From: Candidatus Zixiibacteriota bacterium
GTDB lineage: Bacteria > Zixibacteria > MSB-5A5 > DG-27
NCBI GenBank assembly: GCA_030605835.1
Contig: JAUWHO010000027.1
Location: 1 to 64,000 of the forward strand
Reading direction: 5' to 3'
Length of the DNA: 64,000 bases
Below the pieces are notes generated by a model. The model was given only the letters and a program-made list of their open reading frames with translations. It ran no database searches and was not told where the DNA came from. Within the stretch, counting starts at the first letter, position 1. Each line of letters opens with the position of its first letter. The translations under genes and the position numbers were made by a program. Below are positions 1 to 64,000 of the stretch, piece by piece.

Positions 1-1046
1 AGCTGCTTGACCGTCTCCTGAACCTTCGGCATCCGGATCATTCCCCCGACGAGGATGACTTCGTCGATGTCTCCAGCAGATAATTTTGCATCCTGCAGTG
101 CCTGTTTGCAGGGCCCGACGGTTCTCTCGATCAAATCCTCGCAAAGCTGCTCCAACTTAGCACGGGTCAAGGTCAAATCCAGATGCTTGGGGCCGGTCTG
201 ATCTGCGGTGATGAAGGGCAGATTGATGGAGGTCTGCAGGGTCGTCGAAAGCTCGCATTTGGCCTTCTCGGCGGCCTCTTTCAGACGCTGCAGGGCCATC
301 CGGTCTTTGCGCAGGTCAATCCCCTGTTGCTTCAGAAACTCCTCCGCGATCCAGTCGATGACCCGCTGGTCGAAGTCGTCGCCTCCGAGGTGGGTGTCGC
401 CGTTGGTGGAGCGGACCTCGAAGACCCCCTCACCGAGCTCGAGGATGGAGATATCGAAAGTGCCACCACCCAGGTCGAAGACCGCAATCTTTTCGTCCTT
501 CTTCTTGTCCAGACCATAGGATAACGAGGCCGCGGTGGGCTCGTTGATGATGCGCAGGACTTCTAAACCCGCAATCCGGCCGGCATCTTTGGTGGCTTGC
601 CTCTGGGCGTCGTTAAAGTACGCCGGGGTCGTGATGACCGCCTGCTTCACCTCCTCCCCCAAATAGTCCTCCGCGGTCTTCTTCAGATTCTGCAATATCA
701 TGGCCGAGATTTCCGGGGGAGCATATTCCTTCCCGCTGGCGACCACCCGGCAGTCGTCATTAGGTGCGCCGACGACCTTGAAGGGGACGATTTTCTCCTC
801 TTCAGCGACCTCAGAGTGGCGCCGTCCCATGAAGCGCTTAATGGAGAAGACCGTGTTTTCAGAATTGGTTATAGCCTGCCTCTTGGCAGGGGCGCCGACC
901 AAACGTTCGCCGGTTTTGGTGAAGGCCACCACCGAAGGGGTGGTTCGGCTCCCCTCGGAGTTGGGGATGACCACCGGATCGCCGGCCTCGATAACCGCTA
1001 CGCAACTGTTGGTGGTTCCTAAATCTATTCCTATTACTTTCGGCAA
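1..1046 (-). CDS. dnaK: Molecular chaperone DnaK (Hsp70), N-terminal part, truncated by window edge
   Basis: Reverse-strand translation begins (M/L)[41 protein letters not shown] and contains [34 protein letters not shown] and [18 protein letters not shown] start at 1046 preceded by AGGAGGT; missing from the ORF track because of the TTG start and window edge. Confidence 0.97.
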
Positions 1047-1104
1047 TTTCTTACCTCCTGCTCTATCTCCAAAACTCAAAGAAACTTACGAAACAACTGA
1101 TCAA

Positions 1105-1156
1105 AATATATTACAACATTTTTAACTCAAGAGCAAGAGAGGAAACTTCAATTCTA
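1105..1156. repeat. 52-bp direct repeat copy 1 (upstream of dnaK)
   Basis: aatatattacaacatttttaactcaagagcaagagaggaaacttcaattcta; matches 1653-1704 with 3 mismatches by eye. Confidence 0.9.
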
Positions 1157-1214
1157 GGCGGCGATGAATTCGCCGCCCTACGTCTTGCGTGGCCTCAGAT
1201 GCCCACATCTGACG
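1157..1214 (-). repeat. REP-like palindrome pair, copy 1
   Basis: GGCGGCGA-TGAAT-TCGCCGCC then ...TCAGAT-GCCCAC-ATCTGA; minus-strand GTAG abuts the first stem (CTAC at 1178-1181). Confidence 0.8.
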
Positions 1215-1260
1215 GAACCTCTGTCGAATGTGGGTATTGGACAGCACTGTTATCGATAAA

Positions 1261-1608
1261 TCATGCTACGCCACTCGTGCTGTTCTTATCCTTCCTTGCT
1301 CCCAGCGTAAAGAAGAAGGCCATCCACAACACAGAAACCGCAACCACCTCTAAGGCTATCCTTGGATAATCTATGTTGCGAGCCAGGGGCAAGAAAGCAT
1401 AACCCTCAGTGTACGGTCGTGTGGCGTCACGTATTTCATGGCTCAGTTCGCTGAAAGCTCGGTCGATTGCATTGGCTACATCGTTGTCGTAAAGGGACAT
1501 ACCAAGCGGAGGAAACATAAAGTGATAGTGCCGCACAGGCACGATCAGACAACAAAACGCCAGTGATATTGCCCACATCCAGATAACGGTCTTTTGACTT
1601 GCTCTCAT
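1261..1608 (-). CDS. Hypothetical small membrane protein (two predicted TM segments)
   Basis: 115 aa ORF with two hydrophobic stretches; GAGGAGG ribosome-binding site just upstream of ATG at 1608; flanked by direct repeats. Confidence 0.6.
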   Translation of the reverse strand: MRASQKTVIWMWAISLAFCCLIVPVRHYHFMFPPLGMSLYDNDVANAIDRAFSELSHEIRDATRPYTEGYAFLPLARNIDYPRIALEVVAVSVLWMAFFFTLGARKDKNSTSGVA

Positions 1609-1652
1609 ATCGCCTCCTCGCTCTGCTCATCCAGTGACATACTCCTAATCAT

Positions 1653-1704
1653 AATATATTACGACTTTTTTCACTCAAGAGCAAGAGAGGAAACTTCAAT
1701 TCTA
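1653..1704. repeat. 52-bp direct repeat copy 2 (upstream of the small membrane protein gene)
   Basis: aatatattacgacttttttcactcaagagcaagagaggaaacttcaattcta. Confidence 0.9.
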
Positions 1705-1776
1705 ACCCGTATAAGGTTCTCTTCCGATCAGGGGAAGGGGCGTGCGGGCAGTGCTTCTATGCTGTGTTGAAGGAAT

Positions 1777-1836
1777 GGCGGCGATGAATTCGCCGCCCTA
1801 CCTCTTGCGTGGCGTCAGATGCCCACATCTGACGCC
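1777..1836 (-). repeat. REP-like palindrome pair, copy 2
   Basis: GGCGGCGA-TGAAT-TCGCCGCC and GGCGTCAGAT-GCCCAC-ATCTGACGCC (10-bp perfect stem); GTAG head on the minus strand (CTAC 1798-1801). Confidence 0.85.
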
Positions 1837-1863
1837 CTTCCTGTCGCCTGCCATAGAAAGAAC

Positions 1864-1884
1864 GGAGGGGGACAAGCCCCCTCC
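1864..1884. repeat. REP-like palindrome
   Basis: GGAGGGGG-ACAAG-CCCCCTCC, 8-bp perfect stem, just 3' of the beta-helix gene. Confidence 0.65.
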
Positions 1885-1897
1885 CTGCGGTTCAATT

Positions 1898-3532
1898 TCA
1901 CTTCACCAGCATCATTCTCCGGGCCTCGGTGAAATCGCCGGCGGTGAGTTTATAGAAGTAGAGACCAGAGGAGACCTCGGAGGCATCCCAGATGACAGAC
2001 CTGTATCCTGGCTGCTGTCTACCGTCTGCTAAGGTTGCCACCTTCTGCCCGAGGGTATTGAAAACCTCCAGCTTGACAGTAGCGTCGACAGGCAACTGGT
2101 AGTTGATGGTGGTGTTGGCGTTGAAAGGATTAGGATAGTTTTGGGCCAGGGCGTAACGGCTCGGGACATAGCTTTCCCTTGACAGCAAATGCCCGCTGAA
2201 CCAACCGTTGATGGTTGGCCAGTTGTGCATTCTACCACTGGTGTAACCACCACCCTCCTTTGTGAAATAGAAATAGCTGGAGTCGATGATTGAGAAGGAG
2301 TAGTCTCCGATGTATGTCACGAAAGTGTAGTCACCGCCAGCTGCAAAATAGGGGACATATTCGCTGAGATTAGCTCCTGTGATGCTGTCCGCAAGGTGGA
2401 TTGTGACATCGTTGTAGCGCCAGAGTCGATGAGGTTGGCTAAGGCCCAGTACAAAGGCCTGAGCCCAGATGTCCACGGTAAGGTTACCCCCGGAGCGATT
2501 AAGAACGCCACCATCGTAGGTTATGTCCCCTCCTCCTGGGGGAATGACAATCGGCTCATCGTGAGGATAGACTTCGACAATCCCCAGGACAGCTTGATTG
2601 AAACAGAATGCTCCGATGTCGGAGCGGGTGCCGTCGGGGTCAGTCAAGGAGGGGTCTCCGGCATCGATGCAGGGGGAGTGCCACCTGAGAATGAAATCTT
2701 CTCTCTCCGGCCCGATAAACAGGGGGTCGGCGTCGATATTCTCTTCCCCTTGCCATCCCCCCTGGACGTCACAGTATTTGACTCTCGGCGTGGGACCGCT
2801 GTTGACCTCGATCTGCGGACCCCTGGGAGAGGTGTTTTCCCACAGGATGGAATTTGTAATAATCGGCCGGGATTCGTCGGTGCAGATCCCACCACCAGCG
2901 TATACGGCGCTGTTGCCAGTCATGGTGTTACCGATTATCTGAGGATTGGAATGCCACAGGCAATAGATTCCACCACCATAGTTGGCGGAATTGTTCGTGA
3001 TGGTATTGTAGCTTATGGTGGGGCTGGCGAGACTGTCACAACAGATGGCACCACCTCTGCCGGCGGCCCAGTTGTTGATGAAGGTGTTGTGGCTTATGGT
3101 GGGATTGGCCATCAAACACCAGATGGCTCCACCGCGCCATCCATATTTCGATTGCAGGTACCTTATCGCCTTCCCATGTTCAAAACGACAATAACTCACC
3201 TGGGAATTGCTATCCGTATACCAAAACCTGAGCCCCCACCAGCCAACCACGGTGTCCTCCGCAGTGAAGTAGATGGAATCGGTCACAGTCCCCACCGCCA
3301 GAAGCGTCGCCATGCTGTCGACTTTAAACTTATGATGCCCCTTGAAATTAACCACCACCCCGGGCTCGATCACCAGAGTTGACCCTGGCGGGACTTGGGT
3401 GGCGTCGACGACGTTGTAGGGGCTGTTCTCCTTAGTCCAGGTGCCCCAAACACGTCCAGAGACGTCAACACCGTAAGCAGTCAGAGGAAACAGAATCGAA
3501 GCGGCCAGGAAGATAATTAATGGAATTCGCAT
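1898..3532 (-). CDS. Secreted right-handed parallel beta-helix repeat protein with C-terminal T9SS type A-like sorting domain
   Basis: Signal peptide MRIPLIIFLAASILFPLTAYG; repeated NPTISHNTFINN/SPTISYNTITNN beta-helix motifs; C-term LAQNYPNPFNANTTINYQLP...SSGLYFYKLTAGDFTEARRMMLVK. Confidence 0.85.
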   Translation of the reverse strand: MRIPLIIFLAASILFPLTAYGVDVSGRVWGTWTKENSPYNVVDATQVPPGSTLVIEPGVVVNFKGHHKFKVDSMATLLAVGTVTDSIYFTAEDTVVGWWGLRFWYTDSNSQVSYCRFEHGKAIRYLQSKYGWRGGAIWCLMANPTISHNTFINNWAAGRGGAICCDSLASPTISYNTITNNSANYGGGIYCLWHSNPQIIGNTMTGNSAVYAGGGICTDESRPIITNSILWENTSPRGPQIEVNSGPTPRVKYCDVQGGWQGEENIDADPLFIGPEREDFILRWHSPCIDAGDPSLTDPDGTRSDIGAFCFNQAVLGIVEVYPHDEPIVIPPGGGDITYDGGVLNRSGGNLTVDIWAQAFVLGLSQPHRLWRYNDVTIHLADSITGANLSEYVPYFAAGGDYTFVTYIGDYSFSIIDSSYFYFTKEGGGYTSGRMHNWPTINGWFSGHLLSRESYVPSRYALAQNYPNPFNANTTINYQLPVDATVKLEVFNTLGQKVATLADGRQQPGYRSVIWDASEVSSGLYFYKLTAGDFTEARRMMLVK

Positions 3533-3722
3533 CTCTTCCTCCTAAAAAGTCGCATTTAGCTGTGAAAAACTGGAGTTAAGGTCCCTTGAACTCGCTGCCA
3601 TAATATAGTGTTTTTGCCGCTTTTGTCAAGCATAAAAGCTGATCGCTGAGTGCTTGTGAGCTGGTAGTGAACAGCTCATCCCGTGGTAGGCGGGAACCGC
3701 TGGGACTGTGGGGGCAGGGATT

Positions 3723-4478
3723 CTACTGTAGCTCCCCCAGTTCATAGAGAACCAGGGCAGATATGATTTGAGCGGCGGTCTCGGTGCGAAGCCGCCGGGG
3801 ACCCAGGCTCACCGGGACAAATCCACTGGAGATTGCGGATTCTCTCTCCTCCTCGGTGAAACCCGCCTCAGGGCCGACGAGCAGCAAAACTCTGGAAAGG
3901 TTCCGGCGCTTCTTAATCGCGGAATGGAGTGGAACGGAACCCTTATCGGGCGAAGCAATCAAGGCTAAATCGAATTCGATGGCTCTGTCCACTAGATCCT
4001 TGAACTCAATCGGCAACTCCACAATCGGGAGGTGGCTCCGAAGGGATTGCTTGAAGGCTGCAATCGCCAGACGCTGCCACCTCTTCTGCTTCCTGGTAAG
4101 GACCGCGGGCTTGCTTCTCTCTGATAGGCTGTTCTTGCAGTAAACCGGCTGGATGGTGTGCACCCCCAACTCGGTGGTTTTCTCAATTATGTAGTCCATC
4201 TTCAGTCCCTGGGGGAGACCCTGAGCCAATGTGATTTTGACCACCGGCTCGTTTTCATTGCGGCTGATCTGAGCGATCTCGCAGCGGGCAGCATCCGGTT
4301 TGATCTCCCGGATGACGGCGACATACTTCTTTCCCAAGCCGTCGGAGGCGCGTATCACCTCCCCGGGTCTGCCCCGGCACACCTTCAGTAGATGGCGAGC
4401 CTCATCCCCTCTGATGATGAGCGAATCCACCTCCACGTCCTCAGGAAGAACGTAGAAGTTGGTGACTGGCTTCAACAT
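3723..4478 (-). CDS. rsmE: 16S rRNA (uracil(1498)-N(3))-methyltransferase RsmE
   Basis: Family motifs HLLKVCRGRPGEVI, EKTTELGV, LLLVGPEAGFTEEE, LGPRRLRTETAA. Confidence 0.95.
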   Translation of the reverse strand: MLKPVTNFYVLPEDVEVDSLIIRGDEARHLLKVCRGRPGEVIRASDGLGKKYVAVIREIKPDAARCEIAQISRNENEPVVKITLAQGLPQGLKMDYIIEKTTELGVHTIQPVYCKNSLSERSKPAVLTRKQKRWQRLAIAAFKQSLRSHLPIVELPIEFKDLVDRAIEFDLALIASPDKGSVPLHSAIKKRRNLSRVLLLVGPEAGFTEEERESAISSGFVPVSLGPRRLRTETAAQIISALVLYELGELQ

Positions 4479-4484
4479 TTTGCT

Positions 4485-5381
4485 TTAGACTCTCCTAACA
4501 CCTGTTATGCCGAGGATGGCAATCCATTCGCCTTCCTGGTAGGTTTCCAGAGTTCTCGCACCAACCGTCCGGAGCAGTTTTCTTATAGAGGAGGATTCCT
4601 CTGAGAGAAGTCCGGAGAAAAGGAGGAGTCCTCCTCGTTTCACAGCCCCAGCAATCCTTGCGGCAAGCCCGGTCAGAGTGGCCAAGTCGAGATTTGCCAC
4701 CGCTATATCGTAATAGTCCCTCCTTACCGACCGGGGATGGGTTCTGATCTTCACAGTCTTTGTGACCTCATTTATGACCACGTTTTCTGTGGCACAATCG
4801 ATGGCCTCAGGCTTGTTATCTACACCTAAGACTTCGGACGCTCCCATTTTAGCCGCGTAAATTCCCAGAATGCCGCTCCCACAGCCGTAATCCAAAACCC
4901 TGTCTCCGAGTTTAACCACATCTCTCAGAGCCAGAAGACAGAGTCTGGTGCTGGGGTGGTGGCCGGTCCCGAAGGCGGTCTTGGGGTCAATCTTCAAGAT
5001 AACTCCTCCGGATCGAAGAGGCTCCTCGGACTCCCACCAGGAGGGTTGAACGATCAGATCTGGGGAGATCTTCAGGGGTATGAAGCTTCTCTTCCATTTT
5101 TCCTGCCAATCCCGGTCCGGGAAGAGGGCGACTTCGTACTCTGGCTTCGGAATTTCCGGAAATATTCTCTGGAGGTCTTGCACAAGGGCTTCAAGTCGAT
5201 TGCGCACAGCTTTGAAGTTCTTGCTTCCCGCGAAGAATCCATCAATTACCCCAAACCCCTCCTCTGTCTCCTCAACTTCCAGCCCGAGGGCGCCGTTCTC
5301 AAACAGGAAGTTGCAGATCGCCTCCTCCAGGGCGGGATGACAGTTTACTGAAAGTTTGAGAAACTTCCTTTTAGAGGCCAA
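4485..5381 (-). CDS. prmA: Ribosomal protein L11 methyltransferase PrmA
   Basis: KIDPKTAFGTGHHPSTRLCLLAL and VLDYGCGSGILGIYAAKMGA; adjacent to dnaJ and rsmE. Confidence 0.95.
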   Translation of the reverse strand: MASKRKFLKLSVNCHPALEEAICNFLFENGALGLEVEETEEGFGVIDGFFAGSKNFKAVRNRLEALVQDLQRIFPEIPKPEYEVALFPDRDWQEKWKRSFIPLKISPDLIVQPSWWESEEPLRSGGVILKIDPKTAFGTGHHPSTRLCLLALRDVVKLGDRVLDYGCGSGILGIYAAKMGASEVLGVDNKPEAIDCATENVVINEVTKTVKIRTHPRSVRRDYYDIAVANLDLATLTGLAARIAGAVKRGGLLLFSGLLSEESSSIRKLLRTVGARTLETYQEGEWIAILGITGVRRV

Positions 5382-5467
5382 TGAACAAAGGGTTTGCGTT
5401 TAACTGGCCAGAATCAAGTGATTCCAGTTGTTTCCTTCCCGGTCTACTACCTACTATCTACTATTCC

Positions 5468-6625
5468 TCAGACCCCCAGGGTTTCGCGGAGGCGGTCGAA
5501 AAAACCCTTGTCCGCCGGAGGAGGTTTGCTCCCTTCCGTCTTCGAGAGTTGCTCAAACAGTTCTCGCTCCTGTGGGGACAATTTCGTCGGAGTCCAAACA
5601 TACACCCTGACTAACTGATCGCCACGCCCGTACGAGTTGAGGTGGGGAATCCCTTTCCCCCGCAATCTGAATAGCTTTCCCGATTGAGTCCCAGGGGGGA
5701 TTCTCAGCTTAACCTTCCCTTCCAGGGTGGGCACCACAACTTGCGCTCCCATGGCTGCTTGGGAGAAGCTGATCGGAAGCTCGTAGATAATGTCGTCACC
5801 ATGCCTGCGAAGGTCCTTATGTTCCGACTCCTCGATGATGACGATGAGGTTCCCCGGTGGTCCCCCTCGGGGTCCGACATCCCCGGCTCCCCGGACGGTG
5901 ATGTAATTGCCGGAGGTAACACCGGGAGGGACTTTCACTTTGATGGTGCCGGTTCCCGACGTCCGGCCCTCACCGCGACAGGCGGGACAGGGTTTGTCGA
6001 TGATTCTCCCCTCGCCTCCACAACGCCGACAGGTGCTGGCCTTGACGAACTGTCCGAAGATGGAGCGCGAAATGTGTCTTTCCTCTCCACTGCCTCCACA
6101 CTGGGGACAACTTCTTCTGGCACTTCCGGGTGCCGCCCCACTGCCAGCGCAGTCGGAACACTTAACCAGGTGTTTGAGCTTGATGGTCTTTTCGACCCCG
6201 GTGGCGATCTCCTCCAATCTCAGTTTCAGACGCACCTGCAGGTCTCGACCTCTCTGAGGCCCTGCTCTCCGGGTTCTGGTTGCAGTCCCAAAGAGGTCAT
6301 CCAAACCACCGAAGCCACCGAAATCACGCATGAAGGCTCGCAAGGCATCGGAGAGATCAAAAGTCTCGAATCCCCGAAACCCCTCAAACCCGCCGAAAGC
6401 AGCAGCGCCGGTATGTCCGAACTGGTCGTATTGGCTCCTTTTCTGAGGATCTTTTAACACCTCGTAAGCCTCGGTGGCCTCCTTAAATCTCTCCTCGGCC
6501 TGTTTGTCCCCCGGATTTTTGTCGGGATGATATTGCAGCGCCTGCTTACGATAGGCCTTCTTTATTTCCTCTTCGGAGGCATCTCGCCCGACCCCTAAGA
6601 CCTCGTAATAGTCACGTTTGGCCAT
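5468..6625 (-). CDS. dnaJ: Chaperone protein DnaJ
   Basis: J-domain with HPD ([14 protein letters not shown]), G/F region, four CxxCxGxG-type zinc motifs, C-terminal domain. Confidence 0.97.
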
Positions 6626-6939
6626 TGTACCAATGCTTATCTTTGCACTCTATTCTATGGTGTTGTCTCCGGACTCGTTTTTGTTTCGATGCGATCAGGG
6701 TTGTTGTGATCCCCATCCCATCTCGCCGGGTTGCCAGTTATGTACTGTCTGATACGATTCATTTCGTTCTCATTGCGGATGATCCGTTCATAATAATTAC
6801 GTTGCCAAAATCTGCCGGGGAACGGCCTCCATGCATTGTTTCGGATCCCGCGCATGTGATAATTCGTGCTCATGGTCTTAAACCACTGTATGATTGATCC
6901 CAATGCTACTCTTTTGGACGAATCCTGTTGGGGCGAACC

Positions 6940-6969
6940 TTGTTGGGGTGGGCGTTGTTGGGGTGGGCG
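6940..6969. repeat. 15-bp tandem repeat x2 inside the RAYT1 ORF
   Basis: TTGTTGGGGTGGGCG repeated exactly twice, in frame (5 codons). Confidence 0.85.
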
Positions 6970-6978
6970 TTGTTGTTG

Positions 6979-7000
6979 GGGCGAACCTGCGTGTTCGCCC
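6979..7000. repeat. REP-like palindrome inside the RAYT1 ORF
   Basis: GGGCGAAC-CTGCGT-GTTCGCCC, 8-bp perfect stem. Confidence 0.8.
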
Positions 7001-7024
7001 TTGCCCATACCTCCAACGTCATTC

Positions 7025-7067
7025 GGGCAGACACGTTGGTCTGCCCCTACACATTGGTCTGCCCCTA
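7025..7067 (-). repeat. REP-like palindrome plus partial second copy inside the RAYT1 ORF
   Basis: GGGCAGAC-ACGTTG-GTCTGCCC; CTAC at 7047-7050 gives a minus-strand GTAG head; followed by a half copy ttggtctgcccctac. Confidence 0.8.
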
Positions 7068-7455
7068 CGACCACGTCAATGACAATGATACCGTGTATAT
7101 GATTCGGCATCACCACAAATTCATCCAATCGAATCTGGGGGTATTTGCTCTCCAATTGACGCCATACGTTGGTGACCATTCGCTCTACATCTTCGTTCTG
7201 CAGGAATAATTCTCGCTTCTGGGTGCATATTGTCACGAAATACGCCCCTCTTTGCGAATAGTCATAACCCCTTAAACGGATTGAACGACGGTGATGTCTC
7301 GCCGGATCGTATCTCACCAATTCCGGGGCCTCAATATCGGCGTTATCTTCATTTCGGAAGGAAATATATCTTTTGGCAGTTGACCTGTCAAATGCTAACT
7401 CGGATCCTGAAATCGGAGTGCCCCCCGGGCTTGTCTAGGCCGGGATTTTCGGGAA

Positions 7456-8211
7456 CTAAGGTTTCAGCCAGCCACCGATCTCTTCTAAGGCCTTGTAGTT
7501 GGTGAGGTCTAAGTGCAGAGGCGTAATCGAGATTAAACCCTTGCGCAGGGCCCCCAGATCGGTCCCCTTACCCTGCGAGAGAATCTGGGGAGAACCGCCA
7601 ATCCAAAAATATTTGCGACCTCGGGGATCGAGCTTTTCGTGGATGACATCGTTGAAAACCCGTTTCCCCAGACGGGTGAGGCTGTAATTGTCGATCTGTG
7701 CCTTGGCGCTGTTGGGGACGTTGATGTTCAGCAGGGTTTCCGGAGGCAGGCCGTTTTCGATCACCAGGGGGACTATCCTGGCTGTGAATTTGGCCGCCAG
7801 CTTGAAATCGGACTTCATCCAGTTGGCCTGGGAGACGGCAATGGAGGGGATCCCTAGAAGGGTTCCCTCCATGGCGGCGGCAATTGTCCCGGAATAGGTT
7901 ACGTCATCCCCGACGTTGGGTCCGTGATTAATTCCCGAGACCAAAACGTTGGGTTTACGCTTTAAGATGGCGTGCACCGCCACCATGACACAGTCGGTCG
8001 GGGTGCCGTCGACAATATAGAGGTTCTTTTCAACCCGGTGCTGGCGTAGGGGGCGATGGACCGTCAGGGAATGGCTGGTGGCGGAGCGCTCCTTGTCGGG
8101 GGCTACTACAATGACCTGCCCGATTCTCGATAGATGCTCCCTTGCGGTTCTCAAGCCCTTAGCTTCGTAACCATCGTCGTTTGTGAGCAGAATCAAGGGT
8201 TCTTTTCTCAT
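7456..8211 (-). CDS. surE: 5'/3'-nucleotidase SurE
   Basis: MRKEPLILLTNDDGYEAKG, VVAPDKERSATSHSLTV, VLVSGINHGPNVGDDVTYSGTIAAAMEG. Start trimmed from the ORF track at 8313 to the conserved MRKEPLILLTNDDG. Confidence 0.96.
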   Translation of the reverse strand: MRKEPLILLTNDDGYEAKGLRTAREHLSRIGQVIVVAPDKERSATSHSLTVHRPLRQHRVEKNLYIVDGTPTDCVMVAVHAILKRKPNVLVSGINHGPNVGDDVTYSGTIAAAMEGTLLGIPSIAVSQANWMKSDFKLAAKFTARIVPLVIENGLPPETLLNINVPNSAKAQIDNYSLTRLGKRVFNDVIHEKLDPRGRKYFWIGGSPQILSQGKGTDLGALRKGLISITPLHLDLTNYKALEEIGGWLKP

Positions 8212-8418
8212 CTCTCCTATAAGAATATGATAACCGCCAGCAAAAATCAAGTTTCGCAGAGAGGTTGTGGTTAGTCGTGACGGTGAGTGGCCTCCATGCT
8301 CTTTAGAGTCCAATCTCTGTGCATTTGCCTCCCGGGGATAAAGCTCTTCTCGTGCCAGCCGATTCTTAGGGTGATTCTTGGGGGGGAATCCGTTTCCTTA
8401 TATAGTGAGGAGGGAGAA

Positions 8419-9225
8419 ATGCTCACCAGGTGGAAATCCGCTCCAATTCTCATCTTTCTTTTACTCTTTTCACTGACGGTGATTTCATCCTGCGGTAAGA
8501 AAAGCACCTCCAGTGAGGAGGAAATAACAGCTGGAGACCCCAACAGCCCCGAGTTCTCACAGACTCGGGAGAGGGTCGACGAGGCCGTCGAAGGAGTTGT
8601 AGAACAATTTCGGGCCGGCCTGGGCTTCACCGGCGGACTCCAACCCCCATCGTTTCCCAAACAACATACTCCCAGCGATACCATTTACCAGTGGAGCTAC
8701 GAGAATGGCTGGTGGTGGTTCTATATCGAATACTCCGATTCGATCTACGAAATCACCGTCTCGGATAGTGTCCAGTTTCGCTCTGGAGTGGAAGTTCAGA
8801 TGATCCCGGATTCCACCACCACGGAGATGGACTTCAGACTTTATGCCCAAGCCACTTACGAGACTTACGCATTCACCTTCCAGTTTGACGTCACCTATTC
8901 GGGGTTGAATGGCGACACTATCGTCGTGGACGGTGGTGGCGGTTACGACTTCTCTGGCTCCTATTCGGGACAGGATTTCTATTATCGTTTCAACGAGACC
9001 TTAGACGGGGTCACCTTCCCGGTGGCAGGCGATTACGAGGAGGCCTATCCGACTTCCGGAAGCGTTACCGTGGCGGTGGTCGAGAACTTCACCAACCTCA
9101 GCAACAATGACCTTGAAGGGGAGACCAGCTGGTCGATTCAGCTGACCCTTTATCCCGACCATTATCACGTGAGAGCCCAGGTTGGGAACGTCGTTTACGA
9201 ATACGACCAGAGCTATCCGGTCTGA
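8419..9225 (+). CDS. Hypothetical lipoprotein
   Basis: Lipobox-like LLFSLTVISSCGKK after ATG at 8419 with upstream gaggaggga; no family recognised. Confidence 0.75.
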   Translation: MLTRWKSAPILIFLLLFSLTVISSCGKKSTSSEEEITAGDPNSPEFSQTRERVDEAVEGVVEQFRAGLGFTGGLQPPSFPKQHTPSDTIYQWSYENGWWWFYIEYSDSIYEITVSDSVQFRSGVEVQMIPDSTTTEMDFRLYAQATYETYAFTFQFDVTYSGLNGDTIVVDGGGGYDFSGSYSGQDFYYRFNETLDGVTFPVAGDYEEAYPTSGSVTVAVVENFTNLSNNDLEGETSWSIQLTLYPDHYHVRAQVGNVVYEYDQSYPV

Positions 9226-9235
9226 TTCCTGTGGA

Positions 9236-9264
9236 GGCAAGCCTCCTCTTGATGGAGGCTTGCC
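9236..9264. repeat. REP-like/terminator-like palindrome after the lipoprotein gene
   Basis: GGCAAGCCTCC-TCTTGAT-GGAGGCTTGCC, 11-bp perfect stem; no T-tract. Confidence 0.7.
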
Positions 9265-9522
9265 CCTCTGGGACTTCATGCACCATATGTGAAATCCCTT
9301 TCAGCTGTTCACCCCTTAAGCCACTATTCTGTACCTCAAGAGGACAAAAGAGATAATCACCCAAATCCTTTGGTTCTCTCAAATCTTTATCTGTCCAACA
9401 GATAGGCCTTCCCAGCCCAATTGGACTCCCATTTGAGCCTTCCATCTCTTTTGAGCAACTGTCGGTCGGATCGACGGCATACGGTTTGCGTTTGCTGGTT
9501 GGGCAGGAAGGAGAGGCCGGTT

Positions 9523-9999
9523 ATGAAATGCTATTTCCACGGTTCTGGATCGAAAGATGGCTCTGAGCGAAAAAGCGGGCTGGTCTCCTTCGCCATTCCG
9601 GACGTAGGAGTTCTGTTCCGTTCCACCTGGAGAGGTAACCTATATCAATGTCAATACGTCTCCCTCCTTTTTCTGTTGAAATTCATTGAGGTCAACCCCG
9701 ATGTCTTCTCCCAAGTCGAACTTCAGCTCCACGGCGACTGTCCCTTGATAATCCAACAAATCAACGGCCAGGCTTACACTCCCAAATCTCTGAAAGCGTA
9801 TCGGGACCTCGCCCGGCTATACGTTAAGAAGCTACGTTTCTCCCTGAGGTGGATTCCAGAGCAGCAGAACAGGGCCACAAGCAAGGCCGTGGATATGCCC
9901 CCGAACCCCTCCCTGAAGGGATTGCACTTCGAGGAACTCTCGGTTCTGACGTCTCAGTTGGGCCTGTCAGACGGGCTCAGAGGCAGGACCGGTTCTTGA
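9523..9999 (+). CDS. RNase H-fold (RNase HI/RVT_3-like) protein, possibly catalytically degenerate
   Basis: VELQLHGDCPLIIQQINGQAYTPKSLKAYRDLARLYVKKLRFSLRWIPEQQNRATSKAVD resembles the second half of RNase HI-like domains; preceded by aggaag... Confidence 0.55.
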   Translation: MKCYFHGSGSKDGSERKSGLVSFAIPDVGVLFRSTWRGNLYQCQYVSLLFLLKFIEVNPDVFSQVELQLHGDCPLIIQQINGQAYTPKSLKAYRDLARLYVKKLRFSLRWIPEQQNRATSKAVDMPPNPSLKGLHFEELSVLTSQLGLSDGLRGRTGS

Positions 10000-10182
10000 A
10001 CTGTCGCCGCGGCCACCACGCCGTCACGAGAGGTCAGCTCCCGTTTTTCCTTGACAATAGTGGGTTTCTCAAATACATTAGGCTAAAGTGGGCTGAAGTG
10101 GCGGCAACTTTGTCCCAGGGAAAGTCGAGGAATCTCAGAATAGAATATCTCACCTTACCATCGAAACATAGTCGGAGGACAG

Positions 10183-12783
10183 ATGTTTAAGTACAACAGC
10201 GTAAGATTGGTTTTGGCCTTTTCGTTTTTCGTTCTGGTTACGTTTTCCACGGGTGCCAGCAGTGAGAATCTGGCTTCCACCGCCTTGTTCACACCCAAAT
10301 CGCAGCCGGTGGTGACCAAATCGCTGGAGAGAATTCTCGCCAGAGTAAGTCCTGAGACGAGCGTGCCGGTATGGGTCTTTTTCACTGACAAGGGGATAAG
10401 CACAGAGCAGCAATATCGAAGGGCTTTGACCTCGGCGAAGAGCTCTCTCTCCGAGAGGGCGCTCAGAAGAAGAGCCAAGGTGCACCGGGGGAATCTGGTC
10501 GACTTCAGAGATGTTGCCGTCAAGAGGGACTACGTCCGACTGGTGGTTTCGAAGTCGGTGAGGAAACGTCAGGTCCTCAAGTGGTTCAACGCCGTCACGG
10601 TGGAGGCCACCAGGAGCCAAATCGAGGAGATTGCGCAGTCGCCGTTTGTCAGGGAGGTGCGAGAGATAAAGGGTTTCTACGGCGACTATCCCAAGCCCTC
10701 GGGAGGTGGCGGAGAGCCACCACAGATTGACTACAGTCGGGACTACGGCCCCTCCTTAGACCAGCTTCTGCAGATAAACGTCCTCCCGGCACACGAGCTC
10801 GGCTTTAACGGGAAAGGGATAATCGTCTGTATGCATGACACCGGGTATCGGAAACAGCACGAGTCCTTTGCGCAGGCCTTCGCGGAGGGGAGGGTGTTGA
10901 CCGAATGGGATTTCGTCGAGGGGGACGGGGAAACCGACTGGGAGGAGGGAGATGACCCCGACCAGCCCAATCATGGGACTTTTACCTGGTCCGCCCTGGG
11001 GGGACAGTTCGATGGAGAATTGTACGGACCGGCTTACAACTCCGATTTCATCCTCGCCAAAACGGAGGATATACGCTCGGAACATCACATTGAGGAGGAT
11101 AACTGGGCGGCAGGGGCAGAATGGGCCGATTCCATCGGGGCAGAGGTGATTTCATCTTCTTTAGGCTATCGTTACGACTTTGACCCTCCCGACTCCGACT
11201 ACACCTACGAAGATATGGACGGTAATACCACCATCGTGACTATCGCCGCGGATTTGGCCGCTTACAACGGGATTGCGGTCTGCAACGCCATGGGGAATGA
11301 AGGTCCCGGCCCCGGTACTATGATTGGCCCTGCGGATGGTGATAGCGTCATCTCCTGCGGAGCTGTCTATTCCAACGGTTATCTGGCGAACTTCAGCTCC
11401 CGGGGTCCCACCTTCGACGGGCGTACCAAGCCAGAGGTCTGTGCACGAGGGGTGGAGACCTATTGCGCCTCCCCCTGGAACATGCACGGTTATGCCTATG
11501 TCGGGGGAACCTCGCTTTCCACCCCTTTAGTCGGTGGCTCCGCGGGAGCGATCCTGTCTGCCCACCCGGATTGGACTCCGATGATGGTCAGAGAGGCTCT
11601 GATGATGACCGCCGACAACGCCGACGATCCCGACAACGATTACGGCTGGGGGATCTTGAACCTCACCGAGGCGATATTCTATCACCCTGAGGGTGACATC
11701 GTCATAGAGCACTTTCCCGTCTACTTTGCGACGGAAAGTATGAGCTCCTATCGAGTAAGTGCCGAGATCACCTGCGACCACGGCCTTAATGTCGGGGAGC
11801 TGAAAATACTCTGGAACACCACCGGAGTTGAGCCGTTCAACTCCCTTCCGATGACCTCTGGTGGCGGGGACACCTTCTATGCCGACATCCCCGGTCAAGG
11901 CTCCGGGACAACGGTCTACTACTATATTTACGCTCAGGACAGCTACGGCCTTTCCGGACTCCAACCGTTAGGTGCGCCTGAGCACCTGTACAGTTTCATC
12001 GTCGGAAACCCGAGGTTTTACGATGGCTTTGAGGTTGGGCCTTACGCCTGGGAGACCGGTGGCCAGGGCAAGCAGTGGGGTCTCTCAGCAGACTACAGCT
12101 ACACCGGAGTTCTGTCTCTCACCGACAGTCCCCTGGGCAGCTACCAGAGCAACAGCGATACCTGGGTGGCGATGAGGGCTGGCGTTGATTTGAGCGCCGT
12201 CAACACTGCTCTTCTCTCCTTTTACCATCGCTACAAGATCTACACCGACGATTTCGGCTACATCGAGGTCTCCACCGACGGTGGCTCAAGCTGGGAGCAG
12301 TTGGGGGAGGCGATAAGCGGAGCCCAGGACTCCTTCGTGGAGGAAACCCGCTCCGTGGATGATTACCTCGGAGAGGAGGACGTCAGGATCCGTTTCCGTT
12401 TGACCAGCGACATCTTTGATAATCAGGACGGCTGGTATATCGACGATGTCACGATAATCCTAGATCCGACCGGCGTCGACGAGGAATCGGAAGGCCAGAT
12501 TCCCTTGACTTTCAGTCTCTCCCAAAACTATCCGAATCCCTTCAACAGCTCCACTGAGATAATCCTCTCGATTCCGAAGGAGAGCCAGGTTTCTTTGACC
12601 ATATACAATCTCCTGGGACAGACGGTTATAAGACCTCTCGATGAGATACTGCCCGCGGGAGAGCACAATTTCCTCTGGGACGGAAAAGACAGCGAAGGAA
12701 AGGAATTGCCGAGCGGACTCTATTTCTACCGTCTATCGACAGGAGAGTTTTCGGCTGCCAAGAAGATGACCATAGTCAAATAG
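10183..12783 (+). CDS. Secreted subtilisin-like (S8) serine peptidase with C-terminal T9SS type A-like sorting domain
   Basis: Catalytic motifs GIIVCMHDTGY (D), QPNHGTFT (H), GGTSLSTPLVGG (S); C-term FSLSQNYPNPFNSSTEI...SGLYFYRLSTGEFSAAKKMTIVK. Confidence 0.93.
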   Translation: MFKYNSVRLVLAFSFFVLVTFSTGASSENLASTALFTPKSQPVVTKSLERILARVSPETSVPVWVFFTDKGISTEQQYRRALTSAKSSLSERALRRRAKVHRGNLVDFRDVAVKRDYVRLVVSKSVRKRQVLKWFNAVTVEATRSQIEEIAQSPFVREVREIKGFYGDYPKPSGGGGEPPQIDYSRDYGPSLDQLLQINVLPAHELGFNGKGIIVCMHDTGYRKQHESFAQAFAEGRVLTEWDFVEGDGETDWEEGDDPDQPNHGTFTWSALGGQFDGELYGPAYNSDFILAKTEDIRSEHHIEEDNWAAGAEWADSIGAEVISSSLGYRYDFDPPDSDYTYEDMDGNTTIVTIAADLAAYNGIAVCNAMGNEGPGPGTMIGPADGDSVISCGAVYSNGYLANFSSRGPTFDGRTKPEVCARGVETYCASPWNMHGYAYVGGTSLSTPLVGGSAGAILSAHPDWTPMMVREALMMTADNADDPDNDYGWGILNLTEAIFYHPEGDIVIEHFPVYFATESMSSYRVSAEITCDHGLNVGELKILWNTTGVEPFNSLPMTSGGGDTFYADIPGQGSGTTVYYYIYAQDSYGLSGLQPLGAPEHLYSFIVGNPRFYDGFEVGPYAWETGGQGKQWGLSADYSYTGVLSLTDSPLGSYQSNSDTWVAMRAGVDLSAVNTALLSFYHRYKIYTDDFGYIEVSTDGGSSWEQLGEAISGAQDSFVEETRSVDDYLGEEDVRIRFRLTSDIFDNQDGWYIDDVTIILDPTGVDEESEGQIPLTFSLSQNYPNPFNSSTEIILSIPKESQVSLTIYNLLGQTVIRPLDEILPAGEHNFLWDGKDSEGKELPSGLYFYRLSTGEFSAAKKMTIVK

Positions 12784-12846
12784 GGAACAGGAGACAGGAA
12801 ACAGGGGACAGGGAATCAATTTGTGAATCACCAATCTCCCTCAGCT

Positions 12847-12916
12847 CGGGTGGGGGTTGCACCCCCACCCGTTGGATAAATCTGATCCGCCGTAGCCGGG
12901 GGGAATTTATCCCCCC
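12847..12916. repeat. Two REP-like palindromes
   Basis: CGGGTGGGGGT-TGC-ACCCCCACCCG (11-bp stem, 12847-12871) and GTAG-CC-GGGGGGA-ATTTA-TCCCCCC (12892-12916). Confidence 0.8.
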
Positions 12917-12964
12917 ATTTTGCTTTTCAGCTCAGCTCGGTCACCACTGACTACTCGCCAATTC

Positions 12965-13717
12965 TCAGTAAATCACGTCGACCTGCTTCGCCTCGAAGAT
13001 CTTTCTGAAGATCTCAGCTGATTTCTCGAAGTAATCGTCTTCCAGAAACCTCTCCAGGCGGTTTTGCCGGTAGATCTTCACGACCTTGGATTTGTAATTC
13101 ATTCTGTCAACAAGAAGCGAGTCTGCAAACGGGGCGATCATCCCCCCCAATTTCTCCGGATTGGCGGGTAATAAGGGTCCTATAAAAGCATATGTTACGA
13201 TCCCCTCTTCCTTCAGCTTTTCGAGAGCCTTAATCCTCCGTCTGATGGTCGGAGAAGCTGGTTCGAACAGCTTTTTGATCTTCTCATCATCGGTAGTGAT
13301 TGTTAAGCCCACCCGACAGTTCTTGAACTGCCTCAACAGGTCTAGATCTCTCAGCACCAGGTCTGACTTGGTGAGAATTGAGATCCGACGGCCATAATCG
13401 AGTAGCAGTTGCAGGCACTGGCGAGTCAGCTGATACCTCCTTTCCACAGGCTGGTACGGGTCTGTTACCGTTGAGATTGAGACCTTTCCCGGCGGACGCC
13501 TCCGGAGCTCCCTTTCTAACAGCTGCGGAACGTTTACTTTCGCATCCACGAAACTTCCCCAGCGGTCGTTTCTCTTCCGAAATCTGCACATGAAATCTGC
13601 ATAGCAGTAAAGACACCCATGTCCACACCCCAAATATGGGTTCAAACAGAAATCCAAACTGGGGATTCGGGAGCGCGTGAGAGCGGACTTGGCTTCTATT
13701 TCAGAGACTCTGACCAC
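12965..13717 (-). CDS. Radical SAM protein, spore photoproduct lyase-like family
   Basis: NPYLGCGHGCLYCYADFM cysteine motif (CX3CX2C), TVTDPYQPVERRYQLTR. Confidence 0.88.
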   Translation of the reverse strand: MVRVSEIEAKSALTRSRIPSLDFCLNPYLGCGHGCLYCYADFMCRFRKRNDRWGSFVDAKVNVPQLLERELRRRPPGKVSISTVTDPYQPVERRYQLTRQCLQLLLDYGRRISILTKSDLVLRDLDLLRQFKNCRVGLTITTDDEKIKKLFEPASPTIRRRIKALEKLKEEGIVTYAFIGPLLPANPEKLGGMIAPFADSLLVDRMNYKSKVVKIYRQNRLERFLEDDYFEKSAEIFRKIFEAKQVDVIY

Positions 13718-13921
13718 CGTTGAAAGCTGACCGCACTCTCTGAATTTCTCTGCAAGCAGGGGAAAATCAAAAGCGGCCAGCTACAGTGCAGCAAGACCTT
13801 TTCGTGGACTATTAGTTGAGCCCGGGACAGGAAAGGTGAATGAAGGGGCAAGTAACCCATCTCCAGGTTGGGGAAGCTGTACTTTCACTATTAACCATTG
13901 ACCATTCACCATTCACTGCCA

Positions 13922-15319
13922 TCACTCGATGGCGGTATACGGCACCACCTCCACTGGACCTAGTTTCTCCAAGTCTGACTGCACATCATCGGCCTTGCTG
14001 ACTACCACGAACACCAGATTGTCCGGGCCGATATATTTACGGGCAACCCGATTGACCTCCTCAATGGTGACCTTGTCCATGTTTTTGCGGTAGTCGCGGA
14101 GGTAGTTTTTCCCCAGACTGTAAATCTTGGTCTCTAAGATCCGCGTCGCTATCTGCTCCGGGGTTTCGAATCTCAGGGGAAAGTAACCTCGGTAGAAGGA
14201 TTTGGCCTCTTTCAGTTCCTCTTCAGTAACTCCCTGCTCCCGAATCCTTGTGAGCTCCACTAGGGAGGCCTTGATAGCATTCAGAGTGGAGTCGTTGCGG
14301 GTGAAGGTGGTGACCACGAAAGCCCCCGGTTGTTTGTTCATCTCAAACCAGCTCCAAATCCCATAGGTCAAGCCTTTTTCCACTCTGACGACGTTGACCA
14401 GACGGGAGACGAAACTGCCGCCGAGGATGTAGTTCATCAGCACCAGGGGGAAATAATCGGGATTTGAGCGATCGACTCCGAGGTGCCCGAACTTGATGTT
14501 GCTCTGGGTAAGGTCAGGCTTGTCAACCAACAGGATTCGATAGCCGGAGACTGCCGGTGGAGAGGGGAACGAGGTCTTTGGGAGTTTGCCCTTCTTCCAT
14601 GCTGAGAATCTTTTCTTGACCCTCTTGAAAACATCTTTGGATTTCACATCCCCGACTACGCAGAGGATGGCGTTATTGGGGCGGTAAAAGCTCTTGTGAA
14701 ATCTAGCAATGTCATTTTGGTTCAGAGACTCCAACGACCTCACCGTTCCCACAAGCGGATTGGCGAAGGGGTGTTTCCCGAAAAGCTGACGGTTGAATTC
14801 CCATCTCACGATGACATTGGGGTCGTCTTTTTGCTGGATCAGGCTGGATACGGTCTGGCCTTTGAGGCGCTCGATCTCCTCCTCTGCGAAGGCGGGATTC
14901 AAGACCACATCCGCCAACAGATCCAGACCGGTATCGAAGTATCTCTTTAGCACCTTGCAGGTCACAAAGGTCGCATCCCGGTTGGTGCCGGCGCTTAAGC
15001 TTCCTCCCACGAAATCGATAGCCTCCGCAATCTCGGTGGCAGAGCGACTCTTGGTTCCCTTGCGCAACAGGTCGGCGGTGAGGTTTGCCAATCCCGCCTT
15101 GCCTTCAGGGTCGTAAGTAGCGCCGGTCTTCAACACCAAACGGAAGGCCACCACCGGCAGTTCGTGGTGCTCAATGACCAAGACCTCCAAGCCGTTTGAT
15201 AAGGTCTTTGACTTGATCGGGGGGAGCTTGATCTCTTCCCCCGCCTCAGTTGCCCCAAGATTAAAAAGGAGTGTTAAAGCCAGAAGAGCGACTATGATTT
15301 TGTGAGTTCTTTTCGTCAC
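13922..15319 (-). CDS. M16 family zinc peptidase-like protein (non-catalytic-type paralogue)
   Basis: M16 fold features VAFRLVLKTGATYDPEGKAGLANLTADLLRKGTKSRSATEIAEAI. The HxxEH site is not evident at the expected position. Confidence 0.88.
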   Translation of the reverse strand: MTKRTHKIIVALLALTLLFNLGATEAGEEIKLPPIKSKTLSNGLEVLVIEHHELPVVAFRLVLKTGATYDPEGKAGLANLTADLLRKGTKSRSATEIAEAIDFVGGSLSAGTNRDATFVTCKVLKRYFDTGLDLLADVVLNPAFAEEEIERLKGQTVSSLIQQKDDPNVIVRWEFNRQLFGKHPFANPLVGTVRSLESLNQNDIARFHKSFYRPNNAILCVVGDVKSKDVFKRVKKRFSAWKKGKLPKTSFPSPPAVSGYRILLVDKPDLTQSNIKFGHLGVDRSNPDYFPLVLMNYILGGSFVSRLVNVVRVEKGLTYGIWSWFEMNKQPGAFVVTTFTRNDSTLNAIKASLVELTRIREQGVTEEELKEAKSFYRGYFPLRFETPEQIATRILETKIYSLGKNYLRDYRKNMDKVTIEEVNRVARKYIGPDNLVFVVVSKADDVQSDLEKLGPVEVVPYTAIE

Positions 15320-15364
15320 ATCAAACCTCAGGTAGCTTTTGTAGTACCTATGATAAAATTCAGA

Positions 15365-16726
15365 TTAAGTGCCCGGCTCTGGAGGGGCTTCGGGGATTAA
15401 GGTCACCACGGTGCGGTTCTTCTTGTCCAGGTACTTCTTGCAGACCCGCACCACATCCTCGGCGGTGACGGCTTGATACTTCGCCGGCTCCTCGAACATA
15501 ATGCTATAGTCTCCGAGGACGGTCTCGTAATAACCGACCCATTCACCCTTGTCGCTGTTGGATTCTAAATCGAAAATGAACTCGGCTTCCAACTGGTTTT
15601 TTGCCTTTTGAAGCTCTTTCTCCGTCACCGGCTCGCTCTTCAACTTATCGATCTCCTCGTAAAGAGCTTTTTCTCCCTCCTCGGTGGTGTGGCCTGATTG
15701 TATTCCGACCAAAATGTAGAAAAGCCCGGGATCTTCTACGGTCAAGGCAGCACCGTCAACGAAGGTGGCAATCTGGTCCTGATAGATCAGCCTCTGGTAA
15801 ACATGGGAGCTCTGGCCGGTGAAGAGGATTCTGGCGGCAACCTCCAGCGGATAGATGTCGGGGTGGCCCCCCTCAGGGATGTGATAACCGACTATAAAAG
15901 AGGGAAGTTGAGCTATTTTGTGGACATCGGCGCGTCTCTCACCGAGTTGTTCTGGTTCCACGGTGGTCACCTGTGGGGGTGATGGTTGAGCAGGTATATC
16001 CGCATAGTATTTGTGAACAATATTTAAAGCTTCTTCAGTCTTGAAATCTCCGGAGATGACCACGACGGCGTTGTTGGGGGCATAATAACGTTCGTAATGT
16101 TCCCTGACGTCCTCTAGTGTGATAGCCTCAATGTCCGACATAAAGCCGATGACCTCCCAGTGGTAGGGATGTGCCACCCACAGAAGGTTTTGCAGCTGCT
16201 CGAACATCGCCCCATAGAGGTCGTTGTCGGTTCGCCAACGTCTCTCCTCCTTGACCACCTCCTTTTCGGAGTCGAAACTCTCCTGAGAGATGGACAAAGA
16301 TCTCTGGCGGTCCGACTCCAAGAAAGCCGCCAGATCCAGCTTGTCGGAGGGGAGGTTCTCCCAGAAGGTGGTGTTGTCAAGCCAGGTCCAGGCGTTGTCA
16401 ACGCCGCCATTGGCTTGAATGATTTTAGAATGTTCCTCTGCCTTTACATTCTCTGAGCCCTTAAACATCAGATGTTCCAGGAAGTGGGAGATGCCGGTAA
16501 GACCAGGGCGCTCGTTCTTGCTGCCCACATGATACCAGACCTGATAAGAGATGGCGGGGGTGGAATGGTCCTCTATGGTGAGAACCGTCAAGCCGTTATC
16601 GAGAACGTGCTTTCCCACCTCGAAGAAGACCTCTCCCCAGGAGCTGGAGAAGAGAAATATCGTGAGAAAAATGGGGAAGAGAAACTTAGAGCCCACAGAT
16701 TTTCTTGTGGAGCCAATTCTGAACAT
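15365..16726 (-). CDS. M16 family zinc peptidase (catalytic)
   Basis: GLTGISHFLEHLMFKGSENV contains the HxxEH inverted zinc motif; signal peptide. Confidence 0.93.
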   Translation of the reverse strand: MFRIGSTRKSVGSKFLFPIFLTIFLFSSSWGEVFFEVGKHVLDNGLTVLTIEDHSTPAISYQVWYHVGSKNERPGLTGISHFLEHLMFKGSENVKAEEHSKIIQANGGVDNAWTWLDNTTFWENLPSDKLDLAAFLESDRQRSLSISQESFDSEKEVVKEERRWRTDNDLYGAMFEQLQNLLWVAHPYHWEVIGFMSDIEAITLEDVREHYERYYAPNNAVVVISGDFKTEEALNIVHKYYADIPAQPSPPQVTTVEPEQLGERRADVHKIAQLPSFIVGYHIPEGGHPDIYPLEVAARILFTGQSSHVYQRLIYQDQIATFVDGAALTVEDPGLFYILVGIQSGHTTEEGEKALYEEIDKLKSEPVTEKELQKAKNQLEAEFIFDLESNSDKGEWVGYYETVLGDYSIMFEEPAKYQAVTAEDVVRVCKKYLDKKNRTVVTLIPEAPPEPGT

Positions 16727-16761
16727 CGATGACCTCCGCAGTAATCAAATATCTTCACAGG

Positions 16762-16782
16762 GGTCGGATTGGACATCCGACC
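16762..16782. repeat. REP-like palindrome
   Basis: GGTCGGAT-TGGAC-ATCCGACC, 8-bp perfect stem. Confidence 0.65.
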
Positions 16783-16837
16783 ACCCAGGGTCTTTTCCAA
16801 TCTTTACTCGGTCTCTTTAGTTCCCTTCGGCCTGAGA

Positions 16838-19285
16838 TCATTCAATCTCTAACCCAAAAGGCATAAGATAAAGGATTTGCTCCGATTCGAAAAGCGACTT
16901 TCCCTCCAGAAGATCGGTCAGGGACTCGATCTTATCAAGTTTTTCGGAAACTATAGGACCAAGGCCCCAACGCCATCCCCTCTCCGGAAGGGGGATTATT
17001 TCAACCTCCGCCTCTCTGTCGATGCCGGCTCTCTCCTTTGCGATCTCTAGGGCTAAGAGGATCCCTCCGAGCTCGTCCACGAGTCTGACCTCTTGCCCCT
17101 GATTCCCGGTCCAGGCCCGTCCCTGAGCGACCGAATCGACGTAGGCTTCCGAGAGCTTCCGACCTTCGGCGACCTTTTTGACGAAGTCCCAATAAAACTC
17201 CTCGATCATATCCTTTAGAAGCTTCCTTTCTTCTTCATCGAGGTGAGTGTAGTCCGACATAGTCGCGGCCCTTTTGCCGCGGGTGATGATTTCTTTACTC
17301 ACGCCGATTTTCTGGTAGAAGTCGTGCAGAACCAGCTTTCCCCCCAAAACCCCGATGGAGCCGGTGATGGTGGAGGGTTGGGCGACGATCTCATCGCCGC
17401 TGCAGGCAATGTAGTAACCGCCGGAGGCAGCGACATCGCTCATGGAGACGATGAACGGTTTTTTCTTCTTGCAGAGGTCCACCTCTCTTAAGATGACGTC
17501 GGAGGCCAAACCCTCCCCACCGGGGGAGTCGATGCGGAAGACCACGGCCTTGACGGACCTGTCCTCTCTTGCTTTCTTGATGGCGCCGGCAATCGTCTCA
17601 GAACCCATGGTTTTCCCGAAGAGAAAATGCCGCCCGGATTTCCCGGAGGTTATAGCCCCGGTGGCATAGATGAGGGCGATCTTTGGCGGCACCGCCCAGT
17701 TGTCCGCATATTCTCTCCCAGAACGGTATTTCTTCTCCTGAACTCTCCCGTATCTTCTGCCGGAAACCGCCTTTATAATATCCTTGACTTCGTCCCAGTA
17801 GGCGAGCCTATCGACGAGGCCGGCTTCTTTCGCTCCCGCTGCAGTATAGGGGCCATCATCGATCTTCTCTTTCACCTTTTCTGTCGACCAGCCACGGCCG
17901 GAGGCGATTTGAGAGGTCATCTGCTCGTAGAGGTCGTCCAACGTGGAGTTGATCACCTCCCGGTAGGCCTCGGACATGTTTTCCCGCGTCAGCGGCTCTC
18001 GGGCGGACTTGTATTTGCCGACGGCTTTTATCTCCGCCTCCATTCCCAATTTGTCCAGGGTCCCCTTGATGAAAGTGACCTCGGCTTTAAGACCGGTGAG
18101 CCAGACATATCCCGCAGGGACGAGGACGATCTGGTCACAGGCGGAGGCCAAATAGTATTCCTTGTTGCTCATATTTTCGGCGAAGCAGATTACCTTTTTG
18201 CCCGTTGCTTTGAAATCGAGAATCGCAGAGCGGAATTCCTGAATGGTGGCAAATCCGAAATTCGGGTTTTCCAGCTTCAAGACCAGCCCCTTAATCCGGG
18301 GATCCTTTCGGGCATCTTCGATGGACTCTAAAACCTCATACACGGATCGGAGCTTGGGACCGAAAAGCCTCCTCGGTGGTTTCTGTTCCACGATCTTCCG
18401 GTTCAGGGTCAACTCCAAAAAACGAGGGCGATTTTTTATCAGGGTGGGATAGAAGTCGGAAGAGAGCCGGAAGTAAGTGCAACCGCCCCTGAATTTCTTA
18501 TCCTCTTTGCTATTGAACTGAGAGTAGACTCCGGCCCCGAGGTGGCTCAGATTGAGCTCTACGTTGAAGCCATAATTATCCTTATCATCCAGCATCCCCG
18601 AGAGGACCAGACCGTCGATCGGCTGCGCGAAAATCCTGACGGTGGGGGTTACCTTCTCAAAACCTTCGGGCTCCTGCCAATGGCCATCGAGGGCGAAGGT
18701 GTATCTCTCCCCAAAAGGTCGCAGCGCTATCCCGAAGTCCCAGGTGCGGTCGATTCTCTTCCCGAAGAGATATGGTCGATTGAAATTGGAAACCTTTCCG
18801 CCCATTGAGAGAAACCTCCAGGGACGGCTCGTAAACCCGAAATCCCATAATTTCAGCCTATCGTAATCCTTATCTTTTGATCCGAACCAACTGTAAGTGG
18901 TGCCCCAATAGAAATAGGGGTGGATTCTGGTTCCAAAAGCGAGGGAGTAACGGCGCCAATCTACCACCCGACCGTAGCCCATCCACTCGACCTGAAATGC
19001 TAATCCACCGAGAGCTAAAAGGAGAGCATCGTCCCCCTTGAAAGTGGAGTCCGAATAGTAGCTGTGGACATAAAAGGCTTGAAAACCCCTCTTAGTTGCT
19101 AGACCAGCAGGATTGAAATTCAAGCTGAAAGCGTCATCAGAGGTTGCCACCGAGCTGGTGGGGAAATTCGACCGTGGGGGAGGTGAAATCTGGGCCAAGG
19201 AGGCTGTTGCACTGAGAATCACCAAAAGAAAAATCCCCAGGGGGTTTTTCAGGAGGTTGCACACGGGGGATGATGGTAGTCTCAT
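16838..19285 (-). CDS. sppA: Signal peptide peptidase SppA-like protein with N-terminal beta-barrel-like domain
   Basis: C-terminal two thirds is double-domain SppA: GKYKSAREPL (catalytic Lys), VFRIDSPGGEG, DVAASGGYYIACSGDEIVAQPSTITGSIGV (catalytic Ser). N-terminal ~300 aa has signal peptide, NFNPAGLA and repeated amphipathic strands. Confidence 0.9.
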   Translation of the reverse strand: MRLPSSPVCNLLKNPLGIFLLVILSATASLAQISPPPRSNFPTSSVATSDDAFSLNFNPAGLATKRGFQAFYVHSYYSDSTFKGDDALLLALGGLAFQVEWMGYGRVVDWRRYSLAFGTRIHPYFYWGTTYSWFGSKDKDYDRLKLWDFGFTSRPWRFLSMGGKVSNFNRPYLFGKRIDRTWDFGIALRPFGERYTFALDGHWQEPEGFEKVTPTVRIFAQPIDGLVLSGMLDDKDNYGFNVELNLSHLGAGVYSQFNSKEDKKFRGGCTYFRLSSDFYPTLIKNRPRFLELTLNRKIVEQKPPRRLFGPKLRSVYEVLESIEDARKDPRIKGLVLKLENPNFGFATIQEFRSAILDFKATGKKVICFAENMSNKEYYLASACDQIVLVPAGYVWLTGLKAEVTFIKGTLDKLGMEAEIKAVGKYKSAREPLTRENMSEAYREVINSTLDDLYEQMTSQIASGRGWSTEKVKEKIDDGPYTAAGAKEAGLVDRLAYWDEVKDIIKAVSGRRYGRVQEKKYRSGREYADNWAVPPKIALIYATGAITSGKSGRHFLFGKTMGSETIAGAIKKAREDRSVKAVVFRIDSPGGEGLASDVILREVDLCKKKKPFIVSMSDVAASGGYYIACSGDEIVAQPSTITGSIGVLGGKLVLHDFYQKIGVSKEIITRGKRAATMSDYTHLDEEERKLLKDMIEEFYWDFVKKVAEGRKLSEAYVDSVAQGRAWTGNQGQEVRLVDELGGILLALEIAKERAGIDREAEVEIIPLPERGWRWGLGPIVSEKLDKIESLTDLLEGKSLFESEQILYLMPFGLEIE

Positions 19286-19324
19286 TTCGGATCTCCCTTC
19301 CTCTGCACCAGATGTATACTTACT

Positions 19325-20503
19325 CTACTTGCCTACGATCTCTATGGTTCCGATGCCATCGATGTTCATCTCAATGGTGGACTTCCCATCCCCGGCAATC
19401 CCTTCCAGGCGGGTGCGATCAAGGAGGGTGGGGGTGATGGGGAAGTTGCTGGCATGGATACTCCCGCCAGAATCGACCGTGGCCACCATCCTGGTGGAGG
19501 TGTTCTTGGGAAGAGTTACCTCAATATCGGAGTATTTATTGGAGATGCTGAGGTGGGAATCTCTAATCTCGGCGAAATCTACACTGATCTTCGAATAGAC
19601 TGTCTCCAGCCTATTTGAACCTCCGGTGAGGGTTACGTTCGAGGCGATGATCTTCTGGTAGCTGGTCTCTGCGGACAGCTGCCCCTTCACATTCTCAAGC
19701 TCGATTTTGCCGTAACTGGTCTCAAAAGAGAGAGGAGAATCACCGGCGTCGACGTCCATGGCCTTTATCTTTCCGTAGCTGGTGGAGGCTGCCACCTTCC
19801 CCTTCACGTTTTCTATTGTGATACTGCCGTAGCTTGATTCCAAGACGATCTCTTCGCCCTTGGCGTCGACGTCAGTTACAGAAATGCTGCCGTAGCTGCT
19901 TTCGGCGTGAAGTTCTCCTTCGATCTTCTCCAAGACGATTTTATCATAGGAGGTGCGGATATCGGTCTTTCCTCGGGCCCGCCTGAGGATGACACTGCCG
20001 TAATCGTTGTCGACGGTCACCTCTCCAAAGGGACCCTCCAGGTCCAAATCGAAGTAGGCGGTGCGGGACTCAATTTTCATTCCCGCCGGGAGGTGGACCT
20101 CCAGGGTCAATCTGACGCTGCGATCACCTCCCCGCCAGGGTGCCCGGGAGGGGCTCTTCACCCGCAGGCTGACCTCTCCACCCTCATGATCCAGCGTGAT
20201 GTCCACCACCTCAGCGAACCGCTTGGCTTCTTTTTCGGATTTTGCCTTGGCCACCAGTTCGAATTGCACTTCCACCTGTTTTCCCTTCCAAGTTTCCACA
20301 AGGAGGTCCCCAGTGATGTTGTCCGGGGTTGTCACACTGAAAAGCTTCATCTTCCCCTCGGAGACCCTAAGGGTCCCACTTTTTACGTATTTCTCGTAAG
20401 CGAAGGTGCGAGCGGGAGATCCAAGAATAAATAGGAAGGCAAAGAATAGAAAGCAAAACAACGGGAATCTTGTTGGACTTCTAGAAAAGATTCTGTTTTT
20501 CAT
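19325..20503 (-). CDS. DUF4097-type adhesin-like beta-repeat protein, secreted
   Basis: Signal peptide; repeating SSYGSISV/TSYGKIKA/TSYGKIELENVKG units. Confidence 0.82.
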   Translation of the reverse strand: MKNRIFSRSPTRFPLFCFLFFAFLFILGSPARTFAYEKYVKSGTLRVSEGKMKLFSVTTPDNITGDLLVETWKGKQVEVQFELVAKAKSEKEAKRFAEVVDITLDHEGGEVSLRVKSPSRAPWRGGDRSVRLTLEVHLPAGMKIESRTAYFDLDLEGPFGEVTVDNDYGSVILRRARGKTDIRTSYDKIVLEKIEGELHAESSYGSISVTDVDAKGEEIVLESSYGSITIENVKGKVAASTSYGKIKAMDVDAGDSPLSFETSYGKIELENVKGQLSAETSYQKIIASNVTLTGGSNRLETVYSKISVDFAEIRDSHLSISNKYSDIEVTLPKNTSTRMVATVDSGGSIHASNFPITPTLLDRTRLEGIAGDGKSTIEMNIDGIGTIEIVGK

Positions 20504-20569
20504 AGTCAGCTCCTTTATGGCAATTTAACCTTCTCCCTATAAAGAATACGAGAGTGGCCAGAGCAGGTT

Positions 20570-21451
20570 TCACGATGTTAAGGAAACGCTGTCGGTATCA
20601 TTTGCCCACGTGTGAGGATGAGTGTCGAAAAAACCTCTCTGCCGGCTTATCTCATATAAGGATATTGCGCAAGCGGTGGCGACATTAAGCGACTCCAGAG
20701 AGGCAATGGTCGGAATTCTCACAGAGGCGTCTGCCAAGCCGCCAAGATCCTCGGAAACTCCGGTCGGCTCGCTGCCGATGAGCAAACAGACCCGGCCCGG
20801 AAATCTCCTTCGACTTATCTCGGTTTCCGCGTTGGGGTCGCAGGTGATCACCTCGAAGTCTTTGTCCTTCAATGTGTTGATCAGCTCCCTGGCGGAGAGC
20901 TCCAATCCGACCGCGGCGGTTGCCTCAGAAAAGACGGGGAGGTAGAAAAGGGAACCCATGCTGGCTCTGACCACTTTGGGGTTGAAAAGCTCAACGCAGT
21001 CTTTGGTCAAAAAAACTGCTCCCACTCCGAAACCGTGGGCAGTTCGGATGATGGTTCCCAGATTCCCCGGATCTTTCAAATCTTCAATCAGGAGGGCTAA
21101 GTTGACCTCCTCCCAGGGGAGATCGTCGAGGTCGAATTTCTTGGCTCTCACCAACCCCAGCACCCCCTGGGGAGTTTCGGTCTCACAGAGGGACTCTATC
21201 TCTTCATGGCTTGCCGAAAAAAGCGGTATCTTCTGGAGAGCTGCGTTTTTTCCCAGTTTCGATTTCGAGAAGCTATCCAGGCCTCTTTGCGACAGGTAAA
21301 TCTGTTCCACAGTCCAATCGGAGGCGACTGCGGTTTCTACGAGCCTTTTGCCCTCTATCAGGAAAGCCCCCTTCTGCTGCCGATACTTTTTCAGCCTCAG
21401 CTTGCTGAGATATTTCAATCTCTGCTTTGAGAGGTTTTCTATCTTGGCCAT
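20570..21451 (-). CDS. TrmH/SpoU family RNA 2'-O-methyltransferase
   Basis: LLIEDLKDPGNLGTIIRTAHGFGV, ALLIGSEPTGVS-like, RIPTIASLESLNVATACAISLYE. Confidence 0.95.
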   Translation of the reverse strand: MAKIENLSKQRLKYLSKLRLKKYRQQKGAFLIEGKRLVETAVASDWTVEQIYLSQRGLDSFSKSKLGKNAALQKIPLFSASHEEIESLCETETPQGVLGLVRAKKFDLDDLPWEEVNLALLIEDLKDPGNLGTIIRTAHGFGVGAVFLTKDCVELFNPKVVRASMGSLFYLPVFSEATAAVGLELSARELINTLKDKDFEVITCDPNAETEISRRRFPGRVCLLIGSEPTGVSEDLGGLADASVRIPTIASLESLNVATACAISLYEISRQRGFFDTHPHTWANDTDSVSLTS

Positions 21452-21526
21452 ACAACGATAATTGTTGATTTTGGCATTTAAGCCAATTAGAATATAGAAA
21501 AGATCGGGGGGAGTGAAAGAGATTTT

Positions 21527-24181
21527 ATGTTCAAATCAAATCTTTTCCCTATTCTAAAAGATGCTCTGATCGTTATTACTCTCTCTTTCTTCTTTCTTGG
21601 TGACCTTCAAGCAGAAACCTCTTCAGAGAGGATAATGGAGCTGCGCCAGAATATCTGGCCGGCAACTACCATGCTTCTCACCGAGACACCGCAACGGGAA
21701 ACCCTCAAATTGGCTCTGGTTCTCTCCGGTGGCGGAGCCAGAGGCCTGGCTCACGTAGGAGTGTTGCAGGTCTTCGAGGAGCACGGCCTGGTCCCCGATT
21801 TGATCGTCGGCAACAGCATGGGAGGGATTATCGGGGGATTTTATGCCTGCGGTTATAGCGCCGCGGAACTGGAACAGATCGCTGACACCCTCCACTGGAG
21901 AGAGCTTTTCAGGGACGCCCCCTCCCGGCTTTCACTCTTCCTCACCCAAAGGCAGGAGAGCGAAAACCACCTCCTGCAGCTCCGCTTCAAAGGACTCAAA
22001 CCCCAGATTCCAAGGGCCTTGACCTCCGGTCAGCAACTGACAAATCTGGTGAACGACCTGATCATAAGAAAGGGAGTGACCTCGGATGTCGATTTCGACA
22101 GCCTGAAAATTCCCTTCAGAGCGGTTGCCACCGACCTGGTCAGCGGTAAGCAGGTGATTCTCTCTTCCGGGGATTTGGCCCAGGCCTTGAGGGCCACCAT
22201 GGCAGTCCCTTTAGCTTTCACTCCGGTGGAGGCTGAAGAGAAGCTCCTGGTGGATGGTGGTTTGGTCGACCCTCTCCCGGTCGGGGTCGCCAAGGACTTG
22301 GGGATAGATATAGTGGTTGTGGTCAACACCACCTCCAGTCTCCTTCCAAAGGAAAAGATGACCTCCCCCTTCGACATCGCCAGTCAGGCCACCACTATTA
22401 TGACCATGGAGAAGATGCAAGAGCAACTCTCCCGGGCGGAGGTGGTGATAACCCCGGTTTTGGGCTTTCACTCCAACGACGATTTTGAAGGGGTGGGAGG
22501 CATGATAAGGGCCGGCAGGAGGGCCGCCGAGGCTGAGATCTCCAATGTAGAATCCCGCATTCGACGGGGGACGGCGGAGAATGGTGAAGAGTTAATCGAA
22601 ATCGAAGAAGTCTCACTTGAGGGGGTAAGTGATTTCACCTTGCTTGACCTGAATGTCGAGCTAAGAGCACTCCAGTCCGATGCTGTCGATCTGCAGTCGA
22701 TACGCGAAGACTTGGAGGCTTTGCTAAAAACCGGCTTTTTCTCCAGGGGGGAGGCGATATTGAAATCTCATCCTTACGGGAAGGAACTGGTCTATCAGCT
22801 TCAGGAGAATCCGACTCTTCGGAGGGTGGAGATTTGCGGGAATAGCGTCTACCCGGAGAAACAACTGCTCGGATACCTCTCCCCTCATTGTGGAGAGAGG
22901 TTGAATACTGCTCGGATTCAGCAGAGCTTGAGAGACTGTTTAGAGCTTTACCTGAGTGCTGGCTACACCTTAGCAGATTGGACCGAGGTGGAATTTGACA
23001 CCGCCACCGGGACGCTTCATTTAGAGATATGCGAGGGGATGGTTGACGAAATTATCGTGGAGGGAAACAAAAATACCAGAGACTGGGTGATAACCAGAGC
23101 CCTGCCTCAGGAAGTCGGCTCACCCTTCAACTCCAATTTGGTCAACAGGGGAATAGAAAACGTTTACAGCACCCGCCTTTTCGAGCAGGTGACATATCGT
23201 TTGGAGCCCGGCTCGGAGAGAAATAAGCTAGTCATTTCGGTCAAGGAGAGACCCTCACAGTTAGCTCGGTTCGGTCTTTGTTACGATTCCGAGTACAAGT
23301 TAGCGGGCTTCATTGAGATGGGCGAGACCAACCTCCTGGGTATTGGACAGCAGGTGTTCGGAAAACTGCGCCTGAGCGACCGTTTCAAACAGGGGAGCCT
23401 CAATTTCAAGGCTGACCGTCTTTTTAAGACCATGGCGACCTACAAGTTGAGGTTTTTCTACGATCACGGGAAACATCACTTTTATGAGAATAACCGTCAC
23501 GCCTCCGGTTGGAAGGAGAATCGATACGGGATGAACTTGTCGGTGGGGCAACAGATCGCCCGTCTGGGGACGGCCTCGTTTGAGTTCCAGATTGATCGCG
23601 CCGACATAACCGATTACCGAACTGATGTCAGGTATTCGCACAAAACCAGAGCGGTAATCCTCCGCTCTTTGGTGGACACCTTGAATAAATACCCTTTTCC
23701 TGATAGGGGTAAATACCATCATCTCTATTTCGAGTTGGCCGGGGATGTTCTTGGGGGCAACACCGTTTTTTCGAAATTCTATACCTCTTTAGAGTCCTAT
23801 TACCCTCTTCCTTATGGATTCAACTTTCATCCCCGGATTGCGGTCGGTCTTTCCAACAAAGAGCTCCCCCTATCTGAGAAGTTCTTTCCTGGGGAGGGTG
23901 GTCTTTTCTATGGGTTCTACCAGGAGGAACTCATTGGGGACAAGATGTTCTTAGGGAATCTGGGATTGCGTTACAGCCCGGTTCCTAATATCTATATCGA
24001 GGGGCGCTACGATATGGGAGATGTCTATTCCGAGTTCGAGGAGGTCAAGTTGAGAGAACTTAAGCACGCCTTAGGGGTGAAATTCTCGATAGATACTTAT
24101 CTAGGACCCTTAGAGGTTTCTTACGGCGCCTCTTCGGAGGGGACGGATTTGCTCACTTTGAATCTGGGATACAGCTTCTGA
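21527..24181 (+). CDS. Patatin-like phospholipase with POTRA and Omp85 beta-barrel domains (type Vd/PlpD-like)
   Basis: LVLSGGGARGLAHVGVLQVFEE, GNSMGG, DGGLVDPLPV; POTRA-like VEICGNSVYPEKQLLGYL, EIIVEGNKNTRDWVITRAL; C-terminal barrel ending LLTLNLGYSF. Confidence 0.93.
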   Translation: MFKSNLFPILKDALIVITLSFFFLGDLQAETSSERIMELRQNIWPATTMLLTETPQRETLKLALVLSGGGARGLAHVGVLQVFEEHGLVPDLIVGNSMGGIIGGFYACGYSAAELEQIADTLHWRELFRDAPSRLSLFLTQRQESENHLLQLRFKGLKPQIPRALTSGQQLTNLVNDLIIRKGVTSDVDFDSLKIPFRAVATDLVSGKQVILSSGDLAQALRATMAVPLAFTPVEAEEKLLVDGGLVDPLPVGVAKDLGIDIVVVVNTTSSLLPKEKMTSPFDIASQATTIMTMEKMQEQLSRAEVVITPVLGFHSNDDFEGVGGMIRAGRRAAEAEISNVESRIRRGTAENGEELIEIEEVSLEGVSDFTLLDLNVELRALQSDAVDLQSIREDLEALLKTGFFSRGEAILKSHPYGKELVYQLQENPTLRRVEICGNSVYPEKQLLGYLSPHCGERLNTARIQQSLRDCLELYLSAGYTLADWTEVEFDTATGTLHLEICEGMVDEIIVEGNKNTRDWVITRALPQEVGSPFNSNLVNRGIENVYSTRLFEQVTYRLEPGSERNKLVISVKERPSQLARFGLCYDSEYKLAGFIEMGETNLLGIGQQVFGKLRLSDRFKQGSLNFKADRLFKTMATYKLRFFYDHGKHHFYENNRHASGWKENRYGMNLSVGQQIARLGTASFEFQIDRADITDYRTDVRYSHKTRAVILRSLVDTLNKYPFPDRGKYHHLYFELAGDVLGGNTVFSKFYTSLESYYPLPYGFNFHPRIAVGLSNKELPLSEKFFPGEGGLFYGFYQEELIGDKMFLGNLGLRYSPVPNIYIEGRYDMGDVYSEFEEVKLRELKHALGVKFSIDTYLGPLEVSYGASSEGTDLLTLNLGYSF

Positions 24182-24451
24182 TGCTCAACAACCCCTGGCA
24201 GCCACCAGAGGTGGCCCGCCCTGTCCGCTTTAGGCGACTCTGTTCCCTCGGGCAGGCCTCTGGCGGGAGGCAAGGGGGCTACCCAGGTATTGAAAACGAC
24301 TAACCCTGGGGTAGCTCACTGGCCTCCACCACTGGGCCTATCGAGAAACTTATTGACAGTCGATTGTCATTCGCATTTAATAAGGCTCAGGATGGTTACG
24401 CCTTAAGCGACTTAGCAGCCTAAGGCTAAAAGAGGTAAACATACGACTGAA

Positions 24452-24787
24452 ATGACTCTTAGAAGAACCATAGGAGAAATTGAGCCGCTTCTACCCCGCA
24501 TCAAGAAGCTCCTCGAGAGGATTTACGGTGATCGCCTAGTGGAGGTCATTCTGTATGGCTCTTTTGCTAAGAGCACCCCAACCGAGGACTCAGATATTGA
24601 CGTTGCGGTGGTGCTTAAGGGGGAGGTATATAAGGCAAAAGAGATAGATACGATATACGAGGTCTTATATGAGTTGATGCTGGAGACCGGGGAGTTGATC
24701 TCGGTGTTCCCTTTGTCCGAGGAGGAGGTGGGGAATTCGGTCTGGCCTCTCTATCACCACATCAGAACCGAAGGAATCAAGATATGA
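24452..24787 (+). CDS. Nucleotidyltransferase (MNT) domain protein, putative antitoxin
   Basis: VILYGSFAKSTPTEDSDIDVAVVL matches GSxAx(n)SDIDL; overlaps downstream HEPN by ATGA. Confidence 0.9.
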   Translation: MTLRRTIGEIEPLLPRIKKLLERIYGDRLVEVILYGSFAKSTPTEDSDIDVAVVLKGEVYKAKEIDTIYEVLYELMLETGELISVFPLSEEEVGNSVWPLYHHIRTEGIKI

Positions 24788-25170
24788 AAGAAGTGGAGAC
24801 CTTGATACAGAGGTCTGAAAGAGCTATCGCGAGCGCAAAACTCCTACTGCATGGAAATGACTTCGATAGTTCCGTTTCTCGTTCCTACTATGCAATGTTT
24901 TATGCCACCGAAGCTCTACTTCTTACCGAGAAGTTGAAATTCTCTTCTCACCGGAGTGTTATCTCCCTTTTTGGGGAGCACTTTGTCAAAAGCGGCACTT
25001 TTAAGCAAGAGATGGGTAGGAGATTGAGCAAGACTTTTGAGAAGCGCTTGGTGGGTGATTACAGCTTTGCTCCCGAGGTGAACGAGGAGGAAGCAAAGGA
25101 GGCGCTGGGCTGGGCCAGGGAATTCGTGAAGGAGATAGGGGAATACCTTGCGAAGAGCCATGTAGGTTAA
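24784..25170 (+). CDS. HEPN domain protein, putative toxin partner of the MNT
   Basis: SVSRSYYAMFYATEALLLTEKLKFSSHRSVISLFGEHFVKSG ... FEKRLVGDYSF is typical of HEPN (SRxYYAMF, ..DY). Confidence 0.9.
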   Translation: MKEVETLIQRSERAIASAKLLLHGNDFDSSVSRSYYAMFYATEALLLTEKLKFSSHRSVISLFGEHFVKSGTFKQEMGRRLSKTFEKRLVGDYSFAPEVNEEEAKEALGWAREFVKEIGEYLAKSHVG

Positions 25171-25395
25171 AATGAAACACCAGCAAGCTCCCATCTTTCT
25201 TTTGGAGAGTTATTGCTCCTGACGAAGACCGTAATTGGCGTAACGGGCTTGTTTCCAAAAGCGTCCGCTGGAACTTCGGTGACAGCCGTCGTAAAACCTG
25301 CTTTTGTACTGGAGGATTACCCCGTCACTACAAACCTTGTTATTTCAACGCCTCCCTATAAATGGGCCCTGTGAGAATTCCTGTATGAGTTATCC

Positions 25396-26565
25396 ATGCA
25401 CCAGGCACTGATCACTGATTCCGCAGGCATACTGTTCATCCTTGCTGGTAACGCTGCCTTGTGGTTTTTCTTAGAGAAGAAGACCGGCTGGAAGCTTTTC
25501 AGCTTCATTCCGCCGCTGCTTTTTATCTACATCCTTCCGGCGTTTTTTTCAAACCTCGGCCTCATCCCCGGCAAATCCGGAGTCTACGACTGGATGGGTG
25601 GCAACCTCCTGCCGCTGTTCTTGGTGCTGTTACTTCTGGACGTGGACGTCCGGGGCACGATCAAGGTCATGGGACGGGGGGTGTTCGTGATGCTGATCGG
25701 CACTCTGGGAGTCGTGGTTGGAGCTCCAGTCGGTTACGCACTCGTCAAAGGGTGGCTCGGTCCCGAGGCCTGGAAGGGTTTTGGCGCCTTGGCCGGTTCC
25801 TGGATCGGCGGCACCGGAAATATGGCCGCAGTCGCCGAGGGACTCGGCACCTCCGGCACCGATTTCGGCCTCGCCGTCATCGCCGACAACGTGGTTTATC
25901 TGGTCTGGTTACCGCTTCTCCTGCAGTCCAAGAACATGGCGCGTTGGTTTCACAGATTCACCGGCGTTTCCCAGGATCATCTGGATCGACTGAAGACCGC
26001 CGCCGCCGGCTTGGTAGTTGAAAAAGGCAAGCCAGCGATGAGGCATCTGCTTTACCTTATAGCTTTGGGGTTGGGGGTGGCGTACTTGGCGGGGATGATC
26101 GCCAGCGCCATACCCGAAATACCTCCGGTGTTGACCACGGGGACCTTAAAGATACTGCTGGTAACGACCTTCGGCCTTATGCTCTCCTTTTCGCCGGCCA
26201 AGAGGATCCCCGGCAGCCACGAATTGGCGATGGCGCTGGTTTATCTCTTCGTCGCCCGAATGGGAGCGAAAGCCACCGTGGCCGGTCTGGCGGGACAGGC
26301 GGTGCCCTTCGTCGCCGGCGCCTATGTCTGGATCTTCATCCACGGTGTGTTTATTCTGGTGGCGGCGCGGCTTCTCCGCATTGACGTCCACACCGCCGCC
26401 ATCGCCAGCGCCGCCAACATCGGCGGTGCCGCCAGCGCCCCGGTGGTGGCAGCCTACCACGACGAACGTTTAGTGCCGGTTAGCATCCTGATGGCGCTGA
26501 TCGGGTATGCGGTAGGGAATTACGCCGCCTTCCTGACTGCCTACCTCTGTAGCCTTTTGGCGTGA
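25396..26565 (+). CDS. DUF819 family integral membrane protein
   Basis: Multi-TM protein; GSWIGGTGNMAAVAEGLG, AAIASAANIGGAASAPVVAAYHDERLVPVSILMALIGYAVGNY. Confidence 0.9.
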   Translation: MHQALITDSAGILFILAGNAALWFFLEKKTGWKLFSFIPPLLFIYILPAFFSNLGLIPGKSGVYDWMGGNLLPLFLVLLLLDVDVRGTIKVMGRGVFVMLIGTLGVVVGAPVGYALVKGWLGPEAWKGFGALAGSWIGGTGNMAAVAEGLGTSGTDFGLAVIADNVVYLVWLPLLLQSKNMARWFHRFTGVSQDHLDRLKTAAAGLVVEKGKPAMRHLLYLIALGLGVAYLAGMIASAIPEIPPVLTTGTLKILLVTTFGLMLSFSPAKRIPGSHELAMALVYLFVARMGAKATVAGLAGQAVPFVAGAYVWIFIHGVFILVAARLLRIDVHTAAIASAANIGGAASAPVVAAYHDERLVPVSILMALIGYAVGNYAAFLTAYLCSLLA

Positions 26566-26589
26566 AATTTGTTTGCTAAAGAATTCCCG

Positions 26590-28266
26590 TTATTTTCTCG
26601 GCCGACAATACTGTCCACCAGGAGGGATGAAGCTGGAGACTTCCGCAGTCGTATCCGCCGGAGTCCACTCTCCGATTGCCTCCTCGTAGATTTTGCATTT
26701 TCCCACCGATTCCCATTTAGCCCCGGCGTTGTAGCTCCAGCCAATATACTCTGAACCGGTACCGGTGGTGGTAACCAGATAGCGGTTACCGACATAGCCA
26801 AACCTGCTTGCCTGCCCTTCCGGGGATTCGGTGTCACCGGCGGAGGGGTCAACCGGAATCCATCCATAGGGCGGCAGGTAGATCTCGCACCAGCGGTGGA
26901 AGACGTCGTCCTCGGAGGCTAAATCCCCTCGAATTGCGATCGAGCCGGTGTAGCGCGCCGGTATGCCCGCCGCCCGGCACATCGATATGAATACGAAACT
27001 GTATTCGGAACAACTGCCGTTGCCTCGTTCGATGATGGCAGGAGCGACATTCCAGCCACCGGCCAGCTCATAATAGAGATGATCGATGATCCAGCGGTAT
27101 ATCCGACGGGCCATCCAGTAAGGGTTGGTCTCGGAGCCGACCGCCTCCTTGACCGCTTTCTGGATTATGGGATTGGTTATGTCGAACTTGGTGTCGTCGG
27201 CCAGAAATGTCTTGCTAATGTCCTTGGGGATATCCTTGAGCTCACCGACCTTCTCGGGGCGTATGAAGAAGCGGGTATCATAGAGGTCTGCGGTGACGAA
27301 ATAGGATGCGGTCGCCTTGCCCCCTGCGGGCAGATTGTCAAAATGAAAGGAGGCGAAGTTCTGCCCCCACTTATCGGTTATATGCTTCGGCCTCACCTCC
27401 GAAAAGTAAACCGGCTCCGTCAGCAAGGTCTGATGGAAGGAGTTCTCCGGAATCGCCAGAAAGAGATCCAGCGATTTCAAATATCCCGGCCCGTAGTTCC
27501 TAACCTCCGCGGTGAAAAGCATATTTTGCCTCTGCCTTTCGGTCTGGGAGTAGTAACCGTCACCGTCGGTCACGATTTGGTAGAGGGAGTCGGATTCATA
27601 ATCGGCGTTATACAGTTTCCCCTTGGCAAAGGCCAGTCCCCAGGCATAGGGGGCTGGAGAGTCGAGGATCATTATCACCTCACCGGTTTCCGGGTAAATC
27701 ATGTATATCCGGTTCTTGATCCTGTCGGCAGACCAGAGATAGGTGCCGTCGAAGGCCAAACCGGTGGTCACACTCGCCGGGGCCGGAAACGATTTTATGG
27801 TGGTGCCGTCCTCGGTCGATATCATCTGAATGGTCTTACGATCCGCCAGCCAGAGATTTTTGCCGTCCCACGCTAAGCCTTCAGGCCTCTCTACCGGTGA
27901 AGGTATGGTCCACACGTTAACCCCGGATTTGACATCGAACTGGATGATGTTGTTCTCCTCCCGATCGACCACCCAGAGATGGGAGCCATCCCACGCCAGA
28001 CCGTAAGGGCGATAGGAGGGAGCCGGCAGCGCTTCCACCACTCTCCCGTTTTTGGGACTCAAGGCATACAGCGAATCGGTTTTGAAATCCGCCAGCCAGA
28101 GGTTTTTGCCGTCGAAGGCCAGCCCAGAAACGCATGGGGAGGGGTTGGGGAAAGTTTTTGAAACCTCCCCGGGCACCGCCGCAAGCACCGTAGCCGAAAA
28201 CATGACCGTTAGTAGTAGTGCTTTGAACATCGATACCTCCGTATCAAGAGTTTGGACACTATTCAT
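26590..28266 (-). CDS. Transglutaminase-like protein with N-terminal beta-propeller-like repeats
   Basis: Repeats GLAFDGKNLWLAD/GLAWDGSHLWVVD; transglutaminase core RGNGSCSEYSFVFISMCRAAGIPARYTGS, HRWCEIYLPPYGWIPVDPSAG. Confidence 0.92.
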   Translation of the reverse strand: MNSVQTLDTEVSMFKALLLTVMFSATVLAAVPGEVSKTFPNPSPCVSGLAFDGKNLWLADFKTDSLYALSPKNGRVVEALPAPSYRPYGLAWDGSHLWVVDREENNIIQFDVKSGVNVWTIPSPVERPEGLAWDGKNLWLADRKTIQMISTEDGTTIKSFPAPASVTTGLAFDGTYLWSADRIKNRIYMIYPETGEVIMILDSPAPYAWGLAFAKGKLYNADYESDSLYQIVTDGDGYYSQTERQRQNMLFTAEVRNYGPGYLKSLDLFLAIPENSFHQTLLTEPVYFSEVRPKHITDKWGQNFASFHFDNLPAGGKATASYFVTADLYDTRFFIRPEKVGELKDIPKDISKTFLADDTKFDITNPIIQKAVKEAVGSETNPYWMARRIYRWIIDHLYYELAGGWNVAPAIIERGNGSCSEYSFVFISMCRAAGIPARYTGSIAIRGDLASEDDVFHRWCEIYLPPYGWIPVDPSAGDTESPEGQASRFGYVGNRYLVTTTGTGSEYIGWSYNAGAKWESVGKCKIYEEAIGEWTPADTTAEVSSFIPPGGQYCRPRK

Positions 28267-28567
28267 CTCTAAGCAATTATAAGCCCGTTTGAGATCTTTT
28301 TCAAGACATTATTACCGGGTGATTCAGCTCCCTGCTTAAGGGAGATAGATTTGCTCACTAAAAGTCTTTGATGCTGGTCAAAGATAATTGTTGAAAAAGT
28401 CGACAAATTTGACGATAATAAAAAAGGAGGTGAAACCGTAGCCGGTCCCATCGGTGCCGCTCTGATTCTCAGTCAGAAACGGTGACTCGATCCGGGGCGA
28501 AAGATATATCATTACCAGTAACAGATGAACCGTCGGTCATATGCAGACCGCTGCACGGAGGCGTAAA

Positions 28568-28762
28568 ATGAAAATGACCACCAGGAAAGAACAGCTTTAC
28601 AACACCATGCTCAAGTTCGAGGGGACGTTCTTTCCGGAATCTTTGAAAAACCGATTGTCGGGAACTGATGCCGACTCCCGCTCCTTGAGAGTTGACCCGG
28701 AAAAGGAGTCCTTAGGCAAGGTCAGACGCAGGCTGATTCTCAAACAGACAAGATCGGCGTAA
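28568..28762 (+). CDS. Small hypothetical protein (64 aa)
   Basis: ATG at 28568 preceded by GGAGG with suitable spacing; basic C-terminus. Confidence 0.5.
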   Translation: MKMTTRKEQLYNTMLKFEGTFFPESLKNRLSGTDADSRSLRVDPEKESLGKVRRRLILKQTRSA

Positions 28763-29108
28763 GACAATAGCCCACGACTCCCGGGACACCATCCGAATTT
28801 CCCCATTGAAACGGACAAGCCACCGTAACGACAAAGCAGCAAAGGTTTCTCTTCTCCTTCTCGAGTTCCTCTCAGCCAATCGTTCAGCAGATAGATTGTC
28901 AAGAGACTGGGACTTTTGCGGGAGAACTCCCCTCTCGATTCACTCTCCATAGGACGGTTCACAAACGAAGGAGAATCAGCACAAGGGAGTGGCGGCGCAC
29001 ACCACCCCTTGCGAGACTGCCTTCGTGATCGAATCATAAGCCCGCTTTTATGTTGACACTCAAATTGGCGGCTGTTAAATTGATTTTTCAAAAGAGAAAC
29101 CCGGGAAA

Positions 29109-29696
29109 ATGAATCTGCCCAACAAGCTCACCCTGAGTCGAATCATCTTGAGCCCCATCTTCATGGCGCTCTTTTTGATAGACAACCTCTACACCCGCTA
29201 TTTGGCTTTGTTGGTCTTCTCCCTGGCGGCCTTAACCGACGTTTACGATGGTTACTTAGCCCGAAAGACCGGAGTCATCACCAACTTCGGGAAGTTCATG
29301 GACCCCTTGGCGGATAAGCTCTTGACCTCCATGGCGTTTATTTCCCTTGTGGCTTTGGGCTACGCCAAGGCCTGGATGATAATCGTGATCGTCGGGAGGG
29401 AGTTTTTCATCACCGGGCTGCGTTCGATCGCGGCCTATAAGGGGATAGTGATTTTTCCCTCAATTCTGGCGCAGGTGAAGACGGCCTCTCAGATGTTGGT
29501 GATATTCATTATCCTGGTCTTTATCAATCTGAAGATGACCCTCCTTCCGGCCGGTTACAACTGGACAATTTTCACCAGCCCCAAGACGATGAGACTGTTT
29601 GACGGGATGATTCTGGTCTGCGTGATCCTCACCGTGGCGACAGGCATAGACTATCTGGTCAAAAACGGTGCCATCCTGAAGGGGGTCTTACGTTGA
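29109..29696 (+). CDS. pgsA: CDP-diacylglycerol--glycerol-3-phosphate 3-phosphatidyltransferase
   Basis: NLPNKLTLSRIILSPIFMAL; CDP-alcohol phosphotransferase motif DVYDGYLARKTGVITNFGKFMDPLADK. Confidence 0.95.
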   Translation: MNLPNKLTLSRIILSPIFMALFLIDNLYTRYLALLVFSLAALTDVYDGYLARKTGVITNFGKFMDPLADKLLTSMAFISLVALGYAKAWMIIVIVGREFFITGLRSIAAYKGIVIFPSILAQVKTASQMLVIFIILVFINLKMTLLPAGYNWTIFTSPKTMRLFDGMILVCVILTVATGIDYLVKNGAILKGVLR

Positions 29697-30193
29697 CAGT
29701 GAGGCAGGGTTTGCCGACGACAGAACCGCTAGCTGCCACCTCGACCCGCAGGGCGCTGGTGGCAAGATTCCTGGCAACCGCCTGCTTTTCCGGTCACCTC
29801 CCCCTTGCCCCCGGCACCTGGGGAGCGCTTCTGGCTTCAGGATTGGCCTATCTCTTCTTGCCGAGCTATTGGGTGTGGCAACTCTCAGTGATATTTGCTA
29901 TATTTCTCTTAGGTGTATGGGCTTCGAGTGAAGCGGAGAAATTATACGGTCACGATGGTCGCCCGATTGTGATTGACGAGGTGTCAGGGATACTGGTGGC
30001 CCTTTTCCTTCTACCTCAAACCGTTGTCCTATATTTAGTTGCCTTTATTCTCTTTAGATTCTTCGACATAGTTAAACCGGCGCCTTCTCGGCGCCTGGAA
30101 TCTCTGCCGGGCGGGTGGGGGGTAATGATGGATGACCTAGTGGCTGGAGTCTATGCTTTTGTGGGTATGCGGCTTCTGTTGCTCTTGAGATGA
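29693..30193 (+). CDS. pgpA: Phosphatidylglycerophosphatase A
   Basis: PLAPGTWGALLA, IVIDEVSG, FRFFDIVKPAPSRRLESLPGGWGVMMDDLVAGVYA; overlaps pgsA by 4 bp. Confidence 0.95.
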   Translation: MTVRQGLPTTEPLAATSTRRALVARFLATACFSGHLPLAPGTWGALLASGLAYLFLPSYWVWQLSVIFAIFLLGVWASSEAEKLYGHDGRPIVIDEVSGILVALFLLPQTVVLYLVAFILFRFFDIVKPAPSRRLESLPGGWGVMMDDLVAGVYAFVGMRLLLLLR

Positions 30194-30322
30194 AGGGAGA
30201 TCGAGGAGGCACGACCGGTAATTGCGGCAGTTAGAGTTTGTCCGTCGTTGCACTAGTTGGCCGAAATGGTCAAAGCGGCATCGGCTCAGTTCAGCTTGCA
30301 GATTTAGAGGAGAAGAGGAAAA

Positions 30323-31231
30323 ATGACAGCGTTGAAAAAAACCGCCCTGGTTCTAATCCTGGCGCTCGCCTGGTTTACGATCTCCAGTGCAGGAGACCCG
30401 TCCCGACTCAGTCGGGAGTGGAAAAAGTCGGCCGATCTGGGGTTGGCCCTAACCCAAAGCAACTATAACGATGCCTGGACCGGTGGGGAGGCGGGGGCAA
30501 TAATCTGGGTGTTCAATGCAAATCTGACCGCCGAGAAGCAACTGAGCTCTAAGATGAATACCGCAAATGCGGTAAAACTATCCTTCGGGCAGAGCCACAT
30601 CCAGGATAAGGAGTCCAAGGAATGGGCCAAGCCTGAAAAATCCTCCGATCGGATTTTCCTAGAATCGGTTATGCGTTTCACTCTGGGCGGATATGTCGAT
30701 CCCTATCTGGGCTTCACCTTTGACAGCCAGTTCCTGGACGCCAGCGTGACGGAGGTCAAGCGGTATGTCAATCCCATCCTTCTGACGGAGTCGGCTGGTA
30801 TATCTCGCCTGTTCGCGGAAACGGAAAACTCGAAGCTACTGTCGCGCTTGGGGTTTGCGCTTCGTCAACACCTGGACAATACCGTCGTAAGCATCATACC
30901 AGAGGAGACCAAGAGGGAAACCACCACCGACAGCGGCCTCGAATGGGTTACCGACTTCAATCACACCTTTTCCGAAGGACGGATGAACTACGTCACCAAA
31001 CTTCGTCTCTTTCAGGCTTTCTTCAACTCCGAGAAGGAGGAACTGCAGGCACAGGGCAAAAAAGACTACTGGAAAGCCACGGATATGGCCTGGGAGAATA
31101 CCGTGTCGGCGGCGGTCTCCAAATATATCCAGGTCTCCCTGTTTCTGGAACTGCTCTACGATAAGGAGATTGACAAGCGCGGTCGCTTCAGACAGACCCT
31201 GGCTCTGGGGCTGGCGTACAAGATGTTCTGA
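30323..31231 (+). CDS. DUF3078-like outer-membrane protein
   Basis: Signal peptide; ALTQSNYNDAWTGGEAGAIIWVFNANL; aromatic C-terminus. Confidence 0.75.
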   Translation: MTALKKTALVLILALAWFTISSAGDPSRLSREWKKSADLGLALTQSNYNDAWTGGEAGAIIWVFNANLTAEKQLSSKMNTANAVKLSFGQSHIQDKESKEWAKPEKSSDRIFLESVMRFTLGGYVDPYLGFTFDSQFLDASVTEVKRYVNPILLTESAGISRLFAETENSKLLSRLGFALRQHLDNTVVSIIPEETKRETTTDSGLEWVTDFNHTFSEGRMNYVTKLRLFQAFFNSEKEELQAQGKKDYWKATDMAWENTVSAAVSKYIQVSLFLELLYDKEIDKRGRFRQTLALGLAYKMF

Positions 31232-31315
31232 GTTTAGGAGGGTTTAGAAAATGGGTCTATCCATACGGGCCCTGACTTGGATTGACTTACAAACCGTTCA
31301 AAAAGAGAGGATGTC

Positions 31316-32137
31316 ATGACGGAATCTGTAGTTGATCAATTGGTCGCTTTTAGCACCACATATGGCCTGAAGGTTATTGGCGCGATCCTACTTCTAATCC
31401 TGGGGCGGATTGCGGCGGGTCTGGCACGAAAAATCGTAAAGAGAATGCTGGACAGGACCAAAACCGATCCCGCCATAGTCTCGTTCGCCGGCAGTTTCAC
31501 CTACGTACTCATTCTGACCTTCGTGGTCTTGGCAGCTTTGGCCCAATTCGGGATTCAGACTGCTTCATTTATAGCGATCCTGGGTGCAGCTGGCTTTGCG
31601 GTTGGCTTTGCCCTGCAGGGGTCGTTGGCGAATTTCGCCGCGGGCGTCTTGGTCTTGGTATTACGTCCCTATAAGGTGGGCGACTACATCGATGCTGCGG
31701 GTGTGGCCGGCACCGTGAAAGAGATCAGGCTCTTTACCACCGTGTTAGCCACGCCGGACAACATCAAGATCATGGTGCCAAACGGCAAAATCTACGGGGA
31801 TATCATCAAGAACATCTCCGCCTATGATACCAGGAGGGTGAACCTCACAATCGGTATCGGTTATGGTTCTTCCATCCAGAAGGCATTTGAAGTCCTCATG
31901 ATGCTCATCAAGGGGGACACGAGAATACTTTCGGACCCAGCCCCCCAGGTCGCGGTTTCGGAACTGGCGGATTCCAGCGTGAATCTCATGGTTCATGCCT
32001 GGGTAAGGAAAGAAGATTATTGGCCGGTGAGGCTTGAGCTAACACGCAAAATCAAGGAGGCCTTCGACGCCAACGGGATTGAGATACCCTTCCCCCAACA
32101 GGTGGTGCACTTGATTTCGACGGAGAGCGAAAATTGA
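31316..32137 (+). CDS. MscS-family small-conductance mechanosensitive channel
   Basis: GAAGFAVGFALQGSLANFAAGVLVLVLRPYKVGDYI. Confidence 0.95.
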   Translation: MTESVVDQLVAFSTTYGLKVIGAILLLILGRIAAGLARKIVKRMLDRTKTDPAIVSFAGSFTYVLILTFVVLAALAQFGIQTASFIAILGAAGFAVGFALQGSLANFAAGVLVLVLRPYKVGDYIDAAGVAGTVKEIRLFTTVLATPDNIKIMVPNGKIYGDIIKNISAYDTRRVNLTIGIGYGSSIQKAFEVLMMLIKGDTRILSDPAPQVAVSELADSSVNLMVHAWVRKEDYWPVRLELTRKIKEAFDANGIEIPFPQQVVHLISTESEN

Positions 32138-32298
32138 AGCTGCGCATGTAATTCAGTGGACAGGTCAAGGGAAGATAGCTAACTTGACGATGGCTTTAAG
32201 GGAACACCGCTTCGCCCAATGGGTTCGGGGAGTCAACCTCTTTGGCCGGAAGGCGGCGTGGAGACGATCACATAATAAGCCAAGGGGTATGAACCGTT

Positions 32299-34479
32299 AT
32301 GAATAGGCTGCTGATCGTTTCGAACAGATTGCCTGTCAGCATCCAGAAGAGGAAGGGGGAGCTGCACTTCTCCCGCAGCGTCGGTGGGGTGGCCACCGGT
32401 CTGGCTTCGTTCTACGAATCATACAACAGCGTCTGGATAGGGTGGCCCGGGGTTTCGCTGAGCGAGATGAAGGGAGAGAAGAGCGAGGTCGAGAAGAGAC
32501 TGATGTCGGCGTTCAAGTGCCACCCGGTTTTCCTCTCCCCAAACGATATCGAGAAGTACTATCATGGCTTCAGCAATAAGACCCTCTGGCCCCTGTGCCA
32601 CTACTTCACCCAGTATGCGGTCCACGACAAAAGCTTCTGGCAAGCTTACAAACGCGTCAACAGGCACTTTTGTGACGCCGTTTTGGAAATCGTAAGGCCC
32701 GGGGACATCGTCTGGGTGCATGATTACCATCTGATGCTCCTTCCCAGGCTGTTGAGGGAGAAGCTGCCGGATCTCACCATCGGCTATTTCCATCACATAC
32801 CTTTTCCCTCCTTTGAGCTGTTTCGCTTACTTCCCTGGCGTCTGGAGATCTTAGAGGGTCTTTTAGGAGCGGACGTTGTCGGTTTCCACACCTATGATTA
32901 CGGCCGACACTTCTTAAGCAGCGTGCATCGTTTGTTGGGCTGCGAATACAGTATGGGTCAGGTCACGGTGGGCGATCGCATCGTTAGGGTAGACGCCTTC
33001 CCGATGGGGATAGACTACGAGCGATTCTCGAAAGCCAGCGCCGATCCCGAGGTGAGAAGAGAGATAAATAAGTTCCGAAAGAAAATCGAAGACCGTAAAG
33101 TAATCCTATCCATTGACCGTCTGGACTATACCAAGGGGATTCCTGAACGTCTGGAGGCCTTCCACACTTTTCTGAAGAGAAATCCAGAGTATAAGGAGAA
33201 AGTGATCTTTATCCTGGTGGCGGTGCCCTCCCGATCACAGGTGGAACTTTACAGATTGCTGAAAACCCAGGTAGATGAACTTACTGGCAAGATCAATGGA
33301 GAGCATGGGACTATTGGTTGGATGCCGATCTGGTATCTTTACCGCCTGCTGCGTTTTCCCACTCTGGCGGCCCTTTACAGCATTGCGGACGTCGCCGTTG
33401 TCACCCCTCTCAGGGATGGAATGAATCTCATTGCGAAAGAATACGTGGCCACCAAAAGGGAGGGGAAAGGGGTTTTGGTACTCAGTGAGATGGCCGGAGC
33501 CGCAAAAGAATTGGGGGAGGCGATAATAGTCAACCCCAACAACAACGAAGAGGTAACAGGTGCTATAGAGAAAGCCCTGGAGATGCCAGAGGAGGAACAG
33601 ATAGAGCGCAATAGGGTGATGCAGAAGCGGATTCAGCGGTATAATGTAGTACGATGGTCGGAGGAGTTCATAAATAGACTGATTTACACCAAAAGGCTCC
33701 AGAAGGAGCTGCGCGCCAAGATACTGACTTCCCAAATGCAAAGGAAATTGATCGCCGATTATGGTAAAGGTAGAAGGCGACTGTTACTGCTAGATTATGA
33801 TGGCACTCTGGTTCCCTTTTACGGAGAACCAGAGAAGGCAAAGCCTGGAGAGGAGCTTTTAAAGTTGCTCCGAGAACTTGCCGAAAATCCGAAAAATGAG
33901 GTAGTGCTCATAAGCGGGCGCTACAAAGACACCTTACAGAAGTGGTTCGGCAGGTTAGACCTCGGTCTTGTAGCTGAACACGGTGTATGGGTAAAAGAAA
34001 AAGAATGGGAGATGATAGAGCCGTTGACCAACGAGTGGAAGGAGGAGATACACCAAATCCTTGAGCTGTCTACGGATAGAACTCCCGGCTCTTTCATTGA
34101 GGAGAAGGATTATTCCCTCGTCTGGCATTATCGAAAAGCCGATCCCGAACTAAGCTCCATGCGAGTGAGGGAACTGATAGATGAGCTCGTAAATCTCACC
34201 GCCAATCTCAATCTCCAGGTGTTGGAGGGGAGCAAAGTGGTCGAAATCAAGAACGTGGGCGTAAACAAGGGTCGGGCGGCACTGCGCTGGATCGCCAAGG
34301 AGGAGTGGGATTTCCTTCTGGCAGTCGGGGATGACTGGACCGACGAGGACCTCTTCGGTGCTGTTCCCGAGGCGGCTTATTCCATCAAGGTGGGCCTGAG
34401 ACCCTCTCTGGCCAAGTTCAATTTGGAAACCCCAAAGAGTGTGCTTTCACTGTTGAAGGAACTCGCTTCGAAAGGTTGA
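32299..34479 (+). CDS. Bifunctional trehalose-6-phosphate synthase (GT20)/trehalose-phosphatase (HAD)
   Basis: LLIVSNRLPVSI...VGGVATGL, WVHDYHLMLLP, RDGMNLIAKEYVA; C-terminal LLLLDYDGTLVPF and AVGDDWTDEDLF. Confidence 0.97.
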   Translation: MNRLLIVSNRLPVSIQKRKGELHFSRSVGGVATGLASFYESYNSVWIGWPGVSLSEMKGEKSEVEKRLMSAFKCHPVFLSPNDIEKYYHGFSNKTLWPLCHYFTQYAVHDKSFWQAYKRVNRHFCDAVLEIVRPGDIVWVHDYHLMLLPRLLREKLPDLTIGYFHHIPFPSFELFRLLPWRLEILEGLLGADVVGFHTYDYGRHFLSSVHRLLGCEYSMGQVTVGDRIVRVDAFPMGIDYERFSKASADPEVRREINKFRKKIEDRKVILSIDRLDYTKGIPERLEAFHTFLKRNPEYKEKVIFILVAVPSRSQVELYRLLKTQVDELTGKINGEHGTIGWMPIWYLYRLLRFPTLAALYSIADVAVVTPLRDGMNLIAKEYVATKREGKGVLVLSEMAGAAKELGEAIIVNPNNNEEVTGAIEKALEMPEEEQIERNRVMQKRIQRYNVVRWSEEFINRLIYTKRLQKELRAKILTSQMQRKLIADYGKGRRRLLLLDYDGTLVPFYGEPEKAKPGEELLKLLRELAENPKNEVVLISGRYKDTLQKWFGRLDLGLVAEHGVWVKEKEWEMIEPLTNEWKEEIHQILELSTDRTPGSFIEEKDYSLVWHYRKADPELSSMRVRELIDELVNLTANLNLQVLEGSKVVEIKNVGVNKGRAALRWIAKEEWDFLLAVGDDWTDEDLFGAVPEAAYSIKVGLRPSLAKFNLETPKSVLSLLKELASKG

Positions 34480-34482
34480 GAC

Positions 34483-35691
34483 ATGCTGAGTCTGGAGAAC
34501 TACCGCGACATTGCGGGGGTAGAGGTGTTGGGCGAGATATACCGCAAGGCCCGGAAGCTGTACGGAAAACACATCCTGCACATCAACTCCACCTATCAGG
34601 GGGGTGGTGTGGCCGAGATCCTAAACAGCTTAGTCCCGCTCATGAACGATATAGGAATTGATGCCGGCTGGAGAACCCTACACGGCAATCCTGATTTTTT
34701 CACCATAACCAAGAAATTCCACAATGCCCTTCAGGGGGACTCACTGAATCTGACGGCGACGAAGAAACGCCTGTATGTCCAGGCCAACGAGGCCTTCTCC
34801 ACATTTACCCACATAGACCATGATTGCGTGATCATACACGATCCCCAACCTCTCCCCCTGATCAAATTCTCCAGAAACCGACGACCCTGGATTTGGAGAT
34901 GCCACATCGACCTGTCACATCCCAACAGCCAGCTATGGGATTTTCTCACCTCATTCATACTCAGATATCACCTGGTGGTGATCTCCAGTGAGAACTACAA
35001 GAGAAATGGGTTCCCGGTGGAGCAGAGGATCATTCAACCCGCCATCGATCCCCTCACCGCCAAGAACAAGGAGCTCTCCGACAGAGACATCTCCAAATAT
35101 CTCAGAAAGTTTGGCATAAAGACGGACAAGCCCATAATCAGTCAGGTATCAAGATTTGACAAGTGGAAAGACCCCGAGGGTGTAATAAGCATATATAAGC
35201 GTGTCAGAGAGAAAGTCGACTGCAGGTTGGTGATGTCTGGAGGGGTGGCGACAGACGATCCGGAAGGCCCAAAGATTTACGAGAGATTGCACCAGAAGGG
35301 GGGGGAGTTGATAGACAAGGGAGATGTAGTCCTCATAATCCCTGAGAACGACATTTTCGTAAACGCCTTGCAGCGGAAATCGGCGGTGGTCATTCAGAAA
35401 TCGATCCGGGAAGGCTTTTGCCTGGCGGTGACCGAGGCTCTCTGGAAGGGAACCCCGGTCGTAGCCTCAAATGTGGGCGGGATACCGCTTCAGATAAAGG
35501 ACGGCGAAAACGGCTTTCTGGTGCAACCTCGTGATGTCAAAGGGTTTGCAGAGAGGACCATAAGGCTGTTGAAGAATCCTGATCTGGCAAAGAAAATGGG
35601 TGAAGAGGCTACGGAGACCGTCAGGAAGAAGTTCCTCATAACGCGGCTGCTGATCGATTACCTGGACTTGCTGGCGGAGGTAATACACTAA
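34483..35691 (+). CDS. treT: GT4 trehalose synthase/phosphorylase-like glycosyltransferase (TreT family)
   Basis: HINSTYQGGGVAEILNSLVPLMNDIGIDAGWRTLHG, WIWRCHIDLSHPN, SIREGFCLAVTEALWKGTPVVAS; 3 bp after the T6P synthase gene. Confidence 0.9.
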   Translation: MLSLENYRDIAGVEVLGEIYRKARKLYGKHILHINSTYQGGGVAEILNSLVPLMNDIGIDAGWRTLHGNPDFFTITKKFHNALQGDSLNLTATKKRLYVQANEAFSTFTHIDHDCVIIHDPQPLPLIKFSRNRRPWIWRCHIDLSHPNSQLWDFLTSFILRYHLVVISSENYKRNGFPVEQRIIQPAIDPLTAKNKELSDRDISKYLRKFGIKTDKPIISQVSRFDKWKDPEGVISIYKRVREKVDCRLVMSGGVATDDPEGPKIYERLHQKGGELIDKGDVVLIIPENDIFVNALQRKSAVVIQKSIREGFCLAVTEALWKGTPVVASNVGGIPLQIKDGENGFLVQPRDVKGFAERTIRLLKNPDLAKKMGEEATETVRKKFLITRLLIDYLDLLAEVIH

Positions 35692-35786
35692 AGCGGTGTG
35701 ACCCTCGAAGTTGGGTGGTTCCTCTTTATCAATTACAGACGACTCCAAAATCATTACGCAATTGGTTGTAAATAGGGAAGGTTAAG

Positions 35787-36872
35787 ATGTTTGAAGCTAT
35801 TTTCCATCAGACCCTCTTCGGAAATCGGATTCTGGACTATCTCATTTGCCTGGCGATTTTCGTAGTTGGCTTTTTCGTCGTTAGAATCTTAAGAGCGATC
35901 GTTTTCAAACGACTTGAAAAATGGGCCGAGAAAACCTCCATCACCTTAGACGATTTCTTACTTGTCATTGTTGAGAGGACCTTGGTGCCCCTACTCTATT
36001 TTGGCGTCTTCTATTTCGGTCTTCGCAGCCTGACCTTACACCCCAACTTCGACAGGACCATCGAGGTTTTAGGGATGTTGCTCCTGACGGTGCTGGGGGT
36101 CCGCTTCGTGGCGGGAATAGTCGAATACACCATTAAGGATATCTGGCTCAAGAAGCATCATCACATCGCCAGGGAGGAAACGGTCAAAGGGCTTCTTCCG
36201 GCCGTTAAGGTCGTCATCTGGGGGCTTGCCATCGTTTTTCTCTTAGACAATCTCGGCTTAAAGATCTCGACGGTGGTTGCTGGTTTGGGCATTGGCGGTA
36301 TTGCTATTGCTTTGGCCTCGCAGACACTTCTGAAGGACCTCTTCAGTTACTTTAGCATCTTGATGGACCGGCCCTTTGAAGTTGGTGATTTCCTCATTCT
36401 GGGAGACTATTTAGGGACGGTTGAGCATATCGGGATCAAGACCACCCGGCTCCGCAGCTTAAGTGGAGAGCAAATAGTCATCTCCAATACCGACCTCACC
36501 GATTCCCGGGTGCGCAACTACAAGAGGATGGGCAGACGCCGGGTGCTTTTCAGACTTGGAGTCACGTATCAAACCAAACTAGAGCAGCTAAAGGAGATCC
36601 CCACAGTAATCAAAGCGGTCATAGAAAAGATTGAGGAGACCGCCTACGACCGCGCCCACTTCGCCTCCTATGGAGATTTCAGCCTTATCTTCGAGACGGT
36701 TTACTACGTGCTCGACAGGGATTACAACAAATATATGAACATCCAGCAGGAGATCAACTTCGCCATCAACGAGGAGTTCACAAAGCGGGGAATTGAATTC
36801 GCATATCCGACCCAGACATTATTCCTAAGTCAGACTCAAGGAAGCGAAGCCGCTAATCCCAAAACTGATTAG
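35787..36872 (+). CDS. MscS-family mechanosensitive channel, second paralogue
   Basis: TVVAGLGIGGIAIALASQTLLKDLFSYFSILMDRPFEVGDFL. Confidence 0.95.
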   Translation: MFEAIFHQTLFGNRILDYLICLAIFVVGFFVVRILRAIVFKRLEKWAEKTSITLDDFLLVIVERTLVPLLYFGVFYFGLRSLTLHPNFDRTIEVLGMLLLTVLGVRFVAGIVEYTIKDIWLKKHHHIAREETVKGLLPAVKVVIWGLAIVFLLDNLGLKISTVVAGLGIGGIAIALASQTLLKDLFSYFSILMDRPFEVGDFLILGDYLGTVEHIGIKTTRLRSLSGEQIVISNTDLTDSRVRNYKRMGRRRVLFRLGVTYQTKLEQLKEIPTVIKAVIEKIEETAYDRAHFASYGDFSLIFETVYYVLDRDYNKYMNIQQEINFAINEEFTKRGIEFAYPTQTLFLSQTQGSEAANPKTD

Positions 36873-36998
36873 ACCATAATCTCTCGCGGATAAACGGAGA
36901 TAATCATCATTTTTTGCCGGACTTCTGGCTGTTGCAACTCTTGTTGCCATTGCTTATATTCTTGCGGTAGTTTGGAATCTTCAAGGAGAAGTGAATAT

Positions 36999-37164
36999 CA
37001 TGACGGCGAAAGTCTTCTCCATTATCCCGGCCTCTGCTAAGACCGTGATATTTGTAACTGACCGCACAAAGGTTGTGTATATCCCCACAAAGGACGGTTA
37101 CTCAGTCTTACTAAGCCCCAAACACCCGGAGGAAATGATAAACTGGATGGAAGAGCTTTGGTGA
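36999..37164 (+). CDS. Small hypothetical ORF, possible remnant of a PH-like domain membrane protein
   Basis: MTAKVFSIIPASAKTVIFVTDRTKVVYIPTKDGYSVLLSPKHPEEMINWMEELW; upstream in-frame hydrophobic stretch FFAGLLAVATLVAIAYILAVVW preceded by a stop; not in the supplied ORF track. Confidence 0.35.
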
Positions 37165-37189
37165 ACTCAGAGCTCAGCGAAACCTACCA

Positions 37190-38653
37190 ATGGTGACTGT
37201 GGCAAGAAATATCGGGTTGTTCATATGCTGTGCTTGGTTCTTCCTGCTCTGTTGCAGAGGGACACACGTTACAGTCTCAACAACGGCGGATCTACGACAC
37301 ATCGTCACACATACCATGCCATCGGTTGTTTTTCTCAACATCTATGACGAGCGGGACAAACATATAGCTAGTGGAAGTGGGTTCTTCATAAACAGCGATG
37401 GCTATGTCATAACAAACAGGCACGTTATGCAAGGAGCAAGCCGCGCTGATGCTAAGACCATTGATGGCAAAGTTCACTCGGTGAATGGTGTGCTTGCGGA
37501 AGACAGAGAGGCAGATCTGATACTCCTATCTGTCAACATCACAGGTAGCGCTATCACCCCTCTCTCGGCAAGCTCAGCTGAGCCCGAAATCGGAGAAAGG
37601 ATCCTGGTGATTGGCAGCCCACTGGGCCTCGAGAGATCTGTATCAGATGGAATCGTGTCAGCAGTTCGCGACTACCCGGTTTTTGGGAAAGTGATCCAGA
37701 TCACAGCGCCCATGTCGGAGGGTTCCAGTGGCGGCCCCGTTGTCAATATGAAAGGCAAGGTGATTGGGGTTGCGACCTTTCAGAAAGTCAAGGGCCAGAA
37801 CCTCAATTTCGCCGTACCCATTGAACGCGTCGCGAACCTGACCCCCGCGGAGCCCAAGACACTGGTGGAATGGCGGCGAGGCACACTAGAGGAATGGCTT
37901 GCCTCAGCAGAGGGATACCATTTCAAGGGTCTCATCTTTCTCTGGATAGAGGATCATAGGGAAGCTCTCACTCAATTTGAGAAGGCAATTGAAAAGCAAC
38001 CACATTGGGCTGAAGCGTATTTTGCCGCGGGATACTGCAATGCAATGGTAGGTTGCTACCTGGCAGCTATAGAACACCTGAAAAAGGCAGTCCAGCACAA
38101 GCCGCATTTCGTAGAGGCGTACATCAATTTGGGTGCAGCCTACGCGGAGTTGGGTCGGTATGAAGAAGCCATGGAGTCTTATGAACACGCACTGCGGCTT
38201 GACCCCAACAACGCAGACCTGCACAATAACTTGGGTGTTGTGTACGGTAAGCTCAAGCTCTATGAGAAGGAGATAGAGTTCTACAGACGGGCGGTGAGGC
38301 TGGATGCTAACTTGGTAGATACGCACATTAATCTGGGAGTAGTTTACGGTGACATTGGCTGCTTCGAGGAGGCTCTGGAATCTTACAAACAGGCGGTACG
38401 CATAGACCCTGATAATGCTGACGCTCAGTACGGTGTTGGATGGGCCTACTGTAATCTAGGCCGTGTTAATGAGGCCGTTGCTCCCTTGCAGCAAGCTGTC
38501 CATCTCAAGCCAGATTACGGGAAAGCACACCTCACATTGGGTGAGGTCTATCTTACGATTGGGGACAGACAGTCTGCCCTTGAGGAGTATAAGATACTGA
38601 AGGATTTGGATTTAGTTTTGGCCAACCAGTTGTTTGGTCTCATCTACAAGTGA
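37190..38653 (+). CDS. HtrA-like trypsin-type serine protease fused to TPR repeats
   Basis: Triad motifs VITNRHVM (H), DREADLILL (D), MSEGSSGGPVVNMKGKVIGV (S), followed by TPR units such as EAYINLGAAYAELGRYEEAMESYEHALRLDP. Confidence 0.93.
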   Translation: MVTVARNIGLFICCAWFFLLCCRGTHVTVSTTADLRHIVTHTMPSVVFLNIYDERDKHIASGSGFFINSDGYVITNRHVMQGASRADAKTIDGKVHSVNGVLAEDREADLILLSVNITGSAITPLSASSAEPEIGERILVIGSPLGLERSVSDGIVSAVRDYPVFGKVIQITAPMSEGSSGGPVVNMKGKVIGVATFQKVKGQNLNFAVPIERVANLTPAEPKTLVEWRRGTLEEWLASAEGYHFKGLIFLWIEDHREALTQFEKAIEKQPHWAEAYFAAGYCNAMVGCYLAAIEHLKKAVQHKPHFVEAYINLGAAYAELGRYEEAMESYEHALRLDPNNADLHNNLGVVYGKLKLYEKEIEFYRRAVRLDANLVDTHINLGVVYGDIGCFEEALESYKQAVRIDPDNADAQYGVGWAYCNLGRVNEAVAPLQQAVHLKPDYGKAHLTLGEVYLTIGDRQSALEEYKILKDLDLVLANQLFGLIYK

Positions 38654-38758
38654 CGTGTGTTTAGTGTGCGTTTACTTACAGGACACACGAGACCACTCGA
38701 CGCCACACGGAACCGCCCGGACTCATAGGACTGTGACTAGGTTGCGATTCCCCGAGCT

Positions 38759-40000
38759 ATGACCGCTGAAATCATAACCATAGGTGATGAGCTTTTGTAC
38801 GGGCAGACTGTCGATACCAACTCTGCTTATCTCGGAGAGAGGCTCACCGCTTTGGGGATTGAGGTCAAATACAAGAGCGCCGTCGGGGACGACGTCAAAC
38901 AGATTGTGGATGCCATCAAGCTGGCAATGAAGCGCAGTGACCTTGTCATCACAACCGGCGGCTTAGGTCCCACCCCGGATGATGTCTCAAAGAAGGCAAT
39001 CTGTGACCACTTCGGGAGAAAGCTCGTGCTCTACGAAGATATCCTCAGGAAAGTTGAGAGCTGGTATGCCAAGAAGGGCGTCGAGATGCCGGCAATCGTC
39101 CGGAATCAGGCACTCCTCCCCGAAGGCACCAGACCCCTGAGCAACGACTGGGGCACCGCACCCGGAATCTTCCTTGAGGAGAAAGAGAAGCTTTTCTTCG
39201 CCCTCCCCGGAGTCCCCATCGAGATGGAAAGGATCTTCGACAATGGCATAGTCCCGATATTGAAAGAGAGAATCCCCAGCGGAAGGGTCATAGCCTTCAG
39301 AAAGATCCGAACCGCCGGAATCAGCGAAGCTCGTCTCCACGAAAAACTGTCTTCGATTCTTGAAGAAAGTGGAGATGTTGGAATTGCCTTTCTCCCCACC
39401 AGCTCCGGCGTTGACCTGCGACTCACCATAAAGAGCAACAATCCCACCGAAGCCCAGAGGAAGCTGGACGACTTTGAGAAGAAGATTCAAGGGAAGCTGG
39501 AGAAATACATTTACGGGACTGGTGAGGAAACCCTCGAGAAGGCAGTCGGGGACTTGCTCCGCGAGAAGAGACTGACCGTGGCAGTTGCCGAATCCTGCAC
39601 TGGTGGGCTTCTGGGGAAGAAGATCACCAATGTCTCCGGCAGTTCAGACTATTTCCTAGGCGGCGTGATTTCTTACTCCGATGAACTGAAAATGAAACTT
39701 CTCGGTGTCCCCAAAGAGGTCCTGGAAAAAGAGGGAGCGGTTTCGGAAAAGTGCGCTCTCTCGATGGCAGAAGGGGTAAGGAGACTCACCGGGGCAGACT
39801 ATGGCATCTCTATCACGGGAATTGCGGGCCCGACCGGAGGAACTGTCGATAAGCCGGTCGGCTTAGTCTATATCGGAATTGCAGGTGACGAGGGAAGCTC
39901 CGCCCGAAAATACGTCTTTACAAAAGAGCGCGAGTTGAACCGTGAGCTTTCGGCACAGACAGCCCTGAATCTCTTGAGATTGGAATTGACACAGTCGTAA
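38759..40000 (+). CDS. cinA: CinA family competence/damage-inducible protein (MoCF domain + NMN amidohydrolase domain)
   Basis: AEIITIGDELLYGQTVDTNSAYL, TTGGLGPTPDDVSK, VAESCTGGLLGKKITNVSGSSDYFLGGVISYS, GIAGPTGGTVDKPVGLV. Confidence 0.97.
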   Translation: MTAEIITIGDELLYGQTVDTNSAYLGERLTALGIEVKYKSAVGDDVKQIVDAIKLAMKRSDLVITTGGLGPTPDDVSKKAICDHFGRKLVLYEDILRKVESWYAKKGVEMPAIVRNQALLPEGTRPLSNDWGTAPGIFLEEKEKLFFALPGVPIEMERIFDNGIVPILKERIPSGRVIAFRKIRTAGISEARLHEKLSSILEESGDVGIAFLPTSSGVDLRLTIKSNNPTEAQRKLDDFEKKIQGKLEKYIYGTGEETLEKAVGDLLREKRLTVAVAESCTGGLLGKKITNVSGSSDYFLGGVISYSDELKMKLLGVPKEVLEKEGAVSEKCALSMAEGVRRLTGADYGISITGIAGPTGGTVDKPVGLVYIGIAGDEGSSARKYVFTKERELNRELSAQTALNLLRLELTQS

Positions 40001-40025
40001 CTAACCCCCATTCTGGAGAGTATAT

Positions 40026-40580
40026 ATGAGAACCTTCATCGCTGTTGATTTGCCACAGGAGATCAAACAGAAAATCGATGCAGTTTCGTCATCTTTGAGG
40101 AACTATGGTGGTCGGGTCTCCTGGGTTAGAGCCGCTAATCTGCACCTGACCATGAAATTCCTGGGTGAGATCGACGATGGCTTACTTCCCGACTTGAAGA
40201 GAGCATTGCAGCAGCAGATATCTCAGATCCCGAGATTTCAATTCTCCCTGAAGGATCTAGGGGCCTTCCCCAATTTCCACAAGCCCAGGGTGATCTGGAT
40301 CGGCATCGACTCCGGCGTTGAAGAGCTGACCGATTTGGCAATCAAAGTTGACGAAGCCACCCATAGTCTCGGATTCGAAAAAGAGAACCGCCCCTTCTCA
40401 GCACACCTCACCATCGCCCGGGTCAAAGACCCCCGGACGGTTACCGACCTAATCGCCGAAGTCCAAAACACTCTCTTTGAGAGCGAACCAATTCATGCCG
40501 AGGAAGTTATCATCATGAAAAGTCAATTGACGCCTCGCGGGGCGATTTATACCCCTCTGGAGAGGATAAAGTTACTGTGA
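40026..40580 (+). CDS. thpR: RNA 2',3'-cyclic phosphodiesterase
   Basis: RTFIAVDLPQEIKQKI with two HxT motifs: LHLTMKFLGEI and AHLTIARVK. Confidence 0.95.
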   Translation: MRTFIAVDLPQEIKQKIDAVSSSLRNYGGRVSWVRAANLHLTMKFLGEIDDGLLPDLKRALQQQISQIPRFQFSLKDLGAFPNFHKPRVIWIGIDSGVEELTDLAIKVDEATHSLGFEKENRPFSAHLTIARVKDPRTVTDLIAEVQNTLFESEPIHAEEVIIMKSQLTPRGAIYTPLERIKLL

Positions 40581-40620
40581 GAGTTGACCACTTTTGGACT
40601 TTTAGAAGGATGTGAGCGTT

Positions 40621-41022
40621 ATGGAAAATCAAGAATCTATTGAGTTCTGGCTTCGGGCGGCGGCTAAGGATCTTGTCGATGCCAAGAAAGCTTTCTCCTC
40701 CAAGACATACGATTATACTCTGTCCCTCTGCGGCCAGGCGTTTGAGAAGGCCACCAAAGGGTATACGAATTTCCTCAGCAAGAAAGAAGGCTCTGAAGGG
40801 AAGCCGGGGTCATTAGAGTTGTCCAAGGAATTTGGGTCGGATATCTTCGAACTTGAGGATTATAACTCCGCCCTCAGCTATACCGGAGGGAGTTTCGAGA
40901 TCACCCAGAGCCTTTTCAACAAGAAGGAGGCAAAAAAGGGAATTGAAATGGCAGAAAAGGTGTTGAGCGAGATGTTTGCGAAGATGGGGAGAAAACTGGG
41001 GGATTACCAAGATCGCAAGTAG
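40621..41022 (+). CDS. HEPN domain protein (orphan)
   Basis: FWLRAAAKDLVDAKKAFSSKTYDYTLSLCGQAFEKATKGYTNF is a HEPN-type N-terminus; ATG at 40621 preferred over upstream GTG. Confidence 0.75.
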   Translation: MENQESIEFWLRAAAKDLVDAKKAFSSKTYDYTLSLCGQAFEKATKGYTNFLSKKEGSEGKPGSLELSKEFGSDIFELEDYNSALSYTGGSFEITQSLFNKKEAKKGIEMAEKVLSEMFAKMGRKLGDYQDRK

Positions 41023-41078
41023 CAAAGAGATTCTCAGGTCGCCGTTGCTGCTCCCGTGATAGCTTTCCCTAACACACG

Positions 41079-41128
41079 ACTCATTTTGCTGATAATGAGT
41101 TGAAGTTCTTGCGATTTCATGTTATACT
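41079..41128 (+). promoter_or_regulatory. Candidate recA promoter with overlapping inverted-repeat operator
   Basis: ACTCATT-N8-AATGAGT (41079-41100) abutting -35 TTGAAG (41100-41105), 17-bp spacer, -10 TATACT (41123-41128). Confidence 0.6.
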
Positions 41129-41195
41129 GGCAAAAGGTAAGATAATATCGAGGGGAATTCGTTTTCTCAGGTAGGAGTTGAAAGCGAGGTAAACA

Positions 41196-42233
41196 ATGGC
41201 AGAGATAGCGTCGGAAAAGAAAAAAGCCTTAGAGGCAGCGGTGCATCAGATAGAGAGGCAGTTCGGCAAAGGTTCCATAATGCGCCTGGGGGAGGATGAT
41301 TTGGGGATCAGGGTGCCGATTATTTCCACCGGCTCTCTGGCTCTGGATTCCGCCTTGGGGATCGGTGGAGTTCCGCGGGGTCGCGTGATCGAGGTTTTCG
41401 GACCGGAGGCCTCTGGCAAGACCACACTGGCACTGCATATGGTTGCGGAAGCCCAGAAAACGGAGGGGATCGCTGCCTTCATCGACGCCGAGCACGCCAT
41501 GGACCCCAATTATGCCAAAAGGTTAGGTGTGGATATTGATAATCTCCTGATAAGTCAGCCGGACACCGGAGAGCAAGCCCTCGAGATTGCCGAGACTCTG
41601 GTGCGCAGTGGAGCGGTTGACATCATCGTGGTCGACAGCGTTGCCGCTTTAGTTCCGCGTGCAGAGATCGAAGGGGAGATGGGGGATGCCCACATGGGGC
41701 TCCAGGCAAGACTGATGTCCCAGGCTCTCAGGAAACTCACCGGGGCGGTCAGCAAATCGAAAACCTGTCTGGTCTTCGTCAATCAAATCCGGATGAGAAT
41801 CGGGGTGATGTTCGGCAATCCCGAAACCACTACCGGCGGCAAGGCGCTTAAGTTCTACTCCTCGGTGAGGCTGGATATCCGCAGAATCTCCACGATCAAA
41901 GATGCTCAGGAAGTAAAGGGGATCAGGGTCAGAGTTCGGGTGGTGAAGAACAAGCTTGCGCCGCCGTTCAGAGACGGGGAATTCGACATCATTTATGGCG
42001 TAGGCATCTCCAAAGAGGGGGAGCTTCTGGACCTCGGGGTCAACCACGATCTCGTAGAGAAGGCTGGGACCTGGTTCTCATTAGGGGATGAGAGATTGGG
42101 ACAGGGGCGTGAGAATGCCAAAGCGTTTCTGAAGGAAAACTCCGAAGTCGCTGCGGAGCTGGAAAAACAGATTAAAGAAAAACTGGGCTTCGTCACTGCT
42201 GCTGAAGAACCCCAGGTTACCGACAAGAAATAA
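41196..42233 (+). CDS. recA: Recombinase RecA
   Basis: [99 protein letters not shown]. Confidence 0.99.
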
Positions 42234-42244
42234 ACTCTCAGACA

Positions 42245-42889
42245 ATGATCCGAGCTCCTGGGGGAAAAGTCACTAAAATAGAGCCCCAGAAGAAGAATCC
42301 CAGAAGGGTCTCCATTTTCATTGACAATCAATTTGCTCTGGGGGTAAGTCAGGAACTGCTGCCCAAATTCAATTTGAGTGAGGGCATTCAGCTGTCGGGA
42401 GAACAGCTTGAGCTTCTTGAAAAGGAGGAGAGTGTCAAGCAGGCCAAGGAGATTGCTTTTAGAAGCCTCTCCCGCACTCCCAAAAGCACCAATGAGATCT
42501 CAAAAAAGCTGAAGGAGAGAGATTTCCAGGAGCAGGTCATCGGGGAGGTAATTCGTGAGCTGGAAAAATATGGCTATCTGAATGACCAAGAGTTCGCCAG
42601 GATCTATTCCGAGAGCTGTCTGCGGGCAAAACCCCTGGGGCCGAAATTGCTCTCCCAGAAATTATTCAAGAAGGGATTGAATAAAGAGTTGATCGAAGAG
42701 ACGATCAAAGAGATCTATCGGCAACATGATGAGGTCGCCCTGGCGAAGAGGTTGCTCGTGAAGAGAACAGAGACATACAAGGCTCTGGATTCTCGAACCG
42801 CCAGAAAGAGAAAGGCCGACTACCTTGCCAGACGCGGCTTTAGCTGGGACGTTATCAGAGAGACGTTAGATATAGAGAAAAGCGAATGA
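42245..42889 (+). CDS. recX: Regulatory protein RecX
   Basis: AFRSLSRTPKSTNEISKKLKERDF, YLNDQEFARIYSESCLRAKPLGPKLLSQKLFKKGL; directly after recA. Confidence 0.93.
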   Translation: MIRAPGGKVTKIEPQKKNPRRVSIFIDNQFALGVSQELLPKFNLSEGIQLSGEQLELLEKEESVKQAKEIAFRSLSRTPKSTNEISKKLKERDFQEQVIGEVIRELEKYGYLNDQEFARIYSESCLRAKPLGPKLLSQKLFKKGLNKELIEETIKEIYRQHDEVALAKRLLVKRTETYKALDSRTARKRKADYLARRGFSWDVIRETLDIEKSE

Positions 42890-42966
42890 TGAAACCGGAG
42901 CTTGGGAGGGGTGGGTGACTATGGACTATTCACCACTAGCCATTAACCACGCCGTCGCCGCTTGAC

Positions 42967-43794
42967 ATGTCATATCTTCAACTGAGCGATATCAAACTCT
43001 ACTACGAGCAGTACAGTCGGGGACCGAATCTGGTGTTGCTTCATGGTTTCTCCTTGAATTCCTTGATGTGGGAGCCACATCGAGAGTTCTTTGAGGACAG
43101 GTTCCGGGTAACCTTAATCGATCTTCGCGGCTTCGGCAAATCCGGCGTGAGTGATCGCTGGTCGCACGAGGTGATGGCCGAGGATGTGTGGCAGCTTCTG
43201 AAACATCTGAAGATTGAGAAAGCCACGATCGTCGGTTTCTCGATGAGCGGGCCAACGGCGATGGGGTTGGCGCTTGAACATCCTGATCTGATAACAGGAC
43301 TGATTTTGGTCTCAAGTATCCTTCCCCTTGCAGGGAAAAGAACGACAGAGGCGGAAAGGAAAGAAATCGCTTTGGACATGGCTGTCTTGGAGACGGAGGG
43401 CATTGAAGCTTGGGCCAAGAATGCAGGAATCCTCGATGGTGTGGTCATGGGACCACTCTTTGAGCGCAACCCCGGAATCAAACCGCTGTGGGAAAGAATC
43501 ATCAGCAGGAATGAGGCTGAGAATTTGGCTAAGGTCCTGAAACTCAAGATGGCGAACAAACCCTTGAATTGGCGTTCTCAGTTAGGAGAGATAAAGTCTC
43601 CGACTTTGATTGTCGCCGGTGAGAAGGATAGCTCCTTTGTCGATGCCTCCCGGAATCTCTCCCGAAGAATCCCGAACTCCGAGCTGATGATTATAAGAGA
43701 TAGCGGACACATGTTGAGCCTGGAGAACCCCAAGTCGTTTGCCTCTGTTTTGATTGATTTTATGGATGAGGTAGGTCAGGTTGTCCCAACCTGA
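42967..43794 (+). CDS. Alpha/beta hydrolase; last codons lie in a REP palindrome
   Basis: VLLHGFSLNSLMWEPH, VGFSMSGPTAMGLALEHPD (nucleophile elbow GFSMSG), RDSGHMLSLENP; C-term EVGQVVPT encoded by the palindrome at 43771-43795. Confidence 0.93.
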   Translation: MSYLQLSDIKLYYEQYSRGPNLVLLHGFSLNSLMWEPHREFFEDRFRVTLIDLRGFGKSGVSDRWSHEVMAEDVWQLLKHLKIEKATIVGFSMSGPTAMGLALEHPDLITGLILVSSILPLAGKRTTEAERKEIALDMAVLETEGIEAWAKNAGILDGVVMGPLFERNPGIKPLWERIISRNEAENLAKVLKLKMANKPLNWRSQLGEIKSPTLIVAGEKDSSFVDASRNLSRRIPNSELMIIRDSGHMLSLENPKSFASVLIDFMDEVGQVVPT

Positions 43795-43832
43795 CAGCCG
43801 TAGGTCCGTAGGTCGGGTTGTCTCAACCTGAC
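43771..43832 (+). repeat. Pair of REP elements (GTAG + GTCRGGTTG-N3-CAACCTGAC)
   Basis: GTAG-GTCAGGTTG-TCC-CAACCTGAC (43771-43795) and GTAG-GTCGGGTTG-TCT-CAACCTGAC (43808-43832). Confidence 0.92.
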
Positions 43833-43849
43833 AGGTATGGAACCCTTCC

Positions 43850-44320
43850 ATGAGTAGATTTCACAGATTTCACATAACGGAAGCAATCTATTTTGTATCC
43901 ACCAAAACTCGTGGGAATAGAAGAATCTTCTCGGATAAGAGAAACAGCCAAATCCTACTGAATTGCATAGACAATTTCCGCAAAAAGGGAAGATACCTGC
44001 TTCTTGCATTTGTAATAATGCCCGACCATCTGCATATTATGTTGAAGCCCAATGGAAACGAAAACATATCTAAAATTATGCACAGCATTAAGCGAGGGAG
44101 TTCACGTCTGATAAATCAAATGTGGAATAGAAATGGCTCGGTCTGGCAGAGCAGTTTCTATGAACGTATAATCAGAAATGAAAAAGAGTTTTGGGAAAAG
44201 GTGAATTATGTTTATAATAACCCTCTGAAAGCAGGATTGGTCGAATCTCCCGAGGATTATCCCTATTCATCGGCCAATCCGCAGGTAGAGACCGATTTGG
44301 AAGAATTTTTATCTCCGTGA
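43850..44320 (+). mobile_element. RAYT2: REP-associated tyrosine transposase (Y1/HUH)
   Basis: AFVIMPDHLHIMLKP (HUH), SRLINQMWNRNGSVWQSSFYERIIRNEKEFWEKVNYVYNNPLKAGLVESPEDYPYSS; flanked both sides by REPs. Confidence 0.95.
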
Positions 44321-44361
44321 TGTCGTGACTCTATTGCTCAAACAAACCCTTCCCCCGTATG

Positions 44362-44412
44362 TCGGGTTGTCTCAACCCGACATCGGCCCAGGTTGAGACA
44401 ACCTGCGCTACA
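44362..44412. repeat. BIME-like REP pair in inverted orientation
   Basis: GTCGGGTTG-TCT-CAACCCGAC-ATCGGCC-CAGGTTG-AGA-CAACCTG-CG-CTAC. Confidence 0.92.
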
Positions 44413-44501
44413 CGCGGATACATGTGGATACATGTGGAATGTAAAGGTGATGACATCCAGAGGAGTTGGACCAAAAGCGCAAGATTATCTCATGTAGGCT
44501 G

Positions 44502-44774
44502 ATGAAACCGATTTATTTCACTCAGCATGCTCGCATAAGGATAGCGGAGAGGGGTGTTTGTGAAGAGGAAGTCATTAAAGCTATTAGAGAAGGAAAGTGG
44601 CAAAAGGCCGAAAAGGGAAGATTGATGACTTCCATTGAGGTCCCTTTCAAGGGCGAACATTATGGGAGATATTATGAAACCAAACAGATTAACCCGATAT
44701 TTGTTGAAGAAGGAGACCGTATCGTTGTGATTACGGTATATACGTTCTATTCTCAGAGGAGAACGGGAAAATGA
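44502..44774 (+). CDS. DUF4258-like protein, putative toxin-like component
   Basis: IYFTQHARIRIAERGVCEEEVIKAIREGKW ... VITVYTFY; ATG at 44502 preferred over the TTG at 44466. Confidence 0.8.
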   Translation: MKPIYFTQHARIRIAERGVCEEEVIKAIREGKWQKAEKGRLMTSIEVPFKGEHYGRYYETKQINPIFVEEGDRIVVITVYTFYSQRRTGK

Positions 44775-44989
44775 GGATGACTTATGACCCGGAGGCGGAC
44801 GCAATTTACATCACATTAAAGGGTCACGGGGTTGACCACACCGAAAGGGTAGGTGCGGACATCGCCATCGATTATGGTCCTGACGGTGAGATTCACGGAA
44901 TTGAGATTCTCTCTGCGCGAGAGCATTTCGGTTTCAAAGAGAAAACTCCGGAAATATCCCTTCAGAATTTGAAACCGATAACTACTTAG
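44771..44989 (+). CDS. DUF2283 family protein, putative antitoxin-like partner
   Basis: MRMTYDPEADAIYITLKG...ADIAIDYGPDGEIHGIEILSA; ATGA overlap with the upstream gene. Confidence 0.88.
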   Translation: MRMTYDPEADAIYITLKGHGVDHTERVGADIAIDYGPDGEIHGIEILSAREHFGFKEKTPEISLQNLKPITT

Positions 44990-45004
44990 GCTTGTTGCTG
45001 CTGG

Positions 45005-45056
45005 GTCGCGTTGTCTCCAACCCGACATCGGCCCAGGTTGAGACAACCTGGGCTAC
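45005..45056. repeat. BIME-like REP pair, second copy
   Basis: GTCGCGTTGTCTCCAACCCGAC-ATCG-GCCCAGGTTG-AGA-CAACCTGGGC-TAC; same layout as 44362-44412. Confidence 0.9.
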
Positions 45057-45099
45057 GTGTGGATTGGACGTGTGCAAGGGAAACATGTGAAATGATGTG

Positions 45100-47769
45100 A
45101 TGACCTCCAAGGAAATCCGTCACAAATTCCTTGATTTCTTCTCCGGGTATGACCACAAGGTTGTTCCCAGCTCCTCCCTCATCCCGGTTGATGATCCCAC
45201 GCTGCTTTTCACCAACGCCGGCATGAACCAGTTCAAAGATGTCTTCCTGGGGAAAGAAAAACGGGAATACAAACGGGCGGCCTCCTCCCAGAAATGTATG
45301 CGCGCCGGAGGTAAGCATAACGACCTTGAAATTGTGGGACAGACCACGCGCCATCAGACTTTCTTTGAGATGCTGGGCAATTTCTCCTTCGGTGATTACT
45401 TCAAGGAGGAAGCGATTGCCTATGCCTGGGAGTTTGTCACCAAAACTCTGGGAATTCCCAAAGACCGGCTATATGCCACTGTCTATGAGAAAGACGATGA
45501 GGCTTTCGAGTTCTGGAAAAAGATAGACCCAGCTTTAGAGGGTCGAGTTCTGCGCTTCGGGGAGAAAGATAACTTCTGGTCGATGGGAGATGTCGGTCCC
45601 TGTGGTCCCTGCTCAGAGATCCATTACGACCAGGGAGAGGAGTACAGTTGTGGCCCCAACTGCAGAGGAGTCGAATGCGACTGCGACAGATTCAGCGAGC
45701 TCTGGAATCTGGTCTTTATGCAATTCAATCGCGATGAAAACGGGAAGATGAAACCGCTGCCGAAGCCCTCGGTCGATACCGGCGCTGGGCTGGAGCGGTT
45801 CTGCGCGGTGATGCAGGGAGTCCATTCCAATTACGACAGCGATTTATTGAAGCCCCTGGTTGAGAAGGTGGTGGAGATTTCGCGTAAAAAGTATTCCCCC
45901 GGTCAGGAGGGAATGCCTCACCGGGTGATTGCGGATCACGTTCGAGCGCTGTCCTTCTGTATTGCCGATGGGGGCATGCCTTCAAATGAGGGACGGGGTT
46001 ACGTCTTGAGGCGGATTCTCCGCAGAGCTTCATACAACGGTCGCCTCTTAGATATTCACCGACCGTTTATGTCGGAGTTGCTCAACACTCTGGAAAACAT
46101 CATGGCCGATGTCTATCCGGAGCTGAAGGAGAAAAGGAAAACCATTGAAAGCTTCCTCCATGCTGAGGAGGAGAGCTTTGAACGCACCCTCGACACCGGC
46201 CTGGAGCTTTTCGAACAGGTCGCAAGCAAAGTCGAGAAATCGGGCCAAGATGTCATCCCTGGTGAGGATGCCTTCAAACTCTATGATACTTACGGATTCC
46301 CTCTGGATTTGACCCAGATAATGGCGAGCAAACGGGGGATGACAGTTGACGTTGTGAGATTTGGGGAGGAATTAGAAAAGCAAAGACAGAGATCTAAGAG
46401 AAGCGCCGTAGCGGAGACATCCCCGATTTCTTTCAACCTCCGGCCAGAAGCTCATGTCGAGGTAACAAAGGGAACTACTTTCACAGGCTATCGAGAAGAT
46501 TTCACTGAGACACTCGTTCTCTCAGCGGCTGAAGACTCTGTCATCCTTGAGCGAACACCGTTTTATGGCGAGAGCGGTGGTCAAGTTGGCGACAAGGGTA
46601 TGATAAAGGGAGAGGATTTCGAATTCGAGGTCACAGATACGAAAAAGATTAACGGTCGAATTATCCATGTTGGCAAAATCAAAAAGGGAGAACCAAAATC
46701 AATCGTTGGCAAGAAAATGAGGGTGGAGGTTGACATCTCTCGCAGAAACAGCATCAAGCGCAATCACACAGCCACACACCTTTTGCACCGGGCTTTGAAA
46801 AAGGTCTTAGGTGAGCACGTCAATCAGTCGGGTTCGCTGGTGGCTCCGGATAGGTTGCGCTTCGACTTTACTCATTTCAAGGCGGTAACATCCGAGGAAC
46901 TGTTGGCAATTGAGAAGGAGGTCAACAGAAAGATATTGGAAAATCTGCCCGTGAGGCCCGAATCTGAAGTTCCCTTCGAGGAGGCAAAAAAGAAAGGCGC
47001 GGTGGCGCTATTCGGTGAGAAATACACGGACAGGGTTCGAGTCGTAAGAATAGAGGCGAAAGATTCCACTCCGGAAAATCCCAGGTATTACAGTCAGGAG
47101 CTTTGCGGGGGGACGCATGTGAATGCTACCGGTGAGATCGGGCAGTTCCGCATCGTAACCGAATCCGCCATTGCCACCGGAATCAGGAGAATCGAGGCCG
47201 TAGCTGGTTTGACGGCGTTTGAATTAATGGATAAAGAAAGAAGCCTTCTGAACAACCTCTCCAGAACCTTCAAGGCTCCGACAGAGGAGATTGAATCTAG
47301 GGTAGAAAAGCTCTTGGAAGAGAAAAAGCTCTTGGAGAGAGAACTTGGAAAGTTCAAGGTTGGCTCTTACAGGGCTGAAGCCAAGGAGTTGGTCGATAAG
47401 GCTCCATTTGTCGAGGGGACGAATTCTAAGGTTATCGCTGTCAAGGTTGAAAAGGAGAATCGCGAGGAACTTCTCTCCCTTGCGGATGCAGTACGTGAAG
47501 CCTTAACTTCCGGAGTGGCGACATTGGCCAGCGAGATAAACGGCAGTTTAGCTCTTGTCACCATCGTCACCGATGACTTAATAAAAAAGGGAATAAAAGC
47601 AGGAGAGATAATCAAGGAGGCTGCCAAGGCTGGCGGTGGTTCTGGCGGAGGAAAGCCACATCTGGCGCAGGCGGGCGTGAAAGACATCACCAAGATAGAA
47701 CAGGTGCTGGAGGCGGCCCAAAAAGTCGGTAGGTCGGGTTGTCTCAACCCGACATCACCCTCAAAATAA
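45100..47769 (+). CDS. alaS: Alanyl-tRNA synthetase; C-terminal tail encoded by a REP palindrome
   Basis: IRHKFLDFFSGYDHKVVPSSSLIP, TNAGMNQFKDVFLG, GDVGPCGPCSEIHYD, NHTATHLLHRALK, SQELCGGTHVNATGEIG; terminal VGRSGCLNPTSPSK from 47729-47766. Confidence 0.98.
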   Translation: MTSKEIRHKFLDFFSGYDHKVVPSSSLIPVDDPTLLFTNAGMNQFKDVFLGKEKREYKRAASSQKCMRAGGKHNDLEIVGQTTRHQTFFEMLGNFSFGDYFKEEAIAYAWEFVTKTLGIPKDRLYATVYEKDDEAFEFWKKIDPALEGRVLRFGEKDNFWSMGDVGPCGPCSEIHYDQGEEYSCGPNCRGVECDCDRFSELWNLVFMQFNRDENGKMKPLPKPSVDTGAGLERFCAVMQGVHSNYDSDLLKPLVEKVVEISRKKYSPGQEGMPHRVIADHVRALSFCIADGGMPSNEGRGYVLRRILRRASYNGRLLDIHRPFMSELLNTLENIMADVYPELKEKRKTIESFLHAEEESFERTLDTGLELFEQVASKVEKSGQDVIPGEDAFKLYDTYGFPLDLTQIMASKRGMTVDVVRFGEELEKQRQRSKRSAVAETSPISFNLRPEAHVEVTKGTTFTGYREDFTETLVLSAAEDSVILERTPFYGESGGQVGDKGMIKGEDFEFEVTDTKKINGRIIHVGKIKKGEPKSIVGKKMRVEVDISRRNSIKRNHTATHLLHRALKKVLGEHVNQSGSLVAPDRLRFDFTHFKAVTSEELLAIEKEVNRKILENLPVRPESEVPFEEAKKKGAVALFGEKYTDRVRVVRIEAKDSTPENPRYYSQELCGGTHVNATGEIGQFRIVTESAIATGIRRIEAVAGLTAFELMDKERSLLNNLSRTFKAPTEEIESRVEKLLEEKKLLERELGKFKVGSYRAEAKELVDKAPFVEGTNSKVIAVKVEKENREELLSLADAVREALTSGVATLASEINGSLALVTIVTDDLIKKGIKAGEIIKEAAKAGGGSGGGKPHLAQAGVKDITKIEQVLEAAQKVGRSGCLNPTSPSK
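47729..47753 (+). repeat. REP element inside the alaS 3' end
   Basis: GTAG-GTCGGGTTG-TCT-CAACCCGAC, 9-bp perfect stem. Confidence 0.92.
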
Positions 47770-47806
47770 GTGATTTGGGTTACGTGGCGCATCCAAAGGG
47801 TGTCGA

Positions 47807-48403
47807 TTGAATCTGATCAAAACCGTATTTGTAATTGGCCTCGCAATCTCTGTTGTCCTCTGGATTATTCTATCGTTTGAATTTAGCCTTTTCCTCCTCC
47901 TTGTCTTTGCAATCTTTATTATCTTCTGGATTGTAGATTCAGCGAGGAAAAAGATTCGGCACGAGATTTTCATGTCTACAGGTTATGGTCTCTTCATCAT
48001 CTCCTTTTTCTTTTCTGTAGGAGAGATTTCGGTTCCAAGAGGCATATCCTTTTTAGGATTTCTCTTGCTGCTCGTGGCTTTTACAGTCTTCATCTTATCG
48101 GCAGTCACTTTGAGAGTTAAGGGGAAACCCCCTTCCGGGTGGGAAGATACTACCGAGTTCATCGACATCGGAATATACGAGGTGGTTCGTCATCCCATTT
48201 ACTTAGCGGCGATGGTGGCGGCCGTGGGAGCTATACTCGTGAATTTCTCGCTCTCAGCAATAGCTCTCAACTCAGTTGCGATTTCTCTGTTCGTGATGAC
48301 CTCCATCGCGGAAGATGAGTTCAATCTTGAAAAATTCGGGGATCCCTATAGGGATTACCTGGAGCGGGTGGCGAGGCTGAATTTCTTGAGGAGAAGGAAT
48401 TAG
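47807..48403 (+). CDS. Isoprenylcysteine carboxyl methyltransferase/PEMT-like membrane methyltransferase
   Basis: GIYEVVRHPIYLAAMVAAVGAIL and EDEFNLEKFGDPYRDYLERVARL typical of the ICMT/PEMT fold. Confidence 0.88.
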   Translation: MNLIKTVFVIGLAISVVLWIILSFEFSLFLLLVFAIFIIFWIVDSARKKIRHEIFMSTGYGLFIISFFFSVGEISVPRGISFLGFLLLLVAFTVFILSAVTLRVKGKPPSGWEDTTEFIDIGIYEVVRHPIYLAAMVAAVGAILVNFSLSAIALNSVAISLFVMTSIAEDEFNLEKFGDPYRDYLERVARLNFLRRRN

Positions 48404-48475
48404 GTTGCGTACGGCTGATATTTTTCTAAATTGCGAGATCAAAGGATTCTTGCAGGATCTCTCAGGGGAGGGGAA

Positions 48476-49222
48476 ATGAAGCTTTTCAATCATCTTCAAA
48501 AAGTTCTAAGCAGACGAGGCGCTGGCTTTTTTGTCCTTCTCGACCCCGACAGAGCCTCCAGCAGGAGGCTGGCCTCAAGCGCGGCCAGTGCCATCGAATC
48601 TGGCGCCGACGGGATTCTGGTTGGCTCCTCAATACTTCTAACCGACAACTTTGACAGGGGGGTCAAAGTAATAAAAAAGGCTGTTGGGAACACTCCGGTC
48701 ATCATCTTCCCCGGGAATGTCAACATGGTATCGCGTTACGCCGACGGCATCTTCTTCCTCTCCCTGGTCTCGGGGAGGAACTCAAATCTGTTGATCGGGG
48801 AACACGTCAAAGCCGCCCCCCTTATCAGGAAATATGGCATTGAGGCCATCCCGACCGGCTATCTCATCTTCGATTCCGGTAAGATGACCTCGGTCCTTTA
48901 TATGTCCAACTCCCTCCCCATCCCCAGTGATAAGCCGGATATCGCCTGCGCCCATGCCCTGGCCGCCGAGTATTTGGGAATGAAGATGCTTTTCACCGAT
49001 GCCGGGAGCGGTGCCGATAGCCCGGTACCAGACGAGGTAATCGCGGAGATCCGGGATTATGTCTCCTTGCCCATCATCGTCGGAGGCGGAATCAAGCAAC
49101 CGGCGGTGGCAGAAGAGAAAGTTAAAGCCGGAGCCTCCTTCGTGGTCATTGGTAATGTCTTAGAGAAGGGAGGAAGCCAACAGTTTCTCAGAGAGTTTGC
49201 AGATGCCATCCACAAGAAATAA
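48476..49222 (+). CDS. Geranylgeranylglyceryl phosphate synthase family protein (GGGPS/PcrB fold)
   Basis: FFVLLDPDRAS, GADGILVGSSIL, VIIFPGNVNMVSRYADGIFFLSLVSGRNSNLLIGEHVKAAPLI, PTGYLIFDSG, FTDAGSGADSPVP, PIIVGGGIK. Start trimmed to ATG 48476 after ggggagggg. Confidence 0.93.
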   Translation: MKLFNHLQKVLSRRGAGFFVLLDPDRASSRRLASSAASAIESGADGILVGSSILLTDNFDRGVKVIKKAVGNTPVIIFPGNVNMVSRYADGIFFLSLVSGRNSNLLIGEHVKAAPLIRKYGIEAIPTGYLIFDSGKMTSVLYMSNSLPIPSDKPDIACAHALAAEYLGMKMLFTDAGSGADSPVPDEVIAEIRDYVSLPIIVGGGIKQPAVAEEKVKAGASFVVIGNVLEKGGSQQFLREFADAIHKK

Positions 49223-49835
49223 AATCACCGAAACGCAAATATCAGCCAAAGAGGAAAAGCTCAGACTGATAGGAGACTGGCTCTCCGAGAGCGCGGAGCT
49301 GAAGCTGAAGATCAAAGAGAGCTTGAGCGAGGGCATCATTGAAGCCGCAGAGATGGTTGCCACCGCCATCAAAGGCGGGAACAAAATCCTCTTCTGTGGC
49401 AACGGCGGCTCCGCGGCGGACTGTCAGCATCTGGCGACGGAATACGTCGTCAGGCTCAAGGCCGGCGACGATAGACAGGCCTATCCCGCCATTGCCTTGA
49501 CCACCGACAGCAGTCTCCTTACCGCCTCCGCCAACGATTTCGGGTTCGAAAACATCTTCGTGCGCCAAATTGAGGCCATCGGTAGAAGGGGGGATATTCT
49601 CATCGCCATCTCCACCTCCGGCAACTCCGAGAATATCGTAAGGGCCACTGAGCTGGCGAAGAAAAGTGGCATTGAAGTCGTAGGTTTTCTGGGTCAATCC
49701 GGAGGCAGGCTTCGGCCGTTGGTCGACCTCCCCCTGCTGGTTCCCTCCAGTGAAGTTACCCGCATTCAGGAGGCGCACATAACCTTAGGACACATAATCT
49801 GCGAGCTTGTCGAGAAGATTATCTCCGGAAGATAG
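49197..49835 (+). CDS. gmhA: SIS-domain phosphoheptose isomerase
   Basis: ILFCGNGGSAADCQHLATEYVVRLK, ISTSGNSENIVRA, RIQEAHITLGHIICELVE. Confidence 0.93.
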   Translation: MQMPSTRNKITETQISAKEEKLRLIGDWLSESAELKLKIKESLSEGIIEAAEMVATAIKGGNKILFCGNGGSAADCQHLATEYVVRLKAGDDRQAYPAIALTTDSSLLTASANDFGFENIFVRQIEAIGRRGDILIAISTSGNSENIVRATELAKKSGIEVVGFLGQSGGRLRPLVDLPLLVPSSEVTRIQEAHITLGHIICELVEKIISGR

Positions 49836-49853
49836 TTGCCCGAAGAACAGCTA

Positions 49854-51275
49854 ATGAAACCCCACTCCCCTAAGATTAACACCATAATTCTCTTCGGAGC
49901 CCAGGCGGCGGCCTCATTCTTGAGCTTCGTCGCGATTTTTTGCCTCACCCGCTACCTGGGGCCGGAGAGGTTCGGTCTTTACGCCACCGCGCTGGCGTTT
50001 GTGGCTCTTTTTCTGCCGATCGCAGATCTGGGAATCGATTTAGCTCTGACCAGACTGGTGGCAAAAGACAGATCACGATTGAAGACCCTTTTGGGGTCAG
50101 CCCTGAAATTGAAAGCGGTCTTATTGGCCTTGATAGTCATCATCATCTACCTGGTCGCCCTGATTCTTAAATACGACCTCCACGAAAGGGGGCTCATCCT
50201 CATCGCAACTTTTGGGATGCTCTCACTGAGCATAACCAATAGCTTCATCGCCAGCATCAGGGCTCTGCAGAGGATGGAGATGGAGGCGGTCTCACTCATC
50301 CTTGGTAGACTATCCTTTGTCATCCTGGTTCTGATAATGATTTTCCTCGGGGCTGGATTGACAGAGATGCTCATTTGTCAGCTCTTGGGAAATCTGATTT
50401 TTGGGGTGGTGGCGTTTGTCCTCTTGACACGGAAAGTCGGGCCACTGGAATTTCCATCTGGCTTTGAATTCGGGCTCATTAAGGAGGGGCTGCCGTTTTG
50501 CCTCTCGGCTCTATTCGTCGTGGTCTATTTCAAGATCGACACCGTGATGCTCTCACGGATGGTGGGGGATAGCGCCGTCGGATATTACAACGCCGCCTAT
50601 AATTTGGTCTTCGCTTTGATGATTATCTCCAACTCCATGGTGGCGGTGGCCTTTCCGGTGATTGCCTCCCGTTATCGGAGCGATTTTGCAGGTGCTCAGA
50701 GTGTTTTCAAGCAGGGCTTCCGGTACAGTCTGGTTCTGGGGCTACCCTTTGCCTGTGGAGGAACGTATTTAGCTGCGGGATTGATAGGTCTCATATATGG
50801 ACAGAACTACTTTCCCTCGGTTCTGGCTCTAAAGATTATCATCTGGACGGTGCCGATAATCTTTCTCACCAACCTCTTCGGAAACTCCCTGGGGGGGATC
50901 GGTCTTCAGAAGAGGGTGGCAATGGTTGCGGGAATTAACGCCATCATCAACATATTGCTCAACTTCTGGCTCATCCCCAGATACAGCTTCAACGGTTCCG
51001 CGGTCGCCACGGTTGTGACCGAACTACTCGGATTGGCGATAATGACTCCGATGGTGCTGAAGATTTTCAAGCCGGATTGGGTCTCTGTGACTCTCTTAAC
51101 GGTCGTCTCGAATGTTGTTGCGGTGGCTCTGCTGTATGTCTTAAAGGTCGAGAATCTCTTCTATGGGGTGGCAATTTACTTCATTGTTTATATTTTACTG
51201 CTTCTGATGTTCAGAGTGGTGGGCCTGGGCGACCTCGCCTTCTGGAGGCGTCTCGGTGAGGTGAGAGAGGTTTAG
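49854..51275 (+). CDS. Polysaccharide flippase (Wzx/MOP superfamily)
   Basis: 12+ TM; ARYLGPERFGLYATALAFVALFLPIADLGIDLALTRLVAKDR-type N-terminus. ATG 49854 preferred; TTG at 49836 possible. Confidence 0.92.
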   Translation: MKPHSPKINTIILFGAQAAASFLSFVAIFCLTRYLGPERFGLYATALAFVALFLPIADLGIDLALTRLVAKDRSRLKTLLGSALKLKAVLLALIVIIIYLVALILKYDLHERGLILIATFGMLSLSITNSFIASIRALQRMEMEAVSLILGRLSFVILVLIMIFLGAGLTEMLICQLLGNLIFGVVAFVLLTRKVGPLEFPSGFEFGLIKEGLPFCLSALFVVVYFKIDTVMLSRMVGDSAVGYYNAAYNLVFALMIISNSMVAVAFPVIASRYRSDFAGAQSVFKQGFRYSLVLGLPFACGGTYLAAGLIGLIYGQNYFPSVLALKIIIWTVPIIFLTNLFGNSLGGIGLQKRVAMVAGINAIINILLNFWLIPRYSFNGSAVATVVTELLGLAIMTPMVLKIFKPDWVSVTLLTVVSNVVAVALLYVLKVENLFYGVAIYFIVYILLLLMFRVVGLGDLAFWRRLGEVREV

Positions 51276-51926
51276 ATGAAGTTCCCGGATTTCAGGGGTA
51301 AAGAGGAAGACATCGCCTCAATCCAGAAGAAATATCTGGAATATTTCCACGAAGCCGGAAGGGTGCTTGACCTCGGCTGCGGTCAGGGGACCTTTCTGGA
51401 GCTGCTGTCGGGGAGCGGGAAGGAGGCTTGCGGCATCGACAGTGACCCTGAAAAGATTAAGCGATGTCTCCAGAAGGGTTTGAAGGCAGAATGTTCGAGT
51501 GTGTTTGAATTCTTCGAGCACAGCGACAAACAGTTCGACGGCATCTTCGCAAGTCATCTAATCGAACATCTTTTACCTCAGCAGACAATGAAGCTAATTC
51601 AGACGTGTCATAATGTATTGACCGATGGAGGCGTGCTGGTGGTCATCACCCCCAACATCGGCAACTTGCACGTCGCCACCGAGACCTTTCATCTGGATTT
51701 GACCCATATCCGTCCCTATCCGCTCAAGCTTTTAGTGGCGCTCTTGGAGGAGGCGGGCTTTAGCGTTATCGCCTCCGGAGAGGACCCCGAGACCGCGACC
51801 GATTTCACAAGCTCCAAGCTCAAGAGGCTCTTGACGCGGAAACTGATCTTTAGATTGCTGCCCACCGCATTCCGGGATGCCATATTCTCAGGGGAGGACG
51901 TTTTCGTGGTGGGGAGAAAGGCTTAG
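51276..51926 (+). CDS. Class I SAM-dependent methyltransferase
   Basis: VLDLGCGQGTFLELL, ASHLIEHLLPQQ, VVITPNIGNLHVATETFHLDLTHIRPY. Confidence 0.9.
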   Translation: MKFPDFRGKEEDIASIQKKYLEYFHEAGRVLDLGCGQGTFLELLSGSGKEACGIDSDPEKIKRCLQKGLKAECSSVFEFFEHSDKQFDGIFASHLIEHLLPQQTMKLIQTCHNVLTDGGVLVVITPNIGNLHVATETFHLDLTHIRPYPLKLLVALLEEAGFSVIASGEDPETATDFTSSKLKRLLTRKLIFRLLPTAFRDAIFSGEDVFVVGRKA

Positions 51927-51928
51927 TT

Positions 51929-53071
51929 ATGCGCGTCGGCATAGACGTCCGTTGTGCCTACGGGAGAAAAACCGGTGTAGGTTATTACACCTACCACCTT
52001 CTGAAAGCCCTTTTTCGACTCGACGCTCATAACGAATATCTCCTCTTTTTCAACTCTTTGAAGGAGAGACCAGAAGCTATCTTCCAGGGGGAAAACCTGT
52101 CTTTGGTTCAACCTCCGTTTCGTCTGCCCAACAGGGTCTTGCACTTTTTCTGGCGCTACCTGGACTTTCCTGCAATAGAGAGATTCATCGGGCCGGTGGA
52201 GGTCTTCCATTCCCCGAATTATCAACTCATCCCCACCAAATCAGCAGCCACGGTCATCACCGTTTACGATTTATCCTTCCTGAAATTCCCGGAGGTGACC
52301 ATGCTCACAGCGAAACTCCATTACGCCAGAAAGATTTTCGACTATGTCCAGGGTGCGGATCTGGTCATCGCCATATCGGAAAATACTAAAAGCGATCTTT
52401 TGGAATTGACCAAGATCACAGAGGATAAGATATCTGTTATCCCCGGTGCTTGCGATGAGAAATTCAGACCGATAGATGATCCTCACCGCCTCGAGGAAGT
52501 GAAAGAGAGATATGGAATTCAGAACGATTATATCCTGTTTGTCGGGACTATTGAGCCCCGCAAGAATCTGGTGAGACTTTTGAATGCATATCACCGCATA
52601 AGAGATGATATTGAAGCCCAGCTTCTCCTGGTGGGAACCAAGGGCTGGCGGGACAGGGAGATCTATGAGACCTACGACCAACTTCGCCTGTCCGGGAGGG
52701 TGAAGTTTTTAGGTTACGTACCGGAGCAGGACCTTCCTTATCTTTACAGCGGAGCGCTTTTCTTTGTCTATCCCTCCATTTACGAGGGTTTCGGACTGCC
52801 ACCGCTGGAGGCTATCTCCTGCGGATGCCCGGTGATCTCCAGCAGGGTCTCCTCCCTACCGGAGGTCTTGGGTGAGGCAGCAGTTTACGTAGATCCTGAA
52901 GATGAGAATCAGATTGCGGAGGCAATCCTGCATTTATACGACGATCCCCAGGAGCGAAAGAGGCTCTCGGAGCTGGGTATTGCTCAAGCAAAGAGGTTCT
53001 CCTGGGAGGCGAGCGCGAAGATGACTCTACAGGTCTATGAGAAGGCCAGAGAGCTAAAGGGGTCGAATTGA
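51929..53071 (+). CDS. GT4 family glycosyltransferase
   Basis: [68 protein letters not shown]. Confidence 0.95.
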
Positions 53072-54171
53072 GAATCGGCGTTGACGTCAGAAAGATCAGA
53101 GACGGCGGGATTGGAACTTACATCTCCGAGGTGTTAGAGAGACTCATTCCCGCCGATCCTGAGAATCATTACACCCTCTTTTTCGCTCCAGAGGATTTCT
53201 CCCAGTACAATTACTCCTGGGAGAATGTGACCAAGAAGGTCAATCGATCAGGGAAATACTCCCTCGGCGAACATCTGAGCTTTCCTCTTCAGGCTCGCAG
53301 GGAGAGACTAGACCTTTTCTTTTTCCCCCATTACACCAAGAGCTGGTGGATGCCCTGTCCGGCGATCACCACCGTCCACGACCTCATCCACCTCCGTTTT
53401 CCCCAGTACCTACCTAATCCTCTGGCCAAATATTATGCCAGGGTTATCATCGGGAGAGCCTGTAGAAGCTCAGAGGTGGTGATCACGGATTCGGAAGCCA
53501 CCAAGAGAGATCTACTGGAGCTCTTTGAAATCGAGGAGAAAAAAGTAAGGGTGATTTATATTGGGGTTGACCACCACACCTATTGTCCCCTCGAAAGGGA
53601 TAAGCTCACCTCTTTTACAAAGAAGCATTCTCTGTCGAGACCTTTTATACTTTACGTTGGAGCCCTGAAGCCTCACAAGAATATCCCCTCTCTGCTTAAG
53701 GGATATTCTCTATCCCCGCTTAAGGGAAACTTCGACATAGTGATTGCCAGCTTGTCTGGGGAAAACCGGGGAGAGTCAGATAAGCTGGCAGTGGAGTTGC
53801 ACGTACAGGATAATGTCCGTTACCTTCAGTCGTTGAAAAAAGAGGAGCTGATTTTACTTTATAATTGCGCCCAATTCCTGGTGTTCCCTTCCTTTTACGA
53901 GGGATTCGGTCTGCCGGCCTTAGAGGCCATGGCCTGTGGTTGCCCAGTAATTGCATCAAATCGAGCCTCCCTACCGGAGGTGGTTGGAGAGGCGGGACTC
54001 CTTTTCGACCCCGAAGAGCCCGAAGAGCTGGCAGAGAAGATGAGCCTGCTCGGCAACGATGAGGGATTACGTCGGGAGCTGAAGGAACGGGGGAGGACTC
54101 AGGCTCAGAAGTTCAGGTGGGAGCGAACCGCCGAAATGACTCTGGAGGTCTTCCGGACGGTTGCAACCTGA
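53068..54171 (+). CDS. GT4 family glycosyltransferase
   Basis: [66 protein letters not shown]; overlaps the previous gene. Confidence 0.95.
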   Translation: MRIGVDVRKIRDGGIGTYISEVLERLIPADPENHYTLFFAPEDFSQYNYSWENVTKKVNRSGKYSLGEHLSFPLQARRERLDLFFFPHYTKSWWMPCPAITTVHDLIHLRFPQYLPNPLAKYYARVIIGRACRSSEVVITDSEATKRDLLELFEIEEKKVRVIYIGVDHHTYCPLERDKLTSFTKKHSLSRPFILYVGALKPHKNIPSLLKGYSLSPLKGNFDIVIASLSGENRGESDKLAVELHVQDNVRYLQSLKKEELILLYNCAQFLVFPSFYEGFGLPALEAMACGCPVIASNRASLPEVVGEAGLLFDPEEPEELAEKMSLLGNDEGLRRELKERGRTQAQKFRWERTAEMTLEVFRTVAT

Positions 54172-54214
54172 GGCGCGATTTCATATTTTTGGGGAGACTT
54201 GAGAGGATTGAAAG

Positions 54215-55420
54215 ATGGGTCTGTCAGGGTCAACCCCGGCGGGGAAGGTTGCCATAGTTCACGATTGGCTCACCGGAATGCGAGGCGGAGAGAAGTGCTT
54301 GGAGATCTTCTGCGAGCTTTTCCCGGAGGCGGTCATCTATACTCTGGTCTATAACCAGGGTTCTGTCAATCCCACGATCGAGGCTCACCCGATAAGGACC
54401 TCCTGGGTTAACTCTCTCCCCTTCGCTCGAAACGGCTATCGCCACTATCTTCCGCTGTTCCCCAGGGCGATTGAGAGCTTCGATTTGTCCGGTTACGACT
54501 TGATCCTTTCCTCTTCCCACTGCGTTGCCAAGGGCGTCAAAGCCCCTCCGGGCAGCTTGCACCTCTGTTATTGTTACACCCCGATGAGGTATACCTGGGA
54601 CCGGCGAGAAGACTATTTCCCCCCGGAGAAGATGAACCCCTGGAGGAGAAAAGCTATCTACTTCATCCTGGACAGACTGCAAAAGTGGGACCGGGAGAGC
54701 AGCAAGAGGGTAGATACCTTTATCGCCTGCTCCGAAAACGTCAGAGAGCGGATCAAAAGATACTACCGGCGTCGGGCCGGACTCATCTATCCCCCGGTGG
54801 ACACGGAGTTCTTCACTCCCGGCGATGAAGGGGAGGATTTCTACCTGGTGGTTTCAGCATTAGTCCCCTACAAGAGAATTGACCTGGCGGTCGAGGCCTT
54901 CAATCGTCTGAGACTGCCCCTTCTGGTAGTCGGAACCGGGCCGGAGATGGAGAATCTGAAAAGGATCGCCAAGGGGAACGTAGAGTTTTTGGGGTGGCAA
55001 TCGCAGCAGGAGTTGCGGGAATACTATCGCCGTTGCCGGGCATTGATATTCCCGGGAGTGGAGGATTTCGGCATCGTCCCGGTGGAGGCCCAGGCCTGCG
55101 GACGACCGGTCATCGCATACGGGGAGGGCGGAGCTTTAGAGACGGTATCGGGGTCCTTCGCTGGCGGTGGTTCCCCTTCCGGGACAAGGATTTCAGGAGT
55201 CTTCTTTGAAGAACAGAACGTTGAGGCCCTGATCAGTGCCGTCGAGCTATCCCGTCAGATAGACTTCGATTCCGACTTCATCCGCAAAGGGAGCTTGCGT
55301 TTCTCTAAAGAGATCTTCAAGGAGAGGATTGCGGCCTTCATTAACTCTGAGGTGTCGGACTTCGTTCCGACTCGGGGTCGGGTCGGGCCGCGACTTTCGG
55401 CGCAGATCTCCACAAACTGA
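54215..55420 (+). CDS. GT4 family glycosyltransferase
   Basis: VAIVHDWLTGMRGGEKCLEIFCELFPEA, LCYCYTPMRYTWD, GVEDFGIVPVEAQACGRPVIAYG. Confidence 0.95.
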   Translation: MGLSGSTPAGKVAIVHDWLTGMRGGEKCLEIFCELFPEAVIYTLVYNQGSVNPTIEAHPIRTSWVNSLPFARNGYRHYLPLFPRAIESFDLSGYDLILSSSHCVAKGVKAPPGSLHLCYCYTPMRYTWDRREDYFPPEKMNPWRRKAIYFILDRLQKWDRESSKRVDTFIACSENVRERIKRYYRRRAGLIYPPVDTEFFTPGDEGEDFYLVVSALVPYKRIDLAVEAFNRLRLPLLVVGTGPEMENLKRIAKGNVEFLGWQSQQELREYYRRCRALIFPGVEDFGIVPVEAQACGRPVIAYGEGGALETVSGSFAGGGSPSGTRISGVFFEEQNVEALISAVELSRQIDFDSDFIRKGSLRFSKEIFKERIAAFINSEVSDFVPTRGRVGPRLSAQISTN

Positions 55421-55435
55421 AGAAGGTTTTTTGAG

Positions 55436-56860
55436 ATGACTTCCTCGGTTCGCAAGAATTTCCCTACCCTGGTTTCGGCGATGCTTGTTGCCTCCGACCT
55501 GGTAGCGATATTCTTCTCGGTTCTGTTCTCTTACTGGCTGAGATTTTTTTCTCCCCTGGCAAGGAGTCTCCCGGTAACAAAGGGGATTCCACCGTTGGAG
55601 TGGTATCTTTACGGAACCATTTTCGTGGCCTTAGTCTGGGTTATCATCTTCGCCCGCCACGGGATGTATCGAAGTCGCCGAGAGGTGTCGGCTTTCGAGG
55701 AGCTCTACTGTGTTTTTCAGGGAATCACTCTCGGTTTCATAATCGTTTTAGCCTCCAGTTTCTTTTTGCGGGGGGAGACCTCCTTCTCCAGACTGGTTTT
55801 AGTAATGGTTTGGCCCCTCAGCGTCCTCTCTGCCACCCTCTTCAGGCGGCTGCTGCGCTTCTGGGAATTGAAGATGCTAAAGAGCGGCTTTGGAACCAGA
55901 AAAGTAATCATCGTAGGGCAGGGGGAGCTCGCTCGAAGAGTGTATAGGAGTCTCCAGCGAAACCCTCAGAGGGGATACGAAATCCTGGGCAGTTTCACCG
56001 AGGATAGAGACCTTCCCCCCTTAGGTCCGGGCTGTCCGCAGTTGGGAAGGATAGAGGAAACTGGCAGCATGGCCGCACCTCTGAAGCCCCAACTGGTGAT
56101 GATCGCGCTTCCCTCCGAGTATAATCCCTGGATTCTGAAGTTCGTTTTGGCCTATCCCGACATAAACGTTGAATTCCAACTGGTGCCCGACCTTCTGGGG
56201 ATGATCGCCAGCCGGGCCGAAATCACTCAACTGGAGGGATTACCTCTTATCTCCGTGGGCAAAACCCCCCTCGACGGGTGGGGCCGCGTCCTGAAACGAA
56301 GCATCGATATTGCAGTCTCCGGCGTGGGGTTAGCGCTACTGTCTCCGATCATGTTGATCCTGGCAATTCTGGTGAAGACCACCTCCAGAGGTCCGATGAT
56401 CTTCAGCCAGGAGAGAACCAGCGTGAACGGCAAGAGATTCAGACTGCACAAATTCCGCAGTATGAGACAGAACGCAGAGGCTGAGACCGGGCCGGTCTTC
56501 GCCGCCGAGAACGACTCCCGAACCACCAAGCTCGGGGCCTTGCTGAGAAGAAAGCACTTAGATGAACTTCCCCAGCTCGTCAATGTCCTCAAGGGAGACA
56601 TGAGCCTGGTGGGACCTCGTCCGGAGAGACCCCATTTTGTGGAAAAATTCAAGAAGGAATTCCCCCTCTACTTTTCCAGGCACAAGGTCAAGACCGGCAT
56701 TACCGGCTGGGCTCAGGTGAATCAGCTGCACGGCGACACCTCTATTGCCGAAAGAACCAAATACGATCTCTATTACATAGAGAATTGGTCTCTGTTCCTG
56801 GATTTGAGAATCATCCTCCTGACCCTGAAGGATTTCCTCTCCTCCAGGAACGCCTATTAG
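55436..56860 (+). CDS. Polyprenyl glycosylphosphotransferase (undecaprenyl-phosphate sugar phosphotransferase)
   Basis: RVLKRSIDIAVSGVGLALLSPIMLILAILVKTTSRGPMIFSQERTSVNGKRFRLHKFRSM; DELPQLVNVLKGDMSLVGPRPERPHFVEKF. Confidence 0.97.
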   Translation: MTSSVRKNFPTLVSAMLVASDLVAIFFSVLFSYWLRFFSPLARSLPVTKGIPPLEWYLYGTIFVALVWVIIFARHGMYRSRREVSAFEELYCVFQGITLGFIIVLASSFFLRGETSFSRLVLVMVWPLSVLSATLFRRLLRFWELKMLKSGFGTRKVIIVGQGELARRVYRSLQRNPQRGYEILGSFTEDRDLPPLGPGCPQLGRIEETGSMAAPLKPQLVMIALPSEYNPWILKFVLAYPDINVEFQLVPDLLGMIASRAEITQLEGLPLISVGKTPLDGWGRVLKRSIDIAVSGVGLALLSPIMLILAILVKTTSRGPMIFSQERTSVNGKRFRLHKFRSMRQNAEAETGPVFAAENDSRTTKLGALLRRKHLDELPQLVNVLKGDMSLVGPRPERPHFVEKFKKEFPLYFSRHKVKTGITGWAQVNQLHGDTSIAERTKYDLYYIENWSLFLDLRIILLTLKDFLSSRNAY

Positions 56861-56908
56861 ATGGTGATTGGTGAGTGGTTAGTCGTGAGTGGGAGGTTGG
56901 TGAATGGG

Positions 56909-57172
56909 TTAGTTGCCTTCCCTCATGAAGTATTCCTCGCCAAGCTTGGCGAAGACAGCCTGCGGCTTGAGGCCCTCCCTCTTCAATAGCTCTATTGTGG
57001 CCTGCAATCGTTCCGGCATAACCTCCAAGGCCACCCCACAATTGGATGAGAGCTCCTTGGGAACGGGAACGACGTCGATCTCGGGGATGACCTCCTTGAG
57101 ATGTCGTTCCGCAGCCAGCACTTGGTGGACGGACTGAAAGAGTAAAAGCGCCTTCTTTCGAGTTTTACCCAT
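56909..57172 (-). CDS. DUF3343 family protein (putative Se/S carrier)
   Basis: ALLLFQSVHQVLAAERHLKE...PVPKELSSNCGVALEV; overlaps the upstream cysteine desulfurase-like gene. Confidence 0.87.
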   Translation of the reverse strand: MGKTRKKALLLFQSVHQVLAAERHLKEVIPEIDVVPVPKELSSNCGVALEVMPERLQATIELLKREGLKPQAVFAKLGEEYFMREGN

Positions 57173-58337
57173 TTGCTCGATGGAAACGCCTGACTATTTC
57201 CTCAACCGCCTCGACGGCCAAATCTACCTCCTCCAGGGTGTTGAAGTATCCGAGACTGAAACGGATTGTACCGGCGGGGAAGGTGCCGATATACTTGTGG
57301 GCGGCAGGAGCGCATTGCAGTCCCGGCCGAGTCATTATCCTGTATTCCCGGTCTAAGATCCTTGAGACCTCCGTGGGGTCAACCCCCTTAAGGGTAATCG
57401 AACAGATATTAGCTAAACGCTCGGCAGCACCATCTCCGTAGACGGTGACGCCTTCAATGGCGCTCAGAGCAGCTCGGAGTCGAGCCCCCAGTCTTTTCTC
57501 CTTGTTCATTATACTCTCCACCCCCTCTTTCATTATGAACTCAGTGGCAGCCAGGAGTCCCGCCATCCCGGCGGAGTTTCTGGTTCCGCTCTCGAAACGG
57601 TCAGGAAAGAAATCGGGCTGCTCTTCACTTTCAGAATTGCTCCCGGTGCCTCCTCGAATCAGAGGCTCGATCTGGATCCCTTCCGCTATATAAAGTCCCC
57701 CGGTGCCCGGAGGTCCCAGCAGGGACTTATGTCCGGTGAACGCTAAAAGGTCGATGCCGTCTGATTCGACCTCAACAGGATAGCAGCCCGCGGTCTGAGC
57801 CACATCCACCAGCAGAGGCACCCCTCCTTTGAGCTTACTAATCTCTCTTAGGGGAACGATCTGTCCGGTGACGTTACAGGCGTGATTGACAACGATCAGG
57901 TTCAAGCCCTTCCCCACCTCCCGTCTGAGCGTCGCTAAGTCGGGCCTCCCCCTTTCGTCAAGGGGAAGCAGGACGATTTCTCCCTTCTTAGCCCTCAAAA
58001 GATACCTCAGGGGGCGCATCACCGCGTTATGCTCCAGGGGGGTAGTCAGGACTCTGAAGCCCTGGGGCAAGAGTCCCCGGAGGACCAAGTTTATAGCTTC
58101 GGTGGCTCCGGAGGTGAGAATTAGCCTTCTGGAGTCTTCTATGCCGAAGAGCCGGCACAAACTCTCCCTTGCGGCGAAAAGAATTCTGGCGGCGGCAATA
58201 GATTGCGAGTGCCCGGAGCGCCCGGGATTGGCACCTATGTCTCGCAAAAAGTCAGCCACCGCCTCGGGAACGCCGGGGGCTTTCGGAAACGAGGTAGAGG
58301 CGTTGTCGAAGTAGATTATTTTTCTCGTCTCTTTCAT
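57165..58337 (-). CDS. Cysteine desulfurase family protein (class V PLP aminotransferase)
   Basis: IIYFDNASTSFPKAPGV, LTSGATEAINLVLRG, LLAFTGHKSLLGPPGTGGLYI (PLP Lys), MTRPGLQCAPAAHKYIGTFPAGTIRFSLGYFNT (Cys). Confidence 0.93.
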   Translation of the reverse strand: MKETRKIIYFDNASTSFPKAPGVPEAVADFLRDIGANPGRSGHSQSIAAARILFAARESLCRLFGIEDSRRLILTSGATEAINLVLRGLLPQGFRVLTTPLEHNAVMRPLRYLLRAKKGEIVLLPLDERGRPDLATLRREVGKGLNLIVVNHACNVTGQIVPLREISKLKGGVPLLVDVAQTAGCYPVEVESDGIDLLAFTGHKSLLGPPGTGGLYIAEGIQIEPLIRGGTGSNSESEEQPDFFPDRFESGTRNSAGMAGLLAATEFIMKEGVESIMNKEKRLGARLRAALSAIEGVTVYGDGAAERLANICSITLKGVDPTEVSRILDREYRIMTRPGLQCAPAAHKYIGTFPAGTIRFSLGYFNTLEEVDLAVEAVEEIVRRFHRANG

Positions 58338-58681
58338 GGGGCAACAATTGAGCCGGCCTCAAAGAGGGTCTTGGCGATCTCCCCCATGTTGTTGATCTTT
58401 CCGACCGCCAGCTTGTCCTTCGACTTATAGTAGTCCAGACAGGTGCCGCAGAAGAGGAGCTCCACCCCGTTTTTCGCCAACTCGAACAGCTCCTCCAATA
58501 CCGGTGACCCTTGAGTCCCCAATCTCACACCCTGGTTATAGCAGACGATCTTTCTGGGGAGGAGCTTGTCACGGATGATGGTCTTCAGAAAATTCCGCAG
58601 AAGAAGTTTCCCCAACTCCTCTGGGCCAGTTCCCATCCTGTCATCCGTGAAAACCACGATTCTGTTCCGGTCAGATACCAT
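58334..58681 (-). CDS. YedF-like DsrE-domain selenium/sulfur metabolism protein (no TusA domain)
   Basis: IVVFTDDRMGTGPEELGKLLLRNFLKTI...VCYNQGVRLGTQGSPVLEELFELAKNGVELLFCGTCLDYYKSKDKLAVGKINNMGEI. Confidence 0.85.
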   Translation of the reverse strand: MVSDRNRIVVFTDDRMGTGPEELGKLLLRNFLKTIIRDKLLPRKIVCYNQGVRLGTQGSPVLEELFELAKNGVELLFCGTCLDYYKSKDKLAVGKINNMGEIAKTLFEAGSIVAP

Positions 58682-58695
58682 TTCCTCTCTCCGCT

Positions 58696-59853
58696 TTAAG
58701 TCTCCAAGACTCGTATGAGTTTTCTGATCTCAGTTACGTTGTTATAGAAGTGAGGCGATACCCGGATGCCTCCCTCCCGCAGTGAGGTTATTATCCCCTC
58801 TTCTCTCAATCTTCTGTGAACCCGGTCAATCCCCGGACCGGTGAAGTTGATGATTGAGGACAGATGTTTCTCCTCCAGGCTGCTCTTCAATTCGTAACGG
58901 GAAGAACTGTTGATATGGTCGATGAGCAGCTTCAAAAGCCTCCGATTGTGTTTCTCGATGTTCTTTATCCCCGCCGAGAGAAGCATGTCCAGACAGGCAT
59001 CAAAACCGCGAATATCCAAGAACGGATAGCTGCCGAATTCGAAGCGTCGGGCAGTCTCAAAAGGCTTCAGATCGTAGCGCAAGAGGTTGGTGAAATCAGG
59101 TTTCTTCTTCCCCCGGCACCAATCCACCGAGAGCCAGCCGGAAAAGGGGGTGCCGAGGCTCCTTTTGGCCTCCGAAGAGAGATAGACAAATCCTGTGCCC
59201 GGAGGGGACAGAAGCCATTTGTGTCCGCCGCAGGAGAGCAAGTCGATCCCGCACTCCTTGACATCCAGAACCTGATTGCCGACCCCCTGAATGCCGTCGA
59301 CCACGAAGAAAATATCCTTCTGTTTGCAGATTTCTCCCAGAGCTTTCAAGTCATTCTTATATCCGTTAAGAAATTGGACGAAGCTGACGGAGAACACCCT
59401 CGTCTCCGGTGTGATGGCATCGTGAAAACGGCTTATGTCGAAAAAACCATTCTTGGTCTTTATGAATTTGACGCGAATCCCCTCGCTTCTGAGGTTCAGC
59501 CAGGGGTAGACATTTGCCGGGAACTCCACCTCCGGAAGCAGTATCTCATCTCCACTTTTCAACCCCAACCCCCGGCAGACGAGGTTCAAACCGTAAGAAG
59601 TGTTAGTTGTCAGAGCAATCTCGGAGCTTTTCGCCTTAATCAATCTAGCACACTTCTCCCTGACCTCCTCGACGATCCTGAAGGATTCGGGGTCGTGCTC
59701 GTTCTCGGTATAAGAAGAATCGTAGAGAAACTTCTCCATCACTCTCTTAGCGGAAAGAGGAAGAGGTCCCTCGGAGGCGTTATTCAGATAGATACATTTC
59801 TTGGTCAGCGGAAAGTATCTTCTGAGGTGGGATAAGCTCTTTTTCCCTGCCAT
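58696..59853 (-). CDS. Class V PLP-dependent aminotransferase without obvious cysteine-desulfurase Cys
   Basis: CIYLNNASEGPLPLSAKRVMEKFL, LLSCGGHKWLLSPPGTGFVYL (PLP Lys); C-term REGGIRVSPHFYNNVTEI. Start trimmed to MAGKKSLSH at 59853 because the longer ORF overlaps the upstream gene. Confidence 0.9.
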   Translation of the reverse strand: MAGKKSLSHLRRYFPLTKKCIYLNNASEGPLPLSAKRVMEKFLYDSSYTENEHDPESFRIVEEVREKCARLIKAKSSEIALTTNTSYGLNLVCRGLGLKSGDEILLPEVEFPANVYPWLNLRSEGIRVKFIKTKNGFFDISRFHDAITPETRVFSVSFVQFLNGYKNDLKALGEICKQKDIFFVVDGIQGVGNQVLDVKECGIDLLSCGGHKWLLSPPGTGFVYLSSEAKRSLGTPFSGWLSVDWCRGKKKPDFTNLLRYDLKPFETARRFEFGSYPFLDIRGFDACLDMLLSAGIKNIEKHNRRLLKLLIDHINSSSRYELKSSLEEKHLSSIINFTGPGIDRVHRRLREEGIITSLREGGIRVSPHFYNNVTEIRKLIRVLET

Positions 59854-59879
59854 CGCGGTTTCTGTAAGGTTAGGTGTGG

Positions 59880-60863
59880 TCAAAGCCAGCCGTTCTCTCG
59901 ATACCATCTGACGGTTTCGGTGACGCCGGCTCTGAAATCGTGTCTCGCCTCCCAGCCCAAATCTCTCCTGGCCCTGGAGACGTCGCAGATCCAATATCTC
60001 TGGGTCATATCCTTCGACTTGTGAACCGAAAGGGGCGGTATTCTCCCCGAGAATTTCGAGACTGTCTCCACAAGGAAGGCCAGCGTGAGAAGTGCGACTT
60101 TAGGGATTCTCACCGTCTTGGCCTTCACCCCCATTACCTCCGCCATGATATCGAAGGCCTCCTCCCAGCTGTAGGCCCTCTTATCGGCGATGAAGTAAGT
60201 CTGAGCATTCGCCAGCTCGCTTTCTGAAGAGACGATTATGGCCTCCACCAAATCCTTCACATAGACCACGCTTATGTATGCCTTCCCGAAGCCGAAAAGG
60301 GGTTTAATCCCCCGATTTATCGCTTTGAAAAAGGGGAGGATGTCCTTGTCTTTAGGCCCGTATATGGCCGGGGGTCTGATAATGGTGAAGGGGATTCTGT
60401 TCTGGAACTTCCAGACTTCCTTCTCCCCCCCCAGTTTGGAGCGCCCGTAGTCGGTGATCGGTCTGGGGGGTTCGTCTTCACTTTTGGGATTGTCAGACCT
60501 GCTGGGACCAGTCGCCGCCTGGGAGGAGATGTAGACAAACCGCTCTAAGTTGGGGTTGGCCTGAGCAACCGCCCCCAGGAGATTTCTGGTTCCCTCCTGG
60601 TTGACTCCATAGAAATCTGAGGGGTTTCGTGCCTTGGTTATGCCTCCAACATGATAGATCACCTGGCAATTGGAGACCGGCCCCAAAAGGGTTTCCGGTT
60701 GTCTCAGATCTGCGTAAACCAACTCAGGCTCTGAACCCTTCAGGAAGCTTAAATCGCTGGTCCTGCGTACCTGCGCTCTAACCTCATAACCTCTCAGGAG
60801 TAAGGCCTCGACCAGATGAGCTCCCACAAAACCGTTCGCGCCGGTGACCAGGACTTGCTTCAT
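59880..60863 (-). CDS. NAD-dependent epimerase/dehydratase (extended SDR); candidate ceramide reductase (CerR-like)
   Basis: VLVTGANGFVGAHLVEALLLRGYEVRAQVR, YISSQAATGPS, YGRSK active site; divergent from the SPT-like gene. Confidence 0.9.
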   Translation of the reverse strand: MKQVLVTGANGFVGAHLVEALLLRGYEVRAQVRRTSDLSFLKGSEPELVYADLRQPETLLGPVSNCQVIYHVGGITKARNPSDFYGVNQEGTRNLLGAVAQANPNLERFVYISSQAATGPSRSDNPKSEDEPPRPITDYGRSKLGGEKEVWKFQNRIPFTIIRPPAIYGPKDKDILPFFKAINRGIKPLFGFGKAYISVVYVKDLVEAIIVSSESELANAQTYFIADKRAYSWEEAFDIMAEVMGVKAKTVRIPKVALLTLAFLVETVSKFSGRIPPLSVHKSKDMTQRYWICDVSRARRDLGWEARHDFRAGVTETVRWYRENGWL

Positions 60864-60884
60864 GCGAGGGAGGAGTTTTTAGAC

Positions 60885-60932
60885 TTGACAAAAGGCATGT
60901 TTTCTTATAAGATTTCATCGAAAAATCGATGA
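60885..60932 (+). promoter_or_regulatory. Candidate promoter with hairpin operator between SDR and SPT-like genes
   Basis: TTGACA (60885-60890), 17-bp spacer, TAAGAT (60908-60913), followed by inverted repeat TCATCGA-AAAA-TCGATGA (60915-60932). Confidence 0.5.
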
Positions 60933-61063
60933 GAGGACCTTATCGACATGCTCGTATCAACTAAAAAGAGGGCTTCTAGGTTTAAACAGGATTCAGCACA
61001 GGCTCCAATTACAATACGGTTCCAAGTAAATCAAATGAGCTTTGCTGCGCAAGGGCTAATTGA

Positions 61064-62260
61064 ATGAAAGCAAGCCCAAGGGACCTGCTGGACAAATGCA
61101 TGAACTTCACTGAGGCTAAGGAAGTTCAGAGCGCTGGCTATTATCCCTATTTCCAGCCGATAGATTCTGCCTCCGAGACCGAGGTTTACATTGACGGGAA
61201 AAAGATGATAATGATCGGCTCCAACAACTATCTGGGGCTGACCACCCATCCCAAGGTCAAGGAGGCCGCCATCAAAGCCATCGAGAAATATGGGGTGGGC
61301 TGCACCGGCTCCCGCTTCTTAAACGGCACCCTAGACATCCACGAGGAGTTGGAGGCTCGCTTAGCAAAGTTCATGAAGAGGGAGGCGGCCCTGGTCTTCT
61401 CCACCGGCTTTCAGACGAACTTAGGCACCATCTCCGCTCTGGTGGGGAAAAATGACACCATCTTTATGGACCGGGGCGACCACGCCTCCATTGTGGATGG
61501 CTGCAGACTCTCATACGGGAAGCTGGTCAAATTCAAACACAACGACATGGCCGATCTGCGCAGACTGTTGAACGCTAACAACAACAACTATGGTAAACTG
61601 ATAGTGGTCGACGGGGTTTTCTCCATGGAGGGGGATATTGTCAACCTTCCGGAGATGATGGAACTGGCGAAGGAATTCAATTGCACCACCATGGTCGATG
61701 ATGCCCACTCCATCGGGGTTTTAGGCGAAAACGGTCGCGGCACCACCGAACATTTCGGCCTGGAGGAAGAGGTCGACATCGTCATGGGGACCTTCTCCAA
61801 ATCGTTCGCCTCCATTGGTGGTTTCATCGTCGGGGATGAGGCCATTATTCACTTCGTTAAGCACTTTTCTCGGCCATTGATCTTCTCCGCCAGCCCTCCA
61901 CCGGCATCAGTGGCTACCTGTCTGGCCTCGTTGGACATAATCGAAAAGGAGCCGGAGAGGCGAGTTCGCCTCTGGGAGATCACTCGCTATATGCACCAGG
62001 AGTTCAAATCGCTGGGATTCGACATCGGCTCCACCCAGACGCCGATTATCCCCATCGTCATCGGGGATGATATGAAGACCTTCCAGTTCTGGAAGGAGCT
62101 TCGCCAAAACGGTCTTTTCACCAATCCGATTGTCTCTCCGGCGGTCTCTCCCGGTGGAGCCCTAATCCGCACCAGCTACACTGCCATCCACACCGATGAA
62201 CAATTGGAGAGGGTCTTAGAGGTCTTCAAAAAGGTGGGCACAAAATACGGGCTGATTTGA
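61064..62260 (+). CDS. Alpha-oxoamine synthase, serine palmitoyltransferase-like (SPT)
   Basis: IGSNNYLGLTTHPKVKEAAIKAIEKYGVGCTGSRFLNGTLDIHEELE, DDAHSIGVLGENGRGTTEHF, VMGTFSKSFASIGGFIVGD (PLP Lys). Confidence 0.9.
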   Translation: MKASPRDLLDKCMNFTEAKEVQSAGYYPYFQPIDSASETEVYIDGKKMIMIGSNNYLGLTTHPKVKEAAIKAIEKYGVGCTGSRFLNGTLDIHEELEARLAKFMKREAALVFSTGFQTNLGTISALVGKNDTIFMDRGDHASIVDGCRLSYGKLVKFKHNDMADLRRLLNANNNNYGKLIVVDGVFSMEGDIVNLPEMMELAKEFNCTTMVDDAHSIGVLGENGRGTTEHFGLEEEVDIVMGTFSKSFASIGGFIVGDEAIIHFVKHFSRPLIFSASPPPASVATCLASLDIIEKEPERRVRLWEITRYMHQEFKSLGFDIGSTQTPIIPIVIGDDMKTFQFWKELRQNGLFTNPIVSPAVSPGGALIRTSYTAIHTDEQLERVLEVFKKVGTKYGLI

Positions 62261-62318
62261 GACTGCAAGCATAATAGCAATCGAGAGCCCCGATCCCCTC
62301 GGGGCTTTACTCACAAAA

Positions 62319-63452
62319 GTGGCTGAAGATCAGATAATCATTCAGGAAGTAAAGACCGAAAAAGAGCTACTGCAGTTCATAAAGCTCCCCTGGAAGATAT
62401 ATAAGGACGACCCCAACTGGGTTCCGCCCCTAATATCAGAACGCAAAGCTTTCTTCAACCCTCAAAAGAATCCCTTCTTTGAACATGCCCTAGTCAAGAA
62501 TTTTCTGGCGAGCAGAGACGGGGAGCTGGTCGGCCGCATATCCGCGATTGTGAATCACAACCACAACCGATTTCACAATGACCGCGTCGGTTTTTTCGGC
62601 TTCTTCGAATCGATTAAGGATTATCAGGTCTCGGCCCAACTTTTTGACACCGCTGGAGATTTCCTCAAATCGCAAGGGATGGAACTGATGCGGGGCCCCT
62701 GCAACTTCTCCACCAATGATGAGCTCGGTTTCCTTTCGGAGGGATACGATTCCCCTCCGGTCATTATGATGACTTACAACCCCAGATATTACCTCGACTT
62801 CGCGGAGGAGTATGGTTTCCGTAAGGCCAAAGACCTCTATGCCTACTACTTGCACGAGCCCATCAAACTGCCGGAGCGGGTGGTCCGAGTTGCCGAGAAG
62901 GTGAAAAAGAAGAGAAACCTCCAAATACGGCGGCTGAACTTGAAGAGGTTGGACTCCGAGATCAAAATAATCAAGGAAATCTACAACTCTGCCTGGTCGG
63001 ACAACTGGGGGTTCGTTCCCATGACCGATCGAGAGTTCGATCATATGGCCAAAGAGCTAAAAAGGATCGTCGACCCCGATCTGGTGCTGATTGCCGAGGT
63101 CAACGGCGAGCCGGCGGGGTTCTCTCTGGCCCTGCCTAATATCAATCAAGTTTTGAAGAAACTGAATGGCAGGCTCTTTCCGCTCGGCATCTTAAAACTT
63201 CTCTGGTATACCAAGATCAAGAGATTGGTTGACGGCACCCGCATTCTCACTGCCGGGGTGGTGGAGAAGTATCGCCGTCAGGGGATCGACAATATCTTCT
63301 ATCTGGATACCTATCGCATCGGAACCGGAAAGGGGTATACCTGGGGGGAGTTCTCCTGGATCCTAGAAGATAACCACGCGATGAACAGTGCCCTCGAAAC
63401 TCTAGGGGCGCGGATTTACAAAAAATATAGAATCTACGAAATGGAAATCTAA
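62319..63452 (+). CDS. GNAT-fold acyltransferase-like protein; candidate bacterial ceramide synthase (bCerS-like)
   Basis: LLQFIKLPWKIYKDDPNWVPPLISERKAFFNPQKNPFFEHALVKNFLASRDGELVGRISAIVNHNHNRFHNDRVGFFGFFES; immediately downstream of the SPT-like gene. GTG start. Confidence 0.75.
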   Translation: MAEDQIIIQEVKTEKELLQFIKLPWKIYKDDPNWVPPLISERKAFFNPQKNPFFEHALVKNFLASRDGELVGRISAIVNHNHNRFHNDRVGFFGFFESIKDYQVSAQLFDTAGDFLKSQGMELMRGPCNFSTNDELGFLSEGYDSPPVIMMTYNPRYYLDFAEEYGFRKAKDLYAYYLHEPIKLPERVVRVAEKVKKKRNLQIRRLNLKRLDSEIKIIKEIYNSAWSDNWGFVPMTDREFDHMAKELKRIVDPDLVLIAEVNGEPAGFSLALPNINQVLKKLNGRLFPLGILKLLWYTKIKRLVDGTRILTAGVVEKYRRQGIDNIFYLDTYRIGTGKGYTWGEFSWILEDNHAMNSALETLGARIYKKYRIYEMEI

Positions 63453-63497
63453 TGGTGAGTGGTCATTGGTGAGCAGTGAGTTGTTTTAAGCCAAGCT

Positions 63498-63522
63498 CGG
63501 GCGGGAGTTGCACTCCCGACCG
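63498..63522. repeat. REP-like palindrome, same family as 12847-12871
   Basis: CGGGCGGGAGT-TGC-ACTCCCGACCG; one stem mismatch. Confidence 0.8.
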
Positions 63523-63568
63523 CAAGTTATCTGCTTAATGCGCTTAATCTGTTGTGAAGGTCTATGTT

Positions 63569-63624
63569 GGTATCGGACGCCGACGCCCGATGCCGAAAGG
63601 TCACGGATGAGGGCATCCGTGACC
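63569..63624. repeat. Two REP-like palindromes
   Basis: GGTATCGGACG-CCGA-CGCCCGATGCC (two G-T pairs) and GGTCACGGATG-AGGG-CATCCGTGACC (11-bp perfect stem). Confidence 0.8.
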
Positions 63625-64000
63625 AACAGTGGCTGATCTTCGGAAACCCTTCGGATCCATGTGGATCTGAAGGTCATGCGCCTGTCGGCTAACGACTTGT
63701 CCGATACGGCTCCCTATCGGTATGAGTTTCCGTTACATACTCTCTTATTCCCGGCGGCGGCGGCCGCGGGGCTACCCCAGGATTGGCTCACAGTCCACAG
63801 TTCCAGATAATCCCTGTTCCCTGTAACCTGTCCCCTGTTCCCCGACTCAGCTTCCGGCAATCAATTCACCTAATCTTTTTCTCAGCTCTCTGACCGGTTT
63901 TCTCTTCCCCTCAAGGAGTTCCCTAATCTGGGGCAGTTTCCTCTCGGTGGCTTTCTCGCCGTGAGCGATGCATTCCTCCACCTTCGTAAAATTCGCCCAG

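Follow-up and report, generated by a model that had tools for sequence, protein, structure and literature searches.

A probable ceramide-backbone locus in Candidatus Zixiibacteriota, with linked serine palmitoyltransferase, tandem-GNAT, and epimerase-family genes across its class

Introduction

In Caulobacter crescentus, the ceramide genes are spt (CC_1162), bcerS or cerS (CC_1154), and cerR (CC_1164) (PMC11324152, PMC11087976). Homologues of CC_1154 are suggested to accompany spt in the Rhodobacteria (PMC9386255), in which, according to published work, cerS and spt invariably belong to different operons and acpR and aasR stand beside spt. A related cluster in E. coli BL21(DE3) contains yghO (ECD_02850) and, from ECD_02851 onwards, genes for an acyl-AMP ligase, an epimerase, an acyl carrier protein, and Spt; the ceramide genes ECD_02850 and ECD_02852 are described in PMC9386255, where the former is suggested to encode the N-acyltransferase. 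The order of acylation and reduction is disputed, with acylation before reduction favored by PMC11087976 and the eukaryotic order by other authors. According to PMC11334938, Spt-like proteins are predicted in 38 Black Sea phyla and 40 phyla in all, with bCerS and CerR co-located with the Spt-like genes in many of them; Zixibacteria are not named in the main text of that study. Among the papers that we searched, none was relevant to sphingolipids in Zixibacteria.

Here, a locus was analyzed that lies in a stretch of 64,000 nucleotides (the window; contig JAUWHO010000027.1, positions 1 to 64,000) from the genome of a Candidatus Zixiibacteriota bacterium (GCA_030605835.1; 2.68 Mb, 96% complete). 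By description, its products are of the same enzyme types as those of Caulobacter, namely an α-oxoamine SPT, a GNAT-superfamily N-acyltransferase, and an epimerase-family SDR.

Results

Organization of the locus

The three ORFs that a preliminary description had placed here are exact in coordinates and strand, complete, and free of internal stops. They comprise an SDR/epimerase-family ORF of 327 aa for a putative, CerR-like ceramide reductase (59880–60863, minus strand), a serine palmitoyltransferase ORF of 398 aa of the Bacteroidota/delta type (61064–62260, plus strand), and an ORF of 377 aa with a GTG start for a tandem-GNAT N-acyltransferase, the putative bCerS/CerS (62319–63452, plus strand). 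The 58-bp spacer between SPT and GNAT and the divergent orientation of the SDR were likewise measured as described, with SDR and SPT separated by an intergenic region of 200 bp (60864–61063, no strand assigned). The SDR heads a string of minus-strand genes whose further members encode a class-V PLP-dependent enzyme (Aminotran_5, 385 aa; 58696–59853, minus strand; following the SDR after a gap of 26 bp), YedF, and a cysteine desulfurase.

A σ70-like site pointing to SPT is found at 60885–60913 (TTGACA-17-TAAGAT), where the count of promoter-like sites is not above shuffle expectation. The spacer between SPT and GNAT holds a 10-bp GC-rich hairpin (62284–62308, plus strand; −21.6 kcal/mol, z = −2.3), which is possibly an attenuator or weak terminator and may reduce read-through; it was not called an intrinsic terminator because the T run after it is short. 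No Rfam elements were found in 56000–64000.

The locus had also been described as a putative complete core, which holds for the three backbone steps but not beyond them, with no dedicated acyl carrier protein (acpR), acyl-ACP synthetase (aasR), or head-group gene recognized at the locus. It differs from the Rhodobacteria in this respect and also in that the GNAT gene directly follows SPT. Compared with the E. coli cluster, all three proteins have full-length homologues (GNAT, 38% identity; SDR, 28%; SPT, about 39%, the last from a plasmid record), whereas the gene order there is unlike that of the window and homologues of acpR, aasR, and lptF/lptG are present. On plasmids of Rubrobacter, Streptomyces, and Aureispira, SPT, GNAT, and SDR genes adjoin one another as in the window; those of Rubrobacter and Streptomyces are codirectional, unlike the window, whereas the Aureispira layout is divergent, like it.

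The SPT-like protein falls with known SPTs

The best NCBIfam match of the protein at 61064–62260 was the model SerpalmtaseCFB (NF047600; 570 bits), as against 446 bits for TIGR01825 and 410 bits for bioF, with a lead of 120 bits over the generic BioF/Kbl model. Although this model remains the best match, its equivalog cut-off of 640 bits, which is a curated threshold and no biological property, is missed by the window SPT and by every SPT of the class. The closest PDB structures are the SPTs of Sphingobacterium multivorum, with 52.6% identity to 3a2b as against 32–42% to Kbl, BioF, and Thermus AOS, and the active-site set of the window SPT is common to this enzyme (SmSPT; 3a2b/8guh) and the Bacteroidota/delta-proteobacterial SPT subgroup. 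The SmSPT residues that bind PLP and serine, taken from PMC10196870, are conserved in the window SPT (N52, G80, S81, H138, D210, H213, T241, K244, and R367), with the PLP lysine K244 sitting in the SPT-specific GTFSKS motif. A lysine at the position of SulA 281 marks the sulfonolipid enzyme SulA as against SPT (PMC9304779). The corresponding residue of the window protein, at position 274, is an SPT-like Ala, and a SulA cysteate acyltransferase or sulfonolipid synthase was ruled out on this ground.

A maximum likelihood tree sets all known and GNAT-linked SPTs apart, as a single group, from Kbl, BioF, and Thermus AOS (100/100); within this group, the window SPT belongs to a separate Zixibacteria clade. 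The protein had been proposed as SPT-like, and instead of clustering with KBL or BioF it falls in the SPT clade, together with experimentally characterized SPTs; a Kbl or BioF identity was ruled out by tree and alignment together. Separate Kbl-like and other AOS paralogues are also encoded in the source genome. Assignment to the SPT family is supported by these comparisons, and the sequence does not separate serine from alanine or glycine as substrate.

The GNAT protein is a tandem GNAT related to YghO

No match to the GNAT protein was found in Pfam, in NCBIfam, or among PDB sequences (phmmer). A tblastn search of plasmid records returned full-length homologues from E. coli (YghO), Roseomonas, Rubrobacter, Streptomyces, Aureispira, and Diaphorobacter, of which the Roseomonas protein is annotated as "dATP pyrophosphohydrolase." The comparison with bCerS and CerR was run through the E. 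coli BL21, Sphingomonas, and Roseomonas orthologues of the Caulobacter proteins, and the GNAT protein proved to be a full-length homologue of the bCerS of all three. The match to YghO (=ECD_02850) had E = 3e-89, and identities were 39% to the Diaphorobacter, 37% to the Roseomonas, and 34% to the Sphingomonas protein.

The GNAT fold that had been claimed is borne out by an AlphaFold model built from 47 aligned sequences (pLDDT 93, pTM 0.90), which predicts a tandem-GNAT fold. Its best Foldseek matches, 5kf1, 7q3a, and 2wpw (E about 1e-14), are all GNATs, and 7q3a and 2wpw are described as tandem. Because of the YghO-type homology and the tandem-GNAT model, the protein was placed in the family of described CerS proteins. 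Gene neighborhoods of the homologues point the same way: the cluster partners of yghO are found beside it both in the plasmid record and on the BL21(DE3) chromosome, and the Roseomonas and Diaphorobacter genes have lptF/lptG, metallophosphoesterase, and CDP-alcohol transferase genes as neighbors, resembling the phosphosphingolipid region of Caulobacter.

The SDR is a CerR-like protein distinct from HpnA

The SDR/epimerase assignment is confirmed by a Pfam match to Epimerase (E = 3e-36), a GxxGxxG motif at residues 8–14, and the catalytic Y139xxxK143. The protein is a full-length homologue of the cerR products of E. coli BL21 (ECD_02852) and Sphingomonas, with 28% identity to each, and shares 34–36% identity with the SPT/GNAT-linked SDRs of Rubrobacter and Aureispira. 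Its PDB matches include NDUFA9 subunits, a resemblance reported for CerR (PMC11087976). Single-sequence structure prediction gave an uninformative model (pLDDT 36). Inspection by eye recognized no signal peptide at the N terminus; for Caulobacter CerR, a periplasmic location is reported.

The best NCBIfam match of the SDR was HpnA (TIGR03466), at 151 bits against a cut-off of 367.65. No squalene-hopene cyclase (SQHop_cyclase_N) was found in the 96% complete source genome, and HpnA and Gox2253 split from the linked SDRs in the tree (100/100). A hopanoid epimerase identity was ruled out on the sub-cut-off score, the missing cyclase, and this split. Deep resolution between the linked SDRs and rhodobacterial CerR is poor, and a Paracoccus SDR from another context falls inside; a single clade of CerR and linked SDRs was not rejected when imposed as a constraint (AU p = 0.37).

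Linkage across the class and beyond

Up to 57 genomes of relatives were sampled from the class. SPT and GNAT were both present in 51, lying at most 2.3 kb apart in 45 of these and within about 200 bp in 39, and in 37 of the 49 genomes with both SDR and SPT these two genes were at most 275 bp apart. In family f14 of the class, SPT and GNAT are present and no SDR was detectable. The trio or parts of it were found in about 10 phyla, with examples in Zixibacteria, KSB1, Desulfobacterota, LCP-89, Ignavibacteriota, Bacteroidota, Myxococcota, Acidobacteriota, Actinomycetota, and E. coli. The arrangement of SDR, SPT, and GNAT is not due to chance.

In a further 31 genomes, the fetched flank of the GNAT homologue contained no SPT. 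A close SPT occurs elsewhere in about 24 of these; the remainder, which include one complete Spirochaetota chromosome, have only an AOS of about 40% identity or none, and the presence of the GNAT alone is therefore no proof of SPT. LpxC was found in 55 of the 57 class genomes, which ruled out sphingolipids as a replacement for LPS in the class; ceramides would therefore supplement lipid A, with no obvious replacement of it.

A class-V PLP-dependent enzyme accompanies the SDR

The class-V enzyme (PF00266, 183 bits) was found in 46 of the 57 class genomes and lies at most 0.9 kb from the SDR in 42 of the 45 that have both. It stays with the SDR in at least nine genomes in which the SDR is no longer next to SPT, and the f14 genomes searched lack both. 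Desulfurases and cystine C–S lyases are its closest structures. The Cys-bearing desulfurase loop is missing from all 21 aligned copies, and a cysteine desulfurase feeding sulfur lipids was ruled out on this basis. In many relatives, a divergent hydrophobic protein of 133–148 aa with 3–4 predicted membrane segments (the 4-TM protein) is encoded between the SDR and class-V genes; it is missing at the window locus and was not found elsewhere in the source genome. Among the loci examined, the SDR–class-V pairing was not seen outside Zixibacteria, and no published report on this companion gene was found.

Discussion

The locus is very probably the ceramide-backbone core of this Candidatus Zixiibacteriota bacterium. 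In the proposed pathway, SPT, a PLP enzyme, would condense L-serine and a fatty acyl thioester to 3-ketosphinganine, bCerS would N-acylate the amine to give an oxidized (3-keto) ceramide, and CerR would reduce the 3-keto group to yield dihydroceramide. Sequence, trees, and predicted structure establish family membership, the catalytic residues of SPT and SDR, the tandem-GNAT fold, and the conserved linkage; we infer which substrates are used, in what order the final two steps proceed, and lipid production itself. Sphingolipid synthesis, as suggested in the preliminary description, finds support at the sequence level in family membership and conserved linkage, with product formation as a prediction.

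Other readings of the trio differ in how much of this they retain. An SPT homologue that takes alanine, glycine, or another amino acid would make 1-deoxyceramide or another amino-lipid and therefore no serine-based ceramide. SPTs show promiscuity toward Ala and Gly (PMC10196870), PMC11334938 reports 1-deoxy and sulfono-1-deoxy ceramides from euxinic Black Sea water, and position 79, close to the substrate side chain, is Thr in the window SPT and Ala in SmSPT. However, Thr or Ser also occupies position 79 in several SPTs from known sphingolipid clusters, the serine-pocket residues N52, G80, S81, H138, K244, and R367 are the same as in SmSPT, and the SulA-type Lys is absent from position 274, so that this reading appears unlikely. 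It is far more improbable still that the genes are chance neighbors, with a Kbl/BioF-type α-oxoamine synthase next to an unrelated acetyltransferase and an epimerase acting on sugars or hopanoids. All three proteins do come from large, promiscuous superfamilies, and HpnA is the top-scoring NCBIfam model for the SDR; against this stand the SPT clade without Kbl and BioF, the separate Kbl-like and other AOS paralogues of the source genome, the absence of a squalene-hopene cyclase together with the full tree support separating HpnA from the SDR, and the linkage kept across about 10 phyla.

A third reading keeps the ceramide core and adds to it. The class-V enzyme, with the 4-TM protein of the relatives, may act in the same pathway by modifying the lipid or partnering CerR, a possibility that we regard as real but doubtful. 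The close and persistent spacing of the class-V gene to the SDR, including where the SDR lies away from SPT, the location of the protein of about 140 aa between them in many class genomes, and the joint absence of SDR and class-V enzyme from the f14 genomes searched all speak for it, whereas the restriction of the pairing to Zixibacteria among the loci examined and the lack of the 4-TM protein in the source genome speak against. A little more tentatively, CerR, often the 4-TM protein, and the class-V enzyme might form a larger unit in Zixibacteria that performs an undescribed sphingolipid step; amine or head-group chemistry on the long-chain base, or membrane support of CerR, would be conceivable examples, put forward with equal reserve.

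With the trio present in whole or in part in about 10 phyla and predictions of ceramide genes for about 40, the ceramide core in the window represents a known kind of system. The pathway itself is already known; of interest beyond it are its conservation throughout the class and the class-V companion gene, the latter being new here. The linked loci provide material for the dispute over acylation and reduction, with f14 offering natural cases without CerR, and the compact Zixibacteria loci could lend themselves to direct expression. The class-V enzyme is a candidate accessory enzyme. For the organisms themselves, the analysis gives tested, sequence-level support for the view that nearly all members of an uncultured class carry genes for sphingolipid backbones.

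Genes surrounding the putative ceramide core

The gene immediately behind the ceramide-reductase-like SDR on the minus strand (58696–59853) encodes a class-V PLP enzyme that lacks the desulfurase cysteine, and its position directly behind the SDR was found to be kept in 42 of the 45 Zixibacteria genomes having both genes. Two further genes of this minus-strand string (57165–58681) encode a selenium-metabolism protein resembling YedF and a TIGR01977 cysteine desulfurase. In many Zixibacteria, the SDR and the class-V enzyme are separated by a divergent hydrophobic protein of ~140 aa (e.g. 3673–4095, 3534–3953, and 3292–3720 at loci L148, L156, and L142 of other genomes, respectively), which is absent from the window locus. 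Three to four membrane segments are predicted for this protein, and one copy gave a weak hint of DUF1761.

Past the window end on the same contig (C31; locus L116), a PAP2_3-family membrane protein is encoded on the minus strand ~5 kb beyond the trio (L116:12158–13147; C31:68157–69146). Because this family includes inositol-phosphorylceramide synthases, the protein is a weak candidate for a head-group enzyme. A patatin-like phospholipase gene, its family read by eye, faces the GNAT gene (minus strand; L116:7848 to ~8800; C31 from 63847) and is followed by a formamidopyrimidine-DNA glycosylase-like gene.

Homologues outside the trio setting

The complete chromosome of a spirochaete (Spirochaetota CP070841; L110) contains a GNAT homologue, its only alpha-oxoamine synthases being ~40% identical ones, and the acyltransferase may serve another lipid pathway in this organism. 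On a Priestia megaterium plasmid, an SPT-like gene with 56% identity to the window SPT (L123:5998–7212) is adjoined by acyltransferase and methyltransferase genes, with neither GNAT nor SDR among its neighbours. Within the Zixibacteria, three genomes of family f14 (G031, G037, and G043) contain SPT and GNAT, with no detectable SDR or class-V enzyme, and are natural candidates for SDR-independent ceramide synthesis.
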